From Desulfobulbaceae bacterium (GTDB taxonomy: Bacteria; Bacteroidota; Ignavibacteria; Kapaibacteriales; UBA2268): DNA of 64,000 nucleotides. Where the stretch lies: the NCBI GenBank assembly GCA_018335795.1, contig JAGXRP010000044.1, positions 1-64,000 of the forward strand, read 5' to 3'. The notes beneath the pieces are model-generated. The model made no database searches, was not told the DNA's origin, and saw only the letters and a program-made list of their open reading frames with translations. Made by a program: the position numbers and the translations under genes. This document shows positions 1 through 64,000 of the stretch, in pieces; position 1 is the stretch's first letter; each line of letters begins with the position of its first letter.

Positions 1-993
1 TACAATGTTTTTGGCAATAGTATGTCACCTAAAATAACGTATAAATTTAAGAATGGGGTATGGAAAAAGCATTTCAAAGTTTACGATTATCTCGGTTCGC
101 TGAGATTCACGTTAGGGGAAGATAAGGCTTTGCTGAACTACAAGCAATACGAACCCTACGGCGAAACTATGCTCGACCTCTTCGGGCTGACTCGGCAGAG
201 CTATATCGGCAAGGAGAAGGAGACGGAAAACAACCTTGGTGACCACGGCGTCCGTAAGTACGACTATGAGACGGGACGATTCAATTCGATAGACCCGCTC
301 TTTGAGAAATACTACGGCTGGAGCCCGTATCAGTATAGCATGAATAATCCGATTTGGGCGAAAGATTTTGATGGAATGAAACTTGCTTTTTCAGGCAGTA
401 ACTCAGCAATTAATAAATCTTACTCTGTAATTAACGAAGGAACTGGTGGCTTTTTTGATGCTGTTACAAATACTGATGGAAATACAATTTTAGTATCAAC
501 AGATAAACAAGGACCTCAAACTTTTAGCCAACAAGAGTTTACCTCTGAAATGATGGTAGCAATTGATTTATCAAGACCCCTAATAAATATAAATTTATCA
601 GAATCAAATAATACTCTTATTGGCAACTATACAAGTCAAGAAATAGACATTGATGATGTATTAAACTTAGGTAATGGCATCGGTATAAATTCATTCTCAG
701 CTTTCATCCATGAAATTGCCGAACAAAGGGAAAAACAATATAATAATTTGCCAAATACTGTTTTAGGTTATAAGCAAGCTCATATGATCGGGGTTAATGC
801 AGAAGATCGTGTATCAGGAGCTCAAAGAATAAGTATTTTCGACAAAGCTCCATCAACAACCTACTTAAATTCTACTGGGTCAGGAAATCTAGATCTGCAA
901 TATAAAATTTTGGGTATAGGTGCAGGCACATCCAGAATAAGTACAATATCTATTCAAATAAATGCTAACAATGTTACTGGAGTTACAAGATGA
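1..993 (+). CDS. RHS repeat-associated core protein, 3' end, with toxin-like C-terminal domain (5' truncated by window)
   Basis: The reading frame is open from base 1, so the gene starts outside the window. The first ~115 residues are an RHS core end of the Bacteroidota type: YDYLGSLRFTLG, YEPYGE, YIGKEKE, YETGRFNSIDPL, then SPYQYSMNNPI and DFDGMK. In RHS proteins this core forms the end of a large shell, and the sequence after the NNPI/DPDG point is a variable toxin domain. Here the variable part is about 205 residues and I cannot name its family. It carries HEIAEQ at 709-726 and, downstream, AHMIGVNAED, which might be a metal site but is not a classical HExxH zincin motif. The stop overlaps the start of the next gene (ATGA), as toxin-immunity pairs often do. 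The core assignment is firm; the toxin activity is inferred. Confidence 0.85.
   Translation, partial: YNVFGNSMSPKITYKFKNGVWKKHFKVYDYLGSLRFTLGEDKALLNYKQYEPYGETMLDLFGLTRQSYIGKEKETENNLGDHGVRKYDYETGRFNSIDPLFEKYYGWSPYQYSMNNPIWAKDFDGMKLAFSGSNSAINKSYSVINEGTGGFFDAVTNTDGNTILVSTDKQGPQTFSQQEFTSEMMVAIDLSRPLININLSESNNTLIGNYTSQEIDIDDVLNLGNGIGINSFSAFIHEIAEQREKQYNNLPNTVLGYKQAHMIGVNAEDRVSGAQRISIFDKAPSTTYLNSTGSGNLDLQYKILGIGAGTSRISTISIQINANNVTGVTR
249..330 (+). repeat. RHS core tail segment, reference copy (R0) of the dispersed repeat
   Basis: This part of the live RHS gene encodes RKYDYETGRFNSIDPL followed by FEKYYGWSPYQ. Its sequence recurs, progressively degraded, at 2151-2210, 2747-2830, 3497-3540 and 4042-4092. 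The left boundary of the similarity is the same in all four (the tccgtaag / tccgcaag point, near 250), while the right boundary varies. It serves as the reference for the array described in the findings. Confidence 0.85.
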
Positions 994-1343
994 AGTATAT
1001 TTATTTATTTATTATATTGAATTTAACATCTATTGGATGTATTCAAAATAGATCAACTGAATGTCATGAAATCATAACATTTGAAAAACACCTTAAAATT
1101 ATTGAAAATTATGTTGTTTTTGACAGCCTTGATTTGTCGGTTAGAAGAACAGGTTCAGTTTTTTTTCTTGAAAACGTAACAGATATCCCTTCGGAATCTG
1201 ATGCGAATTTTTTTGGTAAAATGAATCCAACAAGAACAGATTACTTATTATGGTCCAATTGGTTTAATGAACATAAAGATTCATTATGCGAAATGAAATA
1301 TAAAGTTCTTATAGATAGTTCAACGAAATTAATTAATGAATAA
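990..1343 (+). CDS. Small putative lipoprotein, candidate immunity protein for the RHS C-terminal domain
   Basis: 117 residues starting at ATG 990, inside the stop codon of the RHS gene (ATGA overlap), so translation is coupled. The N-terminus is hydrophobic (MKYIYLFIILNLTSIGC) and ends in a plausible lipobox, LTSIGC, so the mature protein would be membrane-anchored in the envelope. The rest shows no family I recognise. Position and coupling are those of an immunity gene for a polymorphic toxin; a lipid-anchored immunity protein would fit a toxin acting in the periplasm. That role is inference from context only. Confidence 0.6.
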   Translation: MKYIYLFIILNLTSIGCIQNRSTECHEIITFEKHLKIIENYVVFDSLDLSVRRTGSVFFLENVTDIPSESDANFFGKMNPTRTDYLLWSNWFNEHKDSLCEMKYKVLIDSSTKLINE

Positions 1344-1362
1344 TTTCTCAATTTAGCTTGCA

Positions 1363-1630
1363 ATACAATGTTTTTGGCAATAGTATGTCACCTAAAATAT
1401 CGTACAAATATATTAATGGAGTATGGAAAAAGCACATAAAAGTTTACGATTATCTCGGTTCGCTGAGATTCACGTTAGGGGCAGATAGGGCTTTGCTGAA
1501 CTACAAGCAATACGAACCCTACGGTGAAACGATGCTCGACCTCTTCGGGCTGACACGGCAGAGCTATATCGCCAAGGAGAAAGAGCCGGAGAACAATCTT
1601 CAATATCTGACATTCCCTCTAACACCATAA
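1363..1630 (+). pseudogene. RHS core fragment (R1), second copy, truncated
   Basis: Bases 1363-1600 align without a gap to bases 1-238 at a constant offset of 1362, with scattered substitutions. The frame reads YDYLGSLRFTLG, YEPYGE and LTRQSYIAKEKEPENNL, then leaves RHS similarity at base 1600 and stops at 1630 after nine unrelated residues. The only in-frame start upstream is TTG 1358, so this is a displaced 3' piece and not a functional gene. It begins 19 bp after the stop of the candidate immunity gene. It ends at the point of the core just before the segment that reappears as R2 (2151-2210), so R1 and R2 look like two halves of one core split by the HicBA module. Confidence 0.85.
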
Positions 1631-1701
1631 GGAATTTAAGTGAAATATTAAATCCGCTGTTTCGTGGAACATTGAAGTAGATTGTATATAAAGGATTTGA
1701 T

Positions 1702-1908
1702 ATGGATGAGATAATTTTCAAGGTGGATGAGGAGTTAGAGGGCGGATATTCTGCTTCTGCACTCGGTTTCAGCATTGTAACCCAAGGCGATACTATGGAT
1801 GAATTAAAAAGCAACATTATTGATGCTATCAAATGCCATTTCGAAGTTGATATGCCCAAAGTTGTGCGGCTACATTTTGTCCACCACGAATTATTTTCAG
1901 TCTCTTGA
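1702..1908 (+). CDS. hicB: HicB-family antitoxin (module 1)
   Basis: 68 residues from ATG 1702, preceded by AGGA at 1691-1694. The partial RNase-H-like HicB fold is recognisable from VDEELEGGYSASALGFSIVT (GY.A...G....G pattern) followed by the helix GDTMDELKSNIIDAI. HicB neutralises the HicA ribonuclease and usually represses its own operon. The protein is short for HicB and has no separate C-terminal DNA-binding domain, as in many minimal forms. Its stop overlaps the TTG start of the next gene by 4 bp. The antitoxin-first order is the less common one for hicAB loci but is well known. Confidence 0.75.
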   Translation: MDEIIFKVDEELEGGYSASALGFSIVTQGDTMDELKSNIIDAIKCHFEVDMPKVVRLHFVHHELFSVS

Positions 1909-2150
1909 AAACCCCAAGGAACATAAGTGGCGTCGAACTTGCTAAGTTGTTGTCAATTTATGGTTATAGTATTAGTCGGCAAACCGGAAGTCACATTAGG
2001 CTAACAACGATTCAAAACGGCGAACATCACTTAAGCGTTCCAAGCCACAGCCCTCTTAAAATAGGCACATTAAATTCAATCATCAAAGAACTTTCAAGTC
2101 ACATCGGTAAGTCGAAACAAGAAATCTATAGCGAATTGTTAGACGCTTAA
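1905..2150 (+). CDS. hicA: HicA-family mRNA interferase toxin (module 1)
   Basis: 81 residues beginning at TTG 1905, which overlaps the hicB stop (TTGA). The double-stranded-RNA-binding-like HicA fold is clear: ISGVELAKLLSIYGYSISRQ, then the catalytic-histidine motif GSHIRL, and HHLSVPSHSPLKIGTLNSII (the usual H..P.H...L..GTL..I). HicA cleaves mRNA and is held by HicB. The stop at 2148-2150 is immediately followed by an RHS tail fragment with no spacer. Both genes look intact, so the module may still be functional. Confidence 0.8.
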   Translation: MKTPRNISGVELAKLLSIYGYSISRQTGSHIRLTTIQNGEHHLSVPSHSPLKIGTLNSIIKELSSHIGKSKQEIYSELLDA

Positions 2151-2210
2151 TCCGCCATCTGCAAGTATGACTACGAGATAGGACGATTCAATTCGATAGA
2201 CCCGCTGTGG
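2151..2210 (+). repeat. RHS core tail fragment R2
   Basis: Starts directly after the hicA stop. It encodes KYDYEIGRFNSIDPL in one frame, then diverges (WEHSCTS and stop). It is similar to 249-306 of the RHS gene with several substitutions. No start codon or ribosome-binding site serves it, so it is a non-coding remnant. Confidence 0.85.
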
Positions 2211-2291
2211 GAGCACTCTTGTACTTCATAAAATAAAATAAAATGCTTGGTGTCCTTAAACATAGTATGTTAGAATAAGAGTTGCTGAAAA

Positions 2292-2471
2292 ATGCTTGAA
2301 GTTAAGTACATCACAAATGATAAAGGTGAAAGAACCGATGTGGTAATGCCATTATCTGATTACATAGAAATCCTTGAAGAAATCGAGGATTTACGGGTGA
2401 TTGCCGAACGCAGTGGTGAAGAGCTGTTCACACATTCTGATGTCGAAAAGTTGCTCAAATCCGATGAATAG
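2292..2471 (+). CDS. Phd/YefM-type antitoxin (59 aa)
   Basis: 59-residue gene from ATG 2292 to TAG 2469-2471. The sequence reads MLEVKYITNDKGERTDVVMP, then LSDYIEILEEIEDL, and ends VEKLLKSDE. The VVMPLSDYIEILEEIEDL pattern (hydrophobic strand, then an acidic amphipathic helix) is typical of the C-terminal part of Phd/YefM or RelB-like antitoxins that wrap around RelE-family toxins. It overlaps the next gene by 8 bp (2464-2471). A full Phd DNA-binding N-terminus is absent or very short, so autoregulation may be weak. Confidence 0.65.
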   Translation: MLEVKYITNDKGERTDVVMPLSDYIEILEEIEDLRVIAERSGEELFTHSDVEKLLKSDE

Positions 2472-2724
2472 CTATCAGATTTTGTGGAAAAAATCGGCAG
2501 TAAAGGAGTTGCAGAAATTGCCTCCTGATATAGCTTGCAGTATCTTTTCTATAATTAGCGATTTATCTGCCGAACCAAGACCTCACAATTGCAAAAAGTT
2601 GATAAGCCTTGCTAATCATTATCGAATGCGTGTGGGCGATTATCGCGTAGTATATCGCGTTGAGGATGAAATTCTGGTAATTGAAATCATACGCATTGGG
2701 CATCGCAAGGATGTATATAGATAA
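2464..2724 (+). CDS. RelE/ParE-family toxin
   Basis: 86 residues from ATG 2464. Upstream TTG 2401 would also be in frame but lies deep inside the antitoxin gene. The RelE fold is recognisable: YQILWKKSAVKELQKLP, ISDLSAEPRPHNCKKL, YRMRVGDYRVVYRV and the terminal IIRIGHRKDVYR. The basic and aromatic residues at the C-terminus (R, H-R, Y) match the ribosome-dependent mRNA-cleaving site of RelE relatives. The coupling to the 59-residue acidic protein upstream makes this a standard antitoxin-toxin pair. It is intact and is followed 22 bp later by an RHS tail fragment. Confidence 0.8.
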   Translation: MNSYQILWKKSAVKELQKLPPDIACSIFSIISDLSAEPRPHNCKKLISLANHYRMRVGDYRVVYRVEDEILVIEIIRIGHRKDVYR

Positions 2725-2746
2725 TTATAAATTAAATGCCACTTCT

Positions 2747-2830
2747 GTCCGCAAATGCGGCTACGAGACGGGGCGATTCAATTCGATAGACCCGCTCTTT
2801 GAGAAATACTACGGCTGGAGCCCGTATCAG
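2747..2830 (+). repeat. RHS core tail fragment R3 (longest copy)
   Basis: Similar to 249-332 of the RHS gene. One frame reads KCGYETGRFNSIDPLFEKYY then GWSPYQ, and leaves RHS similarity at QKQRIK. It is the longest tail copy and retains the FEKYYGWSPYQ stretch that the other copies lost. It lies between the RelE-type toxin and the VapB-type antitoxin gene and has no own start site. Confidence 0.85.
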
Positions 2831-2899
2831 AAACAGAGAATAAAATACTTATTAAGTCAATTTGTCTTAACTTATTATGAAGTTTAAGTAGGAGCTATT

Positions 2900-3097
2900 A
2901 TGATAGCGGTAAGAAAAAAAATAGTGTCTAAGGAGTTGATAATTCCTGAGTTGGAGGAGTTCATCGGCAAAAATGTTGTGATTTATATAAATGAAGAAAG
3001 CGACAATGGTTCAAAGGAGGCTTTTTTTGATTGCATAAACAATATTGAAATTGATGAATTAGTCATCGAAAATTCTCGTGAGATAAGTGTTATATGA
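2900..3097 (+). CDS. VapB-like antitoxin
   Basis: 65 residues from ATG 2900 with a purine-rich AGGAG at 2889-2893. The segment SKELIIPELEEFIGKNVVIY resembles the short N-terminal strand region of small antitoxins paired with PIN toxins (DUF2281-like). The C-terminal half is acidic. The stop overlaps the start of vapC by 4 bp (ATGA), which is the main support for the role. The family itself is not certain. Confidence 0.65.
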   Translation: MIAVRKKIVSKELIIPELEEFIGKNVVIYINEESDNGSKEAFFDCINNIEIDELVIENSREISVI

Positions 3098-3477
3098 TAT
3101 TAGTAGATACGAACGTTATCATTGACTTCTGGAAGAATCCAACCGACTCTTCGAGACGTGTGTTTGAAAACGAAGAGGTTTTTGTCTGCGGAGTCGTTAA
3201 AGCTGAATTGCTTCACGGGGCTGTTGACGAGAACTCTTATGTAAAGATTAAGAAAGCCTTGGATTGCTTCCCCGAAATAGTTATTAGTAGCGAATTTTGG
3301 GATGATTTATCCGCAAATTTATTTAGATTAAAGAGAAAAGGTTTGACTGTACCATTCCAAGATGCCATGATTGCAACTATCGCCATTTCGAACTCACTCA
3401 GATTATGGACACTGGACAAGCACTTCTCTGTAATTAAATCTGTTTTAAAAGATTTAACGCTTTTCAGACTTGATTAA
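3094..3477 (+). CDS. vapC: VapC-family PIN-domain ribonuclease toxin
   Basis: 127 residues. The PIN domain acidic residues are all visible: D5 in MILVDTNVIIDF, the Glu of VVKAELLHGA, the Asp of PFQDAMIATIA, and the Asp of LWTLDKHF. These coordinate the metal used for RNA cleavage, typically of tRNA. The length is normal and no frameshift is present, so it should be active. It is coupled to the antitoxin upstream by a 4-bp overlap, and an RHS tail fragment follows 19 bp after the stop. Confidence 0.88.
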   Translation: MILVDTNVIIDFWKNPTDSSRRVFENEEVFVCGVVKAELLHGAVDENSYVKIKKALDCFPEIVISSEFWDDLSANLFRLKRKGLTVPFQDAMIATIAISNSLRLWTLDKHFSVIKSVLKDLTLFRLD

Positions 3478-3496
3478 ATATCTCACGGCATACCTC

Positions 3497-3540
3497 ATCC
3501 GCAAGTACGGCTACGAGACGGGACGATTTAATTCGATAGA
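3497..3540 (+). repeat. RHS core tail fragment R4
   Basis: 44 bp similar to 251-294 of the RHS gene, encoding RKYGYETGRFNSID before running into a stop (NR*). It has the same left boundary as the other tail copies and is the shortest of them. It separates vapC from the second HicBA pair. Confidence 0.8.
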
Positions 3541-3617
3541 CAATAGGTAGAGATTTCGCATTTACAATATTCGTTCGCTTTAAGTATCATATTATATATG
3601 TGAAATGGAGGTAATAG

Positions 3618-3842
3618 ATGAACTTAAAATTGACAATGAAATACGAGAAAGTACCTGAGGGCTATATCGGATACATTGATGAACTTCCGGGAGCGAATTC
3701 TCAAGGTGTCACGTTGGAGGAAGTGAAGGCAAATTTGCTTGAAGCAATTGATTTGGTGCTTGAAGCGAATCGCTACCTCGGCTCTTTGGACTCAACGAAA
3801 GAAATATATTTTCAAGAAGAACTTGAGTTAGTGACTAAATGA
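3618..3842 (+). CDS. hicB: HicB-family antitoxin (module 2)
   Basis: 74 residues from ATG 3618 with GGAGG at 3607-3611. It has the canonical HicB core YEKVPEGYIGYIDELPGANS, then QGVTLEEVKANLLEAIDLVL. It is not a recent duplicate of module 1: the two HicB proteins are clearly divergent, and the order of features around them differs. It overlaps hicA by 4 bp (ATGA). Confidence 0.82.
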   Translation: MNLKLTMKYEKVPEGYIGYIDELPGANSQGVTLEEVKANLLEAIDLVLEANRYLGSLDSTKEIYFQEELELVTK

Positions 3843-4033
3843 AACGTAAATTATTTATCGCTTTTTTGAAATCGAGCGGTTGTGAATTTTTACGTGAGGG
3901 TTCTAATCACTCATTGTACATTAATCTCGAAAATAAAAAAGCTTCGACCGTCCCAAGACATAGCGAGATAAATGATAATCTCGTTAGAAAAATCTGTAAA
4001 GATTTAGATATCCCCAACCCATACAAAAAATAA
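3839..4033 (+). CDS. hicA: HicA-family mRNA interferase toxin (module 2)
   Basis: 64 residues from ATG 3839. The HicA motifs are present: FLKSSGCEFLREGSNHSLYI (with the catalytic His in GSNHSLY) and STVPRHSEINDNLVRKICKD. This is the short type of HicA, preceded by its antitoxin gene. It is intact and followed 8 bp later by the last RHS tail fragment. Confidence 0.82.
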   Translation: MKRKLFIAFLKSSGCEFLREGSNHSLYINLENKKASTVPRHSEINDNLVRKICKDLDIPNPYKK

Positions 4034-4041
4034 ACAAAGAA

Positions 4042-4092
4042 CATCTGCAAGTATGACTACGAGATAGGACGACTCAGTTCGATAGCCCCGCT
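4042..4092 (+). repeat. RHS core tail fragment R5 (most decayed)
   Basis: About 51 bp similar to 249-299 of the RHS gene, reading KYDYEIGRLSSIAPL. Its first ~25 bases share the atctgcaagtatgactacga variant with R2, suggesting that R2 and R5 are more closely related to each other than to R3 and R4. Last recognisable RHS piece in the window. Confidence 0.75.
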
Positions 4093-4163
4093 ACTTTCAT
4101 TAATCCAAAATAAAACATTAGCAATGGTATCAATAAATTAATTTGTTGGATAAGGAAATTTGA

Positions 4164-4349
4164 GAGATAGGAACTGTAAATATACTTATAGAAGAGTACA
4201 AGGCTCTGATTGATGAGAATCGTATTCTTAAGAATCAAGATTTGTGCAATCACTTCCCTTCCTTCTCCTACAAATACAAAACGGATAATGCATCAATGAC
4301 ATTGGTATCAAAATCATTCCACCCATACCCTCAAATTAATTTATATTAA
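4164..4349 (+). pseudogene. Possible antitoxin gene remnant
   Basis: An open stretch without an ATG or strong start encodes VNILIEEYKALIDENRILKN and runs to a TAA at 4347-4349. The ILIEEYKALIDEN part resembles the helix of Phd/YefM-type antitoxins. The remainder (HFPSFSYKYKTDN and on) does not. Given that every other RHS fragment in this region is followed by a toxin-antitoxin pair, this may be what is left of a fifth one. Weak evidence: similarity is by eye over ~15 residues. Confidence 0.3.
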
Positions 4350-4698
4350 TGTTACGTCAATAGTTTATTAATGAAAAAAGCATTATATTTCATGTGCTGA
4401 ATATGACATTAATCGGGATAATAAGACAAGCGCACGAGCTTATTCAATTTGCTATCTCTTGTGTTGTTTCTATTAGCGGGTCATATGAGTAAAGAAATTT
4501 TACATGGGCTTATAGAATGTTCGAACTTACACTATTGACAAACTGATTTCTTACATTAAGTAATAACATTGTATTCACATACTTTGATTTTGACTTAAAT
4601 AGACTAGCCTACGTTTCCCTGAAAGAGATTTTAGAAACGAGCATCATAAATTTTGATTTGTAGATTTTATACATTTAACAAATGGATTAACTTTATAA
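4350..4698. other. Gene-free stretch between the RHS/TA array and the beta-helix gene
   Basis: About 350 bp, AT-rich, with stops in all frames and no RHS similarity. No tRNA, convincing promoter or terminator hairpin seen. It probably marks the right edge of the accessory region. Confidence 0.6.
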
Positions 4699-4710
4699 TT
4701 GGAGTCTATT

Positions 4711-5754
4711 ATGAAACAAGTTCTTTTCTTTCTAATTATGCTCTCATGGCATATCGGCTTATTCAGCCAATCAGCGATTACTATCACTTCTCAAAACGGA
4801 ACAACTAAAGTGGCGACTAATTTGATAAGTGCTATTGAGTTAGCTCAAACAGACGATATACTTTATTTACCCGCAGGAAATTTCGATCTCAAAAATGTAG
4901 TCGTAAACAAGAAATTGCACATCATAGGTGCAGGTTACAATCCCAAAATCAATGGAACTAACTCAGTTACATATTGTACAGGTACATTAACTATAACGGA
5001 TGCAGGTAGTGGCGGTTCTGTGCAAGGGATATATGTCTCGGGATCAATCCAATTTGGTACAAGCTTGGCTACTTCAAGCGTGAAAAATTATGTTATTCAA
5101 CGATGCTTTTTCAATGTTTTACTTTTGGGATATACTTGGGATGGTTTCAATGAAGCTGAAAATATTGTAGTTCGTGAAAATATTGTGGAAGGTGCCATTT
5201 TTGGAGGTAAGGCAAAAAATGTAATTGTAAGCAACAATTACTTAAGGCAAACAGGTGTTACAGCTCGTTTAGTAACACATTTTGCGAACGCGAAATTCTA
5301 CAACAACATTTTTGTCACGATTGATAACTATCCTTTCAATGGTATTTGGGGATGTATTTTCGAGAACAATATAGTAACATTTGGGAATTTTGGCTACGTA
5401 AATGCTTTTGAAAACAATCAATACCTCAATAACCTTTATTGTCACGAACCTGGTTTGAATGCAATCGGTGTGGTACGAAGCGAAGGTAATGTTTATATGC
5501 CTTTAGAAGATATATTTGTTAATTATACAGGTGGTCCTCTGAGTTTTGATGATAATTACCACCTTACACCAGCAGCACTTAGCGCTATTACCGGTACAGA
5601 TGGGACTCAGGTAGGTATTTATGGTACGACTAATCCATTTAAAGAACTTGGTATCCCTGTCAACCCTATAATTCAAACCAGTAAGGTAAGTTCTATGACA
5701 AACCCAAAAGGGCAACTGAAAATTGAATTCAAAGTTGAAGCACAAAATAAGTGA
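4711..5754 (+). CDS. Secreted right-handed beta-helix (pectate lyase-like) protein
   Basis: 347 residues from ATG 4711, six bases after a GGAG ribosome-binding site at 4701-4704; TTG 4699 is in frame but overlaps that site. A signal peptide (MKQVLFFLIMLSWHIGLFSQ) leads into a parallel beta-helix: SAIELAQTDDILYLPAGNFD, KKLHIIGAGYNP, then repeating N-rich rungs such as NVIVSNNYLRQTG, KFYNNIFVT and IFENNIVTFG. No pectate-lyase catalytic residues could be assigned, so it may be a surface or adhesion protein and not an enzyme. It lies just upstream of the large T9SS-type protein with a 7-bp gap and is probably co-transcribed with it. No sorting domain of its own is evident. Confidence 0.75.
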   Translation: MKQVLFFLIMLSWHIGLFSQSAITITSQNGTTKVATNLISAIELAQTDDILYLPAGNFDLKNVVVNKKLHIIGAGYNPKINGTNSVTYCTGTLTITDAGSGGSVQGIYVSGSIQFGTSLATSSVKNYVIQRCFFNVLLLGYTWDGFNEAENIVVRENIVEGAIFGGKAKNVIVSNNYLRQTGVTARLVTHFANAKFYNNIFVTIDNYPFNGIWGCIFENNIVTFGNFGYVNAFENNQYLNNLYCHEPGLNAIGVVRSEGNVYMPLEDIFVNYTGGPLSFDDNYHLTPAALSAITGTDGTQVGIYGTTNPFKELGIPVNPIIQTSKVSSMTNPKGQLKIEFKVEAQNK

Positions 5755-5761
5755 GGATAAT

Positions 5762-8700
5762 ATGAAAAAGCTTATTTTTTTCTTATTATTTCCTATTCTG
5801 ATTAATTCAATTTTCGCACAAAACCAAATAGTCGAATACGAATATTGGGTTAATGAAGATATTGGAAATAAAATTACTCACTCAGTGGCGCCAACAGCTT
5901 TGCTTGAACTTGAAACCGAGTTAGATTTATCAGCAGTCAATTCCGGTTTTAATACAATTAATATTAGATTCAAAGATAAAGTCGGCAAATTCAGTCCAAC
6001 ATTTTCGCAGCATTTTTTCAAAGCGGGTAAATCAAATGCAGATGCAAATAATATAGTCGAACTTGAATATTGGGTTGATGATGATTATGATTCACACCAA
6101 CGTATTGAAATTGACGGTGGAATTGATATTAACGAATTTGCAGATTTGAAATCCTTGAGCAAGGGTTTTCATACATTGCATATCAGGTTCAAAGATGAGT
6201 CTGATTTGTGGAGTCAGACGATTTCTAAGATATTTTTCAAAGCGGGTTCGGGAAATTCTGATGAAAATTTGATTGTTCATTATCGCTATTGGATTGATGG
6301 AGAATTCGATAATGCGAAAACGGTAAAATTGCAGAAAGCTCTCAAACTGTTTGAGATTAACAGCATCATAGAGCTTCCTGACGAAAGTGCCGAAACATTT
6401 TCGATACAATTCCTCGATACTGCCGGATTATGGAGTAGTGCTTATACAAGGGCTTTCATACCCGAAGCTGAATTTGATATTTTTAATACTATAAACACAT
6501 TCACATTCCAAAATCAGACAACTTTTGGCGGCACTTACAAATGGGACTTTGGCGACGGCAATAAGTCCGAACAAGTGCATCCTTCACATACTTACACAAT
6601 ACCCGGAGTTTATGATGTTTGCTTAATTGCAAATAATAAATTAGGAAGTGACACCTTATGCAAAATTGTTACGGTTAACGGAATTCGCGAAGTCTTTGTA
6701 AAGAGTGCCGGGAATGAAGGTTATGCTACAATCAATGTCTATGGCGGAGGATTTAAAGAAGGAAGTAAAGTTTGGCTCGAAAAAGGTGGAATTAAATATC
6801 TGGATCCGGAAAGTGTTCGACTGTCTCAACTCGATGCATTGGAAGCAAGATTTGATTTAACGGACCAGCCACTAAACACATATGACGTAGTTGTTCAATT
6901 GCCGGACGGTACGAAATGGAAACTTGAAAATGGATTCGAAATCGTTCAAGCTACCAAACCACAACCTTATGCTAATTTCAATGGTCGAGATAGAATACTA
7001 TTCGGAAGATGGCAAACATATACTATTGATTTTGGAAATACGGGCAATAATGATGCTCTTGGTGTTCCGATATATTTCATGATAACTATGCCTACAAGCA
7101 TTGAAATTGAATTCAAAAACTTGAAAATGTCGCAGAGTGAATATTGGCAATCCAACCCAGAGTATGCTGAATTATTAAATGAGCCCGATTTTATCGAACA
7201 TACAGGCTATTTCGACGGACCTCAAAAAGTCAGATTATACTCATTTTTCGTCCCGATAATCCCTGCTAATTTCAGCGGGCAAATCGAAGTAAGAATCCGA
7301 ACAAACGAAAGCTTTAAAGCCTACACATGGTTTAACGAACCAATGTTTGAAATAGTTCCCGGTGGAATTGTTCTAAAAGATGAAGAGGTTCTGAGTGCTG
7401 CTATTGACAAAAAAACAGCCGCATGTTTGCGTGCAGTTATGTTCCAAGCAATGAAAGACGGAATAGCAGAAGTCGTTAATAATTTAATACCCGGCGTAGG
7501 ATGCGCCAATTCAATTCTTAACCTCACAATGGATCCGGCAGGATATTTGGCACCCGACCCTACAAATCCGGATTATAATCGCCCAAAAACATGGAGAGAA
7601 AAAATTTGGGGATGGGGTGGCACAGTTAAGGATGTTGCTGTGGTAATTGCAGGGTGCGCCAGTGATGCATTGCCACTCAAACAAGCTTATAAAACTGCTG
7701 TTGCCGTTGTGTCGGTCATCAACAATATCTACGGCGGTATTCAAGCCGGCAGAGAGTGTTACACAAAATATGGCAATGGCAAAAAGGACATTGCGGCAGT
7801 AGGGAGTTTTGACCCGAATGAAATTGTTGGGCCCGGTGGCTATGCTTCGGATAATTTTGTCAACACTTACGGATTTGCCTATACTATCTTTTTCGAAAAC
7901 TTAGCAACTGCGACAGCTCCGGCACAAGAAGTTGTCATAATTGATACGCTCGATAGAACAAAGTATGATTTGAATTCTTTCAGTTTCGGTAATTTTTCAT
8001 TTGGCGGCAAAACTTATGCTCCTATGACAGGATTAAAACAATTTACTTTAGATATCGAACCTGAAGGTAGTTTTGGCAATATCGTCCGAGTTAATGCCAA
8101 TTTTGATACCCAAACTGCAATAGCTTACTGGCAATTCATCACACTTGATCCCGAGACAATGGATTTGACAGAAGACCCTGACGGAGGTTTTCTGCCGCCA
8201 AACAAAACTTCGCCGCAAGGAGAAGGCAATGTGTCATATTCTGTTAATTTGCTCAACACTTTGGGGAATGAAGTCGAAATTAATGCGAAAGCTGATATAT
8301 TTTTCGACTTGAATCCTGCAATTACTACAAACAATTATTCCAATAAATTGGATTTGGCACCTCCGACAAGCAAACTGAATTCAATTCATGCAACGTTGCA
8401 AGAGAATTTGTATCGAATCGAGGGAACCAGCAATGATGACGAAAGTGGAGTCAGATACAGAATCATTCACGCTTCGATGGATGGAGGCGAATATATGCCG
8501 ATTGTAACCGGTTATGATGAAACGATTTACGTAGAATTGGACTTAAGCAACACCTACCATTTCTTTAGTCAGGCAATTGATAGTGTGGGCAATGTTGAGC
8601 CAATGAAGTCGAACTATGAAATCACTTCGCTTAACGTCCAATCTGTTGATTATATGACGATTGGATGCGAAGTTTCAATTATGCCAAACCCGACATCCGA

Positions 8701-8920
8701 TAAAATTCAAGTAAAAATTGCTTTGGAAAGACCTTCAGATGTTATAATTTCGATTTATGACCTCAGCGGGCAGGTGATTTTACTACGCAATTTAGGGAAT
8801 ATTTATTCAGATGAATTAATCGAAGAAATTAATTTATCAGAATTTAGCAATGGCAGATACATAGTCAGAGTCAAGACATCGGAGCAAAGTATCATAAAAA
8901 TGTTAAATATTATCAAATAA
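5762..8920 (+). CDS. Large multidomain secreted protein with PKD domain and T9SS C-terminal sorting domain
   Basis: 1052 residues from ATG 5762 (GAGGATA at 5752-5758); in-frame starts upstream lie inside the previous gene. A signal peptide ending SIFAQ is followed by three ~75-residue repeats starting near residues 25, 100 and 173 (EYEYWVNED, ELEYWVDDD, HYRYWIDGE), the first two with the IRFKD..G..S ending and FFKAG. A PKD domain spans ~240-310 (KWDFGDGNKS, HTYTIPGVYDV). An IPT-like segment follows. Near residue 683 comes FDPNEIVGPGGY, as in DUF7619-type domains of long Bacteroidota proteins. The last ~80 residues (IMPNPTSDKIQV, ISIYDLSGQV, NGRYIVRVKT) are a type A sorting domain, directing export by the type IX system and surface attachment. 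The protein is probably cell-surface or secreted; its ligand is unknown. Confidence 0.85.
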   Translation: MKKLIFFLLFPILINSIFAQNQIVEYEYWVNEDIGNKITHSVAPTALLELETELDLSAVNSGFNTINIRFKDKVGKFSPTFSQHFFKAGKSNADANNIVELEYWVDDDYDSHQRIEIDGGIDINEFADLKSLSKGFHTLHIRFKDESDLWSQTISKIFFKAGSGNSDENLIVHYRYWIDGEFDNAKTVKLQKALKLFEINSIIELPDESAETFSIQFLDTAGLWSSAYTRAFIPEAEFDIFNTINTFTFQNQTTFGGTYKWDFGDGNKSEQVHPSHTYTIPGVYDVCLIANNKLGSDTLCKIVTVNGIREVFVKSAGNEGYATINVYGGGFKEGSKVWLEKGGIKYLDPESVRLSQLDALEARFDLTDQPLNTYDVVVQLPDGTKWKLENGFEIVQATKPQPYANFNGRDRILFGRWQTYTIDFGNTGNNDALGVPIYFMITMPTSIEIEFKNLKMSQSEYWQSNPEYAELLNEPDFIEHTGYFDGPQKVRLYSFFVPIIPANFSGQIEVRIRTNESFKAYTWFNEPMFEIVPGGIVLKDEEVLSAAIDKKTAACLRAVMFQAMKDGIAEVVNNLIPGVGCANSILNLTMDPAGYLAPDPTNPDYNRPKTWREKIWGWGGTVKDVAVVIAGCASDALPLKQAYKTAVAVVSVINNIYGGIQAGRECYTKYGNGKKDIAAVGSFDPNEIVGPGGYASDNFVNTYGFAYTIFFENLATATAPAQEVVIIDTLDRTKYDLNSFSFGNFSFGGKTYAPMTGLKQFTLDIEPEGSFGNIVRVNANFDTQTAIAYWQFITLDPETMDLTEDPDGGFLPPNKTSPQGEGNVSYSVNLLNTLGNEVEINAKADIFFDLNPAITTNNYSNKLDLAPPTSKLNSIHATLQENLYRIEGTSNDDESGVRYRIIHASMDGGEYMPIVTGYDETIYVELDLSNTYHFFSQAIDSVGNVEPMKSNYEITSLNVQSVDYMTIGCEVSIMPNPTSDKIQVKIALERPSDVIISIYDLSGQVILLRNLGNIYSDELIEEINLSEFSNGRYIVRVKTSEQSIIKMLNIIK

Positions 8921-8942
8921 TATTTAATCACGGAAATTGAAT

Positions 8943-8970
8943 AACCCGTCGTAAAATACGGCGGGTTTTC
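8943..8970 (+). terminator. Rho-independent terminator
   Basis: Stem aacccgtcgta / tacggcgggtt with a short A-rich loop, followed by ttttcttt. It lies 22 bp after the T9SS protein stop. The stem is symmetric and sits between convergent genes, so it may also serve the minus-strand glycan operon that ends at 8978. Confidence 0.8.
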
Positions 8971-8977
8971 TTTTACA

Positions 8978-9718
8978 TCACATCTTCAATTTCATAAAAA
9001 GAGATTCGGGGACGGATTTGACTATACACATGATTAAACGCCAAAAGCCCGGAACATATATCACACCAGATTTTCCGGCTTTCATAGCTTCGAAAATTTT
9101 CTTTCCGACAGCAGGGTAAGATGCGAAAAGGAAGTTTTTGGGTACGTGTGATGTCATCGGCGTGTCCACAAAACCCGGTTTGATTGTCAGCACAGATACG
9201 CCCTTGTGGAACATTCGATTGCGTAAACCCTGAAAATATGTGCTGACAAAACCTTTAGCTGCGCCGTAAATGTAGTTGCTTTGTCTGCCACGGTCACCTG
9301 CCACACTGCTTATCACTGCAATCATTCCTTTGCCCAAAGGTTCGAAATAATTTGCCGCAATTGTAGCCAAATTAACCACAGAAACGCCATTTGCCACGAT
9401 TTCGCGATTGATTGCATCCAAATTACTCGCGATTTTTTCTTGGTCGGGTAATGTGCCGTGTGCTATTAAAACGGCATCAATCGCTCCGGCATTTGCAAGT
9501 GCTTCATCAAACGATTTTTGATATGTTGCATCGTCAATCGCATCGAAATAAAATGTTGAGACGTCTGCCGAATAGCGTGTTTTCAGGTCGTTCGCTAAAT
9601 CATTTAATTTATTCTCATTCTTTGCCACGAGTAATAATTTCCATTTATCTAGAGCGAAATTAACGGCTGTAGCTTGAGCTATTGCAGATGTGGCACCATA
9701 AATTAATACTGTTTTCAT
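8978..9718 (-). CDS. Short-chain dehydrogenase, DprE2-like (decaprenyl-P-2-keto-erythro-pentose reductase)
   Basis: 246 residues starting at ATG 9718 (a longer in-frame start at 9745 overlaps the upstream gene). Rossmann glycine motif GATSAIA at residues 8-14, IAHGT near 86-89, catalytic Ser near 138 and YGAAK at 151-155 (YxxxK). The GATSAIAQ form and the gene order, directly behind a DprE1-like oxidase, fit DprE2, which reduces the 2-keto intermediate to decaprenylphospho-arabinose. Last gene of the minus-strand glycan operon, 2 bp from its neighbour. SDR membership is certain; the specific substrate rests on context. Confidence 0.8.
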   Translation of the reverse strand: MKTVLIYGATSAIAQATAVNFALDKWKLLLVAKNENKLNDLANDLKTRYSADVSTFYFDAIDDATYQKSFDEALANAGAIDAVLIAHGTLPDQEKIASNLDAINREIVANGVSVVNLATIAANYFEPLGKGMIAVISSVAGDRGRQSNYIYGAAKGFVSTYFQGLRNRMFHKGVSVLTIKPGFVDTPMTSHVPKNFLFASYPAVGKKIFEAMKAGKSGVIYVPGFWRLIMCIVKSVPESLFMKLKM

Positions 9719-9720
9719 AA

Positions 9721-11016
9721 TTATTCCTTTGTTACTCTTTTCCAAAAACTTGAGGAAAATTTAGGGTCTATATATTTTGCGAAATCCGTCCATTGCGGAT
9801 AAAATGCTTTGAAATTCTCAGGTGACATTCGGGCGTCTTTGCAAGGATAGACCACTCCTCCGACTGAGTTGACTATATTATCGGATTCGTCTAATATCTT
9901 GAGCAATGCATCGCCTATCATTTTGAAATCTATGGCGAGCGTGACACCTTCGCGTGGAAATGACATCATACCGGGCGATTTTATATTTCCGAATGTTTTT
10001 AAAACAGTCAAAAAAGATGATAGTTTTGAGCGTGTAATTAAATTAAATATTTCCTTCAATACATTAATATAATTATCGAATGGAATTACAAATTGATATT
10101 GCACAAAGCCTTTTTTCCCATATGCTTTATTCCAACCATCAACTGCATCAAGCGGATAGAAAAATGGCTCGAAAGATACATCTGCCTTTTTAATTCGCGA
10201 TAATTGTTTATTATAATATAATGTATTAAATGCTTTTACGGTTAACGGATTAATTAATTCCATATTTAATGGAAATGGTAACATTTTGCCATTTGTGGAC
10301 TTATACGGTTTTTGTCTGCTTTTGGGAGCGAAATTACCTCGATTATATAATCCTCTGCCCGGCACTGATGTATCAACCCAAGCAACGGTATAATTGTAAT
10401 TTTCTGAATTTTGCGTAATATCGAAAAATTCTTCAAAAGTGCGAAATTTAATACTTTCAGATTCGATTATAGGTCCCGGGCATTCCACAGTTTGGAAGCT
10501 AACTTTTGTAATAATGCCGGTAAGTCCAAGCCCGCCAATTGTAGCAGCAAATAATTCAGAATTAATTGTTTTGGAGCATTGAAGCAATGTTCCGTCCGAA
10601 CGGAGCAATTCAAGCTCTGTGACGTGACAACCAAATGTGCCTGCCTTATGATGATTTTTGCCATGTACATCATTTGCGATTGCACCACCAAGAGTTACAT
10701 ATTTTGTGCCCGGAGTGACCGGCAAAAAACGTCCGCGAGGAAGCAAAAAGTCTATGCAATCAGCCAAAGTGGCTCCGGCGTAGCAAGTCAAAATACCTGT
10801 TTCTTCATCATAATTAATAAATTTATTAATTCCGGAAATATCGAGTAGTGTTCCACCGTCAATTAAGCAACTATCGCCATAGCTTTTACCCAAACCATAA
10901 GGCAAAATATCGCCTTTAATTTCTCCAATATTTTGTAAGTCATTATACCAAAAATATTTGATTAGATTTTGATTGCTTTGTTTGGGGTAATTTCCAAATG
11001 ATAATGTTGTTTCCAT
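9721..11016 (-). CDS. FAD-linked oxidase, DprE1-like (decaprenylphospho-ribose 2'-oxidase)
   Basis: 431 residues. FAD-binding-4 (VAO/PCMH) features: LPYGLGKSYGDSC at 39-50 and PGTKYVTLGGAIANDVHGK at 102-120, with the NDVHGKNHH stretch typical of DprE1 and of the related arabinose oxidases. The C-terminal GGVVYPCKDARMSP resembles the DprE1 active-site segment with its conserved Lys (K393 here). The family oxidises the 2'-OH of decaprenylphospho-ribose. At the position that I align to mycobacterial Cys387 (the target of benzothiazinone drugs) there is Ala (A361, in GVTLAIDF). The ATG shares one base with the stop of the upstream UbiA-type gene (TAATG), a translational coupling that supports a joint pathway. 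Confidence 0.8.
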   Translation of the reverse strand: METTLSFGNYPKQSNQNLIKYFWYNDLQNIGEIKGDILPYGLGKSYGDSCLIDGGTLLDISGINKFINYDEETGILTCYAGATLADCIDFLLPRGRFLPVTPGTKYVTLGGAIANDVHGKNHHKAGTFGCHVTELELLRSDGTLLQCSKTINSELFAATIGGLGLTGIITKVSFQTVECPGPIIESESIKFRTFEEFFDITQNSENYNYTVAWVDTSVPGRGLYNRGNFAPKSRQKPYKSTNGKMLPFPLNMELINPLTVKAFNTLYYNKQLSRIKKADVSFEPFFYPLDAVDGWNKAYGKKGFVQYQFVIPFDNYINVLKEIFNLITRSKLSSFLTVLKTFGNIKSPGMMSFPREGVTLAIDFKMIGDALLKILDESDNIVNSVGGVVYPCKDARMSPENFKAFYPQWTDFAKYIDPKFSSSFWKRVTKE

Positions 11017-12440
11017 TATAACATTCCAATTACGGATAAAATAAAAATAATCATAATTACGAGATGGCTGGCTTTATCACGAATTGCAAAGACAACAGGG
11101 TCATGATGAATATGCCCCCGATTGGCTAATAGCCAAGTACGTGTAATCCAATATAATATCACAGGGGCGATAAGATACATTACTACATGATTTTTGTAAA
11201 GAACGACAATTGCCGGAGAATTAATATAAAGCACATAAACAAGAACTGAGATTAATCCGGAAGCAACACCAATTATCATCATCAAAGTTGTATCGTCTGT
11301 ATTATATCCGCGAACGGATTTGTTTGAGTTGTTCAATTCGATAGACCTCAGCTCTATAAATCTCTTTAAACTTGCCAGCGATAGGAAGAAAAACATCGAA
11401 AATGACAGCAACCAATGTGAAATCAAAGTATCGGTAGCCACTCCGCCGAGCAATAGACGCAAAGTATATAATCCGGCCAAAATTATTATATCTGCCATAT
11501 TCAGTCGTTTGAACCATAATGAATATAATACAGTTACGACAAAATAAAGCAATATCACACCCATTGTATCAAAACCTTTGGCGAAATAAGCTAAAAGTAC
11601 GGCTATTACAAACAATACAGGAACAAGTTTTGCAGCGGTTAGTATTTTTAGTCTGCCGGATGCAAGAGGGCGATTTTTCTTGTCAATATGCTTACGGTCT
11701 GCTTCGATATCGAATAAATCATTGATAACATAAATTGCAGATGCCATAAAACTCAAAGCAAAAAATGTCAGCGTACTGCTGATTACCATGCTTTGGTCTA
11801 TGACATGGGCAAGCAACATCGGCAAAAATACAAGCGTGTTCTTAACCCATTGATAGACTCGAAGTTGTTCTGTTAATATTTTTAATTTCGATTTGGATTT
11901 ATCGTCTATGATTTGCGTTGCAGCACTTTGGAATTCATTCTTGATTTCGTCAGAACAATTGACTAATATTTTGCCATTAGAATTTTGCCATACAAATCGG
12001 TCTTTGTAGCTGTCGCCTATGTAATCAAACTGTCCTTTGCCAAATCGTTTGACTAATAAATTGGATTTCGTTTTCCCGACGAGATTTATTCCATCCCTTG
12101 AAGCAATTGTTTCTTTAAAAAAAGTAAATCTCTCGCCGACTTTTTCCGCAATAGTATGATACGATGCCGTAACTAAATATACTTCTCTACCGGCGGCATG
12201 AGCGGCTTCGGAAATTCGGATGATTTCCTCATTGTAGGGTAAAATATCAACATTTGGTCCAACTCGCTTTGCCAATTGTTCTTTCAGCTCATATCGCCCT
12301 TTCATCAACCAAATAGGGAGCATGAAAATATAGAAAATATTCTTTTTCAGCAACAAAAAAATTGACTCGAACATAATATCAGTTCGAATCAAAGTGCCGT
12401 CCAAATCAACACAAAGTGGGTATTTATTCAAATCTTGCAT
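11016..12440 (-). CDS. HAD phosphatase-UbiA prenyltransferase fusion (decaprenyl-phosphate phosphoribosyltransferase-like)
   Basis: 474 residues with two domains. Residues ~1-185 are a HAD-type hydrolase: DLDGT at 12-16, TAS near 91-93, K near 133 and IGDSYKD at 141-147. Residues ~190-474 are a UbiA membrane prenyltransferase with NDLFDIEAD at 240-248, KNRPLASG just after it, and RGYNTDD further on, plus about eight membrane segments. UbiA proteins of this subtype transfer phosphoribose from PRPP to a polyprenyl phosphate; the HAD domain would remove the 5-phosphate, making polyprenylphospho-ribose for the DprE1/DprE2 pair that follows. Fused forms occur in other Gram-negative arabinose loci. 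It starts 3 bp after the glf stop. Confidence 0.82.
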   Translation of the reverse strand: MQDLNKYPLCVDLDGTLIRTDIMFESIFLLLKKNIFYIFMLPIWLMKGRYELKEQLAKRVGPNVDILPYNEEIIRISEAAHAAGREVYLVTASYHTIAEKVGERFTFFKETIASRDGINLVGKTKSNLLVKRFGKGQFDYIGDSYKDRFVWQNSNGKILVNCSDEIKNEFQSAATQIIDDKSKSKLKILTEQLRVYQWVKNTLVFLPMLLAHVIDQSMVISSTLTFFALSFMASAIYVINDLFDIEADRKHIDKKNRPLASGRLKILTAAKLVPVLFVIAVLLAYFAKGFDTMGVILLYFVVTVLYSLWFKRLNMADIIILAGLYTLRLLLGGVATDTLISHWLLSFSMFFFLSLASLKRFIELRSIELNNSNKSVRGYNTDDTTLMMIIGVASGLISVLVYVLYINSPAIVVLYKNHVVMYLIAPVILYWITRTWLLANRGHIHHDPVVFAIRDKASHLVIMIIFILSVIGML

Positions 12441-12442
12441 TA

Positions 12443-13567
12443 TTATCTTAAATGTGCTATACTTTTTTCAAATTTCTGAAGTGTAACCCCTACAATTTGG
12501 TCCATATTATAATATTTATAATCTGCCAATCTGCCCACAAAAATCACATTTTTGAGTTTTTCGGCATCGGCAGCATATTTCTTGTAGATTTCGTCATTTT
12601 CTGCTCGTGGAATTGGGTAATAAGGGTCATTTTCGCCGATTACATATGGTTGCGGATATTCGTAAGCAACAGTTGTGCGATGGTGATTTTGCATTGTCAA
12701 GTGCTTGAACTCGGTGATGCGTGTATAATCATGATTATTTGGGTAATTGATTTGCGCCCCCGATTGGAATTGCTCCATATCGAAATTGACAAGTGAGAAT
12801 TTCAAACTTCTGTACGGTAGTTCCCCATGGGAATAATCAAAAAAGTAATCAATTGGACCTGAATATATGATTTTATCGAATTTGATATCGTCAATAATTT
12901 CTTTATAATCAGTTTTCAAAAGTATTCTGATGTTTTTGTTAGCAATGATTTTCTTGAACATTTCTGTATAACCATACTTGGGAATACCTTGGTAAGTATC
13001 TTGGAAATATCTATCGTCGCGTGAAATGAAAACAGGAACGCGTGAAGTAACCGTATAATCCAATTCGTCGGGTTTCAAGCCCCATTGCTTGATAGTATAA
13101 CCAAGGAAAACATTTTTGTAGATATATTCTGCAAGAAATTTAATATCCGCGTCATCGGTTTCACGCATTTTCAAAATCGGAATTTTCAGTCCAAAACCAT
13201 AATATCCGATGAGTTTATTTTCTAATTTTTGGGCAAAATCCGGTGGGAAAACTGTGTATAATGAGTTCAGATTGAAAGGAACAGGAACTAATTTACCTTC
13301 GACAACTGCTTTGACATGATGAACGTAGGGATTCCATTCGGTATATTGCGACAAATAATCCCATACTTTTTTTGATGATGTATGAAAAATATGCGGTCCG
13401 TATTTATGCACGAGCAAACCTGCTTCGTCATAGTAATCATAAGCATTGCCGGCGATGTGGTCTCGTTTGTCAACAATCAGAACTTTTTTGCCTAATTCAC
13501 TCGTGATGCGTTCTGCCATAACGCATCCGGCATAGCCCGCACCAACTATCAGATAATCAAATTTCAT
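12443..13567 (-). CDS. glf: UDP-galactopyranose mutase
   Basis: 374 residues, typical length. N-terminal FAD Rossmann motif YLIVGAGYAGCVMAE, then DKRDHIAGNAYDYYD, HKYGPHIFHTSSKKVWDYL (the conserved substrate-lid region), and PVPFNLNSL. The C-terminal part carries YEYPQPYVIGENDPYYPIPR and VGRLADYKYYNMDQIV, both strongly conserved in Glf. The enzyme interconverts UDP-galactopyranose and UDP-galactofuranose, so the operon is expected to make a galactofuranose-containing glycan. Overlaps the flippase gene by 4 bp. Confidence 0.95.
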   Translation of the reverse strand: MKFDYLIVGAGYAGCVMAERITSELGKKVLIVDKRDHIAGNAYDYYDEAGLLVHKYGPHIFHTSSKKVWDYLSQYTEWNPYVHHVKAVVEGKLVPVPFNLNSLYTVFPPDFAQKLENKLIGYYGFGLKIPILKMRETDDADIKFLAEYIYKNVFLGYTIKQWGLKPDELDYTVTSRVPVFISRDDRYFQDTYQGIPKYGYTEMFKKIIANKNIRILLKTDYKEIIDDIKFDKIIYSGPIDYFFDYSHGELPYRSLKFSLVNFDMEQFQSGAQINYPNNHDYTRITEFKHLTMQNHHRTTVAYEYPQPYVIGENDPYYPIPRAENDEIYKKYAADAEKLKNVIFVGRLADYKYYNMDQIVGVTLQKFEKSIAHLR

Positions 13568-14979
13568 TTCTTCAAATACCCCTTAATTTCGTTGAAATCA
13601 ACCAACTTAGTGTATAAATAAATCAAAATACATGCCGTAACTGTTACAGAGACGGATAAATACATGTTTAGTCCAAGTGCCATCATAACAAATCCGGGCG
13701 ATACTCCAATAAGAGTTGCTGTGAAAGCTTTTGCCAAATTGGAAAGATACAAATTACCATGAGTCTTTTTGAATAAGAAAAGCATCATTGTTAAAACTGA
13801 AAGTTCGCTGAAAATTGTTGCAATCGCAGCGCCATACAAACCATAAACTGGTATCAAAAGCATGTTCACGATTAAATTCAAAGTCAAGCCGATTAATGTA
13901 GCGTTGATTACCTTATTCTCATGTTTCCATGCTATCAAGGGTTGGAAATAATTCACTACGACATATTGTAGAAATATAGTTATCGATAAAATTTTCAAAG
14001 CTCCTGATGATTCTGCGTATTTTTGTCCCAGCAGTACAACAATTAAATCGGAAAAAAGAAATAAATTCAAGCCAATGAATGAACCCAAAAGAAAGTTAAT
14101 CCGAGAAAAAATGCTGACTACTTTATCCCTTTCTTCAAAGTTCGTAGCTCGTGAAATTTTTGGGAAAAAAGCTGATTGAAGGATTATCGTTGGCAGAAGT
14201 AAAAAAGCGAGCAATTGGTGCGCTGCCGCAAAAATTCCTGTTTCGCGGTCCCCCCTAATTATACCGAGCATCGTTATGTCAATGTTATTGTACATCGTTG
14301 CGATTAAGAAAATCAATCCAATGCTGAATGATTGGCGGAGCAGACTAATGATGAAAGTTCTATCGAAAGAAAAGTCAATTTTGCCGAAGGTGCTTTTGTA
14401 ATGAACAAACATCCAAACAGAATTAATCAAGAACGATAAGGTTATTATTATGATTGCCATTTCAACATCGCTTTCGCTCTTGACAAACAATATAATACCA
14501 ACCAAATTCAAAACACCTGTGACAAGCGACCTGATTGCGATAATGTGCATCTTTTCGACAGCCATATATACCCAATTCAATAAAGTCGCTTGACCAAAAA
14601 GCAGTGCACCGTAAATATATATCATTCTCTTAGTAACATCAGAAATCGGCGAATATGAATCAATTATCTGAGTGGTAATGATTATACCGATATAACCTAA
14701 CGTGGCAAATACTATTCGGAGCATCAAAATCGAACCGACATATTTTGGCAGCAATGCTCGATTGCGTGCTACATCACGTATGCCTGCTTGGTCGAACCCG
14801 AGCATGACTATTATAAAAAAGTACTGGACGATGGATTTGGCAAAACTCAAAGCACCATTACTTTCAGGACCGATTGTACTTATTAGATATAAGGTATATA
14901 TAACAGCCAAACCTTTAGCGGAGATTTCGGCTGTGCCCATTGAAAGTATATTTTTTACAATTTGATTTGAGTTGCTCAT
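13564..14979 (-). CDS. Polysaccharide flippase, Wzx/MVF-type
   Basis: 471 residues from ATG 14979 (TTG 14985 is also in frame and gives two more residues). About 12-14 hydrophobic segments over the whole length. The start MSNSNQIVKNILSMGTAEIS and the GFDQAGIRDVARN loop are typical of oligosaccharide flippases of the Wzx/RfbX group, where a GLxxxxxR-type segment follows the second helix. It should move lipid-linked oligosaccharide across the inner membrane. No polymerase or ligase gene is visible next to it. Confidence 0.85.
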   Translation of the reverse strand: MSNSNQIVKNILSMGTAEISAKGLAVIYTLYLISTIGPESNGALSFAKSIVQYFFIIVMLGFDQAGIRDVARNRALLPKYVGSILMLRIVFATLGYIGIIITTQIIDSYSPISDVTKRMIYIYGALLFGQATLLNWVYMAVEKMHIIAIRSLVTGVLNLVGIILFVKSESDVEMAIIIITLSFLINSVWMFVHYKSTFGKIDFSFDRTFIISLLRQSFSIGLIFLIATMYNNIDITMLGIIRGDRETGIFAAAHQLLAFLLLPTIILQSAFFPKISRATNFEERDKVVSIFSRINFLLGSFIGLNLFLFSDLIVVLLGQKYAESSGALKILSITIFLQYVVVNYFQPLIAWKHENKVINATLIGLTLNLIVNMLLIPVYGLYGAAIATIFSELSVLTMMLFLFKKTHGNLYLSNLAKAFTATLIGVSPGFVMMALGLNMYLSVSVTVTACILIYLYTKLVDFNEIKGYLKK

Positions 14980-14992
14980 TGGCAAACAAATA

Positions 14993-16720
14993 TTAACTAA
15001 AAGGTTCTGCCCACCATTCCGGATTCAACTCAGGGAAGATGGAATTTCGTTCTTCTGATTCGTGTAAATACAACTCATCGTTCGTTTCCATTTCTGATTT
15101 ATCGGCATATTTTTCAAAAAAGTCACATAATTTATTAAAATCAGAATGATGATATAGAAATCTTTGTTCGGCATAATCTTGAGCCGAGCGTGTATAAATC
15201 AAGAACTGCCAATCGGAAGAATGAAGAAGCATTAATTCTCTCAAAGCTTGTGTCAAAATTCTTCTTTGCAAAGCTCCCAAATCCGGAATCGAATTTGTTT
15301 CGTAAATTTTGCTTAGTCTCAACTCATTATTATAAATAGCTTCCCAAGTCCAATTGTTGTCTTCATTCGACCATACTTCGTGACTATTCCCTTCGCCCCA
15401 AGAGCCTTCAGGTAATTTGATTACTTCGGTTGGATTAATTTTGTTGTACTGTTCCCAAGCCGTTGCAGCTTTTGTATATGGCGAATTATGCAAACCCTTG
15501 AGCAAAGATTTGATGAAAAGTGGTCCCTCGAACCACCAATGACCAAACAATTCGGTATCGAATGGAGTACACAAAGTGCCAAACATTCCGGTGATATTAT
15601 TATAATAATTCAGCGTATTTTCGATGTGATGAATGAAATGATTAGTTTGCAAATCAATCTTATCGAATGTCCAATCAGTATGATAGAGCGTTTTATACAT
15701 CATATCGGCTTTTGTATCGGTTACTCGCCAGTATCTCAAACCCGAATCAACATGCTTTTTGTGGAAATCTAAGTAATCCGGTTGCCCGGGATAGCCAACT
15801 TCTCCACTCCAGACCTGCATCGAAATATCTTGATGACGAACAAATGCGGCAGCCGTGCCATACTTTGTTTCAACACCTGAGCTTGCTTCGTACAATCTGA
15901 GTGATGATTTGTCGAAGTTCCAAGGAGTATGATGAAAAGATGGCGAATTCACAGGAACAAAAACACCGTTATCTTTATCAGTAAATTTGCCAAGTGGGAC
16001 AGACCTAAGCAATAAATTTTCATCTGTTACAAAATACTTAATCCCATGCAATGCTATAATTTGCTCCACTCCTGCACGCAATTTTTTCTCATTAAAAGGA
16101 GCCACCGGAATATAAGATTGCCATTCATAAGCAGGGCGATAAGCACATTCGGGCAACCAAGTGCCACGAGGAGTTCTGCCAAAGTGCTTCTTGTAATTTT
16201 CGACAGCCGCTTTGACTTGCAAATTCACACTGCGGTCAAATCCAAGCATTGGGAAATAGCCGTGTGTAGCACCGCATGTCATCACTTCAATATGACCATC
16301 ATCCTGCAATTTTTTCAGCCCTTTGATGATTGACATATCGTATTTATCTATGAATTCTTTTTTTCGTTCTTTGAACCATTCTTCCCAGAATTGGGTTAGC
16401 CATATATGATGAGCGTCGTATCCACGTGAAGTAAATTCGATTTTGTCCTTTTGAGCAGCAGCGATTTTTTCGTCGCAATAATCAATGAAGATTTTCTTGA
16501 AATCCGGATGCTCGAGTTGTTCGCAAAGGACGGGAGAAATATCAAGCGTTACATTGGGCGAAATACCTTCTGCTATTAAATCGTTAAAAACATTCAGTAG
16601 TGGAATATAACATTCAGCGACGGCTTCGTTCAGCCAATCTACCCCGTGTGGAGATTTGCCATGATGCAAAACCCAAGGCAGATGCGTATGAAGTATTAAA
16701 ACATAATTTCCTGTGTTCAT
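14993..16720 (-). CDS. GH57 family 1,4-alpha-glucan branching enzyme-like protein
   Basis: 575 residues. The GH57 barrel begins LILHTHLPWVLHHG. The putative nucleophile is E191 in GTWLPECAY and the acid is D388 in CTPFDTELFGHWW; both contexts are those of GH57 branching enzymes (DUF1957 C-terminal domain, residues ~430-560). Such enzymes make alpha-1,6 branches in glycogen. It is the first gene of the glycan operon, 13 bp ahead of the flippase, although glycogen synthesis and surface glycan are different pathways; the linkage may be incidental or the substrate may differ. Glycogen phosphorylase is encoded at 35.8 kb. Confidence 0.88.
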   Translation of the reverse strand: MNTGNYVLILHTHLPWVLHHGKSPHGVDWLNEAVAECYIPLLNVFNDLIAEGISPNVTLDISPVLCEQLEHPDFKKIFIDYCDEKIAAAQKDKIEFTSRGYDAHHIWLTQFWEEWFKERKKEFIDKYDMSIIKGLKKLQDDGHIEVMTCGATHGYFPMLGFDRSVNLQVKAAVENYKKHFGRTPRGTWLPECAYRPAYEWQSYIPVAPFNEKKLRAGVEQIIALHGIKYFVTDENLLLRSVPLGKFTDKDNGVFVPVNSPSFHHTPWNFDKSSLRLYEASSGVETKYGTAAAFVRHQDISMQVWSGEVGYPGQPDYLDFHKKHVDSGLRYWRVTDTKADMMYKTLYHTDWTFDKIDLQTNHFIHHIENTLNYYNNITGMFGTLCTPFDTELFGHWWFEGPLFIKSLLKGLHNSPYTKAATAWEQYNKINPTEVIKLPEGSWGEGNSHEVWSNEDNNWTWEAIYNNELRLSKIYETNSIPDLGALQRRILTQALRELMLLHSSDWQFLIYTRSAQDYAEQRFLYHHSDFNKLCDFFEKYADKSEMETNDELYLHESEERNSIFPELNPEWWAEPFS

Positions 16721-16768
16721 CTCATTTCCAATTTTATTTATTTAGCCAATTAATAAATGCAATTTATG

Positions 16769-16828
16769 CAAAAAAAATGTCATCCCAAACGTTTCGTTTC
16801 GATTTTTGAGCGAAACATTTGGAATGAC
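16769..16828 (-). terminator. Rho-independent terminator of the DUF3467 transcript
   Basis: Arms 16779-16796 and 16811-16828 form an 18-bp stem (gtcattccaaatgtttcg in the minus transcript) with two G-U wobbles that pair only on the minus strand, followed there by ATTTTTTTGC. The gtcattcc/gggatgac ends resemble a common dispersed hairpin (REP-like) found in many genomes. Confidence 0.75.
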
Positions 16829-16868
16829 GAGTAATATTGTTTTCTTGAACACTTTCATTGCCTTCGGG

Positions 16869-17195
16869 TTAATTCACCTTCGGGCTACCTCCGAAAAAAC
16901 CTGGGAAATTGTTCAAATTGTTGGGATTGTCAATGTTAATCTCGCCATGAGTGTTCTCGTATCGTGCTATATTGTCATGCAATGCTCTCATAAGCAACTT
17001 TGCATGTTGTGGCGTCATAATTATTCGGGCGTGTACTTTGGCTTTGGGTACACCCGGTAAGACTCGAGTAAAGTCCACAACAAATTCGGCAGGCGAATGT
17101 GAAATAATAGCCAAATTTGAATAAATACCTTCGGCTTCTTTTTCGCCCAATTCGATATTTATTTGTTGTTGTTTAGGTGCATTTTTATCATTCAT
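16869..17195 (-). CDS. DUF3467 domain protein
   Basis: 108 residues. IELGEKEAEGIYSNLAIISH, then SPAEFVVDFTRVLPG, and TPQHAKLLMRALHDNIARYE are the conserved elements of DUF3467, a small domain common in Bacteroidota and other bacteria. Its function is unknown; the fold is reminiscent of small beta-rich regulators. The C-terminal ~25 residues are Asn/Pro/Gly-rich and likely disordered. It lies 19 bp downstream of the TPR lipoprotein gene on the same strand and is followed by a strong terminator, so the two form a short operon. Confidence 0.88.
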   Translation of the reverse strand: MNDKNAPKQQQINIELGEKEAEGIYSNLAIISHSPAEFVVDFTRVLPGVPKAKVHARIIMTPQHAKLLMRALHDNIARYENTHGEINIDNPNNLNNFPGFFGGSPKVN

Positions 17196-17214
17196 GTCAA
17201 ATCCCGTTTATAGA

Positions 17215-18714
17215 TTATAAATTGTCGTATTTGGCTCTTACTTCTTGCAATTTTTGTGATTCTTTCAAATCACCGTAAATTTTCATCAGTATGAGATAGT
17301 ATTGGTCTCTTTTATTATTAGGTATTGAACTTTCAATGACTTCAAGCTTGTTCAAAATTTGCTTCAATTCATTTGCTTGGTCAAGCACTGTATAAATATT
17401 GGCTAATTCGCCCATTACTTGAAAATCATTCGCAAATTCAGGTGTTTTCATTGCCCTCGTAAAATATTCGGCTGATTTACGTAAATGTGGGAAATACTCT
17501 TCGTAATCAGGCTTATACTTAGGGTCGGATTCAATTTTGTCTTGTTGCTTGCGTTGAACGTCGCCTGCTAAATTTTTGTAAGCCGATGCTATATTCCGAA
17601 GTACAAATTCGTAAGTCGGGTCAATCTCCAATGCTTTTTCATACTTAGTGATAGACTCTTGATAGCGGCTCATATTTTGCAACAAATCTCCATATTGTGC
17701 CCAAGCATATTTATTCTTGGGGTCTGATTTTGTAAGTGCATCAACAGATTTCAAAGCGTCGTCAGTTTTGCCTAATTCTTGATAGAGTGCTACAAGCGAA
17801 GTATTTGCTTCGGGGTTTGTAGGCTCTATTTGGGCAAATAATTGGATATATTTGAGCGAAGCATCAAATTCTTTACGTACATAATGAAGTTGAGCCAATG
17901 CTCTAATCGGTGTTGTGTTCATGTTGAATCTTTGCGAACGTTCGACTTCAAGTCTTTCCATCGGTGGGTCGTATCGCCATCCTTTCAACATGTAGTTGGC
18001 TTTGTCTTGGTCATAAAACAGGAACAAATCCTTGTCATTTATTACAAAATGGTCAGTGATTGAGGTATCGCCTTTGGGTGAGGATTTCACTTGGCTGTTT
18101 TTAGGTTTCCCCAATTTGTCGCTTATTGCCCTGCGAGTCATGTCGTAATATAAACCGTTCTCCTTTGCAAAAGAGATGTCTTTCATAGACTTTTCGACAA
18201 ATAATTCGTACTGCTGAATTGCCTTCAAAGTGTCGCCAATGACTTCATAGGCAGAACCTTTGAAATTGTAGAAATCCGTAATTTCCGGTCTGATTGAAAT
18301 TCCAAGGTCGAAATTTGCCATTGCTTTGTCAATGTGTGTTTGCTGTTTGGTTTCTAAGTATTTGGAGTAACTTTCGACTCCTTCATTATAGGCTTCAACC
18401 CAAATTTGGTTAATCCGGATTTTCATTGTGTTCTTTTGTGTTTCGTCAATATTACTCTGCAATGCTTTTTTAGCAGATTCGGAAGCCAATGCAAATTCAT
18501 TCTTTGTCATGTAAATTTCTGTCAAATATACATAGGCTTCACCATTGTTAGGATTAGCTGCCAATTCCATTTTCAGATATTCTATAGATTTGTCATAGTC
18601 TCTGTTGTTATAAGCGACCTTTGCTGTAGTCATGTTTCTCGAAGCGCATTGGAAACCCTGAAAAGCGATTGTGCCTACTATAAGCATCAAAATTGAAAGG
18701 GCTATTTTTTTCAC
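17215..18714 (-). CDS. Tetratricopeptide-repeat lipoprotein
   Basis: 499 residues. N-terminus MKKIALSILMLIVGTIAFQG followed by FQCAS: a hydrophobic signal and a Cys at 23 that is a likely lipidation site, though the -1 residue is Gln and not the classical Gly/Ala. TPR units follow: AKVAYNNRDYDKSIEYLKME, ANPNNGEAYVYLTEIY, then a central non-TPR part (~200-265) and further TPRs at ~270-380 (YAWAQYGDLLQNMSRYQESI). Such envelope TPR proteins act as scaffolds; no specific partner is indicated. It is rich in Lys and Asp with ordinary codon use. Confidence 0.82.
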   Translation of the reverse strand: MKKIALSILMLIVGTIAFQGFQCASRNMTTAKVAYNNRDYDKSIEYLKMELAANPNNGEAYVYLTEIYMTKNEFALASESAKKALQSNIDETQKNTMKIRINQIWVEAYNEGVESYSKYLETKQQTHIDKAMANFDLGISIRPEITDFYNFKGSAYEVIGDTLKAIQQYELFVEKSMKDISFAKENGLYYDMTRRAISDKLGKPKNSQVKSSPKGDTSITDHFVINDKDLFLFYDQDKANYMLKGWRYDPPMERLEVERSQRFNMNTTPIRALAQLHYVRKEFDASLKYIQLFAQIEPTNPEANTSLVALYQELGKTDDALKSVDALTKSDPKNKYAWAQYGDLLQNMSRYQESITKYEKALEIDPTYEFVLRNIASAYKNLAGDVQRKQQDKIESDPKYKPDYEEYFPHLRKSAEYFTRAMKTPEFANDFQVMGELANIYTVLDQANELKQILNKLEVIESSIPNNKRDQYYLILMKIYGDLKESQKLQEVRAKYDNL

Positions 18715-18883
18715 GACATTTCTCCGATATTGTTTTTAAACTTTTTGATAATTTGTTGGTTTATCATTTATTTATTATGTAATTATACAGATTGTAAAAA
18801 TAACAAATTTTTTGCAAATTATAAAGCATAATAATGATTATTATAAAGTTGAACAAACCATTCAATCATCAATCAAAATATAA

Positions 18884-18913
18884 ACAGAGACTTATAAGGT
18901 CAAAAGTCTCTGT
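18884..18913 (-). terminator. Hairpin, probable terminator of the outer-membrane protein gene
   Basis: Perfect 10-bp stem acagagactt / aagtctctgt with a 10-base loop, located 25 bp past the stop of the minus-strand barrel gene, followed on that strand by TTATATTTTG. Confidence 0.6.
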
Positions 18914-18937
18914 CAAATTCAAAATATCAAACTTTAT

Positions 18938-19516
18938 CTAAAACGTTAACATTTTCCAACCGACTGTAACTTGAATGAGTGAGTTTTTGGCATTGAAATC
19001 GCCACTATACACATTGCTCATACCCAATTCATATCGTACATCCAAAGTGAACATCAGTAGGTCAACACCAAGTCCAAATTGCATAGACCACATTGCGTCA
19101 TTCAGCTCACTCTCTTCCACTACATCAGGAATTTCGAGTACACCCTTGTCAGTAATGATTGATGCCACAGGACCGGCTTGAATATTGAGTTTAGCTGATT
19201 TGTAGTCAAATATATTAATTCCGAGCAAAACCGCAAAATCTATTGTTTTGTGAGTACTACCATAATTCATAGCCTCGTAAGCCAATTCACCACCCTTTTG
19301 GGTTATCATTATCTCAGGTTGAATAAACCATTCATCTCCGATACGAGCAAAGGCGCCATATTGGAATGAATTGCTAAATGAACTCGAAATATCACTCTCG
19401 TCAACCGATAATTTAGATGCTGTATATCCGATTTTTGGACCAATACTTAGTTGTGCCGATGCCGAGGATACCAGAAACAAACTAATAATAATATAAACTG
19501 CTATTTTTTTCATCAA
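18938..19516 (-). CDS. Outer-membrane beta-barrel protein (PorT-like)
   Basis: 192 residues with signal peptide MKKIAVYIIISLFLVSSASA (or one residue longer at MMKK). The mature protein alternates hydrophobic and polar residues in short strands: LSIGPKIGYTASKLSVDE, FQYGAFARIGDEWFIQPEIM, VDLLMFTLDVRYELGMSNV, and ends in an aromatic residue (GWKMLTF), as outer-membrane barrels do. It fits the small eight-stranded PorT/OmpA-like barrel group of Bacteroidota. Function unknown. It is a single-gene unit bounded by a terminator hairpin. Confidence 0.8.
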   Translation of the reverse strand: MMKKIAVYIIISLFLVSSASAQLSIGPKIGYTASKLSVDESDISSSFSNSFQYGAFARIGDEWFIQPEIMITQKGGELAYEAMNYGSTHKTIDFAVLLGINIFDYKSAKLNIQAGPVASIITDKGVLEIPDVVEESELNDAMWSMQFGLGVDLLMFTLDVRYELGMSNVYSGDFNAKNSLIQVTVGWKMLTF

Positions 19517-19594
19517 ATACTCCCAATGATTATTTAACGTTCATTGACTACTAAATTATTTGACGCAAGGAGTTAAAAATGATTACAATACAAA

Positions 19595-19633
19595 AAAAAA
19601 GAGATTGCTCTTGTGGAAACAATCTCTTTTTTT
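19595..19633 (-). terminator. Rho-independent terminator (bidirectional in form)
   Basis: Stem aaaagagattg / caatctctttt with a 12-base loop and A/T tracts on both sides; 17 bp after the minus-strand stop at 19650. Confidence 0.85.
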
Positions 19634-19649
19634 CTAAAGTGCTTAATGA

Positions 19650-20417
19650 TTAGTCGCGTGTATCGCGAGTTCCGTCATCATCTTTGCGTTTGTCATCATC
19701 TTTGCGTTTGTCATCATCTTTGCGTTTGTCATCATCTTTGCGGTCGTCAAGTTTGCCATCACCGTTGGCAATTTTTATGAGCCATTGTTCAAAAAGTGCT
19801 AATTGTTCTTCATCTAAGATGTCTTTGATACTTTTGATAAAAATATCCCAACAATCTTTAAGACCAGCTCTAACTTGTTCATTAACCGGATTGTTCGCTA
19901 AAGCTTCACGAATTCTCATGTTAAGCTGATAAATCAATTTACCGGCTTCTTCTCTTGTGATTTCACCGGCTTTGTACTTAGCCATGATTTCTTGGCGTGC
20001 TGTTTGTCCTTTCATCATTATTTCGCGTCTTGATTGTTGGAGCAATTTTAGCCATTCGGCTTCACAACGTCTGTGAGACATAATCAACTCTTTAACTTTT
20101 TCGATTTGTTCGTCAGTAAGTTTGAGTTGACGTAAAATCATACCGATTGCCATCATTTTGTGGACTTGCGGTGGTTTTTTGTCGTTAGGTGTCAATCTGT
20201 CATAATTGGCAAATTCACCTTCGATAATCGGAGTAAGTGCAAAATCAGATTCGAGCGTTGCTTCTTGTAATTCAAACCCTGAAGGGTTGAAATCAGCAAT
20301 AGCAAATGATTGGTAGTCGTTATTGGAAAAGTTCTCTGTAGCATTTGGTGATTCGCTGCAAGAACTAATCATTAGTGCCAATGCGACTGTGGTTGCGATA
20401 AGCAAATTTCTCAACAT
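19650..20417 (-). CDS. Spy/LTXXQ-like periplasmic lipoprotein with charged tandem-repeat tail
   Basis: 255 residues from ATG 20417 with AGGAG at 20423-20427; an upstream in-frame ATG (20468) would add a charged, non-signal N-terminus. The signal MLRNLLIATTVALALMISSC has a good lipobox (ISSC). The middle is helical and resembles Spy/CpxP-type proteins: LRQLKLTDEQIEKVKELI, HRRCEAEWLKLLQQSRREIM and ILDEEQLALFEQWL, with one LTDEQ motif. The last ~35 residues are DDKRKD repeats encoded by 18-bp tandem units (see repeat). Spy-like proteins bind unfolded clients or metals in the periplasm; whether this one does is unknown. Confidence 0.75.
   Translation of the reverse strand: MLRNLLIATTVALALMISSCSESPNATENFSNNDYQSFAIADFNPSGFELQEATLESDFALTPIIEGEFANYDRLTPNDKKPPQVHKMMAIGMILRQLKLTDEQIEKVKELIMSHRRCEAEWLKLLQQSRREIMMKGQTARQEIMAKYKAGEITREEAGKLIYQLNMRIREALANNPVNEQVRAGLKDCWDIFIKSIKDILDEEQLALFEQWLIKIANGDGKLDDRKDDDKRKDDDKRKDDDKRKDDDGTRDTRD
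19675..19746 (-). repeat. 18-bp tandem repeat inside the Spy-like lipoprotein gene
   Basis: Three identical units tctttgcgtttgtcatca (19681-19734) plus a partial diverged unit on the right and part of one on the left. Each unit encodes DDKRKD. Identical copies suggest recent slippage and a length that may vary between strains. Confidence 0.9.
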
Positions 20418-20594
20418 AATTAATCTCCTAAAAAAAATAAAATTGTTTGTTTTATATATTAGATTCAAAAACTTTCAAATGGTTTAATGCTTATTCAATT
20501 TTTTTTTCAGCATTTCAAACTTTCAACATACTTACAAAATGAAATACACTTGAAGTCAAAATTGGTTGCAAAAAAAACATAAAAAAAGCGAAAA

Positions 20595-22451
20595 TTATTT
20601 TTCCTCTTCTTCATATACACGCCTTACATCGCTCACACCCTTGACTGTGAGCAATCTTACCATAATATTGTTTAGCTCTTCTACGTTTTCGACCATGACA
20701 GAAAGCGCCCCATCGAACAACGAATCCGCCGTATCGAGATTTATTCGCTTGATGTTCGATTTGCCGATTGCTTCGGTAATATCGAGCAACATCAATTCGC
20801 GGTCTTCGCCACGAATAATCAATTTGGTATCGTAATTACCATCAGCCTTCTTTTTGAGAAAGGTTTTGGGCGGATTGAGTTTGAAATATTTGTGAAGCAT
20901 TGCAACTGCACGATGAGATACTACACTTTTTTGCCATTCAAATTTTGGTACGGCGTTGTCCGATTTGATAATTTCCACTTGGTCGCCCGAATTCAGCTTG
21001 TAATTCAAATCATGAAATGAGCCATTAACTTTGCCTGTAACGCAGTGCAAACCATATTCGTCGGAAAGCACAAAAGCATAATCCACCAAAGTTGAACCCT
21101 TGGGCAGAGATATTTGCCGCCCTTCCTTAGAATAGACAGTGAGTTCCGAATCAAAAAGATTGACTTTGAGCGAATCCCAAATAATTTGAGATGCATTATC
21201 GCCGAATTCTTCAATCATATCCTTCATCCATTCTCCCCATTCATCAATATCCGAATCGGTGAATTGTAGTGCTCTGACCCTACCGGTTTTGAGTGAAAAA
21301 TTTGCCGCAAATCCTTCTTCGGCAATAGTATCCATCTCTTTGGTTCGAATCAGTATTTCTATTCGTTTCCCGTCGGGACCGATGAGTTCCGTGTTGAGCG
21401 ATTTATACCAATCGAGCTTAGGTTTAGAGATGTAATCAACAAAACTAATTGTATTGAAAGCGTTAGCTAATACTCCCAAAGCACGATAACATTCGTGCAC
21501 GTCGTTGGATTGGAGTATAATCACCACCGAATAAAAATTATCTATATCGCTAATTGATTTCCCGTTTTGGGTCATCTTATGGATTTCGTATTCGTGCTTA
21601 TGCACGATTGATAAAACATGCTTAAGATTTTGAGCGTTGAGCGAATTTTGGATTAAATCCGAAAAAACCCTGATGTAATCTATAAATTCGCGTCTCTTTT
21701 CGTTCAATGCAGTTCGGATAGCTTCGTAATTTTCACGATTTGAATAGTAAAATGAACGATTTTCCAATTCCATTTTCACTTTGAGCAGTCCCAATCTATG
21801 AGCTATTGGAATGTAAAAATTCAATGTTTCTTGCGCGATTTCTACTTGCTTTTTGGGGGAAAGATAGTGCAGAGTACGCATATTGTGCAATCGGTCGGCA
21901 AGCTTAATCATAATTACTCGAGCATCTCTAACGAGTGCCATAAATAATTTGCGATAAGTTTCCGCCTTGCTCACTCTTGGTTTGGAGGGACCTGCCAAAT
22001 TATCTTCTATTAAGTTCTGTTGAACTTTGTCTTCGGTATAAATTTCGGGTTTGATAATTTCCGAATGTGATATTTTTGTTACACCGTCCACCATTTCCGA
22101 TATGTCTGCATCGAATTCTTTTGTAATCATCTCTGTACTTACAATTTCAACATCTTCGATGGTATCATGCAACAAGCATGCTGCCAATGAATTGGAATCA
22201 TGCAGTTGCAACTCATTCATAAGCAGTAATGTAGTATTGAGCGGATGAGTATAGTACGGATAGCCAGATTTGCGATATTTCCCTTTGTGCATTTCTACAC
22301 AAAAATAAAAAGCCTTGCTGATTAGCTGCTTGTCGAGATTGCCACCGACTTTGTCAACAGCATCCATCAAATAGGCATGGTCGGCATCTACATCCTTACC
22401 AAACGGGGTATCCTCGTCATATTCTAAATCACATTCTAAAAAAAGTTCCAT
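20595..22451 (-). CDS. spoT: RelA/SpoT homologue, probable hydrolase-type with degenerate synthetase site
   Basis: 618 residues with domains in the usual order: HD hydrolase (H55, H69, HDTIED 95-100, and KLADRLHNMRTL 183-194 are all intact), RelA/SpoT synthetase (~270-390), TGS (~437-497) and C-terminal ACT (~545-615). The synthetase is altered: where active enzymes have YDLLAxRI, this one has DNFYSVVII (304-312), losing the catalytic Asp and the Arg, and GYQSLHT is WYKSLNT. The Glu of IEILIRT remains. So it probably degrades (p)ppGpp but does not make it, and a separate synthetase should exist elsewhere. The family is certain; loss of synthesis is inferred from these residues. Confidence 0.9.
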   Translation of the reverse strand: MELFLECDLEYDEDTPFGKDVDADHAYLMDAVDKVGGNLDKQLISKAFYFCVEMHKGKYRKSGYPYYTHPLNTTLLLMNELQLHDSNSLAACLLHDTIEDVEIVSTEMITKEFDADISEMVDGVTKISHSEIIKPEIYTEDKVQQNLIEDNLAGPSKPRVSKAETYRKLFMALVRDARVIMIKLADRLHNMRTLHYLSPKKQVEIAQETLNFYIPIAHRLGLLKVKMELENRSFYYSNRENYEAIRTALNEKRREFIDYIRVFSDLIQNSLNAQNLKHVLSIVHKHEYEIHKMTQNGKSISDIDNFYSVVIILQSNDVHECYRALGVLANAFNTISFVDYISKPKLDWYKSLNTELIGPDGKRIEILIRTKEMDTIAEEGFAANFSLKTGRVRALQFTDSDIDEWGEWMKDMIEEFGDNASQIIWDSLKVNLFDSELTVYSKEGRQISLPKGSTLVDYAFVLSDEYGLHCVTGKVNGSFHDLNYKLNSGDQVEIIKSDNAVPKFEWQKSVVSHRAVAMLHKYFKLNPPKTFLKKKADGNYDTKLIIRGEDRELMLLDITEAIGKSNIKRINLDTADSLFDGALSVMVENVEELNNIMVRLLTVKGVSDVRRVYEEEEK

Positions 22452-22560
22452 AAATTGCTCATTTGCAAATAATAATACTACAAAATAAAACGAATTAATT
22501 GAAAAATCACTATATTTATAAACAATTTAATCAATAATCTTGTAATATTCAATTTTTCTT

Positions 22561-23607
22561 ATGAATAGAAAAGAATTTTTAAACCTCGCATCGCTTTCAA
22601 TTGGCTCTTTAATGCTCTCCAAAAGCATTGCTAAAGCCAATGTAACTCAAAAAAGCAATATAAAACCTGCAAAATTAATGCCGAATGACACTATTGGGAT
22701 TGTTTCGCCCGGAACTTCTGTATCTTCGCCTGATGATTTGGCAAAGGTTGAAGAAATTTTGAAGTATTTTGGATTGAATTTCAGATATGCTAAAAACACT
22801 ATAAAAGGCAGTGGCTATAAAACTCGCTCAGTACGAGAACGTATAGAAGATTTGTATGAAGTTTTTTCGGACAGTACATTCAAGGGCGTGATTTGCACCA
22901 GAGGGGGCTACGGTTCAGGGCGTCTGATTGACGGGCTTGACTATGATTTGATTCGTCGGAACCCGAAAATCTTCGTCGGATATAGCGATATCACTGCATT
23001 ACATCTGGCTATAAACAAAAATGCCGGACTTAGCACATTCCATGGTCCCGTCCTCTTGTCATCTTTTAACAATTATACTGCTACAAATTTCCGAAACATT
23101 GTTTTTGGTGATGTTGAATACCCACTTGTATTAAGCAACCCACAATCGGGCATGTCACCTCGCAACCCATTCCCTACTCGAACAATCGTGAAGGGAGAAG
23201 CAGAAGGAATAACGCTCGTTGCAAATTTATCGTTGCTGACTTCGCTTATGGGCACAAAATTCGAGCCTGAGTTTGAAGGTAAAATATTGCTGATTGAAGA
23301 CGTAGGAGAACAACCGTACAGAATTGACCGTATGTTGAATCAATTGAGACTTGCGGGAGTGTTTAGAAAAATTTCGGGTTTAGTTTTCGGACGTTGTGAT
23401 GATTGCAATTCCGGTACTACTCAATCTACTTGGGATTTGTCATTGGGTGAAGTATTGGACAGTTACTTATCTGAGCTTTCAATTCCAGTCTTTTATGGAC
23501 TGATGTTCGGTCATACGGATAATCAATTAACTATACCACAGTTATGCAAAGCTAAAATGAATGCAGACGAAGGGAATTTGGTATTACTCGAATCGCCTGT
23601 TATTTAG
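22561..23607 (+). CDS. LD-carboxypeptidase, peptidase family S66 (LdcA-like)
   Basis: 348 residues. N-terminal MNRKEFLNLASLSIGSLMLS resembles a signal anchor of the twin-arginine-like type without the RR pair. The S66 catalytic triad is visible: S142 in FVGYSDIT, E246 in LLIEDVGEQPY and H318 in MFGHTD. RGGYGSGRLIDGLDYD is also typical. LD-carboxypeptidases remove the terminal D-Ala from tetrapeptides during murein recycling. It is divergent from the spoT gene across a 109-bp intergenic region and convergent with the TPR gene, overlapping it by 8 bp. Confidence 0.92.
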   Translation: MNRKEFLNLASLSIGSLMLSKSIAKANVTQKSNIKPAKLMPNDTIGIVSPGTSVSSPDDLAKVEEILKYFGLNFRYAKNTIKGSGYKTRSVRERIEDLYEVFSDSTFKGVICTRGGYGSGRLIDGLDYDLIRRNPKIFVGYSDITALHLAINKNAGLSTFHGPVLLSSFNNYTATNFRNIVFGDVEYPLVLSNPQSGMSPRNPFPTRTIVKGEAEGITLVANLSLLTSLMGTKFEPEFEGKILLIEDVGEQPYRIDRMLNQLRLAGVFRKISGLVFGRCDDCNSGTTQSTWDLSLGEVLDSYLSELSIPVFYGLMFGHTDNQLTIPQLCKAKMNADEGNLVLLESPVI

Positions 23608-24916
23608 CTCTTACTAATGGATAGTGCATTTTTTTGAGCCAATTTTTGATTTGAATCACGGTTCTAGTATTGTGAGTCGAAAGTCGTAGAAATTCTTGAA
23701 AATCAATTGCAGCTTTTTCATTAATTCCTTCAAGTTTGAATGCAATACCACGATTGAGATATCCGACGGCATTGTCTTTGTTGAGTTCAATAGCAAGCGT
23801 GAAATCTTCGAGTGCTTTTTTGAAAACTTTCATTTTCAAATATGCGTTTCCCCTGCCTACATAAGCCTGAAAAAATTTTGGATTGAGTGTAATTGCACGG
23901 CTAAAATCTTGAATAGCTTCTCGATATTTATTCAAGTATACTGAGCAATTTGCTCTGCCAAAATATGCTGACGTAAGTCCGGGTTGCAATTCGATAGCTT
24001 TATCGAAATCTATAATGGATTCGATAAATTGCTTTAAATAGTAAAGAGCATTTGCTCGGTTGAAATACAAATGTGGGGAACTTGGCTTTAGTTGCAAGGC
24101 TTTGGAGTAATCCTTTACAGCTTTTTCGTAATCTTTCATCCAAAAATGTGCTATTCCGCGATTATTATATGCATCAGCATTATTTGGTGCCAATTCAATC
24201 ACTTTGTCGAATTCAATCACAGCAAGAGTGAAATTTTTAGTTTTGTTATATATCAAACCTCTGTAATTATATGCCAAAAATGAATCCGGATTTAATTTTA
24301 CTGCCATAGCAAAATCATCTAAGGCTGATTTGTATCGTTGAATATGCGAATTTGCAAGCCCGCGAGCCACCAGTGTTTTTTCTTGCTTTGGGTCTATAGT
24401 CAAAGCCGAAGTATAATTTTTGACCGCATTTTCGTAATCTTTTTTGTCGAAATATATGTTGCCTCTGTTCAAATATGCAGGCATATAGCCCGGATTGAGT
24501 TCAAGAGCTAAATTGAGGTCTTCGAGAGCTTCGTCAATATCCTTGAGCTTTAATTTGCACATTCCACGTTTATAATAAGCAAAGGAAAAATCAGCATTAA
24601 GTTCGAGGGCTGTCGAAAAATCTTCAATTGCACTTTTATAATGGTGAAGATTGAACTTTACAGACCCGCGTTTGAAGTATGCAAATGAAAAACTTGGGTT
24701 GAGCATTACTGCATTATTGAAATCTTCGAGCGCATCATTGAACATATCAAGTTGGACTAACACCGAGCCACGCTTGAAGTATGCAAATGATGCACGGGGA
24801 TTGCTTGTGATAGCACGAGTATAACATTCCACAGCCTTATCAAAGACCTGATTTTTGGCATAATCGTCTCCCTTGGCAACCCAATCTTCAATTTCCTGTA
24901 TGTTTTCTTCGCTCAT
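23600..24916 (-). CDS. TPR-repeat protein
   Basis: 438 residues made almost wholly of ~34-residue tetratricopeptide units, roughly twelve, with the W-LG-Y-A-F-A-P pattern in forms such as YFKRGSVLVQLDMFNDALED, AYNNRGIAHFWMKDYEKAVK and AYFGRANCSVYLNKYREAIQ. The repeats are very regular, with the NP or DP turn at each end, and the protein has no signal peptide, so it is cytoplasmic. It should form a superhelix for protein-protein contacts. Partners are unknown. Convergent with the carboxypeptidase gene, 8-bp overlap of the coding ends. Confidence 0.9.
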   Translation of the reverse strand: MSEENIQEIEDWVAKGDDYAKNQVFDKAVECYTRAITSNPRASFAYFKRGSVLVQLDMFNDALEDFNNAVMLNPSFSFAYFKRGSVKFNLHHYKSAIEDFSTALELNADFSFAYYKRGMCKLKLKDIDEALEDLNLALELNPGYMPAYLNRGNIYFDKKDYENAVKNYTSALTIDPKQEKTLVARGLANSHIQRYKSALDDFAMAVKLNPDSFLAYNYRGLIYNKTKNFTLAVIEFDKVIELAPNNADAYNNRGIAHFWMKDYEKAVKDYSKALQLKPSSPHLYFNRANALYYLKQFIESIIDFDKAIELQPGLTSAYFGRANCSVYLNKYREAIQDFSRAITLNPKFFQAYVGRGNAYLKMKVFKKALEDFTLAIELNKDNAVGYLNRGIAFKLEGINEKAAIDFQEFLRLSTHNTRTVIQIKNWLKKMHYPLVRAK

Positions 24917-24944
24917 TTCAAATAATATTTTGCTAAATTTTAAA

Positions 24945-24952
24945 CAAATATA
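24945..24952 (-). promoter_or_regulatory. Possible -7 box (TATATTTG) of the TPR gene
   Basis: Exact TAnnTTTG on the minus strand 29 bp before the start; no TTTG at the expected 19-bp spacing. Confidence 0.35.
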
Positions 24953-25034
24953 ACAAATATTAAACCAAATTATCGGAATTTCAATTGTATATCGTAAATT
25001 TACAAATTAGGAAATTAATCTTTTGGAAAAAATT

Positions 25035-26039
25035 ATGCACGGTGAAAACGAAAGAGAATTATTGCGAAAGGTTCATGCCTATCTATCAAATCCCTCGCAA
25101 GTATTTACGACGCAATCAAATAATCGCTTGCAAATACTATCTCCCGGGAAGATGAATTTGTACGATGGTCCCGACCTTAAAAACATTGCAATGTTGCTAA
25201 ACGGTTACGTAATAGTCGGAGACGCCGAATTTCACAGATGCTCATCAGATTGGCTGCGTCACGCTCATTCCACAAATATCGAATATGATGACGTTGTGAT
25301 TCATATTGTGTTCAAAGACGATATGCCGATAACAAGAGATTTTGAAACTTTAGTTATTGATGAAAGTCAACTAAAGGTCTTGCCACCAATAGAAAAGCGA
25401 ACGGAAATAGATATTGCAAATGACATCGAAGAATTGCAGAATTATGCTCTGATTCGATTGCTCCGTATGACGGCTAATGCCAAAAAGCTGTTCAATAACG
25501 CTAATTTAAGAGAAGGCTTTCATTCCAATTTAGCTGATTTTCTGAAGAGATACTCCTCTAAACGCCGTCGCCCGGCTTATGATGAAATTCGTTTGAAAGA
25601 AATTTTGGAAAGTTTGACAAATTCGGAAATGATTGATTTTTTGAAATTTCTCGAAATCAAGGAAACAGTCTCGATTCCGGATACCATGCATGGATTTATC
25701 AAAAAGAGAATTGCAAATGAAGGTGCGCATTTGAGGCGTGAAATTGTCTTGAATTGCTTACTGCCGGCTGCATTGAGCATTGCAGATGATAATTCACGCG
25801 TAAGTCTTTTTTCGTGGTTTTGGTCAACTTCAGCGTTGAATTCCTACGGCATTTTGAAAAAGAGATTCCCGAATATTCCTCAAAATTTTCTTTGGCAACA
25901 ACAAGGAATGCTGGAATATATCAAGGAAAACGGCAGACAACCTGACTATATTTCCGAAACTGCAAATACTTATGGTTTTGCTGAAATTCTGAGCTTTTAC
26001 AAATTAGGACGATTGCCCTTAGAATTTTTTGAAGATTAG
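25035..26039 (+). CDS. DUF2851 family protein
   Basis: 334 residues from ATG 25035 (TTG 25023 is in frame; GGAAA lies at 25025-25029). The conserved pattern LSPGKMNLYDGPDLKNIAML, then GDAEFHRCSSDWLRHAH and YDDVVIHIVFKDD, is that of DUF2851, a family widespread in Bacteroidota and relatives and of unknown function. The GDxEhH..SSDW..H.H portion recalls a metal or nuclease site, but no activity is established as far as I know. No signal peptide, so cytoplasmic. Confidence 0.88.
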   Translation: MHGENERELLRKVHAYLSNPSQVFTTQSNNRLQILSPGKMNLYDGPDLKNIAMLLNGYVIVGDAEFHRCSSDWLRHAHSTNIEYDDVVIHIVFKDDMPITRDFETLVIDESQLKVLPPIEKRTEIDIANDIEELQNYALIRLLRMTANAKKLFNNANLREGFHSNLADFLKRYSSKRRRPAYDEIRLKEILESLTNSEMIDFLKFLEIKETVSIPDTMHGFIKKRIANEGAHLRREIVLNCLLPAALSIADDNSRVSLFSWFWSTSALNSYGILKKRFPNIPQNFLWQQQGMLEYIKENGRQPDYISETANTYGFAEILSFYKLGRLPLEFFED

Positions 26040-26069
26040 AATTTTGTAGCATTATTCTGCTATTTTTGC

Positions 26070-27347
26070 ATGAAAAAAATGATGAAAAGCATGAACAGAG
26101 AAAAAATCACAGGCATACTAAAGACAATCGGTCCCGGGATATTGTTTGCAGGAGCAGCAATCGGTGGTTCGCATCTTGTACAATCTACTCGCGCAGGAGC
26201 CGATTACGGGTTTACATTGCTTTGGATTGTTGTGATGGCAAATCTATTCAAATATCCCTTTTTTGAATTCAGCTACAGATATACAGCTTCTACAGGCAGA
26301 AGTTTGCTCGAAGGTTATAATGACATGGGCAGATGGATTTTGGTGGCTTTTGCCATTCTTTCCGTAATTACAGGCATTATCAATCTTGCTGCACTTGCAT
26401 TAGTAAGTGCAGGTCTTGCCGGATATATTTTCGGTGGCGGAGTTGACCCATTAATGATGAGTATCGGATTGGTGATTTTGTGCTTTTTGCTGTTAGTAAT
26501 CGGCAAATTTCCTACTCTCGATAAATTGATGAAAATTATGGTTTTTCTGCTCGGGGTTTGCACTTTCGTAGCGTTTTTAATGGCTGTTGACAGAGGGCAA
26601 AATATCCCTACCGATTTCACTCCTATAGATTTATATACAAAAGGCGGAATAATTTTCGTGATTGCATTGATGGGATGGATGCCTGCACCAATTGAACTAT
26701 CTGCATGGACATCGCTCTGGACATTGAGCAGAAGCAAACAAAAAAAGCATATCCCAACATTGAAAGAGTCGCTTATTGATTTTCATATCGGCTACATCGG
26801 TACTACATTATTGGCTATTTTCTTCCTGACTCTCGGTGCTACTTTGATGTACGGTACGGGAATTCAATTCTCTAACTCGGGTGCAGTCTTTTCCCAACAA
26901 CTCATAAATCTCTACACCGAATTATTCGGTTCATGGAGCGCTATAATAATCGCTCCTGCTGCATTTATCACTATGTTTAGTTCATTATTGACAGTAATGG
27001 ACGGCTATCCGCGAGCTATCACAGGCAGTTTGTTTCTGATGAGCAAACGAGCCAACCAATTGAAGCTGAATGTTTATTTTGCAATCATGATTACAATTAG
27101 TATATCAGGACTTATTCTTGTCAGTTTTCTTGCTAAGAATATGAAACTGATGATGGATGTGGCAACGATTGTTTCATTTCTAGCTGCACCGATTTTAGCA
27201 TATTTCAACTATAAAGTCGTTACAACCAAGTATTTCCCCGAAAGTGGCAAACCACCACTATGGCTAAAAACACTTGCAATTGCAGGTATTGTTTTTTTGA
27301 CCGGATTCGGCTTAATATATTTGTGGACATTATTCTTTTTAGACTAA
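26070..27347 (+). CDS. Nramp-family transporter homologue with altered ion-binding motifs
   Basis: 425 residues with about 11 membrane helices. The family is recognisable from GPGILFAGAAIGGSHLVQST, RAGADYGFTLLW and the GWMPAPIELSAWTSLW region. However, the canonical helix-1 motif DPGN is GGSH here, and the helix-6 MPH is replaced by MPAPIE. The DPGN Asp/Asn and the Met coordinate Mn/Fe in classical Nramps, so the substrate probably differs. ATG 26070 is used; ATG 26082 and 26091 are alternatives. It overlaps the end of murA by 9 bp in the convergent orientation. Confidence 0.82.
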   Translation: MKKMMKSMNREKITGILKTIGPGILFAGAAIGGSHLVQSTRAGADYGFTLLWIVVMANLFKYPFFEFSYRYTASTGRSLLEGYNDMGRWILVAFAILSVITGIINLAALALVSAGLAGYIFGGGVDPLMMSIGLVILCFLLLVIGKFPTLDKLMKIMVFLLGVCTFVAFLMAVDRGQNIPTDFTPIDLYTKGGIIFVIALMGWMPAPIELSAWTSLWTLSRSKQKKHIPTLKESLIDFHIGYIGTTLLAIFFLTLGATLMYGTGIQFSNSGAVFSQQLINLYTELFGSWSAIIIAPAAFITMFSSLLTVMDGYPRAITGSLFLMSKRANQLKLNVYFAIMITISISGLILVSFLAKNMKLMMDVATIVSFLAAPILAYFNYKVVTTKYFPESGKPPLWLKTLAIAGIVFLTGFGLIYLWTLFFLD

Positions 27348-28604
27348 TTCTGTCTGATGACGTTCAATTACTGCACCCAGCTTTTTGAGCTTTTGTTCGA
27401 TATTATCGTAGCCTCTGTCCAAATGATAGATTCTAAGAACTTCCGTTGTACCTTTGGAGACAAGTGCAGCTAATATCAATGATGCACTACCCCGCAAATC
27501 TGAACTCATTACAGTAGCACCTGATAGCTTTTCGCCTCCTGTTATAATCGCTGCATTATCAACAATGTCAATCTTAGCACCCAATCGAATTAACTCGGGG
27601 ACATGTTTGAATCTGTCTTGGTAGATATTGTCAGTCACTTTTGAAGTTCCTTCGGCTGTCAACATATACGCGGTCCATTGTGCTTGAATATCGGTAGGAA
27701 TGCCCGGATATACTGCTGTGACCAAATCAACCGGTTTGGGAGGAGCATCTGCACGGAGGAAGATTTTATTTGAATTTATATCAATTTCGCAACCGGTCTC
27801 TTCTAATTTTGAGATTACAGATGTCAGATGATATGGATTGACATTTTCAAGTTGAATTTCGCCCATTGTCATGGCAGCAGCAATCAAATATGTAGCAGCT
27901 TCGATACGGTCAGGAATAGTTTCTTCATTTACAGGTTGGAGTTCGTCCACACCTTCGATTATCAATTCCGTTGTACCGATGCCGTCAATTTTTGCACCCA
28001 TTTTTGTTAGCATTTTTGCTAATGCCGTGATTTCGGGTTCAATGGCGCAATTTGTAAGTACAGAAGTGCCCTTTGCAAGAGTCGCTGCCATCAATACATT
28101 TCCAGTAGCCCCGACGCTTGATATATCAAAATGGAATTTGCAGCCCTGCAATCTGCCCTTGCTTTTTGCTATTACATAGCCTTGGTCTAAAGTGATTTCC
28201 GCTCCTAATTTTTCGATGCCTTTAATATGCAAATCAACAGGACGAGGACCCCATGCACAACCGCCCGGCAAGGATACTTTTGCTTCTCCGTATCGCGCTA
28301 CAAGTGGACCGAGAACGTAAAATGATGCTCTCATTTTCTTGACATGCTCGTATGGAGCTACTAATTGGGTTATTTCGCGAGCATCAATGAAAAGTTCGCT
28401 GTTATTCAGTTCGCAAAATACTCCAAGCGCCCCCATAAGACGAGTCATCGTCCAAACATCTTTCAAATCCGGTGTGTTCGAGATATTATAAATGCCGGGT
28501 GCTAACAAAGTTGCAGGTATCAAAGCCAAAGCTCCATTTTTGGCACCGGCAATTTTTACCGAACCTTTTAATTTTTTGCCACCTTCTATTACAAATTTAT
28601 CCAT
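27339..28604 (-). CDS. murA: UDP-N-acetylglucosamine 1-carboxyvinyltransferase
   Basis: 421 residues, normal length. MurA hallmarks: IAGAKNGALALI (Lys22, Asn23), MRASFYVLGPLVARYGEAKV, and the active-site loop LPGGCAWGPRPVDLHI with Cys116, so the enzyme should be sensitive to fosfomycin in principle. It catalyses the first committed step of peptidoglycan synthesis from UDP-GlcNAc and PEP in the cytoplasm. Single gene with a candidate Bacteroidota-type -7 box 30 bp upstream. Confidence 0.97.
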   Translation of the reverse strand: MDKFVIEGGKKLKGSVKIAGAKNGALALIPATLLAPGIYNISNTPDLKDVWTMTRLMGALGVFCELNNSELFIDAREITQLVAPYEHVKKMRASFYVLGPLVARYGEAKVSLPGGCAWGPRPVDLHIKGIEKLGAEITLDQGYVIAKSKGRLQGCKFHFDISSVGATGNVLMAATLAKGTSVLTNCAIEPEITALAKMLTKMGAKIDGIGTTELIIEGVDELQPVNEETIPDRIEAATYLIAAAMTMGEIQLENVNPYHLTSVISKLEETGCEIDINSNKIFLRADAPPKPVDLVTAVYPGIPTDIQAQWTAYMLTAEGTSKVTDNIYQDRFKHVPELIRLGAKIDIVDNAAIITGGEKLSGATVMSSDLRGSASLILAALVSKGTTEVLRIYHLDRGYDNIEQKLKKLGAVIERHQTELV

Positions 28605-28633
28605 TTTGCTTCAATTTGTTTATGAATTATTAG

Positions 28634-28641
28634 CAAAAGTA
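28634..28641 (-). promoter_or_regulatory. Possible -7 box (TACTTTTG) of murA
   Basis: Exact TAnnTTTG on the minus strand, 30 bp before the murA start; the -33 TTTG is not at the expected place. Confidence 0.4.
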
Positions 28642-28694
28642 ACGATTACTGACATAATTTGATGTTTTTGCTTTTTAGATTATAAACAAATACT

Positions 28695-28702
28695 TATATT
28701 TG
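28695..28702 (+). promoter_or_regulatory. Possible -7 box (TATATTTG) of the PAS-protein gene
   Basis: Exact TAnnTTTG; TTTT (one mismatch to TTTG) lies 19 bp upstream at 28672-28675. GAGG at 28715-28718 then precedes ATG 28727. Confidence 0.5.
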
Positions 28703-28726
28703 ATATTAAATTAATGAGGTTTCAAA

Positions 28727-31342
28727 ATGGCTAAGCAAAATATAAAATCGGCTCATGAAGTTACTCCCAAAAAGGAGACTCATTCAGAAACTATGTTTAT
28801 GAATTTGGCGGAGCAACTTTCTACTGCCGTCATTGTCATCACCAAGGAAATGAAGATAGCCTTTGCGAACAAAGCTGCCAAAAAATATCTGAAGACAAAA
28901 TTCCCCAAAGGGTTCAAAATTCAGCATGATTATTCGGGCGATTTCGATAAAAACGAAATCATGAGACTATTCAAAATTGACAGCAAGATGCATTTCAGTT
29001 GCCAATCAATAAGTTGGGAAAATGAGGACAGCCTTTTGCTAATCTTATCAGTTGACTCCAAATCCGATATTGAGACTTCTCCTGCAGGAAATAATTTGGG
29101 CTTTTTGTACCACTACGCTTTCGATATTTCAACAGCTAAGATTACTGATGGTAGCGATGAATTTAACCATTTGACCGAATTTAGCACAGGTGATGATTTG
29201 GCGGCTCTCATCCACCCCGATGATTACAAGGATTTCCTGAAGAGAGTCAAATCGCTCAAACAATCCGATAATACAACCCTCATTGTTGCTGACCATAGAA
29301 TCATCAGCAAAAGCAACAAAGTCTATTATGTAAGGAATAGGCTGACAATAGAATCCACCGAGGGGCGTTCCGATGTTGTTCATGCTTATATAACCTTGAT
29401 TTCGGACCTTGTTTTAGAAAACGAATATGCAAGAGCGACAAAAGAATTTTACGAATCGCTCCTGAAATTATCTGTGAATGCATATTTCAAGTATGATTTA
29501 ATCAAAGATACAGTTTATTACAGAAATACTCGTTCCGACAAATCAAGTGATTTGATTAAAAATCGAAAAATTTCGCGCAATACATTGAAAAATTTCATTG
29601 CTTTTGATGATTATCCTTATGTAATTGAGGCTTTCGACAAATATTTGAGCAATCCCAAAGGCATTTTCACAGTTAAGCTAAGGGCATTATTCAAAAATGA
29701 TTGGAAATGGGTTGAAACAAGACTTATAGTAATCGCAAATGATGAATTGGGCAATCCCTCGATGTTGGCTGGCGTCATGATTGATATTGATGATTATTAT
29801 GGTGAGTATGTGAATTTACAAAATAGATGTTCCGCTTTTGATACTTTGATTGAGAATTTAGACCAGGGCTTCATGCGAATTGATGATACGGGAAAAATCA
29901 CGCATTGGAACAAAAGCATTGAAAAGCTGTCAGGTTTAGATGCAGAATTAGCCATTGGAGAGTATATTTGGGATTTGCAAGCCTTTTACTTCAGAGAAAA
30001 CACATCATTTGTAATAGATAAAGATGTGTTTGAATCCGATATCCTGACAAATTTATTAAATAATGGGCCCGAACCCATAAAGTTTGAAACTCGATTTAGA
30101 ACGATTGACGGAATTGACAAAATTGCGGCAAGTACTCAATATAGATTGACAGAGGGCGGCAAACCAACAATTTATTACTTTTTTGAAGATGTAAGTGAAC
30201 AATATCAAACTCCTGAGCAAGACACGAATGAAGTGTCAATGTTGAAAGAGATTTTGAGTTTCACTAATCAAATTATCTACAAGAAGAACCTCGTAAGTGG
30301 CAGATACCTTTACATCAGTCATTATGTAATAAAATTATTGGGATATACCCCCGAAGAGTTCATAAAATTCAGCGACGCTGAAATATTTGCAATGATACAT
30401 CCTGATGATATTAACAATTTTCAAAATTTTCATCTATCGCCTAATTTGCGGAATGATTTCAACGAAACGACTTCTCAGTTGGAATATCGGATAAAAACAA
30501 AATCGGGCAAATATAAGAGCATCAGAGACACTCATACATACATTATTGATAAAGGCAGTAACAAGGCTTTTCTTATTGGACGAATTGAAGACATCGGCGA
30601 ACAAAAACTCCGCCAACAAGAGCAAATCGAAAACACCGAGAAATTCAAGAAATTGCTCGAACACCAAAGCGATTTGTTGATAACAAAGGATGATAGTGGT
30701 GTTGTAAACTATCTCAGTCCTTCATTTTGCGAGTTATTTGGTGTTGATGAATTGGAAATTCTGGGGACAAAGTACGAATATCAAATTCATCCCGATGATA
30801 TCGCCGGACTCAAAGAATCGCTCGATATATTGAATTCTGCCAAACCTTGTAGTGCTAATACAGAGCATAGAGCTTTGACAAAATACGGATGGAGGTGGTT
30901 TTCATGGGCATGCACAAGCTACATCACCAACGATAGAGTTGCCGAAACTCTGTATGTCGGACGCGACATCACTAAGCAAAAGCGAATAGAAGAAGCTCTC
31001 AGACTCTCTGAAAACAAATATCGTAGTATTTTCGAACTTGCTCAAGATGCGATAATAATATTTGAACCGAACGATGAAATCGTGCTTGACGTCAATCACA
31101 AAGCTGAAGAAATGTATGGTTTTGACAAATCACAGTTCATAGGTATGTCGCTTGAGGCGATCTCGACAAATGTAAGTCATGGCAAATCTCAGATTTCGAG
31201 AACATTCCGCAGCAACGAAAAGCACCGATTTGTGACTACTCAAAAACGTTCGGACGGAACAACTTTCAAAGTAGAAATCAATGCCGCAATTATCGAATAC
31301 GACGGAAAATCAGTTGTTATGAGCATTAACCGAGAAATCTAA
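28727..31342 (+). CDS. Multi-PAS domain protein without a recognisable output domain
   Basis: 871 residues. I count about seven PAS or PAS-like domains: ~25-110 (LSTAVIVITKEMKIAFANKA), ~115-240, ~240-370, ~370-490 (ENLDQGFMRIDDTGKITHWN), ~500-625 (IIYKKNLVSGRYLYISHYVI), ~635-745 (LLITKDDSGVVNYLSPSFCE) and ~750-870 (FELAQDAIIIFEPNDEIVLD). Several are followed by PAC-like strands and the HPDD or HPDDI motif. There is no histidine kinase, GGDEF, EAL or receiver domain, and no membrane segment. It ends right after the last PAS. It could be a cytoplasmic sensor that passes its signal by protein contact, or a kinase gene that lost its 3' part. Confidence 0.85.
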   Translation: MAKQNIKSAHEVTPKKETHSETMFMNLAEQLSTAVIVITKEMKIAFANKAAKKYLKTKFPKGFKIQHDYSGDFDKNEIMRLFKIDSKMHFSCQSISWENEDSLLLILSVDSKSDIETSPAGNNLGFLYHYAFDISTAKITDGSDEFNHLTEFSTGDDLAALIHPDDYKDFLKRVKSLKQSDNTTLIVADHRIISKSNKVYYVRNRLTIESTEGRSDVVHAYITLISDLVLENEYARATKEFYESLLKLSVNAYFKYDLIKDTVYYRNTRSDKSSDLIKNRKISRNTLKNFIAFDDYPYVIEAFDKYLSNPKGIFTVKLRALFKNDWKWVETRLIVIANDELGNPSMLAGVMIDIDDYYGEYVNLQNRCSAFDTLIENLDQGFMRIDDTGKITHWNKSIEKLSGLDAELAIGEYIWDLQAFYFRENTSFVIDKDVFESDILTNLLNNGPEPIKFETRFRTIDGIDKIAASTQYRLTEGGKPTIYYFFEDVSEQYQTPEQDTNEVSMLKEILSFTNQIIYKKNLVSGRYLYISHYVIKLLGYTPEEFIKFSDAEIFAMIHPDDINNFQNFHLSPNLRNDFNETTSQLEYRIKTKSGKYKSIRDTHTYIIDKGSNKAFLIGRIEDIGEQKLRQQEQIENTEKFKKLLEHQSDLLITKDDSGVVNYLSPSFCELFGVDELEILGTKYEYQIHPDDIAGLKESLDILNSAKPCSANTEHRALTKYGWRWFSWACTSYITNDRVAETLYVGRDITKQKRIEEALRLSENKYRSIFELAQDAIIIFEPNDEIVLDVNHKAEEMYGFDKSQFIGMSLEAISTNVSHGKSQISRTFRSNEKHRFVTTQKRSDGTTFKVEINAAIIEYDGKSVVMSINREI

Positions 31343-31370
31343 TAGAAATCTTATATGCCAAATTTCAAGT

Positions 31371-33620
31371 TTACTTGTACTTTGCAATTTTATCGTTAAG
31401 TGTTGCAGCAGATTTCACGATATAAAGTATCTTATCGCCAATGAAATCAACGTCGCTCAGTATATTCAAGTAAAGCATAGATTTTTTGTACTGACCTGAT
31501 GCTTCTTTAATCCTATAATATTGGATTTTGGATAACTTTTTCAATTCAGCTTCATTGAGAGCATGTTGAATCTCAAGTTCTTTCATGATTTTCTGGTCGA
31601 AAGTATCCAAATATTTTAACGAGCTGTCAATTAATAGGTTTAAGCCTTTTACTAATCCACCGATTTCGGTGATTTGCTCGGCTGTAAACTTATGGTGATT
31701 GTTGTCAATATATTTATGATTTTGCTTGGAAAGCAGCACCACCCTATCTGCCAAATCCTGCAAACTGATAAGTGATGTTGAAAAATTATAAACTTCGGAA
31801 ATTTCAGATTCTTTATTCTTGTATAATTGTTTCAAAATGTTTTTGATAAGCATTTGGCAATTTTTATCATGCTCGCTTGCTTCAACCATACTCTTTTTCA
31901 AATTTTTCAAATTTGAAGCAAGTAATCCGGAATAGGACAAATTCATGATAGCTTTCAATTTGCCTATATTGTTAGCTATATTGTTGAAAGTATGCTTAAT
32001 CAAAATTGAGGTTGCTTCGTTTGTATAGCTGAACATAGAAAGCAAGGCTTCGTCTTTGGTATTTTTATCTTTAACGAATTTGCCGGTTCTGAGGAAGGTA
32101 AATGCCACTAAGCCCACAAAACCAAAAATTGCATAAAGTTCGCCGAAGAAAATTATAGAGGCAATAACTCCGCCAATCAAAAATGCCGAAATTGCAGTTA
32201 TAAACCAGCCTCCGATTACAGTCACAACACCCGAAACTCTATATACAGCTGATTCTCTGCCCCATGATTTATCTGCCAAAGCCGCAGACATTGCAACAAT
32301 GAAGGTAACATAAGTAGTAGAAAGAGGAAGTTTCATCGAAGTAGCTAAAGAAATCAAACCGGCAGAAACCATCAACATCACCGCTGCTCTCATCAAGTCA
32401 AATGCCGGTGGAATGCCGTTTTCGTCCAATTCAGGTTGATATTTTGACATATCAAATCTGCTCTGAATCCACCTATTAATAGGTGCAGGAGTAATGAATT
32501 TGAAAAGATTTCCTATTGCAATGAAAAGCCTTACAATATTGCGAGCTATTAAATTTGATTCAAATTTTTCGATTCCATCTTCATGACTACCAAGCCCAAT
32601 TTCAGTTTTTGAGACATGCCTTGCCTTGCGGGACAAAAAGAGAGTAACTACCATAATAATGCCGGCTAAAAGTAAAAGCAAAGTATCTACTTTGACAGCT
32701 TCGGACATTATTCCCATAGTCTTACTCGCAATGTCCGGAAATTCGAGCGAATACTGATAAGCGTGAAGTCCGGCGATCGGAGCACCGATGAAATTGACTA
32801 AATCATTTGCAGCAAATGCCATAGCAAGAGCAAAAGTACCTATCATTACTATGACTTTTAGCACGTTAATTTTTGTAAACCACATCATTAACTGAATCAA
32901 CAATGTCCATGCTACAAACATATATGCAGACAATAACAATTGGTTTTGCTTTATCCATTCCGAAACGTCAGGCGGAATAAAAGCAGCTCCTTTTGCACCT
33001 TTTATCAAAATGAATAAAGACAAGGAAGTCAGAGCTAAGCCACTCCATAATGCGCCAAACTTACGGAAGTTAGATTTGTAACTGTATGTAAATAATAATC
33101 TCGTTAGGTATTGGATTATGTATCCGAACGTAAACGCAAACAAGATAGACAACAAAATAGCAGATATAATCACCAAAACAGAATCTGTATTGATATAATC
33201 TACTACATATGATAAATCTTGTCCCAATTGGAGAACTTTGATTATTGCAACTCCAACTGCAGCACCTAACAAACCAAAGACTAAAGAGACTGTTGTTGAA
33301 GTCGGGAGCCCGAATGTATTGAATAAGTCCAAAAGCAATACATCTGTGAACATCAGGGCTATAAATATAATCAGCAGTTCGGTCAGATTAAAAAATTGGG
33401 GGTTGAAAATCCCGGTTCGGGCTATTTCCATCATTCCGCTGGAAAATGTTACACCTACCATTACACCTATTGAGGCTACAATCATAGCAACTCGGAAAGT
33501 GGCGGCGCGGGAGCCTAAAGCTGAGTTTAGGAAGTTTACTGCGTCATTTGCGACACCGACAGTCAAATCGGTGACTGCTAAAAGGAGCAATATAATAACA
33601 ATTATTAAATGTAATTCCAC
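31371..33620 (-). CDS. PiT-family inorganic phosphate transporter with C-terminal PhoU-like domain
   Basis: 749 residues. The two PiT signature repeats are present: GVANDAVNFLNSALGSRAAT near residue 22 and MAFAANDLVNFIGAPIAG near residue 268. Roughly twelve membrane helices run to ~515. After a linker, residues ~530-749 are helical and soluble (KHTFNNIANNIGKLKAIM, LADRVVLLSKQNHKYIDN), as in PhoU-like regulatory domains. The fusion may couple transport to phosphate status. Proton- or sodium-coupled phosphate uptake is the family function. A -7 box candidate lies upstream at 33656-33663. Confidence 0.9.
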   Translation of the reverse strand: MELHLIIVIILLLLAVTDLTVGVANDAVNFLNSALGSRAATFRVAMIVASIGVMVGVTFSSGMMEIARTGIFNPQFFNLTELLIIFIALMFTDVLLLDLFNTFGLPTSTTVSLVFGLLGAAVGVAIIKVLQLGQDLSYVVDYINTDSVLVIISAILLSILFAFTFGYIIQYLTRLLFTYSYKSNFRKFGALWSGLALTSLSLFILIKGAKGAAFIPPDVSEWIKQNQLLLSAYMFVAWTLLIQLMMWFTKINVLKVIVMIGTFALAMAFAANDLVNFIGAPIAGLHAYQYSLEFPDIASKTMGIMSEAVKVDTLLLLLAGIIMVVTLFLSRKARHVSKTEIGLGSHEDGIEKFESNLIARNIVRLFIAIGNLFKFITPAPINRWIQSRFDMSKYQPELDENGIPPAFDLMRAAVMLMVSAGLISLATSMKLPLSTTYVTFIVAMSAALADKSWGRESAVYRVSGVVTVIGGWFITAISAFLIGGVIASIIFFGELYAIFGFVGLVAFTFLRTGKFVKDKNTKDEALLSMFSYTNEATSILIKHTFNNIANNIGKLKAIMNLSYSGLLASNLKNLKKSMVEASEHDKNCQMLIKNILKQLYKNKESEISEVYNFSTSLISLQDLADRVVLLSKQNHKYIDNNHHKFTAEQITEIGGLVKGLNLLIDSSLKYLDTFDQKIMKELEIQHALNEAELKKLSKIQYYRIKEASGQYKKSMLYLNILSDVDFIGDKILYIVKSAATLNDKIAKYK

Positions 33621-33655
33621 AAAAATCTTTTTTAAATTGTGAAAAAAATATAGTT

Positions 33656-33663
33656 CAAATATA
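33656..33663 (-). promoter_or_regulatory. Possible -7 box (TATATTTG) of the PiT gene
   Basis: Exact TAnnTTTG on the minus strand 36 bp before the start, just after the terminator-like hairpin of the upstream operon. Confidence 0.4.
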
Positions 33664-33669
33664 TAAAGA

Positions 33670-33702
33670 AGAAAAAACTTAACTGTTAAGATACCTTAAC
33701 AA
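33670..33702 (-). terminator. Probable terminator after hemW
   Basis: Seven-bp stem (TGTTAAG / CTTAACA) with a four-base loop at 33684-33701, followed on the minus strand by AGTTAAGTTTTTTC. The stem is A/T-rich, so it is moderate evidence only. Confidence 0.45.
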
Positions 33703-33714
33703 TTGAAAATATTT

Positions 33715-34899
33715 CTAATATATTTTACTCATTTTCTCTGCAAATTTCATGAACTCTATAGTAATTCTGTCACTTATGAAATATCCTTTCGATGTGAGTT
33801 TTATTGTATCAGAGCTTTTATAAATAGCATATCCGTCGGCAATTAATTTATCTATGAATTGAGTGCAATTTTGTCGCAAATCAAAGCCAAATTCTAAAGC
33901 AAATGAATCGAATCGCAATCCTTCAGAGCGCAAATCCAAATAAATTCTCTCGTTAATTTGTTGCTCCAATGTCAATACTTCGGAATTTTCAATCGGAAGT
34001 GTGCCGGCTTTTAACAAACTGAAATACTTATCCAAGTCGCGAAAGTTCCAATATCGCTGTTTATTATAAAGCCCGTGAGCTGATGGACCATATGCAAGAT
34101 AATCTTCAGACGTCCAATATTTCAGATTATGAAGACATTTGAAGCCAACTTTGGCAAAATTGGAGATTTCGTAATGCTCGTAATGCGATTTAGAGAAATT
34201 TTTGACTGCGAGTTCGTAGAAGTCTTGGTCAACTTCTTCGTCGTGCACATTCAGTTCTCCACGAATGAATCTGTCATAAAGAGGTGTTTCGGGTTCATAA
34301 ATCAAGCTGTACGCCGAAATATGCTCGGTTTGGAGCGACAATGCCTTAGCAATTGAATCACTCCAAGTTTCGAGGGTTTGCCCGGGAATTGCGTAAATCA
34401 AATCTATGCTCAAATTTTCAAAACCTGCTTTACGAGCGATATTGACGGCATTGTATATTGATTTCTCGTCATGGATTCGTTCCAAGAATTTGAGCTCGTC
34501 GCGATTGAAAGATTGAACCCCAAAGCTGATACGGTTAACTCCGAATTGCTTATAATCAGCAATAAATTTTGAATCAATTGTGCCAGGGTTGCATTCCATT
34601 GTCCATTCGGATAATTCGCTCATATCGAAGCAATCATGCAAGGCTTGAGTAATTTGCTCCATATGTTGGGGTTTCATCAAAGAAGGCGTTCCGCCACCGA
34701 AAAAGATGGTCTCGACTTTTAACTTGCTTCCTAATTCTTGTTCTCTTAGCTTGATTTCTGTTACTGCCGCTTCGGCAAAGTTATCGCGACTCGATAGCTT
34801 TTCTATTGAATAGAAATCGCAATAGGAGCATTTATGAACGCAATACGGGAAATGCAGGTAAATCCCTACACTTCCCGATTGATTTGATATTATATTCAT
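33715..34899 (-). CDS. hemW: Radical SAM protein HemW (coproporphyrinogen III oxidase-like)
   Basis: 394 residues. Radical SAM cluster motif C20-x3-C24-x2-C27 within LHFPYCVHKCSYCDFYS, then EWTMECNPGTID, ISFGVQSFNRDELKFLERIH and CLHNLKYWTSEDYLAYGPSA. The HNLKYW segment and the reduced N-terminus without the HemN extra residues favour HemW, a heme-binding protein, over a true HemN oxidase. It follows the reductase-like gene by 6 bp, probably in one operon. Both ends look intact. Confidence 0.92.
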   Translation of the reverse strand: MNIISNQSGSVGIYLHFPYCVHKCSYCDFYSIEKLSSRDNFAEAAVTEIKLREQELGSKLKVETIFFGGGTPSLMKPQHMEQITQALHDCFDMSELSEWTMECNPGTIDSKFIADYKQFGVNRISFGVQSFNRDELKFLERIHDEKSIYNAVNIARKAGFENLSIDLIYAIPGQTLETWSDSIAKALSLQTEHISAYSLIYEPETPLYDRFIRGELNVHDEEVDQDFYELAVKNFSKSHYEHYEISNFAKVGFKCLHNLKYWTSEDYLAYGPSAHGLYNKQRYWNFRDLDKYFSLLKAGTLPIENSEVLTLEQQINERIYLDLRSEGLRFDSFALEFGFDLRQNCTQFIDKLIADGYAIYKSSDTIKLTSKGYFISDRITIEFMKFAEKMSKIY

Positions 34900-34905
34900 G
34901 AGTGT

Positions 34906-35616
34906 TTAATTGTAGCGTTCGAAATTGATGCTTTTGCGACTAAAACCCATATCGAGCAATGTTTGACGTGCTTCAGACACCATATCTCTCCATCCGCAGA
35001 TATAGAAATCCACAGGTGGCTTGTCCGCAAAAAGCTCTTTATAGACTTGGTGCAAATATCCGCGTCTTCCGACCCATTCGTCTGATGTCTCGCGTGAAAG
35101 AACCGGAATGAAAGTGAAATCGCCACGCTGGGTCAATTGTTCCATTTCCTCCAAATACACCATATCGTGCATATATCGAGTGCCAAAAATTAAATACATG
35201 TGCCTATGAGGTACATTGTTTTTTATTATATCCAAATACATTGACCTAAGCGGCGCAAGCCCTACACCTGTGCATATAAAGCAAATATCTTTATCTGCAT
35301 CCGGTTTATGGACGAAACTTCCTCTTGGTTCAGAAACTTTGAGCGAACTCCCAATATCTACTTCATTAAACAAATAGTTGGTAGCCAACCCGTTTGGGTC
35401 TAAGACAATAAGTAATTCAAAGACATTCGAGCCGTTCGGAGCATTCGCCAACGAATATTGGCGATAATTCTTCTTTACATTGAACGGAAACTCGATTTTG
35501 ATATGTTGTCCCGCTTGAAAAGTGTAAGTTTCCAACTCGGGTACTTGTATATAGAACCTTCTGATACTCGGTGTTTCTTTAATTATATCAACAACTTTAC
35601 CTTGATACCACAGCAA
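34906..35616 (-). CDS. FAD/NAD(P)-binding ferredoxin reductase-like protein
   Basis: 236 residues. FNR superfamily pattern: FAD-binding RQYSLANAP near residue 53 (RxYS), then ICTGVGLAPLRSMYLDI (GxGxxP motif for NAD(P)) and the terminal FYICGWRDMV with the Cys-Gly. No iron-sulfur domain is attached, so it is a stand-alone reductase similar to those that take electrons from NAD(P)H for a ferredoxin, flavodoxin or oxygenase. The partner is not encoded nearby. It leads a two-gene operon with hemW. Confidence 0.85.
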   Translation of the reverse strand: MLWYQGKVVDIIKETPSIRRFYIQVPELETYTFQAGQHIKIEFPFNVKKNYRQYSLANAPNGSNVFELLIVLDPNGLATNYLFNEVDIGSSLKVSEPRGSFVHKPDADKDICFICTGVGLAPLRSMYLDIIKNNVPHRHMYLIFGTRYMHDMVYLEEMEQLTQRGDFTFIPVLSRETSDEWVGRRGYLHQVYKELFADKPPVDFYICGWRDMVSEARQTLLDMGFSRKSINFERYN

Positions 35617-35785
35617 TTTTGTATTTCTCCAAGATGATTATTATAGTTGAATTAGGACGAAAAAAAAAGTCTAATATTATCAAATCTTATACTCGCCTAA
35701 AAATTAAGCACTGGCTTTCATAAAATAAATAGTTCCAATTTCGTACATTGTTTCATATTGATAATGTAAAAATGGATTATTATAA

Positions 35786-38293
35786 ATGGCTAAGACTAAA
35801 AAGCAAATTACTAAAAAAACCGACTCAATATTTTTTACGGATGACCAAGACCCCGAATCATATTCACTAAGGAATCAGATTGCCGAACATCTCGAATTCC
35901 GAATGGTAAAAGACAAAACAACGGCAACGCTCGAAGATACTTACCGAGCGGTAGCCATGTCTGTTCGAGACCGTTTGATAAGAAAATGGCTTCGGACGCA
36001 GAATCATTACTACAAAAATGACGTCAAAAGAGTTTACTACCTTTCGATGGAATTTTTGATGGGACGCCTATTGGGGAATACTCTTATTAATATGGGTTTT
36101 TACGTAGAAGCCGAAAATATTATAAAGGAAATGGGTTACGATTTAGACGAGATTGTTGATGCCGAACATGACATGGGATTAGGCAACGGAGGTTTGGGTA
36201 GGCTTGCGGCATGCTTTTTAGATTCGATGGCTACAATGGAATTGCCCGCATTTGGATATGGAATCAGATACGAATATGGCATTTTTGAACAAGATATAAT
36301 TAACGGGTATCAAGTAGAAAAGCCTGATAATTGGCTTCACTTCGGCAGTCCCTGGGAAATTATCCGCCCGGAATACACTTATCCAATCAAATTCGGTGGC
36401 AGAACTGTCGAACGATACAATGGCACTTCTTGGGTCGAATGGATTGACACAACAGACGTGCTTGCAGTAGCATATGATGTTCCGATTCCCGGATACAACA
36501 ACAATACTTGCAACAATTTACGACTCTGGGAAGCTAAAGCATCTAAGGATTTTGATTTTCACTCCTTCAACGAAGGTGACTACATCAAAGCCGTCGAAAA
36601 TAAATACGAAACCGAAAATATCTCAAAAGTGCTTTACCCGAATGACAATACCGTGGCAGGAAAAGAACTACGGCTCAAGCAGCAATACTTCTTCGTTTCA
36701 GCATCTTTGCAAGATATAATCAGGCGTTTCAAAGTCAAGCACGCCGATTTTTCGAATTTTGCCAAAAAAAACACAATTCAATTGAATGATACTCACCCGG
36801 CAATTGCAATTGTAGAGTTGATGCGAATTTTGTTGGATAAAGAACATTTGTCTTGGGACGTTGCATGGGATATTACACAAAGGTCATTTGCATATACTAA
36901 TCACACAGTGCTTAGCGAAGCGCTCGAAAAATGGTCTGTCACTTTGTTTGAGAAATTACTCCCAAGGCACTTGCAAATTATTTATGAAATCAATGCGAGA
37001 TTTCTCGACAAAATCCGTATGCACTTTCATAATGATCTGGACAAAATCCGGAACATGTCAATTATTGAGGAATCGAAAGATAAAAAAATCAGAATGGCGA
37101 ATTTGGCTATCGTGAGTAGTTTTTCAGTCAACGGTGTTGCCGAATTGCATACCAAAATACTAAAGGAAAAAATATTCAAAGATTTTTATGAATACATGCC
37201 CGAGAAATTCAACAGCAAAACAAATGGAATTACTCAAAGACGTTGGCTAGTGAAAGCAAATCCTGAACTTTCGGATTTGATTACTTCCAAAATCGGTGAT
37301 AATTGGATAACAAATTTATACGAACTAAAAAAACTCGAACAATTTATCAGCGATGAGCGTTTTTTAACACATTGGCAAAATGTGAAGCAAATCAATAAAA
37401 ACAAGCTCGCAAAGTATATCGAAGAAAATTGCCATGTTAAAATAAACCCAAATTCGATTTTTGATGCGCAAATCAAAAGATTCCACGAATACAAAAGGCA
37501 ATTGCTCAATGTATTACACATAATCCACCTGTACAATAGCATAAAAGAAAATCCGAATGGCGATTTCGTTCCGCGCACTATGATATTTGGCGGAAAATCT
37601 GCTCCGGGATATTATACAGCCAAGATGATTATCAAGTTAATCAATGCAGTCGCAAATATTGTAAACAACGACCCCGATATCGGCGATAAACTGAAAGTAG
37701 TATTTATCAAAAACTATTCGGTAACTTTAGCAGAACTCATTATACCTGCATCGGATTTGTCCGAACAAATATCTACTGCAGGGTATGAAGCATCGGGCAC
37801 TGGCAATATGAAATTCCAACTCAACGGAGCATTAACAATCGGGACAATGGACGGAGCAAATATCGAAATGATGGAAGAAATGGGCATCGAGAATATGTTT
37901 ATATTCGGATTGAACGCCGACGAAGTTACGCAGTTACATTCAAACGGATACAACCCCAAAAATTATTACGATAGTCATTCAGAGCTCAAGAAAGTAATTG
38001 ATTTAATCAGGAGCAATTACTTCTGTGCTCTCGAACCCGGCATTTTCGACCCAATGCTTGATGAAATACTATACAAAGGTGATAAATATTGCCTCTTTGC
38101 AGATTTTGATGCTTACGTTAAGGCGCAAGAAACCGCTGCCCAAAACTATTTGGATAAGCGAGATTGGACGACAAAATCAATACTCAACACCTCACGTTCG
38201 GGAAAATTTTCGAGCGACAGAACTATTGCCCAATATGCCGACGAAATATGGAAAATTCAAGGGTGCAAAATAAATTTGAAAAATAACGGCTGA
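35786..38293 (+). CDS. glgP: Glycogen/starch phosphorylase
   Basis: 835 residues, the usual length. Conserved segments: YYLSMEFLMGRLLGNTLINM, DMGLGNGGLGRLAACFLDSM, NWLHFGSPWEI, NDTHPAIAIVELMRIL, NSIFDAQIKRFHEYKRQLLN and the pyridoxal-phosphate site EASGTGNMKFQLNGALTIGT with Lys676. The enzyme releases glucose 1-phosphate from glycogen. No glycogen synthase is adjacent, but a GH57 branching-type enzyme is encoded at 15-16.7 kb. Single gene; no convincing promoter recognised. Confidence 0.97.
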   Translation: MAKTKKQITKKTDSIFFTDDQDPESYSLRNQIAEHLEFRMVKDKTTATLEDTYRAVAMSVRDRLIRKWLRTQNHYYKNDVKRVYYLSMEFLMGRLLGNTLINMGFYVEAENIIKEMGYDLDEIVDAEHDMGLGNGGLGRLAACFLDSMATMELPAFGYGIRYEYGIFEQDIINGYQVEKPDNWLHFGSPWEIIRPEYTYPIKFGGRTVERYNGTSWVEWIDTTDVLAVAYDVPIPGYNNNTCNNLRLWEAKASKDFDFHSFNEGDYIKAVENKYETENISKVLYPNDNTVAGKELRLKQQYFFVSASLQDIIRRFKVKHADFSNFAKKNTIQLNDTHPAIAIVELMRILLDKEHLSWDVAWDITQRSFAYTNHTVLSEALEKWSVTLFEKLLPRHLQIIYEINARFLDKIRMHFHNDLDKIRNMSIIEESKDKKIRMANLAIVSSFSVNGVAELHTKILKEKIFKDFYEYMPEKFNSKTNGITQRRWLVKANPELSDLITSKIGDNWITNLYELKKLEQFISDERFLTHWQNVKQINKNKLAKYIEENCHVKINPNSIFDAQIKRFHEYKRQLLNVLHIIHLYNSIKENPNGDFVPRTMIFGGKSAPGYYTAKMIIKLINAVANIVNNDPDIGDKLKVVFIKNYSVTLAELIIPASDLSEQISTAGYEASGTGNMKFQLNGALTIGTMDGANIEMMEEMGIENMFIFGLNADEVTQLHSNGYNPKNYYDSHSELKKVIDLIRSNYFCALEPGIFDPMLDEILYKGDKYCLFADFDAYVKAQETAAQNYLDKRDWTTKSILNTSRSGKFSSDRTIAQYADEIWKIQGCKINLKNNG

Positions 38294-38403
38294 TTGTAGG
38301 ATTGTAGGGACAGAACAATGTTTAGGTTCCTGCAATCCAAATACTTATGTGCTGTCACGTCAAAATATCTTGACTACAGAATTTTTATAGTTCTCTCTAA
38401 AAT

Positions 38404-39528
38404 CTAATTCTCCGGATACACTAATAAGTCATCATTCAAAATAAATATCTGATAGCCTTGCCCCGAGAGCATATCGCCGATTATATTAATTTCGAATGCA
38501 GGATAAAACACATTTCCGAAGTTGTCTTTGGCAATGACAAGATTGTCGGAGGCGACTATTGATGCAAGAGCAATTTCAATATCCATGGGGTTGCTCCGCA
38601 AATATGCAATCATGTTCCATCCTGCATTTAAAGCAATCTGTGTAGTCTCCGGCACTATTTTCATCCCCGATATTGACAGCGTTTCACTTTTTGACATATA
38701 AACTTGATAGCCCTGCTTGACATCCCACTCGCCAATGTCATTAATTTCAAATTCGGGATAAAATATTTGCCCTGCATTATTTTTGACAATGACTGTGCTG
38801 TTTTTTATCTCCGAGAATACTTCTTCCATATCAGTATTTTCAGTCTCTATATAAGTGGAAATCATATTCCAGCCAATGGCAAGAGGCAATGAATGTATTT
38901 CAGGCAATGTCTTGACTTGAAGAATGTCCGAAAATGGTGAATTGCCGAATATATTTTCAGCAATAACTCGATAATAATAATTTGTAAATGGCTTTAGATG
39001 ACCGCCTGCGTCTTCACATTCAATGTTTTGCCCGCTATAAACCTGAATATAAGGTCCTTCGGGCTGAAACGAGCGAAATAATCTGTAATTATCTGCACCT
39101 ATAATTTCGTCCCATTTGAGCACAATTTTCTGTTTTTCAATCATTATTGCTCTTAAATTCAATGGCGTTTCTAGGGTATATATAAATAAAGTATCAAATA
39201 TTATGCTCGAATGTCCATCAGCGAGCCAATTCGAGTTATTATAACTAATTACAGTATCTGACATTGGGAGTTTGAAAATGCTAAATGCTGCACCATCAAA
39301 TTGCCAATTTGAGTGAATTATAGAACTATCGGCTCCCGGTAGAAAAAATTTGATATAATTTGCACCATCACCCAAATAGCTTGCCTTGCTGATTGTCACA
39401 GTTGTATCGGCATCAACAATTGTAAGACGAATTGTTGATGAGCCATCATAATATTCCCCTTCAAATTGAGCATATGCTAAAAATGAGTTCGCAATTATGA
39501 GAATAACTATGTAAATGAATATTTTCAT
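38404..39528 (-). CDS. Secreted protein with fibronectin type III domain and paired C-terminal repeats
   Basis: 374 residues from ATG 39528, before a signal peptide ending LAYA-QFEG; the upstream in-frame ATG 39552 would overlap the previous gene and lacks a signal at its end. Residues ~115-210 form an Fn3 domain (IVLKWDEIIGADNYRLFRSF, YYYRVIAENIFGNSPFSD). Two ~75-residue repeats follow, each with AIGWNMIS/LNAGWNMIA, a (V/A)KxNxGxxFYPxFEIN box and GQGYQI/KQGYQV. These WNMI repeats occur in secreted proteins of Chlorobiota-related bacteria. No T9SS sorting domain is visible. Function unknown; probably co-transcribed with the SUMF1-like gene. Confidence 0.72.
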   Translation of the reverse strand: MKIFIYIVILIIANSFLAYAQFEGEYYDGSSTIRLTIVDADTTVTISKASYLGDGANYIKFFLPGADSSIIHSNWQFDGAAFSIFKLPMSDTVISYNNSNWLADGHSSIIFDTLFIYTLETPLNLRAIMIEKQKIVLKWDEIIGADNYRLFRSFQPEGPYIQVYSGQNIECEDAGGHLKPFTNYYYRVIAENIFGNSPFSDILQVKTLPEIHSLPLAIGWNMISTYIETENTDMEEVFSEIKNSTVIVKNNAGQIFYPEFEINDIGEWDVKQGYQVYMSKSETLSISGMKIVPETTQIALNAGWNMIAYLRSNPMDIEIALASIVASDNLVIAKDNFGNVFYPAFEINIIGDMLSGQGYQIFILNDDLLVYPEN

Positions 39529-39544
39529 CGCTGTACCGCTTTTA

Positions 39545-41074
39545 CTAATCATCGAATCTTACGCAACGGAACCCATAACCGGCTTCTCTCGAATTATATG
39601 AAATTTCGGAATACTGACGTGCAGAGATAGTCCAGTAGTCTATGTACATCATATAATTATAAGCCCAATCTCCGCCTCTCAGAGCAGCACCGGCAACATT
39701 ATCGAACTGCCATTCCTGAAGATTTTTGAATTTGCGACCGGTCTCAGTGCCAAATGTGATACATCCCTCCCACAGATTACCGCTCATTTCCATTATTCCC
39801 CAATATGTTGCACCGGCATTTACTCTATCACCGGCGCTAATTTCGGCAAAAATACCTACTCTGAAAGGACCTGCATAAGTACCTGCTTGATGTCCAAAAT
39901 GACAATTGCCTGCAAGGAAATTTTCATTGCTGCAGCCAAAATTTCCGGGATTTATGGATTGTGAGCGAGCATTGTCCCCCCAAGCATATTCGCCCGCTAC
40001 CGGATTTGGTGTGCCTCTGCAAGCCTTTTCGAATTCGAACTCTGTCATCGGACGTAACCCAGCCCAAGCAGCATATTGCAAACCATCTTGGAATTTAAGA
40101 TAGTTACAAGCAATGTTCTGCCCGTCGCAATCTTCGTTCGGTTCTCCATTTTGATTGTAATCGCAATAAAAAACAAGTGGAAGTACGGAATCAATTTGCG
40201 AACGGCATCTTATAGCATTCCGGTTTTGCATTGCAGATGTATTGGTCATAACAAAGGTATTTGTGATGTTGGACTTACCCATTATCATTGTTGATATTCT
40301 CGAAGCTTGTTGAACACGTGTCAGAGTATTCAGGAAATCAACGTATTGCTCTTGCGATATTTCGTATTTCATGCAATAGAATGATTTGTAGCCTGTTGGA
40401 TAATAAGGGTTATCGTACGAGCCATCATTATTGTAATCTATCCCTTCTGTTCCACTTACGGTAATCCCCACATTGGCTAAGGCATTATCTCCGCCCCCTG
40501 CTCTGACCACAACAGGATTGTTGGATATTTTTACAGGAGTATTGCTATCTACTTTCCTGAAACTTGCTGCCGAATGTCCGTCTCCTAAATAGTAATCACC
40601 CTCGGGGACGAAACACATTTCAATAGCGAAAACTGCCACTCTCATGACATCCTCTTTCAAATCATTTTTGAGAAAGTCATCTCCATAATTCCATCGGATT
40701 TTAATAGCGTTAGACCCGAAGTTTCCTTTTCCTTCATTTGTGCGTTTAAAGAATACTCCCTTTTTGTCTGTTACGGCTATGATTGTGGCGTCTGAGCCCG
40801 CCGAACCTGTGTTATGAAGTTCAGAATTGGGACTTAAACTTGCATGATGCCATTCACCGGAGCCGGTTTTTTGGTATTTGACAAAAATCCATGCGGCGTC
40901 GTGATTAATATTATTTCTCCATGAATTTTTCCAACCAATGTCAAATTCAACGTAAACAAATTTTTCAGTTATATCCTGACCTGAGAGTACCGGGTTAGCT
41001 ACCCTGATATCGTTTGCCATTCCGGCTGAAAATAGGCAAAGCAACATCAATAATATTGTTGTGACCTGTTTCAT
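39545..41074 (-). CDS. Secreted formylglycine-generating enzyme (SUMF1)-like domain protein
   Basis: 509 residues. Signal peptide MKQVTTILLMLLCLFSAGMA. An N-terminal beta-rich part (~25-180) is followed by a SUMF1/FGE-sulfatase domain: FVPEGDYYLGDGHSA, PVVFYCDYN (Asn-rich), RPMTEFEFEKACRG, GEYAWGDN, MEMSGNLWEGCITFG, ALRGGDWAYNY and the terminal GYGFRCVRF. The domain binds carbohydrate or other ligands in many Bacteroidota surface proteins; the paired cysteines used by true formylglycine generators are not evident, so catalysis is doubtful. It precedes the Fn3-type gene, which it probably shares a transcript with. Confidence 0.8.
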   Translation of the reverse strand: MKQVTTILLMLLCLFSAGMANDIRVANPVLSGQDITEKFVYVEFDIGWKNSWRNNINHDAAWIFVKYQKTGSGEWHHASLSPNSELHNTGSAGSDATIIAVTDKKGVFFKRTNEGKGNFGSNAIKIRWNYGDDFLKNDLKEDVMRVAVFAIEMCFVPEGDYYLGDGHSAASFRKVDSNTPVKISNNPVVVRAGGGDNALANVGITVSGTEGIDYNNDGSYDNPYYPTGYKSFYCMKYEISQEQYVDFLNTLTRVQQASRISTMIMGKSNITNTFVMTNTSAMQNRNAIRCRSQIDSVLPLVFYCDYNQNGEPNEDCDGQNIACNYLKFQDGLQYAAWAGLRPMTEFEFEKACRGTPNPVAGEYAWGDNARSQSINPGNFGCSNENFLAGNCHFGHQAGTYAGPFRVGIFAEISAGDRVNAGATYWGIMEMSGNLWEGCITFGTETGRKFKNLQEWQFDNVAGAALRGGDWAYNYMMYIDYWTISARQYSEISYNSREAGYGFRCVRFDD

Positions 41075-41327
41075 GAAAACCTCTAATTTTTGTTAAAAAT
41101 TATTATTCAATTTATTCAAATCAACAAAAGCAACTAATAATCACCCTAAAGTAAGTAATATAAAAGTCAAATACAAATGAATTTTTTTATGATTTATTCT
41201 AATTTGTATTAGTGTGTATAGAGGCGGGGATAGTTCAATATTTTTGGGAAAACAAAATGGACTAAACACGGCTATCAAATCCAAAGATTGATAAGATTAT
41301 TATCCCTTGTCTTCGTCATGCCCATCT

Positions 41328-41352
41328 TGAAATCCTTTAAATCCTGTTCAAA
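41328..41352. repeat. Possible dispersed AATCCT-type repeat element
   Basis: A short stretch tcttgaaatcctttaaatcctgttc contains tandem AATCCTT(T) units. Similar motifs recur in intergenic regions of many Bacteroidota-related genomes. It lies in the 286-bp space between recQ and the SUMF1-like gene, in which I see no gene. Recognised by memory only. Confidence 0.3.
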
Positions 41353-41360
41353 CTATTTAC

Positions 41361-43055
41361 TTACCTACACGATGAGCAATTGCCACAGTTTTCGGCGACA
41401 TCTTGGTCTGCAAAGTAGGAAAGGATGTAGTGGCGTTTGCAACGGAGAGTTTCGGCGTAAATTTGCATCGCTTTAAGCTTTTCGTTTGCATGATTGCGTC
41501 GTTTTTCGAGATGTTTGACTTCTTCGTCGAATTTACCGTTTTTCAATTGACTTTTGTCTAAATAGTAGCGTGTTTCGGCATGTGTCCCTCTGAAATCAAT
41601 AATTCCTGCAAATTGAAATGCAGATATTGAGTTGCCGAGTATTGTTGGATTTATATAATGCCGATTAGTTAGTTGGGCTATGCTAAGTTCGCAAAAAGTG
41701 TTGAATGCCTCCGAGCCTACTGAACGCAATATTGCATCGAGTACTTCTCGCCGTTCATCAGTTGTGGTTTCGTAATATTCGCGAATTTGCTCGCGACTTC
41801 GGGTGAAGCGAATTTGAGATTCACCAAAGCTGTTGCCGGGCTTGATAATTTCGAGCCTTGTCAAAAACCCAATTATTCCGTTTACGATTGTTAGTGGCAT
41901 TCCGGCGTAATTAGCTATATCTGCTGCCTCAGGGATTATATTGAATCCCGAACGATTGTCGGCGATTTTTTCGTTATAAGATTCGACTTTAGATACAAAT
42001 TTGTTTATGTCTCGCTGTGGCGGGTAAGTTGAATTGATAAAAAATTCTTGCAATCTCAAATCTTCGGGGTGATATATCAATGTACATTCTGCATCTAAGC
42101 TGTCTCTGCCGGCACGTCCGGCTTCTTGATAATAGGCTTCGACAGTTTGTGGCAAATCTACATGGACAACGTGGCGAACGTCGGCTTTGTCAATTCCCAT
42201 TCCGAAGGCATTTGTGGCAACGATGACTTTTGTTTTGCCCGTTATGAAGCGTTCTTGTACTGATTCTCGTTGTACTGGTTTCATTCCGCCGTGGTAATAT
42301 TCGGCCGGCACGTTGAGCTTTTGCAATCCTGTGCTGAATTCGATTGTTCTATTTCGAGAGCCTGCATATACAATCATTGAGCCGGAATTCATAGAACGAT
42401 AAATATTAATAATTTGCTTTAGTTTGTCTTTGGTGTGAATGCAGTTATATCTTAAGTTATTACGGTCGAATCCGCGAATATAAATATCGGGCGATTGGAG
42501 TTTGAGCTGATTGATGATGTCTTGCCGGACTTCGGGTGTTGCAGTTGCGGTAAGTGCAATTATTGGGATTCGTTCTATTGAATTGAAAAGATTGTTGACT
42601 TTTAAATATGCGGGTCGGAAGTCGTGTCCCCACTCGGAAATGCAGTGAGCTTCATCCACAGCTATAAACGACAGGTTGATTTCTTGCAGCAATTTGATGA
42701 ATTGCCGAGATGCGAGCCGTTCCGGAGCCACGTATATAATTTTATATCCGCCCTGCCGAGCGTGCATAAATATATCGTGAATTTCTTCTTGACTTATCGA
42801 ACTATTAATGAAAGCTGAAGGGATTTCACGGAGATTTAACTGGTCAACTTGGTCCTTCATCAAAGCGATTAAAGGCGAAATCACTATTGCCGTGCCGGGC
42901 ATAATAATTGCAGGAAGCTGGTAGCAAAGCGATTTACCACCACCTGTGGGCATGACGGCGAGAGTGTCCTTGCATTTCAGCACAGACTGGATTATTTCCT
43001 TTTGCCCTTTCCTAAATTCTTTTAGTCCGAAACTCGCGTTTAGTATTTTTTCCAA
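41361..43055 (-). CDS. recQ: RecQ family ATP-dependent DNA helicase
   Basis: 564 residues. Helicase motifs: FRKGQKEIIQ (motif 0), MPTGGGKSLCYQLPA (I), SPLIALMKDQV (Ia), VDEAHCISEWGHDFRPAY (II), ALTATATP (III), YAGSRNR (IV), TNAFGMGIDKADVRHVVH (V) and QEAGRAGRD (VI). A RecQ zinc-binding and winged-helix region follows, ending CGNCSSC at the very C-terminus. The HRDC domain found in longer RecQs is absent, as in many compact ones. It unwinds DNA in recombinational repair. A -7 box candidate lies 33 bp upstream. Confidence 0.95.
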   Translation of the reverse strand: MEKILNASFGLKEFRKGQKEIIQSVLKCKDTLAVMPTGGGKSLCYQLPAIIMPGTAIVISPLIALMKDQVDQLNLREIPSAFINSSISQEEIHDIFMHARQGGYKIIYVAPERLASRQFIKLLQEINLSFIAVDEAHCISEWGHDFRPAYLKVNNLFNSIERIPIIALTATATPEVRQDIINQLKLQSPDIYIRGFDRNNLRYNCIHTKDKLKQIINIYRSMNSGSMIVYAGSRNRTIEFSTGLQKLNVPAEYYHGGMKPVQRESVQERFITGKTKVIVATNAFGMGIDKADVRHVVHVDLPQTVEAYYQEAGRAGRDSLDAECTLIYHPEDLRLQEFFINSTYPPQRDINKFVSKVESYNEKIADNRSGFNIIPEAADIANYAGMPLTIVNGIIGFLTRLEIIKPGNSFGESQIRFTRSREQIREYYETTTDERREVLDAILRSVGSEAFNTFCELSIAQLTNRHYINPTILGNSISAFQFAGIIDFRGTHAETRYYLDKSQLKNGKFDEEVKHLEKRRNHANEKLKAMQIYAETLRCKRHYILSYFADQDVAENCGNCSSCR

Positions 43056-43087
43056 TGTCTTATTGATTTCTTTGTGAAATTAATTCT

Positions 43088-43095
43088 CAAATATA
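43088..43095 (-). promoter_or_regulatory. Possible -7 box (TATATTTG) of recQ
   Basis: Exact TAnnTTTG on the minus strand; no TTTG at 19-bp spacing. Confidence 0.35.
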
Positions 43096-43230
43096 GCTAA
43101 AAAGCAATGATTGGAGAATTTTGCATGACAAGAAAGCCGGAATATTTTCCCACAAATTATCAAAATATTGGCTTAAACGAGACATTTCAAGCTCAGAGGA
43201 TAGAATTTGATTTATATTAAGCTAAAATTT

Positions 43231-43261
43231 TTTGTAATTTAACAAAATAGTGTTACTTTTG
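43231..43261 (+). promoter_or_regulatory. Bacteroidota-type promoter of the first fusA gene
   Basis: TTTG at 43231-43234, exactly 19 bp, then TACTTTTG at 43254-43261: a full match to TTTG-N19-TAnnTTTG. Transcription should begin near 43268, giving a ~50-nt leader before ATG 43317. Confidence 0.75.
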
Positions 43262-43316
43262 CTATTCTATACAGTTTAGAATTTACGAAAATTAACAAAT
43301 ATATTGGTATCACGTT

Positions 43317-45404
43317 ATGGATATGTCAAAATTAAGAAACATCGGAATTGCCGCACACATTGATTCAGGCAAGACGACTCTTAGTGAAAGAATTTTGTTT
43401 TATACAGGCAAAATCCATCAAATAATCGAAGTAAGAAGCAAGACCGGAGCGGGTCCTACAATGGATTCGATGGACTTGGAACGCGAAAAGGGTATTACAA
43501 TCCAATCAGCGGCTACTTTTGCAACTTGGAAAGATTTCAACATTAATTTGATTGACACTCCCGGACACATTGACTTTACCGTAGAGGTAGAGCGTGCTTT
43601 GAGAGTATTAGATGGAGCGGTTTTGGTGCTTTGTGCCGTAGCCGGTGTTCAGTCCCAATCTATTACAGTTGACCGCCAAATGCGTCGCTACAATGTGCCG
43701 CGTATAGCTTTTATTAACAAAGTTGACCGCGCAGGCGCAAACCCCGACCGCGTATTCGACCAACTTCGCGATAAATTGCATCTTCATCCGGTTTTGATTA
43801 CGATGCCAATCGGTATCGAAGACCGTTTCGAGGGTGTTGTTGATTTGCTCAAAATGAAAGCTCTTTATTACGAGGGTGACCAAGGCGACGCAGTGATTGA
43901 GAGGGAAATCCCCGAACATTTGGTAGAAGAAGCGAAATTGCGTCGCAACACTATGGTTGAAATTTTGGCTGACCACGACGACAATATCGCTGAAAAATTC
44001 CTTATGGAAGAAGAAGTATCAGTCGAAGAATTGATGGGATCTATTCGCAGACAAACAATCGCTTTGCATGTTACTCCTGTATTTGTTGGTACTGCTAAGA
44101 TGAATAAAGGCATCCAAACTTTGCTTGATGCTGTATGTGCCTATCTTCCTGCACCTCATGAAATTTCAAATTATGCCTTAGACAGAGATAAAAATGAAGA
44201 AAAGGTTGACTTATTGTCCGAACCTGATAAACCTGCTGTAGCATTAGCTTTCAAGCTTGAAGATGGACGTTATGGTCAGCTTACATATATGAGATTGTAT
44301 CAAGGAACTTTGAAAAAAGGCGATACAATTATCAATACTGCAAACGGTAAAAGAGTTAAAATCCCTCGCCTTGTCAGAATGCATGCTAACGAGATGAACG
44401 ATATAGAAGAAGTAGCAGCAGGGGATATCTTCGCCATGTTTGGCGTTGATTGCTCATCAGGCGACACTTTCACAGACGGAAACGTAAATTATTCTATGAC
44501 TTCGATGTTCGTTGCAAGCCCTGTAATTGAGCTTTCGGTCAAACCTAAAGAAAAAACCGGGCAAGTGAATTTCTCGAAAGCTATGAACAGATTCCAAAAA
44601 GAAGACCCTACCTTCAAGGTCTCACGCGATGAAGAAAGCGGCGAGACTATTATTAAAGGTATGGGAGAGCTTCACCTCGAAATTTATATCGAACGTATCA
44701 GACGCGAATATAATTGCGAAGTCTTAGTCGGACAACCAAAAGTAGCCTATAGAGAGGCTATTTCGAGACCAATAGACTTCGATTACACTCACAAGAAGCA
44801 AACAGGTGGTTCCGGGCAATATGCACGCGTAGCAGGCAAAATAGAGCCATTATCGCTTGATTCTCCCGAACCATACGAATTTGTCAATTCAATCGTAGGC
44901 GGTTCGATACCAAAAGAATACATCCCTGCTTGTGATAAAGGATTTCACGAACAAATGTCTGATGGATTATTGATTGGGCAGCCTATAGTTGGTGTTAAAG
45001 TAACTTTGAGCGATGGTGCATTCCACGCAGTTGACTCCTCGGATATGGCATTCAAAATTGCCTCAAAACAAGCTATGAAAGAAGCTCTTGCTAAGTGCGG
45101 ACCAGTATTGCTCGAACCATTTATGAAATTGGAAACATCATCACCGGAAGAATTCCAAGGTGTTATTATCGGTCAAATCAACCAACGTCGCGGTATAATC
45201 CACTCTTCGAGAGTAGATGCCGGTTATGTTGTTGTCGAAGCTGAAGTACCATTGAAAGAAATGTTTGGATATTCAAGTGATTTGCGCTCAGCAACACAAG
45301 GTAAAGGCGAATTCACAATGGAATTCCTCAAATACGTGACTGTGCCTAAGGGAATCCAAGAAGAAATCATCAAAGATTACAAAGAAAAAGAAGCAGGGAA
45401 GTAG
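43317..45404 (+). CDS. fusA: Elongation factor G, paralogue 1 (mitochondrial EFG1/spdEFG1-like)
   Basis: 695 residues with the five EF-G domains. G motifs: [28 protein letters not shown]. The effector segment reads [20 protein letters not shown] and then [14 protein letters not shown], which is closer to the mitochondrial EFG1/spirochaete-type EFG1 group than to E. coli-type EF-G ([20 protein letters not shown]). This group performs translocation. It has its own consensus promoter and is separated from rpsL by 139 bp that contain a hairpin and a second promoter. A clearly different second EF-G follows rpsG. Confidence 0.93.
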
Positions 45405-45433
45405 TATATTTTCCGCAGAAATGATGCCAAAAA

Positions 45434-45465
45434 AAAATATTTTCAAAAATGTTGGAAAATATTTT
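45434..45465 (+). promoter_or_regulatory. AT-rich hairpin between fusA and rpsL
   Basis: A perfect 11-bp inverted repeat aaaatattttc / gaaaatatttt with a 10-base loop. It could act as a weak terminator for fusA. Its right arm overlaps the -33 element (TTTG 45463-45466) of the rpsL promoter, so the two signals are physically linked. Confidence 0.5.
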
Positions 45466-45493
45466 GGTAGTAAAAAAAAAATAGTTATTTTTG
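45463..45493 (+). promoter_or_regulatory. Bacteroidota-type promoter of rpsL
   Basis: TTTG at 45463-45466, 19 bp, TATTTTTG at 45486-45493. Exact consensus and spacing. Predicted start near 45500, leaving a ~44-nt leader before the GTG at 45544. Confidence 0.75.
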
Positions 45494-45543
45494 TAAGCTC
45501 TATTACGATAGAGATGAAAAATTTATAAAAATCGGAGTTTATT

Positions 45544-45945
45544 GTGCCAACAATTTCGCAGTTAGTTAGGAAAGGAAGAAAGAGAGTAACTTACAAAAGT
45601 AAGTCTGCGGCATTGAATTCGTGCCCGCAAAGAAGAGGCGTTTGTACAAGAGTATATACAACTACTCCTAAGAAACCAAACTCTGCTTTGAGAAAAGTAG
45701 CACGTGTAAGATTGACATCAGGGTTTGAAGTTACGGCATATATTCCCGGAGAAGGCCACAATTTGCAAGAACACTCAATTGTGTACGTTCGCGGCGGAAG
45801 AGTAAAAGACCTTCCGGGTGTTCGTTATCATATTGTAAGAGGTACAGCCGATACACAAGGAGTTGACGGTCGTAAACAAGGCAGGTCGAAATACGGAACT
45901 AAGAGACCAAAACCGGGTCAACCAACTACAGCTAAAAAGAAATAA
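45544..45945 (+). CDS. rpsL: 30S ribosomal protein S12
   Basis: 133 residues starting at GTG 45544 (GGAG at 45535-45538). Contains [17 protein letters not shown] and the KDLPGVRYH loop. Lys43 and Lys88, the sites of streptomycin-resistance mutations, are both wild type, and Asp89 is the site of methylthiolation. S12 sits at the decoding centre. First gene of the str cluster proper; rpsG follows 22 bp later. Confidence 0.97.
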
Positions 45946-45967
45946 AAATAATTGAGATAAGTTAGAA

Positions 45968-46435
45968 ATGAGAAAAAGAAGAGCAGAGAAGAAAGCGTTA
46001 ATACCTGACCCAAGATACAATGATAAAATTGTAACTCGGTTTGTGAATAACATTATGTTGGACGGCAAAAAGAATGTCGCTCGCCAAGTAATTTACGAAG
46101 CGTTTGATATTATTCGCGAAAAAACTAACGAAGACCCATTAGAAATCTTCAAAAAAGCTCTTACAAATGTAGCACCAATGGTCGAAGTACGCTCGCGTAG
46201 AGTCGGTGGTGCAACTTATCAAGTGCCTGTTGATGTTCGCGAAGAAAGAAGAATAGCTTTGGCTATCAGATGGTTGAAGACTTATTCTAAATCGAGAAGA
46301 GACAAATCAATGTCACAAAAATTAGCCGCAGAATTTATGGCGGCTTCGAAAGGCGAAGGATCTAGCGTTAAAAAACGTGAAGATACTCACAGAATGGCTG
46401 AAGCCAATAAGGCTTTTGCGCATTTTAAATGGTAA
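45968..46435 (+). CDS. rpsG: 30S ribosomal protein S7
   Basis: 155 residues. MRKRRAEKKALIPDPRYND, VTRFVNNIMLDGKK, EVRSRRVGGATYQVPVDVR and the terminal EANKAFAHFKW are all conserved. S7 organises the 3' domain of 16S rRNA and often represses the str operon. The second EF-G gene begins 42 bp downstream. Confidence 0.97.
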   Translation: MRKRRAEKKALIPDPRYNDKIVTRFVNNIMLDGKKNVARQVIYEAFDIIREKTNEDPLEIFKKALTNVAPMVEVRSRRVGGATYQVPVDVREERRIALAIRWLKTYSKSRRDKSMSQKLAAEFMAASKGEGSSVKKREDTHRMAEANKAFAHFKW

Positions 46436-46477
46436 CTGAATCATATGTTCTTTGGCAATTGGTAACTGATTGAAGCG

Positions 46478-48532
46478 ATGCCGCGGCAGACTGACATATC
46501 AAAATTTCGAAATATCGGTATAATGGCGCACATTGATGCCGGTAAGACGACTACCACAGAAAGAATTCTATTCTATTCCGGCTATCTGCACAAATTAGGT
46601 GCAGTTGATGACGGTACAGCGTTCATGGATTACATGGACCAAGAAAAAGAGCGTGGTATTACGATAATGTCGGCAGCAACTACATGTCTGTGGAAAGAAT
46701 ATTGTATTAATATAATTGATACTCCCGGACACGTTGATTTTACCGCGGAAGTGCAAAGGTCGCTCAGGGTTCTTGATGGAGCAATAGCTCTATTCTGTGG
46801 AGTAGGTGGTGTTCAGCCACAATCGGAAACAGTTTGGCGTCAGGCAGATGAATATGGAGTCCCAAGACTTGCATTCGTCAATAAAATGGACAGAGTAGGT
46901 GCTGATTTTGCAAGAGTATTGCAAATGATGCGTGACCAACTCGGCGCTTTTCCTGTAGCAATTCAAATTCCGATGGGTGCAGAAGATAAATTTGAAGGTG
47001 TTATTGATTTAATTAAAATGAAATCCTATTATTTCGATGTCGAATCTTTAGGATTGGATTTTTTAGAAAAAGAAATTCCCGCAAAGTATCTTCCCGAAGC
47101 TGAAAAATACAGAAATTCAATGATTGAATTTTTAGCTGATTTTGACGACAGTATTCTTGAACGCTTTTTGGCGGGCGAGGAAATTGACGAAAGCAGCATT
47201 AAAGTCGCACTCCGCAAAAGCACTCTTGAGCTTTTAGCCGTACCTGTTTTATGCGGTTCATCTCTCAGAAATATTGGAGTACAATTACTGATAGATTCCG
47301 TGATAGATTATCTTCCATCACCTTTGGATGTAAAATACACCGAAGGATATGATGTGGATGACCATGAAAAAAGGCTAAAACGACAACCCGATGACGATGA
47401 GCCATTCTCGGCTTTAGCGTTTAAGATTCTAAGTGATTCTTATATAGGTAAATTAACCTTTATTAGAATTTACTCAGGTTCCGTCAAGGTTGGTCAATCA
47501 GTACAGAATACTTCTTCCGATAAAAAGGAGAAGTTATTAAGGATAATGAAAGTCTATGCAAACAAGCGTGACGAGATTGATGAAGCCTTCGCAGGTGACA
47601 TAATCGCAGTCCCAAGTTTGAAATTCACACGCACGGGCGACACGCTCTGCGATATCAAACATCCTATTCTTTACGAAAAAATCAACTTCAGCGAACCCGT
47701 CATTAATCAAGCGGTAGAAGCTAAAACGCTTGCTGACCAAGAAAAACTCTTAGAAACACTCGAAAAACTCAGCGATGAAGACCCAACATTTCGTTATCGT
47801 TACGACAATGATAGTGGGCAAATCATCATCTCCGGCGTAGGCGAATTACACCTCGAAATTATGGTGGATAGAATCCAACGAGAATTTAAAGTGCTTGCAA
47901 GAGTAGGCAAACCACAAGTCTCGTACCGCGAAAGTATTAATACACACGCAACCGAATCATCACTGTTCGAACGTCAAATGGGTGGCAAAAACCAATATGG
48001 TCATGCCGTTGTTAGTGTCGAACCGGCAAAAACATCTCAAGGCTTAATCTTCGAAAATCACATACCCAAGGGTAAACTTCCCGAAAACTTTGTATCGGCT
48101 CTCGAGCAAGGCATTCGTGAAGGTTTGAATGTGGGACCGCAGGGTTATCCCATGATTGATGTAATCGTAAAGTTGGTTGATTCAGAATACAAAATTGACG
48201 TAACAAGTGAAATAGGATGCAAGATTGCAGCTTCGATGGCAGTCAAAGATGCTTGTAGAAATGCAAATCCTGTACTTATGGAACCCGTCTTTAGGGTCGA
48301 AGTTACTTCACCTGAAGAATATGTCGGAGACATAATAGCGGATTTGAGCCAAAGGCACGGAAGAATAGATGGAATCGAACATAACAAAAAGCATCAGGTA
48401 GTAAAAGGTTTGGCACCACTATCACAAATGTTCGGATATGTAACAAAGCTGAGGTCAATAAGCCAAGGCAGAGCAAGTTACTCAATGGTATTCTCGCATT
48501 ATGAACAATCAGTTACGAAACAGAATTTTTAA
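46478..48532 (+). CDS. Elongation factor G, paralogue 2 (EFG2-like)
   Basis: 684 residues from ATG 46478. G motifs [47 protein letters not shown] and NKMDR. The effector region reads [20 protein letters not shown], like the mitochondrial EFG2/spdEFG2 group (VDDGxxxxDYMDQERERG) and unlike paralogue 1. In organisms that have both, EFG1 translocates and EFG2 works with the recycling factor. It shares little with paralogue 1 outside the core motifs, so this is not a recent duplication. It occupies the classical fusA position between rpsG and tuf. Confidence 0.93.
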
Positions 48533-48582
48533 CAGAAAAATAACTTTTTTATTTAATTTATCAAATTAGGAGCGATTTAGAA

Positions 48583-49788
48583 ATGGCAAAAGAAAAATTT
48601 GATCGCAGTAAACCCCACGTCAACGTAGGAACAATTGGTCACGTTGACCACGGTAAGACTACATTAACAGCAGCCATCACAATGGCGTTGTCAAAACAAC
48701 ACGGTGGCGAAAAGAGAACATTTGATTCGATTGATAACGCACCGGAAGAAAAAGCACGCGGGATCACTATTGCAACAGCCCACGTAGAGTACCAAACAGA
48801 AGCAAGACACTATGCTCATGTTGATTGCCCCGGCCACGCCGATTATATCAAAAACATGATTACAGGTGCAGCTCAAATGGACGGTGCAATATTAGTATGT
48901 GCAGCAACAGATGGACCTATGCCACAAACTCGTGAACACATACTTTTGGCTCGCCAAGTTGGTGTACCTCGTATCGTAGTGTTTATGAATAAAGTGGACA
49001 TCGCTGACCCTGAATTGTTGGAACTTGTCGAAATGGAATTACGTGAATTATTGACAAGCTACAATTTCCCGGGCGACGATATTCCGATTATCCCAGGTTC
49101 AGCATTGCACGCATTGGATGCCGGCGCCGAAGATGCTCCTCTTGATGACCCAAGATTTGATTGTATTTGGGGATTGATGAAAGCAGTTGATGAATATATC
49201 CCAACACCATTACGCGAAACCGAAAAACCATTCTTGATGCCCGTCGAAGACGTGTTCTCAATTACAGGTCGCGGTACAGTAGGAACAGGACGTATCGAAC
49301 GCGGTATCGTTAAAGTAAACGAAGAAGTTGAAATCGTAGGTTTCGGTTTGCAAAAGAAAACAACTTGTACCGGCGTAGAAATGTTCCGTAAGTTGTTAGA
49401 CGAAGGTCGTGCAGGCGATAACGTAGGTTTGTTGCTTCGCGGTGTTGACAAAAATGAACTCGAACGTGGAATGGTAATCGTAAAACCCGGTTCAATCAAA
49501 CCACACCATAAATTTAATGCACAAGTTTACGTTTTGAAGAAAGAAGAAGGCGGACGTCATACTCCATTTTTCTCAGGCTATCGCCCACAATTCTACTTCA
49601 GAACAACAGACGTAACAGGCTCACTAACTATGCCCGCAGGCGTAGAAATGGTTATGCCCGGTGATAACTTAGACAGCATCGAAATCGAATTGATCACTCC
49701 CGTAGGTATGGAAGAAGGATTAAGATTCGCAATTCGCGAAGGCGGTCGTACAGTAGGCGCCGGTGTCGTAACAAAAATTTTAGAATAA
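48583..49788 (+). CDS. tuf: Elongation factor Tu
   Basis: 401 residues. [52 protein letters not shown] and NKVD are present; RRDG-type codon use is high in common codons. The GTPase brings aminoacyl-tRNA to the ribosome. AGGAG at 48566-48570 precedes the ATG. rpsJ follows 57 bp later. Confidence 0.98.
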
Positions 49789-49844
49789 TATTGAATCAAG
49801 CCGGATCAAGCTGGTTGAAATAAATAATTGTCAAGGATATAAAC

Positions 49845-50153
49845 GTGGCAACACAAAGAATTAGAATTAAGTTGAAGTCTTATGACCATAACTTAATAGA
49901 CAAATCATCAGAACGTATAGTTCGTACGGTTAAGCAAACGGGAGCAGTAGTCTCCGGACCAATCCCATTGCCGACAAGAAGAAGCGTTTACACGGTAAAT
50001 CGTTCTCCTCATGTTGACAAGAAATCACGTGAGCAATTTGAGACCAGGGTCCATAAAAGATTGATTGATATTTTCAGCTCGACCCAGAAGACAATTGACG
50101 CCTTGATGCGTCTTGAGCTTCCCGCAGGTGTAGATGTTGAAGTAAAAGTGTAA
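49845..50153 (+). CDS. rpsJ: 30S ribosomal protein S10
   Basis: 102 residues from GTG 49845 (AAGGAT at 49833-49838). [35 protein letters not shown] and [20 protein letters not shown] are diagnostic. Also the NusB partner in antitermination. Head of the S10 operon. Confidence 0.97.
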
Positions 50154-50169
50154 AGTAGAAGGAGCAGAA

Positions 50170-50793
50170 ATGAAATCGGCAATCTTAGGAAAGAAAATAG
50201 GGATGACCAGCGTTTTTACGGAAAACGGTACTCAAGTACCTGTTACCGTAATCGAAGCCGGACCCTGCACGGTAGTTAATCTGCGTACGATAGATCGTGA
50301 TGGCTACAAAGCTGTACAAATTGGTTATGGCGAAGTTCGTGAGAACAAACTAAATAAACCAAATAAGGGATATTTCGCAAAGCAAGGCGTTGACCCGGTC
50401 AAAATGTTAAAAGAATTTCGTGACCCTGTAAATCAATACGAAATTGGGCAAGAACTAACTGTCGGACAATTTATAGTCGGCGATAAAGTTAATGTTGTTG
50501 CTACAAGTAAGGGACGCGGATTCCAAGGCGTAATGAAACGCCACCACTTTGGTGGTGTCGGCATGGGAACGCACGGTCAAAGCGACAGACAACGTCACCC
50601 GGGCTCTATCGGCTCATCATCCTATCCTTCACGCGTATTCAAAGGTATGCGGATGGCAGGAAGAATGGGTGGCAAAAGAATTTCGATTCGAAATATCCAG
50701 GTCTTTGATATATTGCCAGAAAGAAACATTATCTTGTTGAAAGGCAGTATTCCCGGACCAAACAATTCAGTAATTCAAATAGTTAAGTTATAA
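50170..50793 (+). CDS. rplC: 50S ribosomal protein L3
   Basis: 207 residues. [20 protein letters not shown] at the N-terminus and [20 protein letters not shown] in the long loop that reaches the peptidyl transferase centre. It lacks about ten N-terminal residues that some L3 proteins carry; otherwise standard. GAAGGAG at 50158-50164 is the ribosome-binding site. Confidence 0.97.
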
Positions 50794-50801
50794 GGCTGAA
50801 A

Positions 50802-51428
50802 ATGACAGTAGATGTATATAATAAAGACGGTCAAATAAGCAGTCAAATCGAACTGAGCGACGACATCTTCGGGATTACTCCCAACGAGAACGCCATGCAC
50901 CAAGCAGTTGTTGCTTACTTGGCTAATCGCAGACAGGGTACTCGTAAGACTAAAATTAGAAGCGAAGTTTCGGGCGGCGGTAAAAAACCATGGAGACAAA
51001 AAGGTCGCGGTACGGCTCGTGCCGGCTCGACAAGGTCGCCAATATGGGTTGGAGGCGGTACCGTACATGGTCCTAAACCTCATGACTATAAATACAAAAT
51101 GCCCAAACAACTCGCACGATTGGCACGTAAGTCAGCTTTTGCTGCAAGATTGTCGGAAGATAATTTGATTGTGGTTGAAGACTTTACTTTCGAGCAAATA
51201 AAGACAAAAAATATGGCACAAGTGCTGAAAAATTTGAAAGTTGATACAGATAAATCTTTGGTACTAATGACAGATACTGACAATAACGTCTATATGTCTG
51301 CACGTAATATCCCCAATCTGACAGTTCAGCCTGTGGATAAGATTTCAACTTACGATATTTTAAATCACAAGAAGATATTGCTCTTCAAAGGTGCACTTAG
51401 TAATATCGAAAAGACTTTCAATAATTAA
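50802..51428 (+). CDS. rplD: 50S ribosomal protein L4
   Basis: 208 residues. The extended loop GGGKKPWRQKGRGTARAGST, then RSPIWVGGGTVHGPKP, marks L4. In many bacteria L4 represses the S10 operon by binding its leader. The protein has an acidic N-terminus (IELSDDIFGI). The start lies 8 bp after the rplC stop. Confidence 0.96.
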   Translation: MTVDVYNKDGQISSQIELSDDIFGITPNENAMHQAVVAYLANRRQGTRKTKIRSEVSGGGKKPWRQKGRGTARAGSTRSPIWVGGGTVHGPKPHDYKYKMPKQLARLARKSAFAARLSEDNLIVVEDFTFEQIKTKNMAQVLKNLKVDTDKSLVLMTDTDNNVYMSARNIPNLTVQPVDKISTYDILNHKKILLFKGALSNIEKTFNN

Positions 51429-51442
51429 AGGTCAGTAGAGAA

Positions 51443-51748
51443 ATGATACAGTTAATTAAAAAACCTTTGATAACCGAAAAAGCCATGAATTTGGCAAGCC
51501 AAAGACAATATGTTTTTGAGGTTCATCCAAGTGCAAACAAGATACAAATTCGTAAAGCACTAGAAGAAATGTTTGAAGTGAATATAATTTCAATCAGAAC
51601 TACAAATATCAAAGGCAAAAACAAAACGAAAATGACGCGTCGAGGTATGATGCGTGGTAAGACTTCTCTTAAGAAGAAAGCATATATTACGCTTGCAGTA
51701 GGACAAGAGATAGAACTCGTATCAGGTGTCGGTTCAGACACTGAATAA
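51443..51748 (+). CDS. rplW: 50S ribosomal protein L23
   Basis: 101 residues. IKKPLITEKAMNLASQRQYV, VHPSANKIQIRKALEEMFEV and the basic central loop (KGKNKTKMTRRGMMRGKTSL). L23 lines the exit tunnel mouth and docks trigger factor and SRP. 14-bp gap to rplD. Confidence 0.96.
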   Translation: MIQLIKKPLITEKAMNLASQRQYVFEVHPSANKIQIRKALEEMFEVNIISIRTTNIKGKNKTKMTRRGMMRGKTSLKKKAYITLAVGQEIELVSGVGSDTE

Positions 51749-51777
51749 TTTTTGAAAAAAATCAAGAGATTTAAGAA

Positions 51778-52617
51778 ATGGCAATCAGAGTACTAAAACC
51801 AATAACGCCCGGAACGAGATTTTACTCGGTAAGTGCTTTCAATGAAATCACTACTGATAAAGCCCATAAAGCGTTGACCGAGCCCTTGAAAAAATCAGGC
51901 GGTAGAAATAATACCGGCAAGATTACTTCGAGGCATCGTGGCGGCGGGCATAAAAGAAGATATAGAATAATTGACTTCAAAAGGGACAAACACGATATCA
52001 AAGCAGAAGTAAAAACGATTGAATACGATCCGAATCGTAACGCTCGCATAGCTTTAGTCGAATATACCGATGGCGATATAAGATATATTATCGCTCCCGA
52101 TAAAATGAAAGTCGGACAAATAATTGAAGCAGGTCCGGACGTTGAGTTCAAAGACGGTAACGCCTTGCCACTCAGCAGAATTCCGGTAGGATTGTTCATA
52201 CACAATATAGAACTCAAACCCGGCAAGGGTGCTCAAATAGCAAGAAGTGCAGGAACAGCCTCACAACTTGTGTCCAATGATGGTAAATATGCTCAGGTAA
52301 AAATGCCTTCCGGCGAAATTAGAATGATTCTTAATACATGCTATGCAACGCTCGGAACGGTATCTAACTCAGAATACGAAAACATACTTTGGGGCAAAGC
52401 AGGCAGGTTACGTTGGAAAGGCATACGCCCTCAGACTCGCGGTATGGCGATGAACCCTGTTGACCACCCAATGGGCGGCGGCGAAGGTGCATCAAAATCA
52501 GGCGGTGGTCGCCAACATCCACGCTCACCTTGGGGCAAATATGCGAAAGGTCAGAAAACCCGTAAGAAGCGTAATGCATCGGATAAGTTCATAGTTCGTT
52601 CAAGAAAATCAAAATAG
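51778..52617 (+). CDS. rplB: 50S ribosomal protein L2
   Basis: 279 residues, full length. [58 protein letters not shown] and the basic tail. The His of [10 protein letters not shown] near the peptidyl transferase centre is conserved. Standard. Confidence 0.97.
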
Positions 52618-52631
52618 TCAAGGGATAAGTA

Positions 52632-52919
52632 ATGTCGCGTTCACTTAAAAAGGGTATTTTCATAAGCTACAAGCTGGTCGAAAAGGTTGATGCTTTGAAT
52701 GCTCAAAACAAAAAACAAGTAATAAAAACTTGGTCGAGAGCCTCGACTATCACACCGGAGTTTGTGGGACATACGGTCGCTGTTCATAACGGCAAGAACT
52801 TCATCCCGGTGTATGTAACAGAAAATATGGTAGGTCATAAATTCGGCGAATTTTCTCCTACTCGCATTTACAGAGGCCATGCGGGCCACAGAAAAGAACA
52901 ACGTTCTTCAAAGAAATAA
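52632..52919 (+). CDS. rpsS: 30S ribosomal protein S19
   Basis: 95 residues. [40 protein letters not shown] and the [15 protein letters not shown] end match S19 of the 30S head. 14 bp from rplB. Confidence 0.97.
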
Positions 52920-52934
52920 TAAAGGACCTGAAAA

Positions 52935-53330
52935 ATGCAAGCCAGAGCTTTGAAAAGATATATACCGTCTTCGCCGTTGAAGATGAAAATCGTGATTGAC
53001 CAAATTCGCGGCAAAAATGCAGCTGAAGCGCTCATTATACTTCGGTTCACTCCGAAACATGCAGCTAAAGTTGCTGAGCTAACTCTCAGGTCGGCTATAT
53101 CTAACTTAAATAATAAAGCTGAACAAGCCGAAATAACGATTAATGACGATGAGGTCTTTGTAAAAGAAGTTTATGTAAACCAAGGACCAAGCATGAGAAG
53201 AGTACTTCCCGCACCAATGGGACGTGCTTATAGAATCAAAAAGCGCTCTAATCACTTGACAATTGTGGTTGCAACACCCGAAATCGTCGCTGATGAAGTT
53301 GCTTTGTCTGATAACAAAGATACAAACTAA
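52935..53330 (+). CDS. rplV: 50S ribosomal protein L22
   Basis: 131 residues. QARALKRYIPSSPLKMKIVI, AALE-like region AEALIILRFTPKHAAKV, and the loop VNQGPSMRRVLPAPMGRAYR that lines the exit tunnel (macrolide-sensing). A short tail of about 15 residues (VADEVALSDNKDTN) extends beyond the usual end. Confidence 0.96.
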   Translation: MQARALKRYIPSSPLKMKIVIDQIRGKNAAEALIILRFTPKHAAKVAELTLRSAISNLNNKAEQAEITINDDEVFVKEVYVNQGPSMRRVLPAPMGRAYRIKKRSNHLTIVVATPEIVADEVALSDNKDTN

Positions 53331-53341
53331 GGAGTTATAAA

Positions 53342-53986
53342 TTGGGACAAAAGACAAATCCGATAGGTCTAAGATTAGGCATAATCAGAGGTTGGGATGC
53401 CAATTGGTTCGATGAACGCAATATTGCCGAAAAATTGTCAGAAGACATCAAGGTTCGTAGCTATATTCGCAATCGAAAGAAAAAAGCGGGCATTTCGCGA
53501 ATCTTAGTCGAAAGGACAGCTAAACAGTTGAGGATAACTATCAATACTTCAAGACCCGGTGTAATAATCGGTCGCTCGGGTAAAGATATTACTCAATTAG
53601 AAGAAGAATTGAAAAAATTGACAGGCAAAGATGTCAAAATCTTAATCAGCGAAATTAAACGCCCGGAATTAGATGCTTTGCTTGTAGCCGAAAACATAGC
53701 CCAACAATTGGAAGGAAGAATATCATTCCGTCGTGCGATGAAACAATCAGTTTCTTCTACAATGAGAATGGGAGCACAAGGAATCAGAATCATGTGTGCC
53801 GGACGATTAGGCGGAGCGGAAATGGCTCGTACTGAGCAATACAAAGAAGGCAGAATACCCCTTCATACTTTAAGAGCCGATATTGATTACGGCACAGCTG
53901 AAGCACTAACCATCTACGGTATCATTGGTATCAAAGTATGGATTTGCAAAGGCGAAATAATCGGAAAACAACAGTCAGATAAATAG
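53342..53986 (+). CDS. rpsC: 30S ribosomal protein S3
   Basis: 214 residues from TTG 53342, fixed by the conserved N-terminus MGQKTNPIGLRLGIIRGWDA; AAGGAG at 53329-53334 supports it. The KH domain (RPGVIIGRSGKDI) and the C-terminal GAQGIRIMCAGRLGGAEMAR, then PLHTLRADIDYGTAEA, are normal. TTG starts are used by few ribosomal genes here. Confidence 0.97.
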   Translation: MGQKTNPIGLRLGIIRGWDANWFDERNIAEKLSEDIKVRSYIRNRKKKAGISRILVERTAKQLRITINTSRPGVIIGRSGKDITQLEEELKKLTGKDVKILISEIKRPELDALLVAENIAQQLEGRISFRRAMKQSVSSTMRMGAQGIRIMCAGRLGGAEMARTEQYKEGRIPLHTLRADIDYGTAEALTIYGIIGIKVWICKGEIIGKQQSDK

Positions 53987-53998
53987 ACGGATAAAATC

Positions 53999-54415
53999 AT
54001 GCTTTCACCAAAGAGAGTTAAAAGACGTAAGACGTTTCGCGGAAGAATGAAAGGTAAAGCTTTCAGGGGTTCGACAGTAACATTCGGTTCGTTCGGTCTC
54101 AAAGCGATGGAGCCACATTGGCTAACCAATCGCCAGATTGAATCGGCTCGTATTGCCATCAATCGTTACCTTAAACGCGACGGTAAAGTTTGGATAAGAA
54201 TATTTCCCGACAAACCCTACACCAAAAAACCAGCTGAAACTCGTATGGGTAAGGGTAAAGGTAGCCCTGAAGGTTGGGTAGCAGTAGTTCGCCCGGGCAG
54301 AATATTGTTCGAAGTGGACGGCGTAAGCCGCGAAGCTGCTGAAGAAGCTATGAGATTAGCTTCGCATAAATTGCCTATTAAAACAAAATTTGTAACACGT
54401 ATAGATTTGGCTTGA
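53999..54415 (+). CDS. rplP: 50S ribosomal protein L16
   Basis: 138 residues. [60 protein letters not shown]. Standard L16 at the A-site side of the 50S subunit. Followed by rpmC after one base. Confidence 0.97.
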
Positions 54416-54416
54416 T

Positions 54417-54629
54417 ATGAAACAACGTAAAGCCGCTGATTTGAAAGAATTGACTCCTGAGGAACTATTGATGCTCCTCGATGAGTCACGCGAAACGCTT
54501 TCTAAGCAAACTTTTCAGCACGCTCTGAAGCAACTTCACGATACTTCGTATCTGAAAGTTCTCCGTAGAGATGTTGCAAGGATAAACACTATTTTAAATG
54601 AACGTAATAGAGCGAATCAAAATGGATAA
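54417..54629 (+). CDS. rpmC: 50S ribosomal protein L29
   Basis: 70 residues. [20 protein letters not shown], then the helix pair ending [20 protein letters not shown] (the RxxIARxxTxLxER motif). Overlaps the predicted rpsQ start by 8 bp. Confidence 0.95.
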
Positions 54630-54951
54630 TAACGAGGAAATGTTGACAGCTACAAGCGGTAACGAAAACGCCACAACTGCTCCAACCGGTGATGCCGAGT
54701 ATAAATCGCATAAGAGAATACTCCTTGGCAAAGTTAGCTCCAATAAAGCCGACAAAACTATCATCGTTAGCGTAGTTCGCCAAATCATACATCCGCTTTA
54801 TAAGAAATATTATAAACGGACGAACAGATTTATGGCTCACGACCCCGAGAACACTTGCAGACCGGGTGACATCGTAAAAATTAAGGAATGCCGACCTTTG
54901 AGTGCCAAAAAAAGATGGACTCTAATTGAAATTGTTGAACGAGCTAAATAA
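54622..54951 (+). CDS. rpsQ: 30S ribosomal protein S17 with N-terminal extension
   Basis: 109 residues from ATG 54622, overlapping the rpmC stop (ATGGATAA); ATG 54598 and 54640 are alternatives. The S17 core begins near residue 30 (KRILLGKVSSNKADKTIIVS, VRQIIHPLYKKYYKRTNRFM, GDIVKIKECRPLSAKKRW). The ~25 residues before it are acidic, Asn/Thr-rich and low in complexity, an extension beyond typical S17. The correct start is not certain. Confidence 0.93.
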   Translation: MDNNEEMLTATSGNENATTAPTGDAEYKSHKRILLGKVSSNKADKTIIVSVVRQIIHPLYKKYYKRTNRFMAHDPENTCRPGDIVKIKECRPLSAKKRWTLIEIVERAK

Positions 54952-54964
54952 TTAGGAGTGAATA

Positions 54965-55333
54965 ATGGTACAAGAAGAAACTAATCTGATAGTTGCTGAT
55001 AACTCTGGAGCCAAAAAAATTAGAGTAATCCGCGTTTTAGGTGGTCATGGCAAACGCTATGCTTCACTCGGCGATGTGATTGTAGCAGCTGTAAAATCGG
55101 CTATCCCTAATGGAGCTGTCAAAAAAGGACAAGTCGTTAAGGCGGTAATTGTTCGTACAGCTAAAGAAGTTGGTAGACGCGATGGTTCGTACATCAGATT
55201 TGATGATAATGCAGCTGTGATTCTAAACGACAAAGGCGAACCACGCGGTACTCGTATCTTCGGACCGGTTGCACGTGAACTGCGCGAAAAAAATTATATG
55301 AAAATTGTGTCTTTAGCTCCTGAAGTAATCTAA
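54965..55333 (+). CDS. rplN: 50S ribosomal protein L14
   Basis: 122 residues. [59 protein letters not shown] and [13 protein letters not shown] are standard. Contacts 16S rRNA and the silencing factor RsfS. Confidence 0.98.
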
Positions 55334-55347
55334 GAAAGGTGACCCAT

Positions 55348-55668
55348 ATGAAGATAAAAATTAAGAAAAATGATACTGTAATGGTAATTACGGGCGACGA
55401 CAAAGGCAAATCAGGCAGAGTTCTTGATGTGAATACTAAGAAAAAGACTGTCCTTATAGAAGGCATCAATATTCATATCAAACACCAACGTCCTAACCAA
55501 CGTAACCAACAAGGTGGCAGGACAAGTATGGAATTCCCTGTTCATTACTCTAATGTAATGTTGCTCGATTCTGACAAAAATCCTACTCGCGTAGGGTTTG
55601 CCAGAGAAACTAAAGGCAATAGAACCCAAGTTGTTCGTATCGCCAAAACAAACGGTAAAGCTATTTAA
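55348..55668 (+). CDS. rplX: 50S ribosomal protein L24
   Basis: 106 residues from ATG 55348, which sits 5 bp after the strong AGAAAGGTGA ribosome-binding site (55333-55342); in-frame GTG 55339 is inside that site. MKIKIKKNDTVMVITGDDKG and KHQRPNQRNQQGGRTSMEFP identify L24, an assembly initiator. Confidence 0.95.
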   Translation: MKIKIKKNDTVMVITGDDKGKSGRVLDVNTKKKTVLIEGINIHIKHQRPNQRNQQGGRTSMEFPVHYSNVMLLDSDKNPTRVGFARETKGNRTQVVRIAKTNGKAI

Positions 55669-55693
55669 GAAATAATTGAGAATGTGAATTAAA

Positions 55694-56356
55694 ATGGCAG
55701 TAAACAAGAAAGCACAACCGGCGCAAACCGGAAAAGCCGCCGCTAAAAAAGGCGACTTCGCTCCTGAAGGCAAACGGCTCGAAGATGTTCCGGCGGGTAA
55801 GCCTCCGGTACCGAGATTATTCGAATTCTATAAAGATTCGGTGGTACCTGTATTGATGAAAAGATTTGAATTCAAATCCGTCATGCAAGTCCCCAGACTC
55901 GAAAAAATATGCCTCAACATTGGTGTCGGTGATGCCACTCAAGATTTGAAGTTGTTGCAAAATGCTATCAACGAACTTGAATTGATTGCAGGTCAACGCC
56001 CTGTAGTCCGCAAAGCTAAAAAGGCAATATCGAACTTCAAACTTCGTCAAGGCATGCCAATCGGTTGTATGGTAACATTGCGAGGACCAAGAATGTATGA
56101 ATTCCTTGACAGATTCATTAATATTGCTTCACCACGTATCCGTGACTTTAGAGGGTTCCCCGATAAAAGTTTCGACGGAAGAGGCAACTACACTTTAGGT
56201 ATTAAAGAACAAATCATATTTCCGGAAATAGATGTTGATAAAGTAAATCGTATCACGGGATTTGATGTAACTTTTGTAATACGCTCGGCATCGGACGAAC
56301 AATCGCACGCTTTGCTCAGTGAATTCGGCTTCCCATTCAAGAAGAAACAAAATTAA
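55694..56356 (+). CDS. rplE: 50S ribosomal protein L5 with N-terminal extension
   Basis: 220 residues, against about 180 for usual L5. The L5 core begins near residue 40 ([20 protein letters not shown]) and contains NVMQVPR-like [37 protein letters not shown] and [20 protein letters not shown]. The first ~38 residues are rich in Ala, Lys, Pro and Gly and look disordered. ATG 55694 is the only ATG before the core. L5 contacts 5S rRNA and the P-site tRNA. Confidence 0.95.
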
Positions 56357-56377
56357 TAATATATAGTAATAATATTT

Positions 56378-56647
56378 ATGGCAAAAAATTCGGTTATAGC
56401 AAGAAATCGCAAAAGACAAAAGTTGGTAGATAAATACCAAGCCAAACGCGAAGAACTTAAAGCCGCAGGAGATTGGGAAGGCTTACAAAAACTTCCTCGT
56501 AACAGCGCCCCGACAAGATTAGTCAGTCGTTGTACGGTTACAGGACGAGGCAGAGCTGTCTATCGTAAATATGGGCTTTGCAGAAATGTATTTAGACAAA
56601 TGGCACTCGAAGGGAAACTCCCAGGTGTGCGTAAGGCAAGTTGGTAA
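56378..56647 (+). CDS. rpsN: 30S ribosomal protein S14 (long, zinc-free form)
   Basis: 89 residues. [40 protein letters not shown] and [20 protein letters not shown], then KASW. The length and absence of the CxxC pairs mark the long C-minus form. Confidence 0.96.
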
Positions 56648-56668
56648 AATTTATTCAGGTTAGTTAAT

Positions 56669-57064
56669 ATGCCGGTTACAGATCAAATATCAGACTTTTT
56701 AACCAGAGTCAGAAACGCAGGGCAAGCAGGGCACAAATATGTAGATGCGCCATGTTCAAAGATGAAACTTGCCATTGCCGAAATCTTGAAAGACCAAGGT
56801 TTCATTGCAGACTACGAAAAAATTGAAGAAGGTCCGCAAGGATTAGTACGTGTTCAGCTTAGATATTATAAACGAAAACACGTTATCAAAAAAGTTGTCC
56901 GCATCTCAAAACCCGGAAGGCGTGTTTACGCTCCGGTAGAGAAATTGCCCCGAGTTTACAACGGCTTAGGAATAGCTATTGTATCTACTTCCAAAGGTGT
57001 TATGACCGGAAAACAAGCTCGCAAATTTAATGTCGGTGGCGAAATTCTTTGTACTGTTTGGTAA
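56669..57064 (+). CDS. rpsH: 30S ribosomal protein S8
   Basis: 131 residues. DQISDFLTRVRNAGQAGHKY, then KPGRRVYAPVEKLPRVYNGL and GIAIVSTSKGVMTGKQARKF. S8 binds central-domain 16S rRNA and represses spc operons in E. coli. Confidence 0.97.
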   Translation: MPVTDQISDFLTRVRNAGQAGHKYVDAPCSKMKLAIAEILKDQGFIADYEKIEEGPQGLVRVQLRYYKRKHVIKKVVRISKPGRRVYAPVEKLPRVYNGLGIAIVSTSKGVMTGKQARKFNVGGEILCTVW

Positions 57065-57087
57065 TTTTTTTAATTTAGGAGTATATT

Positions 57088-57627
57088 GTGTCGAGGATTG
57101 GAAAAATGCCCATACCCGTACCTCCGAAGGTACAGCTCAAAATTGATGAGCAAACCATCAGAGCCAAGGGTCCCCTGGGCGAATTGGAGTTTAAAGTGCC
57201 CGATGTAATCAAGTTCAAACTTGATGGCGACGTCTTGACGTTCGACAGAGGGAGCAACGAAAAACATGTCCGAGCTTTACACGGTTTATCACGTGCTTTG
57301 ACTGCTAATATAATCGAGGGTGTTTCTAACGGATTCACAAAAACTTTGATTATAGAAGGTGTCGGCTTTAGAGCTGAGCTAAAAGGCGATAGATTGTTGT
57401 TGACATTAGGTTTTTCGCATACGATATTGGTAATTCCCCCTCCGGGTATTACCTTCGAATTGGGAAGCCCCACAAATTTGAAAATTAAGGGCATAGACAA
57501 ACAATTAGTAGGGATGATAGCCGCAAAAATTAGAAAAATGCGTCCACCCGAACCATACAAAGGCAAAGGTGTTCGTTACGAAGGTGAGTTTATACGCCGT
57601 AAAGCAGGTAAAACTTCGGCTAAGTAA
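57088..57627 (+). CDS. rplF: 50S ribosomal protein L6
   Basis: 179 residues from GTG 57088 (TTAGGAG at 57075-57081). MSRIGKMPIPVPPKVQLKID, VGFRAELKGDRLLLTLGFSH, then the usual ending PEPYKGKGVRYEGEFIRRKA, GKT. The usual first residue is Met before SRIGK, which fixes the start. Standard. Confidence 0.97.
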   Translation: MSRIGKMPIPVPPKVQLKIDEQTIRAKGPLGELEFKVPDVIKFKLDGDVLTFDRGSNEKHVRALHGLSRALTANIIEGVSNGFTKTLIIEGVGFRAELKGDRLLLTLGFSHTILVIPPPGITFELGSPTNLKIKGIDKQLVGMIAAKIRKMRPPEPYKGKGVRYEGEFIRRKAGKTSAK

Positions 57628-57661
57628 TTGATAAATCTTAATCAATTAGCAAGAGAAAAAT

Positions 57662-58033
57662 ATGAAAATAATAAAATTAAGAGCACAACGCAAAGAAAGA
57701 CGCAAAAAACACGTGCGTAAAAGTATCTTCGGTACTCCTGACAGATTAAGATTAACTGTCTATAGAAGTCTATCGAATATTTATGCCCAAGTGATTAATG
57801 ACGTTGATGGCGTTACGTTAATATCGGCATCCTCAATAGACAAGGAAGTCAAGGCAAAAATTACACCCGAAATGACCAAAGTACAATTGAGTGAGTTAGT
57901 CGGTAGTGAAGTTGCAAAAAGAGCTTTAGCATCACAAATAACAAAAGTAGCATTCGACAGAAACGGCTATATTTATCATGGTAGAATCAAGGCACTTGCT
58001 GACGCCGCGAGAAAAGCCGGTTTGGAATTTTAA
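57662..58033 (+). CDS. rplR: 50S ribosomal protein L18
   Basis: 123 residues. RKKHVRKSIFGTPDRLRLTV, RSLSNIYAQVINDVDGVTLI and FDRNGYIYHGRIKALADAAR, then KAGLEF. Binds 5S rRNA together with L5. Confidence 0.96.
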   Translation: MKIIKLRAQRKERRKKHVRKSIFGTPDRLRLTVYRSLSNIYAQVINDVDGVTLISASSIDKEVKAKITPEMTKVQLSELVGSEVAKRALASQITKVAFDRNGYIYHGRIKALADAARKAGLEF

Positions 58034-58050
58034 TCAGAAAGGAGCGATAA

Positions 58051-58554
58051 GTGGCAAACTTTAAATTATCAGATCTTGATTTAAGCGATAAATTAGTATA
58101 TGTAGGTAGAACCGCCAAGGTAGTAAAAGGTGGCAGACGTTTCAATTTCTCAGCTTTGGTTGTCGTTGGCGATGGCAAAGGGCACGTAGGTTTTGGGCTT
58201 GGCAAAGCGAGTGAAGTTGTTGACGCTGTTACTAAAGCAACTGAAGCGGCTAAAAAAAGCGTCGTTAAGGTTAGATTATCCAAAAACACTATTCCGCATG
58301 AAGTTATCGGTAAGTACGGTGCTGCGAAAGTGCTAATCAAACCAGCATCAGCAGGTACCGGTGTGATTGCCGCCGGTGGAATTCGTGCAGTCTTGGAACT
58401 TGCAGGCGTCCAAGATGTACTAACTAAGAGCATGGGTTCTTCTAATCCTCACAATACTGTCAAAGCGGCATTGCGTGCTTTAGAATCCCTCGAAGATGCA
58501 AATTCAGTTGCGGCTCGCCGTAATATTTCTGTCGAAAAAGTAATTCATGGTTGA
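58051..58554 (+). CDS. rpsE: 30S ribosomal protein S5
   Basis: 167 residues from GTG 58051 with AGAAAGGAG at 58036-58044. [60 protein letters not shown]. Standard length and motifs. Confidence 0.97.
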
Positions 58555-58585
58555 TTTATAACTAACCATAATTGAAGGTAAAATA

Positions 58586-58771
58586 ATGAGTAAATTGAAA
58601 ATAACCCAAGTGAAAAGCGTAATAAAAAGAATGTCTAAGCAGAAAAAAACAATCGAAGCTTTAGGCTTGGGACGTCCGAATTATTCCAATACACTACCCG
58701 ACAATCCGCAAACACGCGGAATGATTGAAGTAGTGAAGCATTTAGTAACAATTGAAGAAGTTTCAGAGTAA
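58586..58771 (+). CDS. rpmD: 50S ribosomal protein L30
   Basis: 61 residues. KLKITQVKSVIKRMSKQKKT, LGLGRPNYSNTLPDNPQTRG, then a short helix. Usual length for L30. Confidence 0.93.
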   Translation: MSKLKITQVKSVIKRMSKQKKTIEALGLGRPNYSNTLPDNPQTRGMIEVVKHLVTIEEVSE

Positions 58772-58789
58772 TAAATTAATGGCATTAAA

Positions 58790-59251
58790 ATGAAACATAT
58801 AGGAAATCTTAAATACGCCGATGGCGCTAAACACAAATCGAAAAGAATCGGCAGAGGTGTCGGATCCGGTCACGGCGGTACGGCTACTAAAGGGCACAAA
58901 GGGCAGAAATCACGCTCAGGTGCTACTGTACGTATCGGCTTCGAAGGCGGTCAAATGCCACTTAACAGAAGACTCCCGAAATTCGGATTCTTCAACAGAT
59001 TCAGAATCGAATACCAAATCGTCAACCTTGATACGCTTCAACGTTTGGCTGACGAAAACAAATTCGAATCTAACAAAGTTGATTTCGATACTTTGATTAA
59101 TCTCGGCGTCATATCCAAAAAGCGTGTTCCGCTTAAAATTTTGGGTAACGGCGAATTGACTGTAGCTTTGGAAGTTACCGCACACGGATTCTCGCGTACG
59201 GCAAAAGAAAAAATCGAGTCAGTCGGAGGAAAGGTAACGGTAAATGAGTAA
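58790..59251 (+). CDS. rplO: 50S ribosomal protein L15
   Basis: 153 residues. KRIGRGVGSGHGGTATKGHK, GQKSRSGATVRIGFEGGQMP and LNRRLPKFGFFNRFRIEYQI. Ends 8 bp inside secY, so the two are translationally coupled. Confidence 0.97.
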   Translation: MKHIGNLKYADGAKHKSKRIGRGVGSGHGGTATKGHKGQKSRSGATVRIGFEGGQMPLNRRLPKFGFFNRFRIEYQIVNLDTLQRLADENKFESNKVDFDTLINLGVISKKRVPLKILGNGELTVALEVTAHGFSRTAKEKIESVGGKVTVNE

Positions 59252-60596
59252 ATTCATACAATCAATTCAGAACATCTTTAAAATCGAAGAGTTAAGAGAT
59301 AGAATTCTCTTTACTCTTGGGATTTTAGTAGTGGTGAGAATAGGTGCGCACATCACGCTTCCGGGCGTTGATGTTGTTGCTCTAAAGATGTCTATTGCAA
59401 ATTCCGACTCTAATACTTTATTCGGATTGTTTGACCTCTTTGTTGGCGGTGCGTTTTCGAACGCCGCAATTTTTGCTTTAGGGATTATGCCCTACATCAC
59501 CTCTTCGATTATATTCCAATTGGCTGGTGTGGTTATTCCCGAAATCCAAAAAATTCAGAAAGAAGGTGAAGACGGTAGAAAAAAAATAACACAATATACG
59601 CGTATTTTGACTGTATTTATAGCATTGTTGCAAGGCTGGGGGATAGCCGTAAAACTGTCCTATCAACAAGCCGGGGCAGGTTTGCCCGTCGTGCCCGATG
59701 CCGGAACAATGTTCTTTATCTCTACTATGATACTCTTATCCGGTGGTACAATATTTATGATGTGGCTCGGCGAGCAAATCACCGAACGTGGTATTGGTAA
59801 TGGCATTTCGTTGATTATCATGATTGGTATCATCGCCCAATTGCCGGCTGCTTTGATGAATGAATGGAATTTAATTTGGGCGGGTTCGCGTTTGTGGCCT
59901 GTTGAATTGGTTGTCATTGCACTCTTGCTCGGAATTATTGCATCAATTGTATTAATGACACAAGGAGCAAGACGAATACCTGTACAATATGCTAAAAGGC
60001 AAATCGGCAAAAAAGTTTTCGGAGGTACTACTCAATATATTCCTCTTAGAATTAATACAGCAGGCGTAATGCCTATCATCTTTGCTCAATCGTTGATGTT
60101 CATCCCGAATACTATTGCAAGCTTTTTTCCGGAAAGTTCCTTCTTCTTGACAGTTTCAAGATTGTTCGACTTCCAATCGTATTTCTATGCAGCAGTATTC
60201 TTCACTATGATTGTGTTCTTTACATATTTCTATACGGCGATTATTTTCAATCCGAAAGATATTGCCGATAACATGAAAAAGCAAGGTGGTTTTATTCCCG
60301 GTATCAGACCCGGAAATCATACTTCTGAATACATCGAAACTGTGCTTACTCGAATTACTTTGCCTGGTTCACTCTTTTTGGGATTAGTTGCAATTATTCC
60401 GACATTCGTGTCCAATTTCTTCAACGTCAATCCCCTATTTGCATCGTTTTTTGGTGGTACGAGTTTGTTGATTATCGTAGGTGTTGCATTGGATACATTG
60501 CAACAAATCGAATCTCATTTACTCATGCGTCATTATGACGGTTTCATGAAGAGCGGAAAAATTAGAGGTAGAGCCGGCAGTGTTGGCGGTTTTTAA
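59244..60596 (+). CDS. secY: Preprotein translocase subunit SecY
   Basis: 450 residues, ten membrane helices. KIEELRDRILFTLGILVVVR at the start, GIMPYITSSIIFQL, GGTIFMMWLGEQITERGIGN and the C-terminal HYDGFMKSGKIRGRAGS. Forms the protein-conducting channel in the inner membrane. Immediately followed by map; the adk gene commonly found between them is absent. Confidence 0.97.
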   Translation: MSKFIQSIQNIFKIEELRDRILFTLGILVVVRIGAHITLPGVDVVALKMSIANSDSNTLFGLFDLFVGGAFSNAAIFALGIMPYITSSIIFQLAGVVIPEIQKIQKEGEDGRKKITQYTRILTVFIALLQGWGIAVKLSYQQAGAGLPVVPDAGTMFFISTMILLSGGTIFMMWLGEQITERGIGNGISLIIMIGIIAQLPAALMNEWNLIWAGSRLWPVELVVIALLLGIIASIVLMTQGARRIPVQYAKRQIGKKVFGGTTQYIPLRINTAGVMPIIFAQSLMFIPNTIASFFPESSFFLTVSRLFDFQSYFYAAVFFTMIVFFTYFYTAIIFNPKDIADNMKKQGGFIPGIRPGNHTSEYIETVLTRITLPGSLFLGLVAIIPTFVSNFFNVNPLFASFFGGTSLLIIVGVALDTLQQIESHLLMRHYDGFMKSGKIRGRAGSVGGF

Positions 60597-60608
60597 TCAT
60601 TGACAATT

Positions 60609-61409
60609 ATGCAGAATTTCAGGATACCCAAGGGTGCAATCAAAAAGGCTGACGAAATACGCAAAATCGAAGAATCTTGCAGAATAGTCGCCGATACTTT
60701 GAGCTTAGTCGAAAAGTATGTTGCTCCCGGAGTCGAGACAATCGAACTTGACAAAATTGCTGAAGATTATATCAGAAGCAAAGACGGTTTCCCGGCATTC
60801 AAAGGTTATGGACCTTCAAACAATCCATTTCCGAATTCTTTGTGTATCTCGGTCAACGAGGTGATTATTCACGGAATTCCCGGAAATAGAAAGTTGGTAG
60901 AAGGAGATATTGTCTCCGTAGATTGCGGAGTGTTGAAAAACGAATATTACGGCGATAGTGCTACAACGTTTTCTGTAGGCAAGATAAGCAAAGAAGATGA
61001 AAAATTGTTGGAAATAACAAAAAATGCACTTGAAATTGGTATTGATAACGCTGTTCATCAAAATAAAGTTTATGATATAGCAGGTTCGATACAAAGTTAT
61101 GTAGAATTGAAAGGCTACAGTCTGACAAGGGAGTTTACAGGGCACGGATTAGGTAAAAGTTTACATGAGTATCCGTCCGTACCAAATTTTGTACCACCCT
61201 TGTTGCACCGAAAATCTATGCCGAATGCAACTTTGCTTGACGGTATGGTAATCGCAATCGAACCGATGGTACATATTGGGAGCAAAACAATTGAAGTACT
61301 AAAAGACGGTTGGACGGTAGTGACGAAGGATAGGAAAAAGGCAGCTCATTTTGAGCATACGGTTATGATAGATGGCAATAAAGCTGTTATATTCACATTA
61401 AGAAGTTAA
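60609..61409 (+). CDS. map: Type I methionine aminopeptidase
   Basis: 266 residues from ATG 60609 (TTG 60600 is in frame). Metal ligands of the pita-bread fold: the two Asp of [20 protein letters not shown], His of [12 protein letters not shown], Glu of [11 protein letters not shown] and Glu of HFEHTVMI. Removes the initiator Met. 7 bp before infA. Confidence 0.96.
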
Positions 61410-61416
61410 TTATTTT

Positions 61417-61635
61417 ATGGCAAAGCAAGATTTAATAAGAGTTGACGGAGTAATAGACGAGACTTTACCAAACACTCAGTTTGTAGTAAAACTGGAAAAT
61501 GGTCATAAAGTTTTGGCACATATCTCCGGCAAAATGAGAATGAATTTCATAAAAATCTTGCAAGGTGATAAGGTTACAGTAGAACTTTCACCATACGATT
61601 TGTCCAAAGGTAGAATTGTTTACAGATATAAGTAA
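61417..61635 (+). CDS. infA: Translation initiation factor IF-1
   Basis: 72 residues. [40 protein letters not shown] and RIVYRYK: the OB-fold of IF-1 at its usual size and position between map and rpmJ. Confidence 0.97.
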
Positions 61636-61647
61636 AGGGGTTTTGAG

Positions 61648-61764
61648 ATGAAAGTACAAGCATCAGTGAAAAAAAGGCACCCCGACGACAAGATAGTACG
61701 TCGCAAGGGTCGGGTTTATGTAATTAACAAAAAGAACCCAAGATATAAACAAAGACAAGGTTAA
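61648..61764 (+). CDS. rpmJ: 50S ribosomal protein L36, cysteine-free form
   Basis: 38 residues from ATG 61648 to TAA 61762-61764: [20 protein letters not shown], then [18 protein letters not shown]. The start and the NPRYKQRQG end are diagnostic of L36. The Cys/His zinc ligands of the usual form (CRNCK...C) are replaced by HPDD and IN, so this is the zinc-independent type. AAAGGGG at 61634-61640 precedes the start. Confidence 0.95.
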
Positions 61765-61781
61765 AATTTAGGAGTGATGTT

Positions 61782-62156
61782 GTGGCTCGTATAGCTGGTA
61801 TTGATTTGCCAAAAAATAAGAAAGGATTTGTAGGGCTGACTTATATTTTCGGAGTAGGTCCAACTACAAGCAAGAAAGTTCTGACCGAAGTCGGGATAGA
61901 ATTCGACAAAAGAGTTTCGGATTGGACTGACGATGAAGTAGCCCGTATCAGACAGGCACTTGACCATTTCAAAACAGAAGGTCAACTGAGGTCTGAAATT
62001 CAGATGAACATCAAACGATTGATGGACATCGGTTGCTATCGCGGATTGCGTCATCGCAGAGGATTGCCCGTAAGAGGTCAACGTACAAGAACTAATGCTC
62101 GTACCCGTAAGGGACGTAAGAAAACTGTAGCCGGAAAGAAAAAAGCTACTAAATAA
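61782..62156 (+). CDS. rpsM: 30S ribosomal protein S13
   Basis: 124 residues from GTG 61782 (TTAGGAG at 61768-61774). [38 protein letters not shown] and [20 protein letters not shown]. Contacts the A/P-site tRNAs from the 30S head. Confidence 0.97.
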
Positions 62157-62196
62157 TAAATAAATAAGTAATTAATTATTATTACAGGTATTTACT

Positions 62197-62577
62197 GTGG
62201 CAAAAAAGAAAATTAAGAAAAAGACGGTTTCCGACGTACACGGGAAAGCTTTCATCAGAGCGACGTTTAATAACGTTCAGGTGACTATCACCGATATGTA
62301 CGGCAATGCACTTTGCTGGTCAACTGCAGGTAAAAACGGATTCAGAGGCTCCAAAAAGAACACTCCTTATGCGGCTCAAGTATCAGCCGAAAAGTCAGCG
62401 AAGGATGCTTTTGATATGGGATTACGCAAAGTTGATGTGTTTGTCAAAGGTCCGGGTTCAGGTCGTGAAGCTGCTATTAGGGCATTATCCCAAGCAGGAC
62501 TTGAGATTCATACAATCATTGACAAAACACCGATTCCGCATAATGGATGTCGTCCGCCTAAGCGACGTAGAGTTTAA
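62197..62577 (+). CDS. rpsK: 30S ribosomal protein S11
   Basis: 126 residues from GTG 62197. [32 protein letters not shown]-type region ([20 protein letters not shown]) and the end [16 protein letters not shown]. Followed 49 bp later by rpoA; rpsD, which usually lies here, is missing. Confidence 0.97.
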
Positions 62578-62626
62578 TTTCTCTCTTAGGTATTAAAAAT
62601 TTGTTGAAAAAAAGATATAATAATTT

Positions 62627-63643
62627 ATGAATACTCAGATGCAAATGCCCGAGAGGGTAATAATCGAAGAGACATCTTCGGAATATCACGGCAGATTTAT
62701 ACTTCAGCCGTTAGAACCCGGCTACGGAGTGACCATTGGTAATTCGCTAAGACGAATTCTTTTGTCATCAATTCCGGGGCTTGCAATCATTGGAGTTAAA
62801 ATTTCCGACGTACTACACGAATTTCAGACGATTAACGGAGTAGTAGAAGATTTGTCGGAAATTATTCTGAATCTAAAAGAAGTTCGAATGAGGGCTGAGG
62901 ATAAGAAATTATCTAAGGTGAATTTACAATTCAAAGGTCCCGGAACATGGACTGCTAAAGATATTCAAGATGCAGCACCTCTCCTTGAGGTTATGAATCC
63001 CGACCATCACATTTGCACAATAGCCGAAGACGGAGAATTTGATGTTGAACTCAGACTTGGTAGAGGCAAAGGATACGTTCCGGCTGACGAGCAAGTTATT
63101 ACTGATTTCCCGCTTGGTATGTTGCCATTAGACAGTATTTTCACTCCTATTCAAAATGTGATTTATACAATCGAACCTTATCGCGTTGGTCAACGTACCG
63201 ACTACGATAAATTGATCATGGACGTCAGAACTGACGGTACGATAACTGCTCAAGAAGCCGTTCACTTATCTGCAAAAATTATGCAAGACCACGTGAAGTA
63301 CTTCATCAATATCGAAACTGTTGAAGAAGAGCCACCAACTGTCGAATCACAAGAAGAAGAATTGAAGAATCAAGAACGCAATAAAATCAGAAAAATCCTC
63401 TTGACTCCTGTTGACGAACTCGAACTTTCGGTTAGGGCGCACAATTGCTTGAAAGCAGCAAACATTAAGACTTTAGCTGAATTGGTTCAGCTCCAAGAAT
63501 CAGAATTGCTCAAATTCCGTAATTTCGGCAGAAAATCTTTGGCAGAATTAGCCGAAGTTGTTCTGAATAGCGGACTGGAATTTGGCATGAGCGTCGAGCA
63601 ATATCTGAAAGAAGACGCAAAACCAATTATTAACATTGATTAG
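62627..63643 (+). CDS. rpoA: DNA-directed RNA polymerase subunit alpha
   Basis: 338 residues. N-terminal dimerisation domain (GRFILQPLEPGYGVTIGNSL, then RRILLSSIPGLAIIGVKI) and C-terminal DNA/activator-binding domain (DELELSVRAHNCLKAANIKT, with the conserved Arg). The linker is rich in Glu (~230-250). Assembles the polymerase core. Confidence 0.98.
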   Translation: MNTQMQMPERVIIEETSSEYHGRFILQPLEPGYGVTIGNSLRRILLSSIPGLAIIGVKISDVLHEFQTINGVVEDLSEIILNLKEVRMRAEDKKLSKVNLQFKGPGTWTAKDIQDAAPLLEVMNPDHHICTIAEDGEFDVELRLGRGKGYVPADEQVITDFPLGMLPLDSIFTPIQNVIYTIEPYRVGQRTDYDKLIMDVRTDGTITAQEAVHLSAKIMQDHVKYFINIETVEEEPPTVESQEEELKNQERNKIRKILLTPVDELELSVRAHNCLKAANIKTLAELVQLQESELLKFRNFGRKSLAELAEVVLNSGLEFGMSVEQYLKEDAKPIINID

Positions 63644-63676
63644 AAATTATAAAAAATTAAGTGATAGAGAAAAGAT

Positions 63677-64000
63677 ATGAGACACCAAGTATCGGGCAGA
63701 AAACTCAATAGGACCAGCAGTCACAGAAAGGCACTGCTTCACAATTTGGCAACTGCTCTTTTCGAACATAAAAAAGTTCATACTACCGAAGCAAAAGCTA
63801 AGGAATTAAGACCATTTGCCGAAAAACTTATAACAAAAGCTATTCATGCTTTGCAAAATGAGCAACAAGGCAATTTGCACGAAGGTCAAACCATTGATAT
63901 TCATAATAGAAGAGTAGTCGGCAAATTTATTCGCAGTAAAGCCGTTTTGCAAGAATTATTCGATAGTATTGCTCCAGCAGTAGGTACTCGCAATGGTGGA
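63677..64000 (+). CDS. rplQ: 50S ribosomal protein L17 (3' end beyond the window)
   Basis: 108 residues are visible from ATG 63677. MRHQVSGRKLNRTSSHRKAL, LHNLATALFEHKKVHTTEAK and AKELRPFAEKLITKAI are diagnostic. The stop is outside the window. Last gene of the alpha cluster as usual. Confidence 0.96.
   Translation, partial: MRHQVSGRKLNRTSSHRKALLHNLATALFEHKKVHTTEAKAKELRPFAEKLITKAIHALQNEQQGNLHEGQTIDIHNRRVVGKFIRSKAVLQELFDSIAPAVGTRNGG

Follow-up and report, generated by a model that had tools for sequence, protein, structure and literature searches.

RHS core pieces alternate with toxin–antitoxin modules in one array

The window, i.e. the whole 64,000-nt stretch of DNA analysed here, lies at the start of contig C44, and its RHS gene (R0) is therefore incomplete. 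Behind an RHS core, its variable tip and a lipoprotein-like gene come five RHS pieces (R1–R5), with hicBA, a relBE-like pair, vapBC and a second hicBA in between. The whole array is carried on one strand (+), and a decayed mazE comes after the last RHS piece, R5 (Table 1). The intact counterpart of this mazE remnant adjoins an RHS piece on contig C60 (locus L011). The alternation of R1–R5 with toxin–antitoxin (TA) pairs on the plus strand had been claimed in a preliminary description made from the sequence alone, and it held in self-comparison and own-genome searches.

Table 1. Features of the RHS/TA array at the left end of the window
Feature	Position	Strand	Basis
R0, C-terminal part of RHS core	1..375	+	TIGR03696, 48.9 bits; truncated by contig start
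Variable C-terminal tip, fused with R0; putative toxin domain	376..993	+	Open frame 1–993; no Pfam match
Small lipoprotein-like gene, overlaps tip gene; putative immunity protein	990..1343	+	ORF; no Pfam/NCBIfam match
R1, RHS core piece	1359..1600	+	1364–1600 is 92% to 1–237; 91–92% to L011 and L047 copies
HicB-1 antitoxin	1702..1908	+	Named by position and HicA overlap; no antitoxin model matched; protein identical in congener G001
HicA-1 toxin	1905..2150	+	PF07927, 43.6 bits
R2, RHS core piece	2156..2213	+	Begins 5 bp past HicA-1 stop; self-comparison and own-genome search
RelB-like antitoxin	2292..2471	+	PF18506, 26.4 bits, just under cut-off of 27
RelE/ParE-family toxin	2464..2724	+	PF05016, 52 bits; TIGR02385, 34.2 bits
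R3, RHS core piece	2747..2830	+	93% to 250–333
VapB-like antitoxin	2900..3097	+	By position; 4-nt overlap with VapC; no family match
VapC (PIN) toxin	3094..3477	+	PF01850, 44.2 bits; NF047959, 66.2 bits, under cut-off of 80
R4, RHS core piece	3496..3541	+	Self-comparison and own-genome search
HicB-2 antitoxin	3618..3842	+	PF21748 (UPF0150), 26.6 bits, cut-off 27.3
HicA-2 toxin	3839..4033	+	PF07927, 35.5 bits at C44:3854–4012
R5, RHS core piece	4042..4092	+	94% to R2
Last cassette, decayed leader and mazE start	4106..4245	+	84% to L011 11197–11335
Array right edge	4333..4345	.	G002 synteny begins at 4333: window 4333–13042 vs L084 8717–1, 88.5%

A 51-nt repeat family occurs at 249, 2156, 2746, 3496 and 4042, with 78–94% identity to the R2 copy used as the reference. 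An 85-nt query, formed by joining R2 to the end of R3/R0, was searched against the window's own genome (3.53 Mb). It matched R0 (E = 2.8e-29), R3 (1.4e-26), R2 (2.5e-20, partly a self match, as R2 sequence forms part of the query), R5 (1.6e-16) and R4 (1.8e-9), whereas the best match outside these five places had E = 0.26. The RHS pieces are thus not chance matches, a possibility that the preliminary description had raised against itself. Piece starts are spaced 590, 750 and 546 bp apart from R2 to R5, and about 790 bp from R1 to R2, so that the period of 550–710 bp given earlier held only in part, the actual range (546 to about 790) being slightly wider. The distances from each TA stop codon to the following RHS piece, about 15, 5, 22, 18 and 8 bp, agree to within a few bases with the earlier values (19, 0, 22, 19 and 8).

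All four TA pairs are open frames, as previously described, and the antitoxin precedes the toxin in every pair. The partner of relE had been labelled Phd/YefM; this failed, as Pfam identifies it as RelB-like. The pairs conform to type II TA modules in being adjacent small genes of known families, with the window toxins above the Pfam cut-off and the antitoxins weak or unmatched. This assignment, including the growth arrest and relief that it entails, is inferred from sequence alone. A PADLOC search with 10 proteins returned no match. TA genes outside the window mostly belong to known families too, although a YafQ on contig C59 scores under its cut-off (27.6 vs 30).

Like RHS displacement arrays, this one has a core and, behind it, several direct-repeat pieces of that core that differ in length. 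R1–R5 are of the same core type as the R0 gene at the locus, with R1 at 92% and R3 at 93% to R0, and R0, R3, R4 and R5 at 78–94% to R2. It departs from them in that an RHS tip with an immunity gene does not accompany every piece: R0 alone has a tip, and the cargo of R1–R5 consists of TA modules or a TA remnant. Loci L044, L045, L050 and L049 hold a mixture of TA modules and tip-like genes.

TA modules are associated with RHS pieces in one bacterial family

Of 29 genomes with RHS matches, 20 entered the toxin searches; the other nine, from different families, were left out. Using models for HicA, DUF4160, ParE, PemK and PIN, 25 of 466 toxin matches in these RHS-carrying genomes (own included; 68 RHS matches) were located within 1 kb of an RHS core match, vs 0.85 expected under uniform placement, and all 25 lay on the RHS strand. 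The count includes one PemK row, without which it becomes 24/465. Merging matches into 5-kb clusters without that row left 14/350 near RHS vs 0.77 expected on the same assumption, and 14 of 42 RHS loci carried a nearby toxin cluster. The remaining 441 of 466 matches lay beyond 1 kb of any RHS core match. The number of RHS-linked TA modules is probably an underestimate, because the 40 'control' TA loci proved not to be RHS-free: RHS matches in L125, L130, L134 and L148 beat the best reversed-sequence match (E = 0.026), L141 is borderline (0.041), and L146 (0.006) and L152 (0.021) are unclear for RHS.

The same bias was observed at 33 loci chosen mostly for arrays, where 67 TA genes lie no more than 1 kb from an RHS piece and 66 of them are on its strand. 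RHS pieces just past TA stop codons, which the preliminary description had proposed to look for elsewhere, do recur. The median gap to the next piece is 19 bp (n = 37 toxin or DUF2442 genes with the next piece within 400 bp; DUF4160, BrnT and DUF4258 excluded), with 8/37 gaps negative, probably through tblastn extension back into the TA gene. A TA gene follows 32 of 98 RHS pieces in the window's family vs 0 of 36 in sampled sister-family loci. The p value of this comparison is only a guide, given TA models taken from the window's family, hand-picked loci and non-independent pieces.

The TA genes carry start codons and leaders of their own. The motif AAAATAA is contained in 16 of 30 array leaders, and a related but different pattern was found in 5 of 42 control leaders (5/47 control toxins were dropped as no start was found); we base no claim on it. 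A plasmid sequence search gave 19 records, all below 60% identity. In summary, TA modules are associated with RHS pieces, and biased to the RHS strand, in one bacterial family.

Cassette content differs between three congeneric genomes

We compared three congeners (G000, G001 and G002), which represent congeneric species and not strains of one species. Two loci carry RHS/TA arrays of differing content in all three genomes. HicBA-1, MazEF, RelB and HicBA-2 are found at different loci in different congeners, and no two of the three genomes have HicBA-1 at the same locus.

Window segments 1494–2194 and 3498–4033 align to adjoining G001 stretches that overlap in one 37-bp RHS piece, so that R2-relBE-R3-vapBC-R4 in the window corresponds to a single RHS piece in G001. 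The crossover cannot be placed within the piece, because R4 and the G001 piece have different ends. At the second locus, the YafQ stop codon in G001 is followed by an RHS scrap (17/18 bases), a leader, mazEF and the flank, whereas in G002 it is followed directly by the flank, without the scrap–leader–mazEF unit; G000 shares the left flank alone. At the tRNA-Arg locus, the cargo in the three congeners is MazEF and HicB; imm, DUF2442, HicBA1 and HicBA2; and RelB alone with imm. The flanks of this locus are only partly shared, with the G001 left flank on another contig and the right flank not found in G002.

Whole units of RHS piece plus TA module are thus present or absent, cassette sets differ at corresponding loci, and the same cassettes occur at different loci. 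Different TA families behind equivalent RHS pieces, which the earlier reading had called for, were found. None of the loci examined showed the same TA order without RHS pieces, which would have refuted that reading; the only stretch open to comparison, where HicBA-2 follows HicBA-1 in G001, has one RHS piece between the two. Insertion and deletion are indistinguishable from three congeners. An empty site for the window array could not be demonstrated either, because a search of G000 for the left flank of the window locus in G002 gave no counterpart, only an array-adjacent stretch and one 49-base match.

Between G000 and G001, HicB-1 differs at 8 of 68 third codon positions vs 194 of 589 in two flank genes (p = 1.6e-4), which fits an exchange of the cassette after the two genomes had diverged. 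HicB-2 (16/74) is not clearly below the flank (p = 0.06), so recent movement is not required of every cassette. G001 has premature stops in both HicA frames and in MazF, and G002 has a RelB without a toxin, which makes lasting addiction in these genomes doubtful. One genus contains arrays whose TA modules look intact, are toxin-dead or are mere remnants.

A probable displacement array with TA modules as cassettes

The likely explanation is that type II TA modules, besides the usual tip–immunity pairs, circulate as cassettes of an RHS displacement array and are moved via homologous recombination between RHS remnants. That TA pairs had entered an RHS cassette stream was the central claim of the preliminary description, and it is supported by the recurrence and the congener differences. 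The typical unit comprises an RHS core piece, a leader of mostly 40–100 bp and a TA pair, and the next RHS piece often begins no more than about 20 bp further on. The event that first joined a TA module to an RHS core is inferred to have been illegitimate. Excision would then proceed by RecA-type homologous recombination between two flanking RHS pieces, and the circular intermediate would enter another RHS piece through a single crossover, as proposed for RHS tips by Jackson et al. 2009 (PMC2935791). Cassette movement is inferred from end products, the only thing visible; no recombination event or circle was observed. Some RHS scraps are shorter than 25 bp, which is short for RecA.

More speculatively, TA modules may persist because addiction penalises cassette loss, offsetting the deletions that direct RHS repeats invite. 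Such a stabilising role, also suggested earlier, remains a plausible but untested inference, and the decayed toxins weaken it. In a bolder reading, which is less likely than not, decaying RHS cores would form a presumably integrase-free cassette platform with the remnants as homology sites. TA modules and weapon tips would share one exchange stream that links different genomes as well as at least three chromosomal loci, and TA modules would act as locks against repeat-driven erasure of the array.

Alternative explanations

RHS loci and TA modules might simply accumulate in the same variable islands, without RHS-dependent movement. TA genes are indeed common and clustered (466 matches in 20 genomes), and the arrays sit in variable regions. 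However, we consider this hotspot account unlikely given the same-strand bias (25/25 and 66/67), the tight 3' spacing (median 19 bp, n = 37), the presence or absence of whole units whose edges are RHS pieces, and the lack of any TA gene after the 36 sister-family pieces. A site-specific or transposition-like insertion of TA units into RHS, e.g. REP/RAYT-associated or leader-recognising, would fit the left ends of R2–R5, which lie near the same core position, and the AAAATAA motif in 16/30 array leaders. The C60 array adjoins a presumed RAYT-like gene (L011 9519–10061), and RHS cores are interrupted by repeats in G034 and G001. Yet the other piece ends, left and right, are scattered widely along the core, no target duplication or constant end was noticed on unsystematic inspection, and the motif may be a mere promoter, with its related pattern in control leaders; this account is very unlikely. 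Because piece boundaries vary, there is no need to invoke an RHS-specific mobile process, for which the preliminary description had allowed, but such a process cannot be ruled out.

It is still less probable that RHS pieces serve the TA genes as promoter or insulator, or that TA toxins are RHS-delivered effectors. Many TA modules do lie closely behind an RHS piece, but their genes carry start codons and leaders of their own, each window pair opens with the antitoxin, the pieces vary in length and core part, and 441/466 toxin matches stand without a nearby RHS core match. Contigs do break within RHS repeats, and the contamination estimate is 3.09%, which could point to an assembly artefact or contamination. 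This is all but excluded: the same architecture is present in independent assemblies, including named MAGs and G034 (6 contigs), and we rejected an assembly artefact on that agreement.

Significance and comparison with known systems

On the preferred reading, a displacement array with TA cassettes, contact weapons and addiction modules, usually handled separately, are joined in one system. It offers a concrete possible route for chromosomal TA spread without phage, plasmid or integrase, and makes it testable whether TA modules guard repetitive arrays against deletion. Leftover weapon-gene (RHS) DNA is suggested to serve, with no dedicated recombinase, as a swap-in/swap-out cassette holder in a little-known environmental bacterial group. 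No description of RHS/TA arrays was found in titles and abstract openings in a limited literature search (subscription literature and preprints lay outside it), and the earlier statement that no such system was known holds to that extent.

The system works like integrons in part: chromosomal integrons have promoter-bearing TA cassettes between repeats, with the cassettes believed to stabilise the array. Integrons have a constant recombination site, whereas the repeats here are gene remnants that differ in length and core part. In the orphan immunity-gene arrays of Vibrio T6SS (PMC5361080), sequential displacement by homologous and illegitimate recombination likewise accumulates leftover protective genes, but those arrays carry immunity genes belonging to the same weapon, and the term 'toxin-antitoxin' does not occur in that paper. 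In polymorphic toxin systems (Zhang et al. 2012, PMC3482391), RHS and other genes recombine toxin–immunity cassettes at their 3' ends; classical RelE is a toxin domain in a single instance of that survey, whereas RelE and others here are separate, unfused TA operons. The closest likeness is to the RHS C-terminal displacement arrays of Jackson et al. 2009 (PMC2935791), where core pieces of varying length, all of one core clade at a given locus, trail an RHS gene and are each followed by different cargo, and where homologous recombination with circular intermediates possibly carrying intervening genes has been proposed. Content differing at one locus between congeneric species genomes fits such an array as well. 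The cargo there is dissociated RHS tips, whereas here many are intracellular TA operons with their own leaders, and 'toxin-antitoxin' appears 0 times in the main text of that paper.

RHS pieces and TA modules in the window genome

Contig C44 (84,663 long; assembly 3.53 Mb) begins with the window, which spans 64 kb. The end of an RHS core occupies the first 375 bases of the window (TIGR03696 match) and runs on into a tip without known family, followed by a lipoprotein-like gene. Downstream lie, in order, the core piece R1, hicBA-1, R2, a relBE-like pair, R3, vapBC, R4, hicBA-2, R5 and a decayed mazE. In a search of the genome (G000), R2-R5 matched far above chance (E 1.8e-9 to 1.4e-26; following match 0.26), with R2 itself included in the query.

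G000 carries RHS pieces beside TA genes on two further contigs. On C60, a tRNA-Arg gene is preceded by an RHS core piece, mazEF (with MazF the sole PF02452 match in G000) and hicB without hicA; a RAYT-like gene adjoins this array. C59 has an RHS piece and an antitoxin-YafQ-like pair, with YafQ (PF15738) at 27.6 bits, below the cut-off of 30. The stretch directly 3' of the toxin stop was read by eye as a diverged RHS scrap, with >2 mismatches in 18.

An AAAATAA...TTGGTGTCC...TTAGTTTG-like stretch is common to leaders of different TA families (relB, mazE, DUF4160); it might be a promoter or the left end of a cassette.

Coordinates of features in the window and in extracted loci (L)
Locus	Position	Feature
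Window	1494-2194; 3498-4033	Align to adjoining G001 stretches overlapping in one RHS piece
Window	4333 onward	Right flank matched in G002
Window	4333-8976	Absent from G001
Window	2230-2292	Common leader stretch
L011	11190-11256	Common leader stretch
L102	4765-4830	Common leader stretch
L141	about 560-620	Common leader stretch
L011 (C60)	9519-10061	Gene which we take to be RAYT-like (REP-associated transposase), named from its translation
L045	6414-6525	Repeat insert within RHS core, 37-nt inverted arms
L047	9269-9316	Repeat insert within RHS core, 24-nt unit, two copies
L174 (G002 contig C36)	4193-7667	Six consecutive ORFs immediately ahead of HicBA-1 cassette
L174	8341-8526	RelB frame continuing into HicB-2-like frame end

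Cassette content in three congeners

The G002 counterpart of the window locus matches the right flank at 88.5%, and no RHS core match was found in the 19 kb of it examined. Two other loci were compared across G000 and its congeners G001 and G002; we take the genes of the second to be 2-oxoacid oxidoreductase.

Order of units at two loci (imm, presumed immunity gene)
Genome	tRNA-Arg locus	Second locus
G000	RHS, MazEF, HicB	imm, RHS, antitoxin-YafQ, scrap
G001	RHS, imm, RHS, DUF2442, RHS, HicBA-1, RHS, HicBA-2	imm genes, antitoxin-YafQ, RHS scrap, MazEF
G002	RHS, RelB alone, imm, RHS, then close to contig end	imm genes, HicBA-1, RHS, RelB frame running into HicB2-like end, antitoxin-YafQ

The tRNA-Arg left flank is common to all three; in G001 it lies on a separate contig, C21, whose end is inferred to meet the locus. 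The right flank is shared by G000 and G001 and was sought in G002 without being found. At the second locus the left flank is common to all three and the right flank to G001 and G002 only. The G000 YafQ pair is unlike that of G001 and G002. The mazEF unit and RHS scrap of G001 (17/18 bases, the unique such site in 10 kb) are missing from G002, where the flank comes directly after the YafQ stop. The joined frame in L174 may record a deletion event between a pair of array cassettes. The six ORFs in L174, several of them lipoprotein-like and lacking toxin tips, resemble an orphan immunity array.

In a locus-by-locus comparison, no two of the three genomes carry HicBA-1 at the same place. RelB occurs at three loci and HicBA-2 at two; two genomes have MazEF, at two loci, and the third locus holds a remnant of it. 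VapBC is confined to the window among nine loci examined. The overlap of the two window segments in a single G001 piece fits R2 x R4 recombination, or entry of the two middle cassettes at one piece. Third-position differences between G000 and G001 number 8/68 in HicB-1 and 194/589 in two flank genes (p = 1.6e-4); HicB-2 has 16/74 (p = 0.06).

Premature stops interrupt both HicA frames and MazF in G001, where the partner antitoxin frames are open, and antitoxins without toxins occur on C60 (hicB) and in G002 (relB). In these individual cases, which are not a systematic count, the toxin was lost before the antitoxin. Such loss is in keeping with how TA systems work and is reminiscent of orphan immunity genes, but it argues that any addiction, itself inferred, is temporary.

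Recurrence and association in the bacterial family

An RHS core match at E <= 1e-10 was present in 29/60 searched genomes (G000 counted), and the window's relatives include Kapaibacterium/Ignavibacteria MAGs. Arrays were identified there from ORF lists and family matches. G034 (loci L044-L046) has VapBC, four DUF4160-DUF2442 pairs, MazEF, PemK and HicBA interspersed with RHS tip-immunity-like pairs; G005 has DUF4160-DUF2442, a PIN_3 pair and BrnT; G012 has HicBA, DUF4258 beside a weakly MqsA-like partner, and DUF2442. RHS/TA arrays also occur in G014, G023, G033, JAONBD010000026 (with RelE), GWF2_33_9 and DYLM01000007, DYLM01 seeming to be the assembly underlying G033. A table in PMC8198452 lists DUF4160/DUF2442 as dhiTA, a TA pair of Dickeya. 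The alternation is not bound to one core: in L130 and L087 (G034), modules of ParE, PIN and DUF4160-DUF2442 likewise alternate with another type of RHS core, whose tail resembles SPLTYRDPTG. Repeat inserts interrupt the cores of L045 and L047, the latter close to the core position at which R2-R5 start.

A census of five toxin families in 20 genomes, each selected for RHS matches, gave 466 toxin matches, 25 of them <1 kb from any of 68 RHS matches vs 0.85 expected under uniform placement (HicA 7/139, DUF4160 7/59, ParE 2/94, PemK 5/64, PIN 4/110). All 25 lie on the RHS strand, spread over 9/20 genomes. Two PemK rows are fragments of one gene. In a separate count on 465 rows merged into 5-kb clusters, 14/350 were RHS-near (0.77 expected, p about 1e-13), and 14/42 RHS loci had a nearby toxin cluster. 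In a scan of 33 loci, most chosen for their arrays and with models built from these toxins, 66/67 TA genes within 1 kb shared the strand of the RHS piece, the exception being a PIN_3-like gene in L068. The gap from TA gene to following RHS piece had a median of 19 bp (range -54 to 270; n=37, toxin or DUF2442 genes whose next piece falls within 400 bp). A TA gene followed within 400 bp downstream of 32/98 RHS pieces in the window's family vs 0/36 in sister families, whose loci were hand-picked.

Mechanism and relation to known arrays

Jackson et al. (PMC2935791) proposed a circular-intermediate model in which circles carry 'any intervening genes'. Such circles would account for the variable piece length and the gain and loss of units without new machinery. 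Cassette movement is inferred from end products; no movement event was observed. The array is likely a variant of RHS displacement arrays, from which it differs in that R1-R5 carry no tip. What is probably new, with movement inferred, is TA modules as regular cargo of RHS arrays within one bacterial family.
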